A stretch of 20,093 nucleotides of DNA. Source: a virus. A model generated the notes under the pieces. It ran no database searches. It saw nothing but the letters and a program-made list of their open reading frames with translations, and was not told the origin of the DNA. The DNA is taken from positions 1 to 20,093 of IMG/VR virus record IMGVR_UViG_3300025687_000445. One strand, 5' to 3'. Both the position numbers and the translations under genes were made by a program. Below, one piece after another: positions 1-20,093 of the stretch (position 1 is the stretch's first letter; each line of letters opens with the position of its first letter).

Positions 1-156
1 GTTGACAGGCAACTCTACTTTTGAATTTTGTGGTGTGTATGCTGTAACAGTGTCTCTGTGAAAGAAACACCGAATGTCAAAGCACGCTGAATCTGTCGTC
101 GCAAAACTGGGAAGTTGAACATTTTCATTCATTCTGTAAATCTTCAATTCAGGCAT
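1..156 (-). CDS. dut: dUTPase (dUTP diphosphatase), N-terminal part, cut by window edge
   Basis: Fifty-two codons are visible and the frame runs off the window start. The start ATG at 156 has a clear AGGAG five bases upstream. The visible N-terminus contains an LPSFATTDSACFDI stretch at about residues 15-28. This matches motif 1 of trimeric dUTPases (family pattern A-T-x-x-S-A-G-x-D-L), with Cys where Gly is usual. The enzyme hydrolyses dUTP to dUMP and pyrophosphate, keeping uracil out of phage DNA and feeding dTMP synthesis. The gene follows regA by 22 bases and is probably on the same transcript. The later motifs lie outside the window, so the assignment rests on one motif plus context. 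Confidence 0.75.
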   Translation of the reverse strand, partial: MPELKIYRMNENVQLPSFATTDSACFDIRCFFHRDTVTAYTPQNSKVELPVN

Positions 157-178
157 ATCATCTCCTATATTTCTTTTA

Positions 179-598
179 TCATTCTTCCTTTGGTCCGAAC
201 TTTCTTCCGATGTTGTACTTGGGGACCAATTCCCAATTTTTCTTTTCTGCGTGCGGGAGAATCTTCATGTACGAAAGAGGAACGACTGGTTCCTCGGTCA
301 TCTTGCGATTCACAATCTTGACCAACCCCCACTCCTCAAGAAGATTTGCGATTGTGTTTCTTCTCGCAACATCCTGTTCCTCAAGTTTGTCTGCCAACCC
401 GTCAAGTGCGAAAAGTTCCTTGAAGTGAACGATGTAGTATTTGCCCTTCTTGTGGAGAATGTGGCAACTCTGATAGAGTTTGTTCTCCTTCTTGGAGGAT
501 ATCCCTATGCGAGTAAGGGTCTCTTTCACTTTCAAAAAATTCTCAGAATCTGTCAAATCCACTTGCACAAAAGTTTTAATTAATTCATCTACATTCAT
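179..598 (-). CDS. regA: RegA translational repressor
   Basis: The 139-residue product closely follows phage T4 RegA (122 aa). It has DSENFLKVKETLTRIGI, then LYQSCHILHKKGKYYIVHFKE at residues 42-62, then the conserved WGLVKIV and WELVPKYNIG near the end. RegA binds the translation start regions of early phage mRNAs and blocks ribosome binding, and in T4 it also represses its own mRNA. The N-terminus is about ten residues longer than in T4 and the C-terminus ends in a charged tail. The ATG at 598 is chosen because GGAG lies six bases upstream. A late-type promoter and a 7-bp hairpin sit in the leader. The gene keeps its T4 place, directly after gp62. Confidence 0.96.
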   Translation of the reverse strand: MNVDELIKTFVQVDLTDSENFLKVKETLTRIGISSKKENKLYQSCHILHKKGKYYIVHFKELFALDGLADKLEEQDVARRNTIANLLEEWGLVKIVNRKMTEEPVVPLSYMKILPHAEKKNWELVPKYNIGRKFGPKEE

Positions 599-617
599 CT
601 CAGACTCCTATGATATA

Positions 618-636
618 AACATGACGAAATCATGTT
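618..636 (-). promoter_or_regulatory. Hairpin in the regA leader
   Basis: On the minus strand AACATGA, a five-base TTTCG loop, and TCATGTT form a perfect 7-bp stem about 20 bases upstream of the regA start codon. It lies between the late-type promoter and the ribosome binding site. Only a weak T-rich tail follows, so a terminator is less likely than a leader element. A role in RegA autoregulation is inference. Confidence 0.4.
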
Positions 637-651
637 ATTTGTTGCAAGGAG

Positions 652-659
652 TATTTATA
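652..659 (-). promoter_or_regulatory. T4-type late promoter, TATAAATA, upstream of regA
   Basis: An exact TATAAATA octamer on the minus strand lies about 54 bases upstream of the regA start, in the gap after gp62. It matches the -10 element read by the T4 late sigma factor gp55. It could give regA and dut a second, late transcript. Confidence 0.6.
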
Positions 660-680
660 AAAATTGGAGTGTTGAATGTG

Positions 681-1061
681 TCATAGCGTGTCAATTTCGG
701 GGTATTCGGTCCTCATCCGGTTCACGACACTCTCAGGAAGAACCTTCGCGATCTCCTCCGCCTTGGATTTACTACACTCAAAGAACTTGGAAAGAAATAC
801 GATACTGGAATCTTCATTCTTGGTCATCCACTTGGAAAACCTCTTTCCCTTCCTCGTCGCATGGTAGAGATAATCGTATTGCAACCTCTTGTCCAGAAAG
901 TGGTTACAATTCATCTCGTTTGCGTAGAGAGTCGTGTCGGGAAAGTAGGAGAGGCTCCGATTTGTGAGAAACGGCTCGTAGTGCTTCTCGTTGTCTGGGT
1001 TCTCTTCAATCAAGTTGGAGTTCTTGAAATTGATGGACTTCACAAAATCAAAGGGGTTCAT
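681..1061 (-). CDS. 62: Clamp loader small subunit (gp62)
   Basis: The 126-residue product resembles the small clamp loader subunit of marine T4-like phages: MNPFDFVKSINF, then LTNRSLSYFPDTTLYANEMN (residues 32-51), then KGKRFSKWMTK near residues 71-81. Four copies of gp44 and one gp62 load the gp45 clamp onto primer-template DNA using ATP; gp62 itself has no ATPase motif. It is shorter than T4 gp62 (187 aa), as in cyanophage relatives. The start at 1061 is chosen over an upstream in-frame ATG at 1133. Position 1061 forms an ATGA overlap with the preceding stop, and the family motif begins there. The weak GGAA upstream suggests translational coupling. Confidence 0.85.
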   Translation of the reverse strand: MNPFDFVKSINFKNSNLIEENPDNEKHYEPFLTNRSLSYFPDTTLYANEMNCNHFLDKRLQYDYLYHATRKGKRFSKWMTKNEDSSIVFLSKFFECSKSKAEEIAKVLPESVVNRMRTEYPEIDTL

Positions 1062-1771
1062 GAGGTTTCCGAATTTATCTGAGTGTTGGCACTCTTCACT
1101 GAAATGATGAAACGAACTGGGATGTAGATCCACTCCTTTTCGTCCGCATCGAAGAATGAGCGAAGAAGGAAGGAATCGAATTGACTACTGCCCGTGTAGC
1201 GGTCGATGAGCGGAGCAGAGACATAATCCTTGGTGACCTTTATTGGTTCTGCACGAATGTTGACATTCTTGATGTTTCCGTCCAAATCTTCATAATCCAC
1301 ACCGAGGACTTCTGGTTTTATTTTTCCAAGAATGGAATCCAACCAATTGCAAATCACCAAATCTGATACACCAAGCATGTCGTGAAGAACCGTGGACATT
1401 TTACTCGAATTTTCCTCTGCTATGGGCTTTCCCATCTTTGAAGAAAAATATTCTTCCCTGTCGGACAGGAACTCCTCTCTAGCTTCGTCGCATCTTTTTA
1501 TGTATTCATCATAACGATACTTCACTTTCAGATCTTCCATGACACGAAGAACCTTGTTCATCTCTCCATCTGTCAGGGAATTTTTTGCTGTGAGTATAGC
1601 TTGAACAGGATTGACGAGTCCCTTGTTCTCACTCATGGATTCCCAAAATCTTATCTTCATTCGTGAGAGTCTTCTTTTGAATGATTTTCCGAAATCCGCC
1701 ATGGAATATTCGGAAGAGAGAGAATTAATCCTCTCCGTCAAGTCTCTTAGGCTTTTTATCTTCTTTTCCAT
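1058..1771 (-). CDS. Unknown protein inserted between gp44 and gp62
   Basis: This 237-residue protein is not recognised. The N-terminal third is basic and helical (a KRRLSRMKIRFWESM stretch near residues 32-46). The middle is acidic and helical, and the C-terminal third looks beta-rich (YEDLDGNIKNVNIRAEPIKV near residues 160-179). It sits inside the normally contiguous gp44-gp62 pair: gp44 stops 25 bases upstream, and this stop overlaps the gp62 start as ATGA. A role with the clamp loader or DNA is therefore plausible but only inferred. No Shine-Dalgarno sequence is visible before the ATG at 1771. A late-type CATAAATA lies immediately upstream. Confidence 0.8.
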   Translation of the reverse strand: MEKKIKSLRDLTERINSLSSEYSMADFGKSFKRRLSRMKIRFWESMSENKGLVNPVQAILTAKNSLTDGEMNKVLRVMEDLKVKYRYDEYIKRCDEAREEFLSDREEYFSSKMGKPIAEENSSKMSTVLHDMLGVSDLVICNWLDSILGKIKPEVLGVDYEDLDGNIKNVNIRAEPIKVTKDYVSAPLIDRYTGSSQFDSFLLRSFFDADEKEWIYIPVRFIISVKSANTQINSETS

Positions 1772-1777
1772 AATGAG

Positions 1778-1785
1778 TATTTATG
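1778..1785 (-). promoter_or_regulatory. Late-type promoter motif, CATAAATA, abutting a start codon
   Basis: CATAAATA differs from the T4 late consensus TATAAATA only at the first base. It ends just six bases before the ATG of the unknown gene at 1771. A transcript starting at normal spacing from this element would begin at or near the start codon. It may instead be a chance A/T-rich stretch. Confidence 0.35.
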
Positions 1786-1796
1786 AAAAAGAGTAT

Positions 1797-2735
1797 CTAC
1801 TTGAACTCACATTCTGCCATTATTTCAATGCAACATGCCATGAAATTGATTTCTTGGTCAGCGCAGAATGCAGAACGATATTGATAGTTCGCGATGCAGA
1901 GGATTGCCGTGGGAATGGAACTGGATGCTAGAATTTCGTAGAGATTTTCGTAAAGTTTGCGGAAGATCGTTCCCATATCCTTGTCCGAATTCTCCGCAAC
2001 CCACTTGCGAACAGCAGAGAAATTCTTTCCTCTCATCGCATCAACGAGAACCTTGAGGTTTCCATCCGCAAATGAAGCTGCGAGAATGCCAGAATCGATA
2101 GCACCAGAAGTCGAATACTTCTGACATTCATTGATGACTCTGCGAAAATCTGGGAAATACTTGCGAATGAGTTCAGCGAGAACCTTCTCGGTGAACTTGA
2201 CCTTCTCCGTCTTGAGAATGAACTTGAGTCTAGCGAAGAAAGACTTAGCGATCTCCACCTTCTCACCCTTCGGGATGGAAAAGTCGAATACAGCACAACG
2301 AGAATGAATTGGCTTGATGATCTTGTTGAAGTGATTGCAGGTGAAGATGAATCGACAGTTGCTCGCGAACTCCTCGATTGCACCACGAAGAGCTGGTTGA
2401 AGACTCGTCGGGTTCATATAGTCAGCCTCATCCAGTATCACCACCTTGGGTTTGTCGTTCAATGATACGGTGCTTGCGTAATTGCGAATCTTGGTTCGGA
2501 GTGTGTCGATTCCACTGTCTTCCGAAGCATTCACGAACAGATAATCAAATCCCAAATCGTCGCAGATGGCGCGAGCGACGGTTGTCTTTCCACACCCAGC
2601 GCCACCATAGAAGATCATGTTCTGGATGTCTCCCTTGGAGACACTTTCCTCCAATTGCTTTCGCAGATTGGAGGAGAGAACACAATCACTCAACTTCTTC
2701 GGACGGAATTTTTCAACCCACAAGTAATCTCTCAT
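1797..2735 (-). CDS. 44: Clamp loader large subunit, AAA+ ATPase (gp44)
   Basis: The 312-residue protein starts with the family signature LWVEKFRPKKLSD. It has Walker A GGAGCGKT at residues 44-51, Walker B VVILDEAD at 98-105, and the SRC arginine-finger motif at 145-147. A helical collar domain makes up the C-terminal third. It is the ATPase of the clamp loader, which opens gp45 and loads it on primed DNA. Its length is close to T4 gp44 (319 aa). The start follows the upstream stop by three bases. It lies in the T4-ordered replication cluster, but genes of unknown role flank it on both sides. Confidence 0.97.
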   Translation of the reverse strand: MRDYLWVEKFRPKKLSDCVLSSNLRKQLEESVSKGDIQNMIFYGGAGCGKTTVARAICDDLGFDYLFVNASEDSGIDTLRTKIRNYASTVSLNDKPKVVILDEADYMNPTSLQPALRGAIEEFASNCRFIFTCNHFNKIIKPIHSRCAVFDFSIPKGEKVEIAKSFFARLKFILKTEKVKFTEKVLAELIRKYFPDFRRVINECQKYSTSGAIDSGILAASFADGNLKVLVDAMRGKNFSAVRKWVAENSDKDMGTIFRKLYENLYEILASSSIPTAILCIANYQYRSAFCADQEINFMACCIEIMAECEFK

Positions 2736-2738
2736 TCA

Positions 2739-3017
2739 TTAACCTTTCAGGGACTGAAGGACATCCACCTTCTCAACCGAACTGACTCGGAACGACTTCC
2801 ATTGTAATGCATCCAAGTCCCACACCGCAAGCACATTTTCACTCACATACTCAGGAGTCCTTCTCTTCCTGATGTGCTCCTTTTCGTTCACATCACCTCG
2901 GGGAATGTAGTTGGAATTGAGGGTGCAACGAAGAATGCGGGAAGTTCCGTCCACTTTTGTGAAACGAACATTGCAAATTCCATCCTGTAGAGTTTCTTTG
3001 ATCTCATTGTAATTCAT
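2739..3017 (-). CDS. Small SH3-like barrel protein (DUF2693-like) between gp45 and gp44
   Basis: The 92-residue product has the pattern VRFTKVDGTSRILRCTL (residues 17-33), then IP, then a C-terminal VWDLDALQWKSFRVSSVEKV. This fits the small phage family described as DUF2693 or SH3 beta-barrel fold: a V-x-F-x-K-x-DGT-x-R start and a W-R-x-F-R end. The biochemical role is unknown. The ATG at 3017 is preferred over one at 3068 because AAAAGG lies upstream and the longer version would overlap gp45. It sits 14 bases after gp45 and three before gp44, so it is certainly co-expressed with the clamp and clamp loader. Confidence 0.7.
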   Translation of the reverse strand: MNYNEIKETLQDGICNVRFTKVDGTSRILRCTLNSNYIPRGDVNEKEHIRKRRTPEYVSENVLAVWDLDALQWKSFRVSSVEKVDVLQSLKG

Positions 3018-3031
3018 GATATTACCTTTTT

Positions 3032-3706
3032 TCAGCGAATGTAACTGTCGGAAACAAGACTGATCCAATACTTGATGTTCTGTGCGGTCCCAGTGAACTC
3101 ACTGACATTCTTGCTGGAAACCTTGACATGATAGTCGTCGGGGAGAAGTTTGATGTTCTCTGTCTTGAAGATGAGGAAGAATTCCTTGCCAGTCTCGTTC
3201 GGCCCGAGAATGATGGAGTAGTCATTGCTCGAATTCGCATTGGAGGAGTCAAAGACGCGAAGAACAATGTCCTCATCCTCGGACTGAACAGAGATGTTCG
3301 GGAGTTGAAGAGTGGACGCAGCCTTCATCAGGTCGGCGAAATGATCTGCCTTGAAGTCGAACTCCACTTCGACATTTGGCATCTTCACATCCTTCTCGGC
3401 CTTCACAAGAAGAGAGGGATCGGAGTAGCGATAGGTGATCTTTGCGTTCTTCGTCTTGGAAGAGATGACCACCATCTTGTCTTGGAAATCGAAATCAGGA
3501 TCCTTGAACAGCGATACAGTCGAGAGGAACTGACTGAGATCGTAGATGCCGAACTCCACGGGGAACTTCTCGGGGACTGTCGCCTCTGCCATCACATTCA
3601 TCGTCGGGGCGAGAGAACGAATTGTGTTCCCCGGCTTGACATAGAGATTCGAGCAGATGGACGAATAGTTTTTCAGGATGTTCAAAGTTTCACTTGAGAT
3701 TTTCAT
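3032..3706 (-). CDS. 45: Sliding clamp (gp45)
   Basis: The 224-residue product aligns along its length with the T4 clamp (228 aa). It opens with MKISSETLNILKNYSSI, continues with FGIYDLSQFLSTVSLF near residues 52-67, then YSIILG and the NIKLLPDDYHVKVSS block near the C-terminus. The trimeric ring encircles DNA, tethers DNA polymerase and, in T4, also acts as coactivator of late transcription. The start at 3706 has GGAGG six bases upstream. It is the first protein gene after tRNA-Thr and the host-type promoter at 3828-3855, and leads the replication operon. Confidence 0.94.
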   Translation of the reverse strand: MKISSETLNILKNYSSICSNLYVKPGNTIRSLAPTMNVMAEATVPEKFPVEFGIYDLSQFLSTVSLFKDPDFDFQDKMVVISSKTKNAKITYRYSDPSLLVKAEKDVKMPNVEVEFDFKADHFADLMKAASTLQLPNISVQSEDEDIVLRVFDSSNANSSNDYSIILGPNETGKEFFLIFKTENIKLLPDDYHVKVSSKNVSEFTGTAQNIKYWISLVSDSYIR

Positions 3707-3728
3707 TGCGATCCTCCATAATAAGAAA

Positions 3729-3813
3729 AGCCGGAGACAGGATTCGAACCTGCGAGTTCCATAAGGAATCTTGATTACAAATCAAGTGCTTTCGACCACT
3801 AAGCTACTCCGGC
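3729..3813 (-). tRNA. tRNA-Thr (anticodon UGU) with a long variable arm
   Basis: The acceptor stem GCCGGAG/CTCCGGC pairs perfectly. The D stem is GCTT/AAGC, the anticodon stem is CTTGA/TCAAG, and the loop TTTGTAA gives anticodon TGT (Thr). The T arm is GCAGG TTCGAAT CCTGT. The variable region is 16 bases and can form a 4-bp stem (TTCC-TTAT-GGAA), a class II feature normally limited to Ser, Leu and bacterial Tyr. The discriminator is T and CCA is not encoded. It lies between the promoter and gp45. Whether Thr or Ser is charged is open. Confidence 0.85.
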
Positions 3814-3827
3814 GACCAGATGACACA

Positions 3828-3855
3828 AGTATATATCGTGACGAGAGGAAATCAA
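3828..3855 (-). promoter_or_regulatory. Host sigma70-type promoter for the replication cluster
   Basis: On the minus strand TTGATT (3850-3855), a 16-base spacer and TATACT (3828-3833) lie just upstream of tRNA-Thr. They are downstream of the hsp20 terminator. The same 16-base geometry recurs at other promoters in this window. It should drive tRNA-Thr, gp45 and the clamp loader genes early in infection. Confidence 0.65.
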
Positions 3856-3878
3856 GGGGAAAATTCCACACTTTTCAA

Positions 3879-3905
3879 ATAAAGAGGAGGGGATTTCTCC
3901 CCTCC
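3879..3905 (-). terminator. Rho-independent terminator after hsp20
   Basis: A strong 8-bp stem GGAGGGGA/TCCCCTCC with a GAAA tetraloop (3886-3905) begins nine bases beyond the hsp20 stop. TCTTTATTT follows on the minus strand. It separates hsp20 from the replication operon. Confidence 0.85.
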
Positions 3906-3914
3906 CCCCAAACC

Positions 3915-4373
3915 TCACTTGATTTCAATCTTTTTAGGTTTCTTACTCTCAGGAATCTCCATTCGGAGATTGATTGTAAGAATTCCATTTTCCATGACAG
4001 CACTATCCACCACGACGTGCTCTGCCAGAGTCCATGTTCGCGAGAAGGAACGCTCTGCGATTCCTCGATGAAGATACTTCACCTCATCACCTTCCTTCTT
4101 TTCCTTTTCAACACTCTGAACGATAAGGTATTGATTGTCATTCAGAATTTCAATATCCTCGCGAGAGAATCCAGCAAGGGCGATCTGAATGGAATAAGTT
4201 CCTTCGCCAGTCTCTAGAATGTTGTAGGGTGGATACTTCCCTGCGGCAGAAGTGGAGAACTCGATTGCGTCTCGCCACTTCTCAAGAATACGATCAAATC
4301 CAATCGTGGACGCCTTTGGTGGGAAATCCCAAAGAGCATTCTTGGTGTTCAAACTAAAAACTTCGTTGGTCAT
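3915..4373 (-). CDS. hsp20: Small heat-shock protein, Hsp20/IbpA family
   Basis: The 152-residue protein has an alpha-crystallin domain from about residue 48 to 145. It includes the YNILETGEGTYSIQIALAGF strand region, the FSREDIEI segment, the RGIAERSFSRTW segment and a late NGILTINL strand. It ends with an I-x-I motif (IEI), which mediates oligomer assembly in this family. Hsp20 proteins hold unfolding proteins without ATP, and homologues are common in marine T4-like phages. The start has AGGAGG six bases upstream. The leader carries a late promoter TATAAATA, a UUCG hairpin, and a fold that could cover the ribosome binding site like a ROSE thermometer. A strong terminator follows. Confidence 0.95.
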   Translation of the reverse strand: MTNEVFSLNTKNALWDFPPKASTIGFDRILEKWRDAIEFSTSAAGKYPPYNILETGEGTYSIQIALAGFSREDIEILNDNQYLIVQSVEKEKKEGDEVKYLHRGIAERSFSRTWTLAEHVVVDSAVMENGILTINLRMEIPESKKPKKIEIK

Positions 4374-4379
4374 GTTGTG

Positions 4380-4428
4380 CCTCCTTTTTAAAGCAAGACC
4401 TCGTTTTGGGATCCCCGAAGGCGATCCC
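4380..4428 (-). promoter_or_regulatory. Candidate ROSE-like RNA thermometer in the hsp20 leader
   Basis: On the minus strand CUUGCUU (4391-4397), a UAAA loop and AAGGAGG (4380-4386) can pair so that the ribosome binding site is covered. UUGCU lies opposite AGGAG with one G-G mismatch. This is the arrangement of ROSE thermometers, whose conserved anti-SD element is U(U/C)GCU. Upstream, 4408-4428 forms a stable hairpin (GGGATC, bulged G, CC, UUCG loop, GG, GATCCC). The association with a small heat-shock gene fits. The function is inferred. Confidence 0.55.
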
Positions 4429-4439
4429 GTTCATGTGCT

Positions 4440-4447
4440 ATTTATAC
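4440..4447 (-). promoter_or_regulatory. T4-type late promoter, TATAAATA, upstream of hsp20
   Basis: An exact TATAAATA on the minus strand lies 66 bases upstream of the hsp20 start. It would give a leader of roughly 60 bases, just containing the two hairpins described at 4380-4428. Confidence 0.65.
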
Positions 4448-4494
4448 GCGAAAAATGGCGCAGGTGACGAGGATTTCGAACACTCCCCATTTTA

Positions 4495-4842
4495 TCATAT
4501 TCTATTGAAGTCAAATATGACTCCAGCTTTACTGTGATCCACAGAAAGATCCTTGTATGATATACCGACTTTAGTGTTTGCGAACCTCTTCTTCGCCCAA
4601 GACTCGAACTTCTTTGCTTCATTATCATCGGAATAATAGATCATCATTTTTGCATGACCTATCATATTAACTCTTATGAAAGATTTTCCAAACCCAGAAG
4701 TCCTAACTATTTTTTCAAAACGACTTTTTAATTTTTCTGTTTCTGCTGTGAATGTAGAAGGATCGGTCAGGGAAGTAATCACCGATGGATCAACCTTCTC
4801 CTCATTCAGAACTCTCCGAATTTTCTTGAACAGTTCACCCAT
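4495..4842 (-). CDS. Unknown 115-residue protein
   Basis: This gene is not recognised. The first half is helical and basic (ELFKKIRRVLNEEKVD, then ETEKLKSRFEKIVRTSG near residues 35-51). The second half appears to be a small alpha/beta unit with the strands SFIRVNMIGHAKMMIYYSD (54-72) and KAGVIFDF at the end. The ATG at 4842 has GGAG eight bases upstream, and the first eight bases overlap the preceding gene. It is the last gene of a run that starts near 7129. No terminator is visible after it, and the hsp20 late promoter lies 48 bases downstream. Confidence 0.75.
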   Translation of the reverse strand: MGELFKKIRRVLNEEKVDPSVITSLTDPSTFTAETEKLKSRFEKIVRTSGFGKSFIRVNMIGHAKMMIYYSDDNEAKKFESWAKKRFANTKVGISYKDLSVDHSKAGVIFDFNRI

Positions 4843-5032
4843 TCTCGTATCTCCAAGTTCTAGTTTGAACCGACACTATCTCCCTGTTTACTCTGAAAAT
4901 GGGATCCTTCAACTTCTTGAGAATTTCCATTGCCTTTTCTTTTGCTGCTTCGTCTTCGGTTTCATCGTAGACGGGAATGAAGTATTCTCGTGTTTCCCTT
5001 ATTCTAACTATTTTGTCAGTATGGTCCATCAT
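4835..5032 (-). CDS. Unknown 65-residue protein
   Basis: A small charged protein that is not recognised. It has a short strand-like N-terminus (KIVRIRETREYFIPV), then an acidic and basic helix (EDEAAKEKAMEILKKLKD, residues 26-43), then a second strand pair ending in RTWRYENG. The start is ATGATG at 5032 or 5029; the ribosome binding site is weak (GAG). It begins five bases after the preceding stop and overlaps the next gene by eight bases. This tight packing is the main support that it is real. Confidence 0.65.
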   Translation of the reverse strand: MMDHTDKIVRIRETREYFIPVYDETEDEAAKEKAMEILKKLKDPIFRVNREIVSVQTRTWRYENG

Positions 5033-5037
5033 TCATC

Positions 5038-5232
5038 TCAGTTGGTGGAAAATATCACATCGCCTGGAGTGTGTTCGTAATTCGATTCCATCATCTTGAA
5101 ATTGGGATTGTCGTGAAACTTTCGATGAATCATTTCCTTGACTTCTTCCCTGCTCAATGGACCATGAGTTATCGTTCCATTTGAGACATTCATTATGTAA
5201 TATTTAGGGCTAACGGGTTGTTCAGTTTTCAT
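5038..5232 (-). CDS. Unknown 64-residue protein
   Basis: This gene is not recognised. Starting at 5232 the product reads MKTEQPVSPKYYIMN, then a helix REEVKEMIHRKFHDN, ending in HTPGDVIFSTN. The ATG at 5232 is chosen because it overlaps the stop of the 398-residue gene as ATGA, which is typical here. In-frame ATGs at 5244, 5250 and 5319 would read deep into that gene. There is no good Shine-Dalgarno sequence, consistent with translational coupling. Confidence 0.65.
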   Translation of the reverse strand: MKTEQPVSPKYYIMNVSNGTITHGPLSREEVKEMIHRKFHDNPNFKMMESNYEHTPGDVIFSTN

Positions 5233-6425
5233 CTTGAATCGCATAGCCATTGGTTGAACCTCATAATCTGGGCCTCTTCTCTCTGAGGGGCCTTCTTGGT
5301 CTTCAACCAATACTCCCAAGATTTAGAACTCTTTATGAAGATACTGGACATCTTCCCATGAAGTTCTATTCTATTGATCACAGGAACTGTTCCTTCATGT
5401 TCCGGCCAACGAACTGTCGGGTAGATCAACAACGACCCTTTGTGAAGAGTGTTGAAATCGTTGGAAGATCCGTTTGCCAGAGAGATGGTCTCGTTTCTAG
5501 CGAATTTGGAAAAACGAATCCATCCTCTATTGTACATCTCCTGCGCTAGTTCCTTGTTGGTATCCAAGATGCCTTTGCGCAAAGAATCGAGTTTTACTTT
5601 CATTCTTTCGTCTTTACTAAAGAAGTCCTCTATGAACTCCTTAGTCAAACCATATTCCTCGGGGTTGTTGACCACATGCTCTTCGTGGAAAGGCCTGACA
5701 AGATCACCACCTGACCAAAGAACAAACATTTTCTTCTCGGGGTGAATCCATCCCTTGTGGTCTGTTCGAAGAAGTCCAGTCGGATAAGACCCTTCCTTCA
5801 GAACATCAGTCTCCTCACGGAACTGCGCCATTCGCGATCCGATCTCGGTTCTCTGTGGAACTCTTCCATACTTCGCGAAGAATTCAAAGTCGGTTCTGTA
5901 GAGGGAAACAAATTGACCTGGAGCGGAAAACCCAGAGAGGTTGATCTCCATGATCTTGGGGACCAAGGAAATCATCTCAACAAAGTCTCTCCACTGGGCT
6001 TTTGTTGGTTGGACCGAACCTCTTCGTGTTGGTTCTCCAAAACTACCCGATACCAACTCTCCCATCAGTGTGCATTTAAAGAATCCCTTTTCTCCCATGA
6101 GAATCTGAATCCCATACGAAATGTCCTTCACTTGATCCGCAACATCATCGTAGAAACTCTCTGCGGTTTGCCCGAAATCATCGTAGTATTTCCATTCCCT
6201 GTCCCACTTCTCCATGTATTTCAATATCTCTTCCTTGGTGGTTCCGAACTTCCTCGGGTCTTTTGCCACAGCAGTTGCGTGCCAAGGACCACCCGGCGCC
6301 GAGATGCCGACGACGATCAACTTGTTGGTTTTAGGGTTGAACCAAAATGGAATGGTCTTCGAAGATCCCGCGAATCTCCCCAGATCCGAAACACCCTCTG
6401 AAATGTATTCGCGAAATGGTTTCAT
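5229..6425 (-). CDS. Large protein with T4-type capsid-targeting leader, probable internal virion protein
   Basis: The 398-residue protein begins MKPFREYISE followed by G. In T4, internal head proteins such as IPIII carry a ten-residue leader of this kind (MKTYQEFIAE). It targets them to the prohead and is cut after (L/I)-x-E by the gp21 protease. Ile-Ser-Glu at 8-10 fits exactly. The body shows an internal duplication. Residues 27-70 (FWFNP, then PWHA, then P-x-x-FGTTKEEI) resemble residues 225-268 (GWIHP, then PFHEEH, then P-x-x-YGLTKEFI). A third GWIRF element occurs near residue 305. No enzyme motif is recognised. The ATG at 6425 lacks a close ribosome binding site. Packaging into the head is inference. 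Confidence 0.8.
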   Translation of the reverse strand: MKPFREYISEGVSDLGRFAGSSKTIPFWFNPKTNKLIVVGISAPGGPWHATAVAKDPRKFGTTKEEILKYMEKWDREWKYYDDFGQTAESFYDDVADQVKDISYGIQILMGEKGFFKCTLMGELVSGSFGEPTRRGSVQPTKAQWRDFVEMISLVPKIMEINLSGFSAPGQFVSLYRTDFEFFAKYGRVPQRTEIGSRMAQFREETDVLKEGSYPTGLLRTDHKGWIHPEKKMFVLWSGGDLVRPFHEEHVVNNPEEYGLTKEFIEDFFSKDERMKVKLDSLRKGILDTNKELAQEMYNRGWIRFSKFARNETISLANGSSNDFNTLHKGSLLIYPTVRWPEHEGTVPVINRIELHGKMSSIFIKSSKSWEYWLKTKKAPQREEAQIMRFNQWLCDSR

Positions 6426-6435
6426 TTTATGAAAC

Positions 6436-6876
6436 TCAATTTTCTCCGCGAATTACCAAATTCATTTGAGATGTGACCATTGGAACAAGTTTCTTGAAGG
6501 AATTTGCGACAAAATTTCCAGAAGTTCTAGATGTTCCGTTCCAAATTTTCTGAATTGTTTGAGTGGCGTCGGAAATGCCTTCATGGGCATTCTTCAACAT
6601 TTCAATTGACTTCGGACTCACTTGTTTGTTTTTCGTGATGACATCAATATCCACCAAGACACTCGTCATCAATGACATGAATTTCCGAACATTCTCGTCC
6701 TTCGAATCGGAAAAATCCTTGATTCTGCGAACGAGTTTACCCGACTCCTCCAATTTCGGAAGAACATTCTTTTCTATGGATTGAATTCCCTTGCTTTCAG
6801 GCAAATTCGACTTATGTTCCAAAATTATGTTCTTGATCACATTCAATAAATTTTTGTGTTTGTCGTCTCTATGCAT
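6436..6876 (-). CDS. Unknown helical 146-residue protein
   Basis: The product is almost wholly helical and charged, with heptad-like segments (NLLNVIKNIILEHK near the N-terminus, LVRRIKDFSDSKDENVRKFMSLM mid-protein). A C-terminal part has NFVANSFKKLVPMVTSQMNLV. No motif is recognised. The ATG at 6876 is chosen over one at 6888 because ATGGAG lies six bases before it, while the upstream ATG has no ribosome binding site. It lies ten bases before the gene with the capsid-targeting leader, so it may be expressed with it. A late-type CTAAATAA lies about 32 bases upstream. Confidence 0.75.
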   Translation of the reverse strand: MHRDDKHKNLLNVIKNIILEHKSNLPESKGIQSIEKNVLPKLEESGKLVRRIKDFSDSKDENVRKFMSLMTSVLVDIDVITKNKQVSPKSIEMLKNAHEGISDATQTIQKIWNGTSRTSGNFVANSFKKLVPMVTSQMNLVIRGEN

Positions 6877-6907
6877 GGAAATCTCCATAGGAAAGTGGAT
6901 ATTACTC

Positions 6908-6915
6908 TTATTTAG
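6908..6915 (-). promoter_or_regulatory. Possible late-type promoter, CTAAATAA
   Basis: An A/T-rich octamer related to the late consensus lies in the short gap upstream of the gene starting at 6876. The match is imperfect. Confidence 0.3.
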
Positions 6916-6922
6916 TAAAACA

Positions 6923-7129
6923 CTACTCTAGAAGAAGGGACTTGCCCCGTTCCGAGTCCTCCTCGTTCATCGAGAACTGATGTGGGTGGTTCAGTTTCAT
7001 TTCAGCAGCTTTCCACCCCTGCATGTAATCGACCCAATATGGATTGTGGATTTCATTCTCGTTGATCGGTGGTTTTGGAATTCCAGAAACCCTATCACGA
7101 AAACCCTTGTCATATGCTTCTGTAATCAT
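6923..7129 (-). CDS. RMF-like (ribosome modulation factor-like) small protein
   Basis: The 68-residue product starts MITEAYDKGFRDRVSG. It then has NPYWVDYMQGWKAAEMK at residues 29-45. The spacing A-Y-x-x-G, N-P-Y, W, x-x-G-W, x-x-A resembles ribosome modulation factor (E. coli RMF: R-G-Y-x-x-G, C-P-Y, W-L-x-G-W). RMF dimerises 70S ribosomes into inactive 100S particles in stationary phase. Related short domains occur in many phages, with unknown roles. The C-terminal 20 residues are acidic and extra. The start has GGAGG six bases upstream. A terminator-like hairpin with a late promoter beyond it precedes the gene. Confidence 0.6.
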   Translation of the reverse strand: MITEAYDKGFRDRVSGIPKPPINENEIHNPYWVDYMQGWKAAEMKLNHPHQFSMNEEDSERGKSLLLE

Positions 7130-7142
7130 TGTGTACCTCCTA

Positions 7143-7184
7143 GAAAAAACAACCCCACCCAATTCATAAGACTGTCAGGTGGGG
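7143..7184 (-). terminator. Terminator-like hairpin upstream of the RMF-like gene
   Basis: On the minus strand CCCCACC (7178-7184) pairs with GGTGGGG (7153-7159) across an 18-base loop, and TTGTTTTTTC follows. It ends the transcript of the small membrane protein gene. It also lies downstream of the late promoter at 7203-7210, so it may act as an attenuator for the RMF-like gene. Confidence 0.65.
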
Positions 7185-7189
7185 AACAT
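7175..7189 (-). CDS. Possible four-codon leader peptide (MFPT)
   Basis: ATG TTC CCC ACC TGA starts five bases after a perfect GGAGG and runs into the first arm of the terminator hairpin. It lies just downstream of an exact TATAAATA. The strong ribosome binding site before a four-residue frame suggests a leader peptide or a standby site, but chance cannot be excluded. Confidence 0.25.
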   Translation of the reverse strand: MFPT

Positions 7190-7202
7190 TCTGTCCTCCA
7201 AG

Positions 7203-7210
7203 TATTTATA
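7203..7210 (-). promoter_or_regulatory. T4-type late promoter, TATAAATA
   Basis: An exact octamer on the minus strand overlaps the last base of the small membrane protein gene region. It points at the RMF-like gene, 74 bases away. Confidence 0.55.
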
Positions 7211-7378
7211 TCAATCCTTGGCAAACGGACATCGTGCAGTGGAAAGAACGAACATGGAAGGAACCCAAAGACCGATGAAAGTTCCGAGGCTGTGGTTGCC
7301 CTGCGAGTAGTAGTAAATAGAGATCCCAATTGAAGCGAACCCCAAGACATACAGTGTCTTTGAAAGCATTTTAAACAT
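7211..7378 (-). CDS. Small single-helix membrane protein
   Basis: The 55-residue product starts MFKMLSKTLYVLGFASIGIS. A hydrophobic stretch of about 18 residues (8-24) is followed by YYYSQGNHS and a second, weaker hydrophobic stretch (LGTFIGLWVPSMFVL, 31-45). It may therefore be a one- or two-pass inner-membrane protein. The start has AAGGAG about six bases upstream. It follows tRNA-Glu by 23 bases and probably shares the promoter at 7571-7598 with the two tRNAs. Its function is unknown. Confidence 0.7.
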   Translation of the reverse strand: MFKMLSKTLYVLGFASIGISIYYYSQGNHSLGTFIGLWVPSMFVLSTARCPFAKD

Positions 7379-7401
7379 ATCATTCTCCTTTAAGATGGAA
7401 A

Positions 7402-7473
7402 TGACCCTGGAGAGAATTGAACTCTCGTTACAAGAGTGAAAATCTTGTGTCCTAACCACTAGACGACAGGGCC
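7402..7473 (-). tRNA. tRNA-Glu (anticodon UUC)
   Basis: The acceptor stem is GGCCCTG/CAGGGTC with one G-T pair. The anticodon stem CAAGA/TCTTG carries loop TTTTCAC, giving anticodon TTC. The T arm is GAGAG TTCAATT CTCTC. The variable region is short, the discriminator is A, and no CCA is encoded. It is separated from tRNA-Gly by 11 bases. Confidence 0.95.
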
Positions 7474-7484
7474 ATATTTTTGAA

Positions 7485-7557
7485 AGTGCCTGATCGGACT
7501 TGAACCGACGACATATTGCTTGGAAGGCAATCACTCTACCAACTGAGTTACAGGCAC
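7485..7557 (-). tRNA. tRNA-Gly (anticodon UCC)
   Basis: A perfect acceptor stem GTGCCTG/CAGGCAC, D stem ACTC/GAGT and anticodon stem ATTGC/GCAAT. The loop CTTCCAA gives anticodon TCC. The T arm is GTCGG TTCAAGT CCGAT. The discriminator is T and no CCA is encoded. It is the first gene after the promoter at 7571-7598. Confidence 0.96.
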
Positions 7558-7570
7558 GACTCATCCACAC

Positions 7571-7598
7571 AGTATATATTCGCTTCTCCTCTTGTCAA
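7571..7598 (-). promoter_or_regulatory. Host sigma70-type promoter for tRNA-Gly and tRNA-Glu
   Basis: Consensus TTGACA (7593-7598), a 16-base spacer and TATACT (7571-7576) on the minus strand. The TGA inside the -35 box is the stop codon of the upstream ParB-like gene. The promoter begins 14 bases upstream of tRNA-Gly. Confidence 0.8.
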
Positions 7599-7915
7599 GC
7601 AAATATTCTCCTAGTTTTATTTGAAAGATTTTTCCACAAAACCTTTCTGCACGGAAGTTCCTTGACCCCCATCCTGCTTGCCTTTTCAATTCTGTGGTTT
7701 CCATCCACTATTCGAAAAAGAACTCCCTGTTTGAAAATGAGAATGATTGGAAAACTCAAATCAGCATTCTCGATTCTTTCCTCCTCCAACAAAACCTTGG
7801 ACCCAAACAACTTAAGAGTCGCAACAGGAATCGTCGTGACGGGAACTTCCCGTATCTCTTCAAGCAATTTCTCAAGAGTGAGGGAATATTTTCCATTTTG
7901 CCAAACTGTAACCAT
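7595..7915 (-). CDS. Small ParB/sulfiredoxin-like protein
   Basis: The 106-residue product contains IPVATLKLFGSK and then VLFRIVDGNHRIEKASRMGVKELPC at about residues 65-89. The D-G-N-H-R block at 71-75, followed by a helix and a strand, matches the core of ParB-like nuclease and Srx-fold domains (pattern DG-x-HR-x-x-A). In phages such short domains are often of unknown function; some related proteins hydrolyse nucleotides or nick DNA. The ATG at 7915 lies only two bases beyond the 3' end of tRNA-Ser. There is no ribosome binding site, because the upstream bases belong to the tRNA acceptor stem. The longer frame upstream reads through the tRNA and is rejected. Confidence 0.7.
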   Translation of the reverse strand: MVTVWQNGKYSLTLEKLLEEIREVPVTTIPVATLKLFGSKVLLEEERIENADLSFPIILIFKQGVLFRIVDGNHRIEKASRMGVKELPCRKVLWKNLSNKTRRIFA

Positions 7916-7917
7916 AA

Positions 7918-8005
7918 AGGAGGGTGTGGGATTCGAACCCACGGAAGGCGATGAACCTTCACAAGTTTTCAAGACTAGCTCCTTAAACCACTCGGACAAC
8001 CCTCC
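7918..8005 (-). tRNA. tRNA-Ser (anticodon UGA)
   Basis: Acceptor GGAGGGT/ACCCTCC and a D arm with TCC/GGA. The anticodon loop CTTGAAA gives anticodon TGA, on a stem with one T-T mismatch. There is a long variable arm (GAAGG/CCTTC) and a T arm GTGGG TTCGAAT CCCAC. The discriminator is T, not the usual G of bacterial Ser tRNAs. No CCA is encoded. It is packed between purA (5 bases) and the ParB-like start (2 bases). Confidence 0.93.
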
Positions 8006-8010
8006 AAACT

Positions 8011-9000
8011 TCAGATTCCATCCTTACTTGAAGAAAACACAATATCGGAGATTTTTGTCTTTTGAAACAAGACCTTTTGAATGTACTCCTGCATCTCTTC
8101 AAGTGAACCATATTCTATCAACTCACTTTCGTCGTACAAGCGATAGTGTCCAACTTTTTCCAACACATCACACTTGTTGATGATGACGCGATCACAACCA
8201 CAGAGATTGATTGCCTTCACCAACTTGGGGAGGGACAACCAATTGACTTTTCTTTTTCTCCCCGTTGTAGTTCCAAATTCCTCGCCTTCTTCGATGATTC
8301 TATCAAGGATTTCCTGTCCCCATAGTTCGTCTGGGAAACATGGATCCACTCCACTTTTCGTATCATATATCTTCGCCACACCAATCACTCTCCCGATGTC
8401 CTTATGGTTGAACCCAAGAGAACATGCAGAGTAGGGAAGAGTGCTACTACTTGTCACATAAGGATAATTTCCTTGGTCTATGTCCAACCACACACTCTGC
8501 GCCCCTTCACACAAAATCTTTCCCTTCAGTTCACCGTCCCAAAGGAATTCCCTTGGAAGAGCATCCTTGGCCTGAACTCCTCTTCGCATCATCTTGTCGG
8601 AGTAGCATGGAGCGATTCCGTTTCCAGTGGTGCCGAGTTTTTCCTTCAGGTAGTAGTTGTCATAGCGAATATGTGCTTCGGATATGATGTGAGCATTGGG
8701 GGACACCTTGACAAGAGAAGTGTCCAATCCTGCGGATCTCAGGTAGTGAATCTCATCGAGAAACTTGTCAACATTCACCACACAACCAGGACCAATGACA
8801 CATTTCTTCCCAGAGAAAATGCCAGAAGGAACCAAGTGAGTTTTGTGTTTCTTTCCGTCGATGTATATGGTATGACCAGCATTCGCCCCTCCGTTCCACC
8901 GGCAAACCATATCGTATTTTGGTGCGAGAGCGTGAACAATCTTTCCCTTTCCCTCGTCACCCCATGCAAGTCCCACAACAATGGTCACGAATCCAATCAT
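8011..9000 (-). CDS. purA: Adenylosuccinate synthetase, short (archaeal-size) PurA family
   Basis: PurA joins IMP and aspartate with GTP to make adenylosuccinate, the first step toward AMP. The sequence shows the P-loop GDEGKGK at residues 14-20 with catalytic Asp15, and the NAGHT motif with His43. It also has GTTGNGIAPCYSDK (123-136), YPYVTSSST (179-187), the aspartate-binding TTTGRKRKVNW (244-254), and the guanine-specificity motif NKCD (275-278). At 329 residues it is about 100 shorter than bacterial PurA and near archaeal PurA and the phage PurZ group. PurZ enzymes are reported to replace the catalytic Asp and to use ATP; here Asp and NKxD are both kept, so ordinary PurA chemistry is more likely. 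The start overlaps the GNAT stop as ATGA. Confidence 0.92.
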   Translation of the reverse strand: MIGFVTIVVGLAWGDEGKGKIVHALAPKYDMVCRWNGGANAGHTIYIDGKKHKTHLVPSGIFSGKKCVIGPGCVVNVDKFLDEIHYLRSAGLDTSLVKVSPNAHIISEAHIRYDNYYLKEKLGTTGNGIAPCYSDKMMRRGVQAKDALPREFLWDGELKGKILCEGAQSVWLDIDQGNYPYVTSSSTLPYSACSLGFNHKDIGRVIGVAKIYDTKSGVDPCFPDELWGQEILDRIIEEGEEFGTTTGRKRKVNWLSLPKLVKAINLCGCDRVIINKCDVLEKVGHYRLYDESELIEYGSLEEMQEYIQKVLFQKTKISDIVFSSSKDGI

Positions 9001-9440
9001 GGCAAATCACCTTTGAATGTTCTTTTGAGTATCACACCTGGAATTTGCTTGGTCTTTCCCCAAGCGATATCACCAACCTTGACAAACCCGACCTTGTCCA
9101 TGAACTTCAGGGATCGCGTGTTCTCAGTGCGAACGGTACACCATATGGTCTTCCCGACCGTTCGTGCGAAATCGGAAAACACTTCATAGATGATTCCGTT
9201 TCCCTGCGATTCATTGATGATTTGATGAAGCATGCAATCGTGGCGAGGTATCGTGCAGTTCCCAAGATAACCTTTTCTTTGGTAGAGTGTGAACGATATC
9301 GCTACTCCGCGATCATATACCATTCGACGATTGTTGATGAAATACTCAACCTTCGTTTTTCGGACATGCGGAAAGTATTCACTGTATTTGCGATACAGAC
9401 CATACACTTCATCAAGTTGTTCAGGTGTTGCTAGTTTCAT
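8997..9440 (-). CDS. GNAT-family acetyltransferase
   Basis: The 147-residue product has an N-terminal MKLATPEQLDEVYGLYRKYSEYFP that fits the first strand and helices of GNAT enzymes. A GNGIIYEVFSDFARTVGKT block and the C-terminal ENTRSLKFMDKVGFVKVG motif, typical of the acetyl-CoA-binding fold, follow. The substrate cannot be predicted. The ATG at 9440 is chosen over a GTG two codons upstream. The Shine-Dalgarno sequence is weak (GAGA). The stop overlaps the purA start as ATGA, so the two are translationally coupled. Upstream is tRNA-Asn, 23 bases away, and no separate promoter is visible. Confidence 0.8.
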   Translation of the reverse strand: MKLATPEQLDEVYGLYRKYSEYFPHVRKTKVEYFINNRRMVYDRGVAISFTLYQRKGYLGNCTIPRHDCMLHQIINESQGNGIIYEVFSDFARTVGKTIWCTVRTENTRSLKFMDKVGFVKVGDIAWGKTKQIPGVILKRTFKGDLP

Positions 9441-9463
9441 AATCACATCTCAACAAGTTATAA

Positions 9464-9549
9464 CTGAAGGGGTGGGACTCGAACCCACGACGGGAATTTA
9501 TCCTCTTGATTAACAGTCAAGCGCCTGCTACCAACTCGGCTACCCTTCA
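9464..9549 (-). tRNA. tRNA-Asn (anticodon GUU) with a long variable arm
   Basis: A perfect acceptor stem TGAAGGG/CCCTTCA and a three-pair D stem GCC/GGC. The anticodon stem CTTGA/TCAAG carries loop CTGTTAA, giving GTT. The T arm is GTGGG TTCGAGT CCCAC. U1-A72 and discriminator G fit Asn tRNAs. However, the variable region is 16 bases (GGA-TAAAT-TCC stem), and the D arm resembles class II tRNAs. No CCA is encoded. It is four bases from tRNA-Val. Confidence 0.87.
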
Positions 9550-9553
9550 AAAG

Positions 9554-9626
9554 TGCTCTCGGAGGGATTCGAACCCCCAACCTTCACCGTGTAAAGATGC
9601 TACTCTAGCCGTTGAGTTACGAGAGC
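9554..9626 (-). tRNA. tRNA-Val (anticodon UAC)
   Basis: A perfect acceptor GCTCTCG/CGAGAGC and D stem ACTC/GAGT. The anticodon loop TTTACAC gives anticodon TAC. The anticodon stem GCATC/GGTGA has one end mismatch and one T-G pair. The T arm is GGGGG TTCGAAT CCCTC. The discriminator is A and no CCA is encoded. Confidence 0.93.
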
Positions 9627-9665
9627 AAGATGGGCATCATCAGCCCAATCTCGGACAAGAAGGAA

Positions 9666-10076
9666 TCAACCTTCGTTCAGCAATTCCTTTTTGCAGTAGG
9701 AATTCGTCTTGCACATTTTTTTGATGTCACAAAACTCTTTGTCGATGCGACGATTTACACCATCCATCTCCTCATTCATTTTGCGGCAGCAATCCTTCTT
9801 GCATCCCGCAATCTTCTCGGACAAGTTGTCCAGATCCCGATAGATGGAATCCAACTCGGATGAACGCTCATAGGATGAAACGATAGCCTTCAACTCCGAA
9901 CGATTCATGAACCACGAAATCAGGAAAAGAATCGCCGAACCAGCACACAGGAACATTGCGTTCTTGGTGTCTCCGTTGTTGTTTAAGTAGAAACTTCCAG
10001 CGAGAGAAACAGCACCAAGAAACAGAAGAGTATTTGAAGCACTCCCCCTCCCACCACAAAAATTAAAATAACTCAT
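9666..10076 (-). CDS. Membrane protein with two helices and a cysteine-rich coiled tail
   Basis: The 136-residue product has a short Gly-rich N-terminus, then two hydrophobic helices. The first spans about residues 15-31 (NTLLFLGAVSLAGSFYL) and the second about 39-57 (NAMFLCAGSAILFLISWFM). A long charged helical tail follows with paired cysteines (KKDCCRKM near 94, and CDIKKMC, then YCKK near the end). The tail probably forms a coiled coil in the cytoplasm. The start has AAAGGAGG about five bases upstream, one of the strongest in the window. It follows the methyltransferase by 16 bases and precedes the tRNA-Val/tRNA-Asn pair. Its function is unknown. Confidence 0.8.
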   Translation of the reverse strand: MSYFNFCGGRGSASNTLLFLGAVSLAGSFYLNNNGDTKNAMFLCAGSAILFLISWFMNRSELKAIVSSYERSSELDSIYRDLDNLSEKIAGCKKDCCRKMNEEMDGVNRRIDKEFCDIKKMCKTNSYCKKELLNEG

Positions 10077-10092
10077 AATTTCCTCCTTTCAA

Positions 10093-11400
10093 TCAGGAAA
10101 CAAAAAAGTTTTCAAGTGAATTGTTTTTCGGAAGGGACTCGACACCCTTTCCGAAACACCAAACATTCTCTATGTAGTCCAACTTCAGGTAATCCAAAAG
10201 ACCCTCCATCTTCTTCGGTCGTTGCTTGATTCGCATCCCGATCTGACCGAGGAAGTTCGCAGAATTCTTCTCCACCATGTGATCAACCATGTCATCGCAA
10301 GCGTAGTATCTACGAGAACCGATCTTAGGATCCATGATGTTGATGATGACATATCCACCTTCCTTGGTGTGTCTCCACGCCCCATCCAACATTCGGAACA
10401 TGAATCCATCGCGCCATTTTTCGTATTCGTTGTAGCGACTCCAAGATTGGTCCTTGTCATTCGGACTTCCTTCGTTGTATCGCTCAGTCGAGAAGTAAGG
10501 CGGTGAGGTGAATGTGCAGTCGAACTTCTCGCGAGACTCGTTCGCCCAATTGATGTCCTCAGCTGGAGAACGAAGAATGCGAACATACTTGGCACCAGAA
10601 CATTCAAACCAATCCTTGCCTTCACGAATGATGGGATCTTCGCCAGTCAATGTCTTCTCGTACCAAATGCATTGTTCCTTGTAAGTCTCAAATGTGTTCT
10701 CGTTGGGATCGCATCCGAAATACTTTTCCACACTTGGAGTGGCGTAGAATCCGGCGAGACGATCACCCCACCCACAACTGGTGTCGAGCACGACCTTCGC
10801 TTTGGTCATCAGATAGATGCATTTCGCAACATGTGGTTTGAATTGAGTCGCCGTGTATGAACCAAGACGGAAAGAACCACGCCATGCTTTGTCATCTACA
10901 TGGTCGTTTCCCAATCTCCAAAAGGTGTAGTTCATCTTCTTCAACGCATCGAAGTCTCTCCAAATCTCCATCGGTGCTTTGAATCCATATGCACCACACT
11001 TGAGACGATTCTTCTGTTGAAAGTAATTACTGACTGCATTGTACGGATGTCCAAGTTCGATCAATGCAAACCCATGCTTGTCGAATGGATACTTGTAATC
11101 GTCGTACTTCTCAAGAACCTTTCGGTTCGTGATGTCGCGAATGATGAAGTCGTCCATTCCGTCCGTGAGAAGTTTGTGGAATGTCCGATGAAGTTGCGTC
11201 TCCGAAATCTTGCTCATCGGAAACGGTGGGTTGTTGCGAGTGATGTAATGTGCAAGTGCTTCACGAATTTGATCCTTCGTGAAGCGCTGGTTAATGCTCT
11301 TCCACTCCTTCGGTGGTATTTCTGGGATCCCCTGCTCGTCAACGAGCTCGGAGATCTCCGCAACCAATCCCTCAATCTCATTTTCAACTAAAGTATTCAT
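10093..11400 (-). CDS. DNA methyltransferase with SPPY motif (probable N4-cytosine or N6-adenine type)
   Basis: The 435-residue protein has an AdoMet-binding motif I, VVLDTSCGWGDRLAG, at about residues 203-217. An acidic GCDPNE follows as motif II, and the catalytic TSPPYF (motif IV) is at 298-303. SPPY is most typical of N4-cytosine methyltransferases. Motif I precedes motif IV. About 200 residues precede motif I and probably include target-recognition or phage-specific parts (HGFALIELGHPYNAVSNYF near 110-128). No cognate restriction gene is seen, so it probably modifies phage DNA against host restriction. The start is uncertain: 11400 overlaps the upstream gene by 17 bases, 11439 by 56, and neither has a strong ribosome binding site. 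Confidence 0.85.
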   Translation of the reverse strand: MNTLVENEIEGLVAEISELVDEQGIPEIPPKEWKSINQRFTKDQIREALAHYITRNNPPFPMSKISETQLHRTFHKLLTDGMDDFIIRDITNRKVLEKYDDYKYPFDKHGFALIELGHPYNAVSNYFQQKNRLKCGAYGFKAPMEIWRDFDALKKMNYTFWRLGNDHVDDKAWRGSFRLGSYTATQFKPHVAKCIYLMTKAKVVLDTSCGWGDRLAGFYATPSVEKYFGCDPNENTFETYKEQCIWYEKTLTGEDPIIREGKDWFECSGAKYVRILRSPAEDINWANESREKFDCTFTSPPYFSTERYNEGSPNDKDQSWSRYNEYEKWRDGFMFRMLDGAWRHTKEGGYVIINIMDPKIGSRRYYACDDMVDHMVEKNSANFLGQIGMRIKQRPKKMEGLLDYLKLDYIENVWCFGKGVESLPKNNSLENFFVS

Positions 11401-11602
11401 CTTCGCAGTATTCTCGGAGTTTTCGTATCGCATCATCATACAGATCCGCCCTTCTCATGTCAAGAAGAATTTCCATTACCATTCTCTTGTAGACGACATT
11501 CACTCCGTATTTAGCAATTTCGCGAATGGTTTCCGAGTCCATAGCAACCTTGTCTGCAACTTCCCGTAGAATGAACTCATCTTCCATGTCGGGAACATTC
11601 AT
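11384..11602 (-). CDS. Unknown helical 72-residue protein
   Basis: The product is not recognised. It is helical and acidic at the N-terminus (NVPDMEDEFILREVADKVAMD), and has a C-terminal RRADLYDDAIRKLREYCEDEYF helix. The ATG at 11602 is chosen because it overlaps the DUF4385 stop as ATGA and has GGAAAG about seven bases upstream. Two in-frame ATGs further up would read into DUF4385. It overlaps the start of the methyltransferase gene, so the three genes form a coupled set. Confidence 0.7.
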   Translation of the reverse strand: MNVPDMEDEFILREVADKVAMDSETIREIAKYGVNVVYKRMVMEILLDMRRADLYDDAIRKLREYCEDEYFS

Positions 11603-12057
11603 CTGCATTCTTTCCATTGACTCTTCATGCTCAAATACTTTTGGTTGGTCCTCGCTGAATCGAAGTACTTCTTGAAGATTCTACTACTTTGATAGTACTT
11701 GCAAGTGTTCCAATCGTTTTCCTGTGGAAGAACCTTCCTGTTCTCATCGTACTTTCTTCCACTGTGGTGATTGGCATATCTCAAACTACGAGTCCACCCC
11801 ATCATCAGGAACTTTCTTGCCATGTCAGCACCAACGAAATCACCTTGTTCCAAATAGTTCAGGAACATGGAATGAATTTTCTTTGCAGACTTCTCCGCAA
11901 TCGGGGGGATTCGAAACTTCCAATGTGGACATATCTCGGACTTGTAAGGCTCAACGAGAAGAACACCCTGTTCACCCCGTCCTATTTGATAGAGTTCTGG
12001 GTTCTTGCGAAAATTGATTTCCTTGTAGTTCAGATCGTAGTTGAACTTGTTTCTCAT
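11599..12057 (-). CDS. DUF4385 family protein
   Basis: The 152-residue product carries the conserved pattern of DUF4385. FNYDLNYKEINFRKNPELY (5-23) is followed by GRGEQGVLLVEPYKSEICPHW (26-46), then QGDFVGADMARKFLMMGWTR, then RYANHHSGRKYD. The highly conserved EPYKSE and DFVGxDMARKF blocks make the family assignment firm, but no function has been established for it. The ATG at 12057 is preferred over an upstream in-frame ATG because GGAG lies six bases before it. The stop overlaps the next gene as ATGA. Confidence 0.88.
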   Translation of the reverse strand: MRNKFNYDLNYKEINFRKNPELYQIGRGEQGVLLVEPYKSEICPHWKFRIPPIAEKSAKKIHSMFLNYLEQGDFVGADMARKFLMMGWTRSLRYANHHSGRKYDENRKVLPQENDWNTCKYYQSSRIFKKYFDSARTNQKYLSMKSQWKECR

Positions 12058-12079
12058 TGGTTCTCCACAAATCACTGAC

Positions 12080-12107
12080 AAAAGGAAGAGGAGTTCTTTT
12101 GCTCCTC
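12080..12107 (-). terminator. Weak terminator-like hairpin
   Basis: GAGGAG/CTCCTC with an eight-base loop is followed by TTCCTTTTG on the minus strand, in the 100-base gap between two small genes. The T tract is poor, so it may instead be a leader hairpin for DUF4385. Nothing else is seen in this gap. Confidence 0.3.
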
Positions 12108-12159
12108 AGATACTCATGTTGAAGTCCATGATCCCCGTAGGTTTTCACCTCTGGAGTTA

Positions 12160-12333
12160 TCACTCTTCCTCCTCGTCTGGATTGTCGATTTCGATGCCAC
12201 CTTCGATTCGTTTTCTGCAAATCTCTTCTGTTTGAAATGGACCATACCAATTTGTCCAAGTCTTGTTCCAAAAAATCCAAGTCCCGTCCTCAAGACGCTC
12301 CATTAGATTGGGGTTCCACTTATCCATTTTCAT
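12160..12333 (-). CDS. Unknown 57-residue Trp-rich protein
   Basis: A small protein with five Trp residues (DKWNPNLMERLEDGTWIFWNKTW split across residues 4-26, then WYGPFQTEEICRKRIEGG) and an acidic tail ending EEEE. The pattern of a W-x-F/W strand followed by GPF and a short helix suggests a small mixed alpha/beta domain. The ATG at 12333 has AAGG about ten bases upstream and overlaps the preceding gene by 14 bases. An alternative start lies two codons downstream. Not recognised further. Confidence 0.65.
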   Translation of the reverse strand: MKMDKWNPNLMERLEDGTWIFWNKTWTNWYGPFQTEEICRKRIEGGIEIDNPDEEEE

Positions 12334-12604
12334 TTTCTTTTCGCCTTCTCTCATGAAAATCTCTCGGCGATTCCCATATGGTCTCTCCCTTGTTCAAGAG
12401 ATCTTTGTTTGCTTTGTAAAAGATGAGTCCCATAATACCAAATGAGAGAAACATTCCCAACCAAATGGGAATTTCGCGAGACACCATGAGTGCTCCGAGC
12501 ATGACATTGATACAAGTCATTAAAACCAAAGCTGTGGTGGCATACCTTTGCTTATCATCAGCAATCTCTAGTTGCTTTTTTCTATTTTCACTGGCCATGC
12601 TCAT
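12320..12604 (-). CDS. Two-helix membrane protein, 94 residues
   Basis: The N-terminal 25 residues are polar and helical (SENRKKQLEIADDKQRYAT). Two hydrophobic helices follow, near 26-46 (TALVLMTCINVMLGALMV) and 50-68 (IPIWLGMFLSFGIMGLIFY), then a charged tail rich in Arg, Lys and Glu. It is probably an inner-membrane hairpin. The ATG at 12604 is chosen because GGAG lies six bases upstream. Phage two-helix proteins of this size include holins, antiholins and superinfection factors, but nothing here allows a choice. Confidence 0.75.
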   Translation of the reverse strand: MSMASENRKKQLEIADDKQRYATTALVLMTCINVMLGALMVSREIPIWLGMFLSFGIMGLIFYKANKDLLNKGETIWESPRDFHERRRKENENG

Positions 12605-12658
12605 TACAATCTCCAATATTCTCGGTGAGATAGAAGTTAAAACCATCCGTTTTCAATT

Positions 12659-12853
12659 TCATTGCAGTCCCAACTCTTCATCCAGTTGCGACAGGTCGTC
12701 CATTGCACGAGCACTGAGGGATTTTCGCAACCTAACTATTTCCCACTTCGCATCCCTCAAAGTTCGCACTTCGGTTTCATCCAACTCGCGTTCGTTTGCA
12801 CCAAAAATGATTCTATCTATTCTAGAGAGAATGTCAAGTTCCTGAATGTTCAT
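12659..12853 (-). CDS. Unknown 64-residue charged helical protein
   Basis: The product (NIQELDILSRIDRIIFGANE, then TEVRTLRDAKWEIVRLRKSLSA) is helical and strongly charged, and probably forms a short helical hairpin. The start has GGAGG four bases upstream. It lies between the zinc-finger gene and the two-helix membrane protein on the same strand, with short gaps. Not recognised. Confidence 0.75.
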   Translation of the reverse strand: MNIQELDILSRIDRIIFGANERELDETEVRTLRDAKWEIVRLRKSLSARAMDDLSQLDEELGLQ

Positions 12854-12869
12854 TTTTCCTCCATTTCAC

Positions 12870-13085
12870 TCACCGTGCTCTCCAGTACTCCCTTTCAAGG
12901 CGACGCACATTCTCACCACCCTTTGCGATGATGACTTCACCCGCCGTCTTGTGATTGTAGATCATTCTTGCAACCACCTTCGGGGGATTCTTCTGTGAAC
13001 AAGAAACGCAAGAAGTCGCGTCTGGAAGAACCTCAAGGCGAGCAGAAGGAATTTCGATGCTGCAATGGACGCAAAGTCTGTTCAT
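12870..13085 (-). CDS. DksA/TraR-type C4 zinc-finger protein
   Basis: The 71-residue product has Cys at 5, 8, 26 and 29 in a C-x2-C-x17-C-x2-C arrangement (CVHCS, then CVSCS). This is the spacing of the DksA/TraR zinc finger, and the IPSARLEVLPDA segment between the pairs also fits (family pattern I-P-x-x-R). DksA and TraR bind the RNA polymerase secondary channel and change promoter choice. This protein has only the finger plus a basic C-terminal tail, so binding to the polymerase is not assured. The ATG at 13085 has GGAG seven bases upstream. It starts four bases after the preceding stop. Confidence 0.75.
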   Translation of the reverse strand: MNRLCVHCSIEIPSARLEVLPDATSCVSCSQKNPPKVVARMIYNHKTAGEVIIAKGGENVRRLEREYWRAR

Positions 13086-13089
13086 ACAA

Positions 13090-13287
13090 TCACTCCGAAC
13101 CAACAACATATTCACGAAGAAATTTCACATCAATTCGATGCTGCGTTCGCTCAAGAAGATTCGTCTCCTTCCGAATCTTCTTCCCAATCCTACCCCGAGA
13201 AATTCGGTGATGGACTAGGTGACGAGCAAACGCCTTTCCTTCTCTCTCCGCCTCGATGTCAAAGCGGTCAAGCACTCTCTTAGCCAT
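13090..13287 (-). CDS. Small basic protein, 65 residues
   Basis: The product is rich in Arg, Lys and His (GKAFARHLVHHRISRGRIGKK, then RTQHRIDVKFLREYV). It is therefore a possible nucleic-acid binder, but no family is recognised. The ATG at 13287 is preceded by GGTGG at about six bases. An earlier in-frame ATG overlaps the small membrane gene and is rejected. It starts two bases after the stop at 13290. Confidence 0.65.
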   Translation of the reverse strand: MAKRVLDRFDIEAEREGKAFARHLVHHRISRGRIGKKIRKETNLLERTQHRIDVKFLREYVVGSE

Positions 13288-13289
13288 GA

Positions 13290-13418
13290 TCAACCACCAG
13301 TGTACCAATTGTGCGTGAAGGTAGCGACGATTGTGATCCATGCAGTCACAAGAGTGATTCCCAAGATCGTCCCGATTGCTTTGCCAAATGATTCGGCACC
13401 GTTCTTCTGTTCATCCAT
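13290..13418 (-). CDS. 42-residue single-helix membrane protein
   Basis: A short gene with a polar N-terminus (MDEQKNGAESFGKAIG) and one hydrophobic helix (TILGITLVTAWITIVATF, about residues 17-34). It ends HNWYTGG. The start has AAGGA seven bases upstream. It is the first protein gene after tRNA-Ile and the consensus promoter at 13533-13560. It is probably a phage inner-membrane peptide of unknown role. Confidence 0.7.
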   Translation of the reverse strand: MDEQKNGAESFGKAIGTILGITLVTAWITIVATFTHNWYTGG

Positions 13419-13446
13419 AATAAATTCCTTAAAACTTTTTATCGAA

Positions 13447-13520
13447 TAGGCCGATCAGGATTCGAACCTGCTTTGAAGAGTTATAAGCTCCACTGAGAAA
13501 AACCGTTCCTCCCTCGGCCC
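13447..13520 (-). tRNA. tRNA-Ile (anticodon UAU), irregular
   Basis: The acceptor GGGCCGA/TCGGCCT pairs with a G-T end pair. A D arm with GAG/CTC follows. The anticodon stem TGGAG/CTCTT has a mismatch and a G-T pair, and loop CTTATAA gives TAT. The T arm GCAGG TTCGAAT CCTGA has one mismatch. The discriminator is A and no CCA is encoded. The several mismatches suggest a degenerate or lightly used tRNA reading AUA. Confidence 0.75.
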
Positions 13521-13532
13521 GTGTCATGCACA

Positions 13533-13560
13533 ATTATACACCATCAATCGGAAGTGTCAA
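13533..13560 (-). promoter_or_regulatory. Consensus sigma70 promoter for tRNA-Ile and downstream genes
   Basis: TTGACA (13555-13560), a 16-base spacer and TATAAT (13533-13538) on the minus strand match both consensus boxes perfectly. It overlaps the 3' end of the upstream gene and begins 13 bases upstream of tRNA-Ile. Confidence 0.85.
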
Positions 13561-13804
13561 GATCAATTCGGCACTTTTTATTGTTCACATGGCCATTCTC
13601 GTTCTTGACGAGATAGTTGGACTTTTGCCTATCTTCATCGTGTCCAACCCTGTAGTTCACCAATGAAATACCAATGTTCCGAAGATCTGCTTGAGCTGAT
13701 TCTGAAACTGCCCACCAGTCCATGATTGCTTTTGCCTTTCGGATCGAGGAATCTTCTTCCGACCCCAATGGAATATCGATGTGCAGCCTAAACTCGTTCG
13801 CCAT
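13544..13804 (-). CDS. Unknown 86-residue protein
   Basis: Not recognised. An N-terminal strand (ANEFRLHIDIPLG) is followed by a helix (RKAKAIMDWWAVSESAQADL) and a second strand (GISLVNYRVG). The tail is polar and lysine-rich. The start has GGAG about nine bases upstream. The last residues are encoded inside the promoter of tRNA-Ile. It follows the preceding stop by six bases. Confidence 0.75.
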   Translation of the reverse strand: MANEFRLHIDIPLGSEEDSSIRKAKAIMDWWAVSESAQADLRNIGISLVNYRVGHDEDRQKSNYLVKNENGHVNNKKCRIDLDTSD

Positions 13805-13810
13805 GATAAA

Positions 13811-14098
13811 TCACTCCAAAGTGAAGACCTTGATGTCGCTTACATCAGGTGCATTTTTAATGTGGGTGAGAACTTCTTTTGCCAAGTCCGAAATCAAAAT
13901 GTTTTCTCTTTCTGCCCTGTCAACTGCCAACCAAAAAAGATAAGTCAAGTTGTCACTAGATCGAAGAGGAATCATGTCTCCGTCCTTGATCGTCACCATA
14001 CTATACATCCCATCCCCAGCATAGTCAATCCCAATTACGAGCCTTTTTTTTCCGCCCTTGGAATTTTCCATCTTGTCTTTCCGATAGAAGCTGTTCAT
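13811..14098 (-). CDS. Unknown 95-residue protein with an RNase H-like first strand
   Basis: After a basic N-terminus comes KRLVIGIDYAGDGMYSMVTI (residues 18-37). This looks like the opening beta hairpin of actin- or RNase H-like folds (G-I-D-x-A-x-x-G). A helix (FWLAVDRAERENILISDLAKEVLTHI) and a final strand KVFTL follow. The size is too small for an active nuclease, so function stays open. Starts at 14098 (no clear Shine-Dalgarno) or 14071 (GGAAAG upstream) are both possible. It follows the upstream stop by seven bases. Confidence 0.7.
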   Translation of the reverse strand: MNSFYRKDKMENSKGGKKRLVIGIDYAGDGMYSMVTIKDGDMIPLRSSDNLTYLFWLAVDRAERENILISDLAKEVLTHIKNAPDVSDIKVFTLE

Positions 14099-14105
14099 TT
14101 TTTAT

Positions 14106-14546
14106 TTATCCCCCCATCGCTTTCCATCGAGAGTAGAGAGTTGTGGTCAAGTAGATGTTGCTGTACTCTGAGAAGACTTCACGGACCTCCAAGTCGGTCA
14201 CAGAACCCCTGAATGACTTGTTGTCGTTCCTTCCATCACCCCGCGAGGGAACCAATGAGACCAAAGGAAAACTTCCAAATTCCATGACCCATCCTCTGCA
14301 TTCCGTTCCGTCGAACTTCTCTTTCATGTCCATCCAAGATTCATATTTCCATGTGTATATCAAATCCAAAACTTCGGAAATGTCATCGAAGTAAATATCA
14401 ATCTGACGAGAGATTTGCCTTTCGTTTCCGTACTTGTCCTTTTCTTTTCCGAGGACTACACGAACCTTACCCCGAAACTTCTTGATTGATGCTTTCTGAC
14501 GTCTCGTCAACTTGCCGAACAGAGACCTCGGTTTCACTGTTTTCAT
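14106..14546 (-). CDS. Unknown 146-residue protein
   Basis: Not recognised. A basic N-terminus (LFGKLTRRQKASIKKFRGKVRV) is followed by an alpha/beta body: QIDIYFDDISEVLDLIYTWKY, then WVMEFGSFPLVSLVPSRGDG, then VREVFSEYSNIYLTTTLYSRW. The ATG at 14546 has GGAG ten bases upstream, inside the preceding gene. A longer GTG start at 14594 adds a stretch that looks like out-of-frame sequence. With the chosen start the two genes share 80 bases in different frames. Confidence 0.7.
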   Translation of the reverse strand: MKTVKPRSLFGKLTRRQKASIKKFRGKVRVVLGKEKDKYGNERQISRQIDIYFDDISEVLDLIYTWKYESWMDMKEKFDGTECRGWVMEFGSFPLVSLVPSRGDGRNDNKSFRGSVTDLEVREVFSEYSNIYLTTTLYSRWKAMGG

Positions 14547-14715
14547 TCTTATAGTTCTCCAAGAAATTCGCAATCTCTTCCATGCGACCACCACGGAGAT
14601 GATCGAGCATCTTCTTCAGGTGAATGAGACTTCGGTTGATGATGACCTGGTTGTAGTGAAGCCTCTCGATTTCGTTTGAGACATCGCGAATAAAATTCTC
14701 AAGGCCTTCTTTCAT
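14467..14715 (-). CDS. Unknown helical 82-residue protein
   Basis: The product is helical, starting MKEGLENFIRDVSNEIERLHYN, and probably forms a coiled coil through residue 60. A polar, acidic tail of about 25 residues (ETEVSVRQVDETSESINQE) follows. The tail is encoded in the 80 bases shared with the next gene. The start overlaps the preceding stop as ATGA. Not recognised. Confidence 0.7.
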   Translation of the reverse strand: MKEGLENFIRDVSNEIERLHYNQVIINRSLIHLKKMLDHLRGGRMEEIANFLENYKNENSETEVSVRQVDETSESINQEVSG

Positions 14716-15029
14716 TCCATTTCTCGCACTTTGATCTTGTCGTCTTCAAGAACAGGATAGTCTTCTTCTGAATCCCAAATTTCAACTTCCCTGATCTCAT
14801 CAACCTCCAATTCGGTTTCGGTCCAGTAGACGCGAATCAGTTCAGCCTCTTCGGTTGTGACATTGTGGTAATGATAATCGCGAACTGGAGTCTTGATACT
14901 ATAACCAGTGGATGAATATGGAACGGGACAATTCCCAGCTAGATGTTCGAGTTTTTGCCAATGGGTGTCCTTCTCATACGAGATGGTCGGTTCTTGAACC
15001 GCAATTTTCACTGTTACTTGCTTTTTCAT
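14712..15029 (-). CDS. Unknown 105-residue beta-rich protein
   Basis: Not recognised. Strand-like N-terminus (KKQVTVKIAVQEPTISYEKD), a Tyr/His-rich middle (TPVRDYHYHNVTTEEAELI) and an acidic C-terminal half (WTETELEVDEIREVEIWDSE). It may be a small phage accessory protein. The ATG at 15029 is chosen over two upstream ATGs because GGAGG lies five bases before it. It overlaps the end of the preceding gene by 56 bases, and its stop overlaps the next start as ATGA. Confidence 0.75.
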   Translation of the reverse strand: MKKQVTVKIAVQEPTISYEKDTHWQKLEHLAGNCPVPYSSTGYSIKTPVRDYHYHNVTTEEAELIRVYWTETELEVDEIREVEIWDSEEDYPVLEDDKIKVREME

Positions 15030-15198
15030 GGTGACCTCCATTTGCAACCAGTAAACCGACTTTTCTTTTTCGGTCCCTGTTCTGAATCAAAAGTAGATGC
15101 TCCAGTGCATCATCGAAATCGCGAGTAGCGTAGAGAAGCTTTCCATACACTTGCTTTCCTACACTCACCATCTCCCGTATCTGATATTCCGACTTCAC
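14974..15198 (-). CDS. Unknown 74-residue protein, GTG start
   Basis: The first 50 residues look genuine (KSEYQIREMVSVGKQVYGKL, then RDFDDALEHLLLIQNRDRKR) and helical. The last 25 residues overlap the next gene and look less protein-like. The start is GTG at 15198, three bases after the stop of the acidic gene, with only a weak GAG upstream. Not recognised; the C-terminal end could be extended by chance. Confidence 0.55.
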   Translation of the reverse strand: MKSEYQIREMVSVGKQVYGKLLYATRDFDDALEHLLLIQNRDRKRKVGLLVANGGHHEKASNSENCGSRTDHLV

Positions 15199-15201
15199 GA
15201 A

Positions 15202-15372
15202 TTACTCATTATCAAAATCGAAGGATTCCCAATCGATGTCTTCTTCTTCAGGGAACTCGTCGTCTTCCTCATATTCAAAATCTTCTTCGTCTTCCTCAAA
15301 GGGTTCTTCGCCATCTTCCTCTTCGGAGAATTCTTCATTTTCTTCTTCGTAGTCGTAGTCTTCGTCGCCCAT
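15202..15372 (-). CDS. Extremely acidic 56-residue protein
   Basis: The product has 36 Asp or Glu among 56 residues and no Lys or Arg. The acidic runs (for example EEDEEDFEYEEDDEF) are spaced by Phe, Tyr and Trp. The start at 15372 has AGGAG six bases upstream, and a late-type CTAAATAG lies about 20 bases further up. Such composition is seen in DNA-mimic proteins such as Ocr, in some phage inhibitors, and also in non-specific acidic tails. No specific family is recognised. It is the first gene of a run of five closely spaced small genes. Confidence 0.75.
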   Translation of the reverse strand: MGDEDYDYEEENEEFSEEEDGEEPFEEDEEDFEYEEDDEFPEEEDIDWESFDFDNE

Positions 15373-15393
15373 GTGCTTCTCCTATGTGCGATT

Positions 15394-15401
15394 CTATTTA
15401 G
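15394..15401 (-). promoter_or_regulatory. Possible late-type promoter, CTAAATAG
   Basis: A relative of the late consensus in the 67-base gap upstream of the acidic gene. The match is imperfect. It lies just beyond the terminator of the upstream gene, where a new promoter would be expected. Confidence 0.35.
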
Positions 15402-15426
15402 ACTGAAGTTCAAGAATCAAACGAGC

Positions 15427-15454
15427 AAAACAAAGATTTTCATGAAAATCTTTG
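15427..15454 (-). terminator. Terminator overlapping a stop codon
   Basis: CAAAGATTTTCATGAAAATCTTTG (15431-15454, a perfect inverted repeat with 10-bp arms) is followed by TTTTG. The TGA stop of the gene at 15440-15628 lies in the loop region. Confidence 0.65.
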
Positions 15455-15628
15455 AACACCAGACATTTCTTTTTCGAGAAGTTGATCGCGAAGATCCCCG
15501 ATCTCAGCAATAGCCTCCGCAAGGAGTTTGCGGGGAATCCACGCCACCGTATCAGTGCCCTTTTGGTTGTCTGGATTGTTGAACCACTTCAACTTGTAGA
15601 CCACATCGACATTTTCTTTCATGTGCAT
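15440..15628 (-). CDS. Unknown 62-residue protein
   Basis: The product (HMKENVDVVYKLKWFNN, then TVAWIPRKLLAEAIAEIGDLRDQLLEK) has a short strand followed by a long amphipathic helix. It may dimerise. The ATG at 15628 is chosen over one at 15646 because AAGGAGG lies eight bases before it, and the upstream ATG has no site. The stop lies inside a terminator palindrome. Not recognised. Confidence 0.75.
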   Translation of the reverse strand: MHMKENVDVVYKLKWFNNPDNQKGTDTVAWIPRKLLAEAIAEIGDLRDQLLEKEMSGVQRFS

Positions 15629-15642
15629 TCTGAAATCCTCCT

Positions 15643-15849
15643 TCATATTCTATCACAACAATTCAAATTCATAACAGACCTTTTACACTGTTCGGCTGTT
15701 AACTGTATTTCCAATATCTTGTTCAGGGTTCTTCGCGACCATGTGTTTACATCTTCATTCGCTTTTCTATTGAAGTCATAATCACAAATACTATCCACGC
15801 AAACAGTCAACAACTTGTTTGCTTCTACCAACTTTCTCTCATCGACCAT
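15643..15849 (-). CDS. Unknown 68-residue protein
   Basis: Not recognised. The product starts MVDERKLVEANKLLTVCVDS, continues with NEDVNTWSRRTLNKILEIQL, and ends with three Cys in the last 15 residues. The ATG at 15849 has GGGAG eight bases upstream. A longer frame with a TTG start at 15942 overlaps the previous gene and lacks support. It follows the lysozyme-like gene by 38 bases and likely shares its promoter. Confidence 0.6.
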   Translation of the reverse strand: MVDERKLVEANKLLTVCVDSICDYDFNRKANEDVNTWSRRTLNKILEIQLTAEQCKRSVMNLNCCDRI

Positions 15850-15887
15850 CCACTTTCTCCCAAGTACACACGCATCCTTGCGAGATT

Positions 15888-16364
15888 TCAATCGAACACG
15901 GACATGAATCTGTCTCTCCAATGCTTGGTGTTCGAATACCAATTGTTGTTCAAACCAGTCGGATCGTTCTCCGCTCCGATGGGAGCATATCTTGAAGCAA
16001 GAAATCGAAGATACTCGACTTTCTCACCAGCGTTCTTCCAACGAACTCTATTCTTCACGATAGTTGCCGCCGCCCATCCTGCTTGCCTGTCGAGGGTCTT
16101 CGTCCAAGGTTCATCTTTTCTTCCTATTGCTCTTGGGTTGGATATGACCCCGAATTCCTTTCCGTGACCACCATTCTCAGCTTTGCGAATGGCAAAAAGT
16201 ATAGAAAGATTCTCGTAGTCTTTGTCTGAGATGTCATTTCTTTTTGCAGCAACCAGTATGACGGAATACTCCTTGCCAAATTGCTTCTTCAATCCTTCGT
16301 GAAAGGATTGATGCTTCATTGGACAGAAACCGAGCAGGAGGATAGGTATGAGGAGATTTATCAT
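15888..16364 (-). CDS. Secreted, possible lysozyme-like protein
   Basis: The 158-residue product begins with a hydrophobic signal (MINLLIPILLLGFC), which may be a signal peptide, a signal anchor or a weak lipobox ending at Cys14. The body contains IRKAENGGHGKEFGV near residues 58-72, then DRQAGWAAATIVKNRVRWKN and RYAPIGAENDPTGLNNNW. This arrangement is like small phage muralytic or transglycosylase-like domains, with the ENG Glu as a candidate catalytic residue. The family is not certain. A host-type promoter and a hairpin precede the gene. It may act in lysis or in cell-wall access. No clear Shine-Dalgarno sequence is seen. Confidence 0.65.
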   Translation of the reverse strand: MINLLIPILLLGFCPMKHQSFHEGLKKQFGKEYSVILVAAKRNDISDKDYENLSILFAIRKAENGGHGKEFGVISNPRAIGRKDEPWTKTLDRQAGWAAATIVKNRVRWKNAGEKVEYLRFLASRYAPIGAENDPTGLNNNWYSNTKHWRDRFMSVFD

Positions 16365-16374
16365 AATTGTCTTT

Positions 16375-16390
16375 GGCGACTTTCGTCGCC
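16375..16390 (-). promoter_or_regulatory. GAAA-capped hairpin in a short 5' leader
   Basis: GGCGAC-GAAA-GTCGCC forms a perfect 6-bp stem with a GNRA tetraloop between the promoter and the start at 16364. It ends about ten bases before the ATG. This could stabilise the mRNA or affect initiation, since no Shine-Dalgarno is seen. Confidence 0.45.
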
Positions 16391-16403
16391 CGAGACACCC
16401 AAA

Positions 16404-16431
16404 ATTATATACTCCCCGATTCGGGAGTCAA
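16404..16431 (-). promoter_or_regulatory. Host-type promoter with a palindrome in its spacer
   Basis: TTGACT (16426-16431), a 16-base spacer and TATAAT (16404-16409) on the minus strand. The spacer and the edge of the -35 box contain the inverted repeat ACTCCC-6 bases-GGGAGT (16411-16428). This is a plausible operator position for a repressor controlling the lysozyme-like gene. Confidence 0.75.
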
Positions 16432-16487
16432 GTAGCTTATCGTCATTTTTCTTTTTTCAGTAAAGAAAAACTTGGAACTTCTCGATT

Positions 16488-17546
16488 TTAGAAAGTCACT
16501 ACGTTATTATAGGACACTTCTGGTTCCATCCCTAGGAATTCCAAGATGTACTTTATACCCTTGTCCAAAAAGGATTTCACTTCATTCCAAATCTTCATCA
16601 CAAAACCTTTTAGTTTATCGTAGATACCGATCAGAACATCCTTTATTTTTCCTTCACTTAGAGTTGGTGCCTGTCTTTCCAATTCGGAGAATTCCTCATC
16701 CATCTTGTTCACTATCAGAGCAACAACAGACCAAAATCTATATCTTCCAGTCTTCTTTCCGCCATGCTTCTCCGAAGTTGTCTTGAACCTCACCGTGACA
16801 TTCGCTTGTGATGCCACATTGGAAACAAAACTTTGATTGTCTATGTTGTAATACTTTACTTTATTGCCCTTGTCGTCCACCGACAGGACTTTGGATGCTC
16901 TAGCAAGACTCTTCGTGCCAAACTTCACATCCCCACTCATAGCTTCATGCACGAAATAATTCGCGAAGTTCGGGTTTGATTCGAATGTCTCTCTCATCAA
17001 TGTCTGCAACACCTTGTGTGCTGAATTGGCAGCCATCACCACTCTGTCCTTGCCCTTTTTTATCTCTCCGGCTAGAGGACCAGCTGCCACAGAAGCGGGA
17101 GCGAGATTGCTTATCTGAGTCTCTATTTCCGCCAACATCTTTCTTTTTGCACCGCGAATCTTGTTTGCTGCAGCGTAGAATGTAGCAAGAGATTCATTGA
17201 CCCCACCACCCATCAATTGGGATGCTCCCATCTTCACGGAAACCCTGTCCCTCCCAAGAAGAATATCTGTCTTGGGAGTTCTCGTCGAGCCGGGAACACT
17301 TTCGGGAGCCCATATCTCCGCCCATTCAGCTGTGACTGGAAAATTTTCCTGACCCAAACTTTTTGCCGGGCCCTTCACATTGTAACCACTCTCCAAAGCA
17401 TCACGAATCTTTTTTCCCACACTTATTGGAATACTTACCGGACTTCGGGTCTTTCCTTCGAAAGCCGCGATTATCACGTGCTCCATCTCTTCTCCGCGCG
17501 ATCTGGCTTGCTCTGTAAGCGAAATGTGGGATTTGAATGATCTCAA
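16488..17546 (-). CDS. 352-residue protein, possible PD-(D/E)XK-like core, possible virion protein
   Basis: The product starts at a TTG with GGAGG seven bases upstream. Residues 94-108 (KTDILLGRDRVSVKMG region) give Asp, a short hairpin, then V-S-V-K. Together with an earlier helix EHVIIAAFEGK, this fits the D-x(n)-(E/S)-x-K strand pattern of PD-(D/E)XK nucleases. The MRSFKSHISLTE start resembles T4 capsid-targeting leaders but would need cleavage before Gln. A coiled C-terminal helix region (YDKLKGFVMKIWNEVKSFLDKG) ends the protein. Nuclease activity is only inferred. A late-type promoter CATAAATA lies about 33 bases upstream. Confidence 0.75.
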   Translation of the reverse strand: MRSFKSHISLTEQARSRGEEMEHVIIAAFEGKTRSPVSIPISVGKKIRDALESGYNVKGPAKSLGQENFPVTAEWAEIWAPESVPGSTRTPKTDILLGRDRVSVKMGASQLMGGGVNESLATFYAAANKIRGAKRKMLAEIETQISNLAPASVAAGPLAGEIKKGKDRVVMAANSAHKVLQTLMRETFESNPNFANYFVHEAMSGDVKFGTKSLARASKVLSVDDKGNKVKYYNIDNQSFVSNVASQANVTVRFKTTSEKHGGKKTGRYRFWSVVALIVNKMDEEFSELERQAPTLSEGKIKDVLIGIYDKLKGFVMKIWNEVKSFLDKGIKYILEFLGMEPEVSYNNVVTF

Positions 17547-17578
17547 GGAAAAACCTCCGAAAGCAATAGAAGCATTCG

Positions 17579-17586
17579 TATTTATG
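17579..17586 (-). promoter_or_regulatory. Late-type promoter, CATAAATA
   Basis: CATAAATA on the minus strand lies about 33 bases upstream of the TTG start of the 352-residue protein, between it and the preceding stop. It differs from consensus only in the first base. Confidence 0.5.
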
Positions 17587-17594
17587 GTTCTTAG

Positions 17595-17792
17595 TCATTC
17601 GATGTCCGAATTTTCTATTGAACTCAGAAAAACCCGAAAACTTATATCTGGGTGTTCGTCTCTGGGATACATCTCATATACCTTACACTGCGCTCCAACC
17701 ACAGAATCAGAAAAGACCAACTCCTCTCTCCAAGTCCCATCCATCTTTCCGATAGCAAAAAGATATTTGTTTTGAATCTTGGTTTTCGGCAT
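17595..17792 (-). CDS. Unknown 65-residue protein
   Basis: Not recognised. The product has several strand-like segments (KYLFAIGKMDGTWREELVF, then VVGAQCKVYEMYPR, then DISFRVFLSSI). It looks like a small beta-rich domain. The start at 17792 has GGAG about eight bases upstream. Other frames over the same bases lack a ribosome binding site and read as shadows. Confidence 0.7.
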   Translation of the reverse strand: MPKTKIQNKYLFAIGKMDGTWREELVFSDSVVGAQCKVYEMYPRDEHPDISFRVFLSSIENSDIE

Positions 17793-17821
17793 TCATCCTT
17801 CTCCTTCTTTGAAATGCAAAT

Positions 17822-17862
17822 GAAAAAAAGATCCACTTGCACCACAGGTGCAGCAGATCTTT
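17822..17862 (-). terminator. Terminator after the 57-residue gene
   Basis: AAAGATC and GATCTTT form the outer stem and GCACC/GGTGC, with a TGT loop, the inner stem; TTTTTTTC follows on the minus strand. The plus strand also has a T-rich flank, so it may work in both directions. Confidence 0.7.
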
Positions 17863-17906
17863 ATTGTTTTTTGTAATATCGAGAATGGTTCTTTCTCCAC
17901 TCGAAA

Positions 17907-18080
17907 TCACTTGTTCTTTTGTTTGTTTTCCTTTACTCCCTTTTCGTCTCCGTGTATCAATCTAGGATCCATGATTCGATTCTTGTTGGGATCAATCGTG
18001 TTGTCAACCAATCCCATCTTCTTAGCCATCATCCTCTGAAATTCTTGTCTTTTCAGTCTACTCGCTAATTCTTCGTTCAT
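17907..18080 (-). CDS. Small basic 57-residue protein
   Basis: The product starts MNEELASRLKRQEFQRMMAKK and continues GLVDNTIDPNKNRIMDPRL before a lysine-rich tail. It is hydrophilic and basic at the end, and no family is recognised. The start has GGAG about seven bases upstream, a late-type AATAAATA lies about 26 bases further up, and a terminator follows. These signals support a real gene despite its small size. Confidence 0.7.
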   Translation of the reverse strand: MNEELASRLKRQEFQRMMAKKMGLVDNTIDPNKNRIMDPRLIHGDEKGVKENKQKNK

Positions 18081-18105
18081 TTTTATTCTCCATTACACTC
18101 AGTGG

Positions 18106-18113
18106 TATTTATT
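18106..18113 (-). promoter_or_regulatory. Late-type promoter, AATAAATA
   Basis: On the minus strand, in the short divergent gap between the small gene at 18080 and the plus-strand gene at 18130. It differs from TATAAATA only in the first base. A CTAAATAT just upstream of the plus-strand gene could serve that direction. Confidence 0.5.
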
Positions 18114-18129
18114 CATCTAAATATATTGC

Positions 18130-18699
18130 ATGAAGAGATGGATTCGAAAAAGTTTTCTGTATCGATGGATCGCGAAATTTCTCACTTGGTTCGGGGACAT
18201 TCGTGTTGACTTCGATCCACCTGCTACAAGAGCTCGTCATTTTCGAAAACTATTGAAACTAGCTGAGCCAGGAGATGTGATTTGCCGCAAATATGATTGT
18301 TATGTGGATTCGGTGTTCATCGAAGGGGAATACACACACTCAGGAATACTAACCCACAAGGATAAAGTGACACACTCCATAGCCGAAGGAGTCGTGAGTC
18401 ACGATGTATTGGACTTTGTTTTGGACACCGAAGGGTTCATTCTTCTTCGCCCAAAATACAACAGCGAGCAGAATGTCATAAATTCCACGAAGTTCGCAGA
18501 GAATCAAATAGGAAAACCATATGATTTTCTTTTTGACATGCGAGAAAAAGATTCATTCTATTGCCACGAGCTCACTGCTGGAGCGTTGGGAGCAGGAAAC
18601 CTCAAAGTGACACCAAAGAAAAGCATCATCTACGCATCCGACATCTTTCCACTGTGCAATGTGGTGTATGAATCGGATAAGGATTTTTTCGACGATTAG
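18130..18699 (+). CDS. YiiX-like permuted NlpC/P60 cysteine hydrolase
   Basis: The 189-residue protein shows the permuted NlpC/P60 order. LAEPGDVICRK comes first (44-54), then EYTHSGIL with the His at 70. Next are FILLRPKYN (103-111) and QIGKPYDFLF (126-135), and the Cys at 145 in SFYCHELTAGAL. YiiX-like enzymes are thought to cleave amide or acyl bonds in envelope or lipid-linked substrates. It is the only plus-strand gene and meets the next gene stop to stop, with overlapping stop codons (TTAG). The basic N-terminal 40 residues precede the domain. No ribosome binding site is visible, and a late-type A/T-rich stretch abuts the start. Confidence 0.85.
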   Translation: MKRWIRKSFLYRWIAKFLTWFGDIRVDFDPPATRARHFRKLLKLAEPGDVICRKYDCYVDSVFIEGEYTHSGILTHKDKVTHSIAEGVVSHDVLDFVLDTEGFILLRPKYNSEQNVINSTKFAENQIGKPYDFLFDMREKDSFYCHELTAGALGAGNLKVTPKKSIIYASDIFPLCNVVYESDKDFFDD

Positions 18700-18881
18700 G
18701 AACTGAGAACTTCCTCGTCCTCGAATGACACGGTGATGCTCATCCCCAAAGTAGAAGCATGTTCCTTGACATATTCGTCCATGTCGAAATGCTCGTCCAT
18801 GTACTCCGGCAATTCAAGAAACCTGCAACCTTCGAACGGCATGTAGTGAATTCCATCTGGCGCTACGATCAAGTATCTCAT
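18696..18881 (-). CDS. Unknown acidic 61-residue protein
   Basis: Not recognised. The product starts MRYLIVAPDGIHYMPFEGCRF, has an acidic helix (YMDEHFDMDEYVKEHASTLG) and ends with a strand (SITVSFEDEEV). The ATG at 18881 has GGAG eight bases upstream. A host-type promoter precedes it, and it ends convergently with the YiiX-like gene with overlapping stop codons. Confidence 0.7.
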   Translation of the reverse strand: MRYLIVAPDGIHYMPFEGCRFLELPEYMDEHFDMDEYVKEHASTLGMSITVSFEDEEVLSS

Positions 18882-18906
18882 GTGTGTCTCCAAAAGAGTT
18901 GCAGTA

Positions 18907-18935
18907 AGTTTAACACACGAACCGAGGGAAGTCAA
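18907..18935 (-). promoter_or_regulatory. Host-type promoter, weaker than the others
   Basis: TTGACT (18930-18935), a 17-base spacer and TAAACT (18907-18912) on the minus strand, about 26 bases upstream of the gene at 18881. A second TTGACA just upstream contains the rfbC stop codon but has no -10 at fitting distance. Confidence 0.45.
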
Positions 18936-18942
18936 ACTCTTG

Positions 18943-19521
18943 TCAAATAAAAAATTGAAGGAAGGAAGATTCCTCGTCTTCGACTAGATCCAAAGTAAAT
19001 CCCTTCGAATCCTTCTCTGAAAGAATTGGTTGAACATCTTTCGGAATGGGCCACTCGACACCCACCTTATCGTCATTCCAAGCAAGAGTCCTTTCTGCTT
19101 CCTGAATGTACCTACCGGAGCATTTGTAGGAAAATTCAGCCACATCGGAGAGAACAAGGAAACCATGACCGAATCCTGGAGGGATCCATAGCATGGAGCG
19201 ATTGCTTTCCGAGATCACTTCTCCATGCCATTTTCCGAATGTCTTCGACAGTGGCCGAAGATCGACTGCGACATCGTACACAGCTCCTCTCACCACATGA
19301 ACCAATTTGCCTTGGGAATACTGCCCACTTTGATAATGGATTCCCCGAAGAACGTTCTTCTTGGACACACTGAAGTTGTCTTGTGTGAACTTTTCCTTGA
19401 TTCCAATTCTCTCCATCTCACTCAAGTTCCATTTCACCGAGAATTCACCCCTATCGTCCGAATACACTTTGGGGATCAACCTCAAGACACCACTCAAACT
19501 TGTTTGTTCCACCTTGAACAT
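18943..19521 (-). CDS. rfbC: dTDP-4-dehydrorhamnose 3,5-epimerase
   Basis: The 192-residue product has the RmlC cupin signatures. VLRGIHYQ (57-64) holds the catalytic His62, and GKLVHVVRGAVYDVAVDLR follows (71-89). IPPGFGHGFLVLSD comes next (113-126), then the FSYKCSGRY with Tyr132, and WNDDKVGVEWP near 148-158. The enzyme epimerises C3 and C5 of dTDP-4-keto-6-deoxyglucose. The start is ATG at 19521, overlapping the rfbA stop; a GTG one codon earlier is possible. rfbB and rfbD are not in this window and could lie upstream or be supplied by the host. Confidence 0.94.
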   Translation of the reverse strand: MFKVEQTSLSGVLRLIPKVYSDDRGEFSVKWNLSEMERIGIKEKFTQDNFSVSKKNVLRGIHYQSGQYSQGKLVHVVRGAVYDVAVDLRPLSKTFGKWHGEVISESNRSMLWIPPGFGHGFLVLSDVAEFSYKCSGRYIQEAERTLAWNDDKVGVEWPIPKDVQPILSEKDSKGFTLDLVEDEESSFLQFFI

Positions 19522-20093
19522 CACTTTCGATTTCCTTTCTCTGCAATTGGTTCTTTACCGTCACAGATGGCCTTGAGTGCGGAAATTCTTCCACCCATTT
19601 GCTTTTCGGTGGCATCGATCCATTCAGGAACCAAAGTTACTGCATTCGAGGGTGAAACCCTACGGGGGGAGAAGTTGCAATTGGATATTTCCTTGAATTC
19701 CTTTCCGTTGATCCATCCTTTTCGGAAAGCAGTTTCCTCCGGTGAACCCAATGTGATTCCCTGACGAACCTGTATGGTCCGAACGAATTCGGAAGCAGAC
19801 AAAAGAAAGTCGTGGGTTCCAGTGTCGAGCCAAGCATCGCCTCTGCCGAACCTCTTCACTGAAAGCATTCCTCTCTTCATGTACTCCCTATTCACATCCG
19901 TGATCTCCAGTTCACCACGGGAAGAAGGCTTGAGGGTGTTTGCTATCCTCGACGCTTCCGAATCGAAGAGATACAACCCCGTGACCGCCAAATTCGAAAC
20001 GAATTCCTTGGGTTTTTCGATGATCGATTTCGGGGATCCCTTCCTGTCCAACACCACCACTCCATATGAACTTGGGTTGCTCACTTCATATGA
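19521..20093 (-). CDS. rfbA: Glucose-1-phosphate thymidylyltransferase, C-terminal part, cut by window edge
   Basis: The frame is open to the window end, so the start lies outside. The visible 190 residues carry the C-terminal RmlA signatures: YGVVVLDRKG, then IIEKPKEFVSNLAVTGLYLFD, then RGELEITDVNREYM, then the GRGDAWLDTGTHDFLLSAS block, and a final AFRKGWI. RmlA makes dTDP-glucose from glucose-1-phosphate and dTTP, the first step to dTDP-rhamnose. After AFRKGWI, about 60 residues follow that do not look like the usual short end (for example SPRRVSPSNAVTLVPEWIDA). This may be a fused or extended domain. The nucleotide-binding N-terminus is outside the window. Confidence 0.93.
   Translation of the reverse strand, partial: SYEVSNPSSYGVVVLDRKGSPKSIIEKPKEFVSNLAVTGLYLFDSEASRIANTLKPSSRGELEITDVNREYMKRGMLSVKRFGRGDAWLDTGTHDFLLSASEFVRTIQVRQGITLGSPEETAFRKGWINGKEFKEISNCNFSPRRVSPSNAVTLVPEWIDATEKQMGGRISALKAICDGKEPIAEKGNRK

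Follow-up and report, generated by a model that had tools for sequence, protein, structure and literature searches.

A candidate short ROSE-type RNA thermometer, conserved across phages, in the leader of a viral hsp20 gene

The leader of the hsp20 gene in the viral DNA described here (the window: 20,093 nucleotides, positions 1 to 20,093 of IMG/VR record IMGVR_UViG_3300025687_000445) is, in our view, most probably a short ROSE-type RNA thermometer, a reading to which we give a probability of about 0.8 and in which the gating by temperature is deduced from ROSE-like anatomy. The leader is made up of two hairpins, a stable 5′ hairpin (P1, 4428–4408) followed by a second (P2, 4398–4380) that covers the Shine–Dalgarno sequence. 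An earlier note, made from the letters of this one stretch, had pointed to the leader as a thermometer candidate; that observation is confirmed, and it is larger than its author could see. Judged by sequence comparison, the element appears to be of the short ROSE type already known from bacteria, and a search of the open-access literature turned up neither a ROSE element nor an hsp20 thermometer described in a phage.

The window carries T4-like replication genes identified with Pfam, namely those for the gp45 clamp and the gp44 clamp loader. The hsp20 gene occupies 3915–4373 on the minus strand and encodes a small heat-shock protein of 152 amino acids; the open reading frame matches Pfam HSP20 (E 3.5e-16). 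Its AUG start codon (4371–4373, minus strand) lies 6 nt 3′ of the Shine–Dalgarno sequence. Downstream on the same strand is the gene for the gp45 sliding clamp (3032–3706; Pfam gp45-slide_C, E 4.8e-15). Phages Mosig and Melnitz-3 have the same neighbourhood. Marine T4-like phages commonly carry hsp20, a host-like gene. The window also contains tRNA genes for Thr, Glu, Gly, Ser, Asn and Val, all six on the minus strand, at 3729–3813, 7401–7557, 7918–8005 and 9463–9626. A phage adenylosuccinate synthetase gene lies at 8011–9000 (Pfam E 4.5e-87), and 18130–18699 encodes a papain-like amidase of the C92 family (E 2.3e-10).

P1, on the minus strand, consists of arms at 4428–4420 and 4415–4408 closed by a UUCG loop (4419–4416), with a bulged G at 4422, and is the stable UUCG hairpin that the earlier note had described. 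P2, the presumed thermosensor, is formed by the minus-strand stretch UCUUGCUUUAAAAAGGAGG, the 3′ end of which is 6 nt short of the AUG. Within it UCUUGCUU (4398–4391) pairs with AAGGAGG (4386–4380). The pairing as first proposed had CUUGCUU (4397–4391) covering AAGGAGG across a UAAA loop (4390–4387) with one G opposite G. All of these parts are present, but covariation in the family favours an unpaired, bulged G at 4394 over the G-opposite-G arrangement. The minimum-energy fold of the isolated P2 hairpin is nevertheless the G-opposite-G pairing, and when the full leader is folded the program prefers a shifted register in which UGCUUU pairs with GAGGCA.

The late promoter that had been proposed for this gene is present as an exact T4-type motif, TATAAATA, at 4446–4439 on the minus strand. 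The motif occurs three times in the window, compared with 0.17 occurrences expected; the other two exact copies are at 652–659 and 7203–7210, also on the minus strand. Of 94 leaders of the family, 39 have it no more than 45 nt upstream of P1, compared with 0.45% of background windows, and in these 39 its start is mostly 12–13 nt ahead of P1. By analogy with T4 late promoters, this placement just upstream of P1 would put the start of transcription at or near the base of the hairpin; in the window it would fall near 4434–4433, about 5 nt before P1. In four loci (L002, L003, L004 and L006) hsp20 and its leader are near-identical while the DNA farther upstream differs, and several of these carry TTGACA, a sigma-70-like −35 element, 16 nt before TATAAA. 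The gene and its leader may be mobile as a cassette.

Six close relatives (85–86% protein identity) have the same leader, with different DNA upstream of the promoter, and among them the P1 stem shows a compensatory change (GGAUC/GAUCC versus GGAAC/GUUCC). A DNA similarity search with the leader region against annotated phages gave no match, and relatives were therefore sought by protein and by pattern, with DNA patterns of the conserved blocks run against 2.9 million viral contigs. The matches to these patterns were nearly all in leaders of heat-shock genes, more than chance would give. A pattern of the P1 loop and the 5′ strand of P2 returned 11 viral stretches, all directly 5′ of an hsp20 gene, including some whose Hsp20 proteins are just 34–43% identical to that of the window. 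A looser pattern returned 47 stretches, in which every carrier of GCCTTCGGGG precedes hsp20 apart from one cut off by the end of its contig (L125), the leader of which is the same as that of L101. Looser-pattern matches lacking GGGG in the P1 loop lie in unrelated open reading frames and were rejected as chance. When 80 hsp20 loci were picked by protein similarity alone, the element was present almost without exception, and a simple expression finds it in 87 of the 89 unique leaders from the protein-chosen and pattern loci together. It fails on two: L098, whose motif is a C-G variant, and L066, in which a phasin-like open reading frame and then hsp20 make up a two-gene operon with the element at its head.

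A covariance model, R1, was built on 50 leaders, that of the window among them, and, in 364 kb, retrieved 96 distinct leaders with E of 0.0012 or less, about 46 of them from outside the seed; the window leader, itself a seed member, scores E ~1e-10 in 356 kb. In the alignment of the 96 leaders 95.6% of cells are paired and 10 of 15 pairs have changed on both sides, counts that lean towards the structure because the alignment was fitted to it. The covariation score is 0.529, compared with 0.163 for shuffled alignments and no more than 0.099 when the partners are slid, and exceeds that of all 500 shuffles. P1 is paired in 97.4% of cells with both-side changes in seven of its eight pairs, and this variation is far too great to come from a structure-fitted alignment alone. 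Within this freely varying stem G4422 and C4421 are invariant in all 96 leaders, and the two bases may be needed for a protein or tertiary contact.

P2 is less variable than P1 because one of its arms is the Shine–Dalgarno sequence. The register with the bulged G pairs 93.6% of its cells, compared with 81.4% for the G-G register. The telling site is one at which U or C faces G (71 U-G and 23 C-G), and the bulged G is therefore favoured over a G-G pair. G4394, C4393 and the Shine–Dalgarno bases 4384 and 4381 are the same in 96 of 96 leaders. A YGC/GG motif is common to both hairpins, with its unpaired G and the C that follows invariant throughout (96/96). Loss of the pairing in related phages was one of the outcomes that the earlier note had named as refuting its reading, which survives this check: the U(U/C)GCU strand opposite the Shine–Dalgarno sequence and the upstream hairpin are both kept, with compensatory changes.

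The resemblance to ROSE thermometers extends to sequence, structure and position. The last hairpin places a U(U/C)GCU strand, described at the outset as the ROSE hallmark, opposite the Shine–Dalgarno sequence; it reads UUGCU in the window, is kept before almost all of the phage hsp20 genes examined and appears as T-Y-G-C-T at columns 101–105 in nearly all 96 leaders. ROSE elements have two to four hairpins, the upstream ones stable, and the phage leaders have two, with a strongly covarying P1; the motif includes the unpaired G, for which the bulged register is the better one, and the site is the leader of a small heat-shock gene. Scanned by itself with Rfam, the leader of the window gave no ROSE match even at E 10. 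In 12 of 45 phage loci a ROSE_3 or ROSE_2 model of Rfam does match (E < 1), each time at the hsp20 leader and nowhere else in the locus, and ROSE_3 hits the same leader in five whole viral records with E 5e-8 to 2e-5. The gathering score of ROSE_3 (RF02523), at least 43 bits, is reached by no phage leader, the best having 34.9 bits. That the pairing is conserved and that bacterial ROSE models match at the same spot supports the interpretation of the earlier note.

The closest known counterpart stands before Pseudomonas ibpA, a short ROSE-like thermometer established with reporter fusions, toeprinting and probing; its hairpin II melts while hairpin I stays closed (PMC3669281). Like the phage leaders it has two hairpins, a stable hairpin I and a small heat-shock gene behind it; its hairpin II, like P2, sets U(U/C)GCU against the Shine–Dalgarno sequence (PMC3669281), and in the computed fold both hairpins contain an unpaired G, as in the phages. 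ROSE_3 gives this leader, used as a control, 69.2 bits, and R1 gives it 26 bits; its source, a record under the name Pseudomonas phage Y7, has the look of host DNA and was counted as cellular. The Pseudomonas element is bacterial and transcribed by sigma-32, whereas the phage leaders are AT-rich, often lie behind a phage late promoter and fall below the Rfam cut-off, and they also precede dnaK, groES and phasin-like genes. Classical ROSE elements (rhizobia, Caulobacter, E. coli and Salmonella) likewise carry U(U/C)GCU in their 3′ hairpin and lie upstream of small heat-shock genes but have three to four hairpins, and the Synechocystis hsp17 thermometer, also before a small heat-shock gene, consists of one short hairpin (PMC3669281). 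With the phage model, the leader of E. coli ibpA gave no match.

A fourU thermometer, in which four consecutive U face the AGGA of the Shine–Dalgarno sequence, was considered for the phage leaders and rejected: the opposing strand, UCUUGCUU in the window, carries an invariant GC, and the Rfam scans gave no fourU match. To our knowledge, the thermometers of lambda cIII and SP-beta blyA are not of the ROSE type and do not stand before chaperone genes. These two, together with a fourU element before a sigma-70 gene that is likewise neither ROSE-type nor placed before a chaperone gene, are the phage thermometers named in PMC11182007; they too are phage-encoded, but they are reported as single cases, whereas the hsp20 leader element is a large conserved family. 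A paper on cyanophage small heat-shock proteins contains no discussion of their regulation or leaders (PMC3827213). On the cellular side, two marine alphaproteobacterial genomes have the same leader (L193, 54 bits; L238, 52 bits), the flanking genes being cellular by eye, and the closest cellular Hsp20 proteins are mostly alphaproteobacterial. A common origin of gene and leader in phages and bacteria is likely.

The element is closely tied to its gene. The hsp20 leader is the top R1 match in all 13 of the whole viral records searched (in that of L066 it is the operon head), and in every record the runner-up falls short of it by a factor of ten thousand or more, the strongest of these second matches, in G007, being a dnaK leader. 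Weak secondary matches of the model in whole phages (E > 0.004) lie mostly before or in unrelated genes. A matching leader is present in each of 13 phages from the annotated collection (E from 5e-14 to 2e-3), syn9, S-RIM32, Mosig, Melnitz-3 and two pelagiphages among them. A search with the DNA of P2 only, which used no protein information, gave at least 241 sites, at least 210 of them before hsp20. Among the matches listed, about eight more precede apparently truncated hsp20 starts and two are too short to tell, while nine precede dnaK, one groES followed by a groEL-like open reading frame, one AhpC, one an unknown gene and nine small open reading frames that are mostly phasin-like. Pfam supports these genes with E 3.5e-21 (Cpn10), 1.4e-29 (HSP70) and 2.3e-12 (AhpC); the phasin identity is weak (best Pfam E 0.0036).

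ROSE-like leaders before dnaK on phage contigs were seen at L020 (1897–1960) and in L353, L356, L358, L362, L363, L265, L293, L307 and L345; in L363 and L293 the gene order is a ClpX-like open reading frame, dnaK, hsp20 and a ClpS-like open reading frame, the Clp names being given by eye. The groES case (L339, 1300–1400) lies on a contig with phage-type nuclease families, and the peroxiredoxin gene preceded by the P2 motif is on viral contig L388 (1909–2540). Phasin-like small open reading frames follow the element in L066, L468, L471, L395, L442, L288 and L424 and in G006 (55274–55345).

Energy calculations speak less clearly. The median energy of the consensus P2 is −3.6, −2.3, −0.65 and +0.46 kcal/mol at 15, 25, 37 and 45 °C, respectively, crossing zero between 37 and 45 °C. 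The predicted accessibility of the Shine–Dalgarno sequence in hsp20 leaders does not differ from that in 57 ordinary leaders at any temperature (p 0.49–0.62), and its rise with temperature is slightly larger (p 0.07). Folding of the window leader at several temperatures, which the earlier note had suggested as a check, did not favour it: the predicted register, which is not the family consensus, hardly melts, and between 5 and 42 °C accessibility stays nearly flat, at 0.25 to 0.28, compared with a change from 0.01 to 0.25 for the known Pseudomonas element in the same calculation. Computed accessibility, which does not tell hsp20 from control leaders, was not used as support for a thermometer and is the chief weakness of that reading.

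This small change of accessibility would also suit a leader in which P1 is a 5′ stabilizing hairpin and P2 an ordinary weak structure setting a low, temperature-independent rate of translation, and on the late mRNA P1 would lie right at the 5′ end. Such an arrangement leaves unexplained why U(U/C)GCU with its unpaired G is kept rather than a perfect complement, and why the element is placed almost exclusively before heat-shock genes; we consider it quite improbable. That the complementarity beside the Shine–Dalgarno sequence arose by chance is hardly credible: the short motif is also found before four of 57 control leaders, but it is present in 94 of 96 hsp20 leaders, and covariation above all 500 shuffles together with the specificity of the pattern searches already refutes this explanation.

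In another conceivable reading the leader would work chiefly as a protein switch: Hsp20 bound to the P1/P2 region would hold back its own synthesis, temperature acting only indirectly as unfolded clients draw Hsp20 away. There is a precedent in E. coli IbpA, which represses its own mRNA via the 5′ leader and requires Arg93 to do so (PMC10474464); the equivalent arginine is present in 103 of 107 phage Hsp20 proteins (R108 in the window), and the invariant bulged G in P1 amid varying pairs is what a binding site might show. The arginine may, however, be conserved for other reasons, and dnaK and groES, whose products are not Hsp20, have near-identical leaders too. As the sole explanation this is unlikely. 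Autorepression is compatible with a thermometer and is thus a rival in its pure form only; feedback of Hsp20 on the leader through the conserved arginine is possible as a second layer beside the thermometer.

In the thermometer reading that we prefer, the mRNA made late in infection would begin close to the base of P1, which would fold stably, shield the 5′ end and aid the folding of P2. At low temperature P2 would keep the ribosome off the Shine–Dalgarno sequence; on warming this weak hairpin, with its unpaired G and its U-G and A-U pairs, would open and the phage chaperone would be made. The phage would thus set the timing through its own promoter and the amount through temperature.

Since the two-hairpin RNA is widely conserved and closely resembles bacterial ROSE, many phages probably carry temperature-gated chaperone genes. 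More tentatively, at somewhat under an even chance, ROSE-type leaders may form a viral heat-shock regulon run by RNA alone, gating hsp20, dnaK (within clpX-dnaK-hsp20-clpS clusters), groES-groEL, phasin-like genes and ahpC, possibly with feedback through the Hsp20 arginine. If a thermometer does precede hsp20, the gene would be meant to answer temperature during infection, which raises the question of whether warming switches on the phage chaperone and alters burst size or infection success. Virus-encoded RNA thermometers would then be common rather than isolated curiosities, among phages whose hosts belong to the most abundant bacteria of the ocean.
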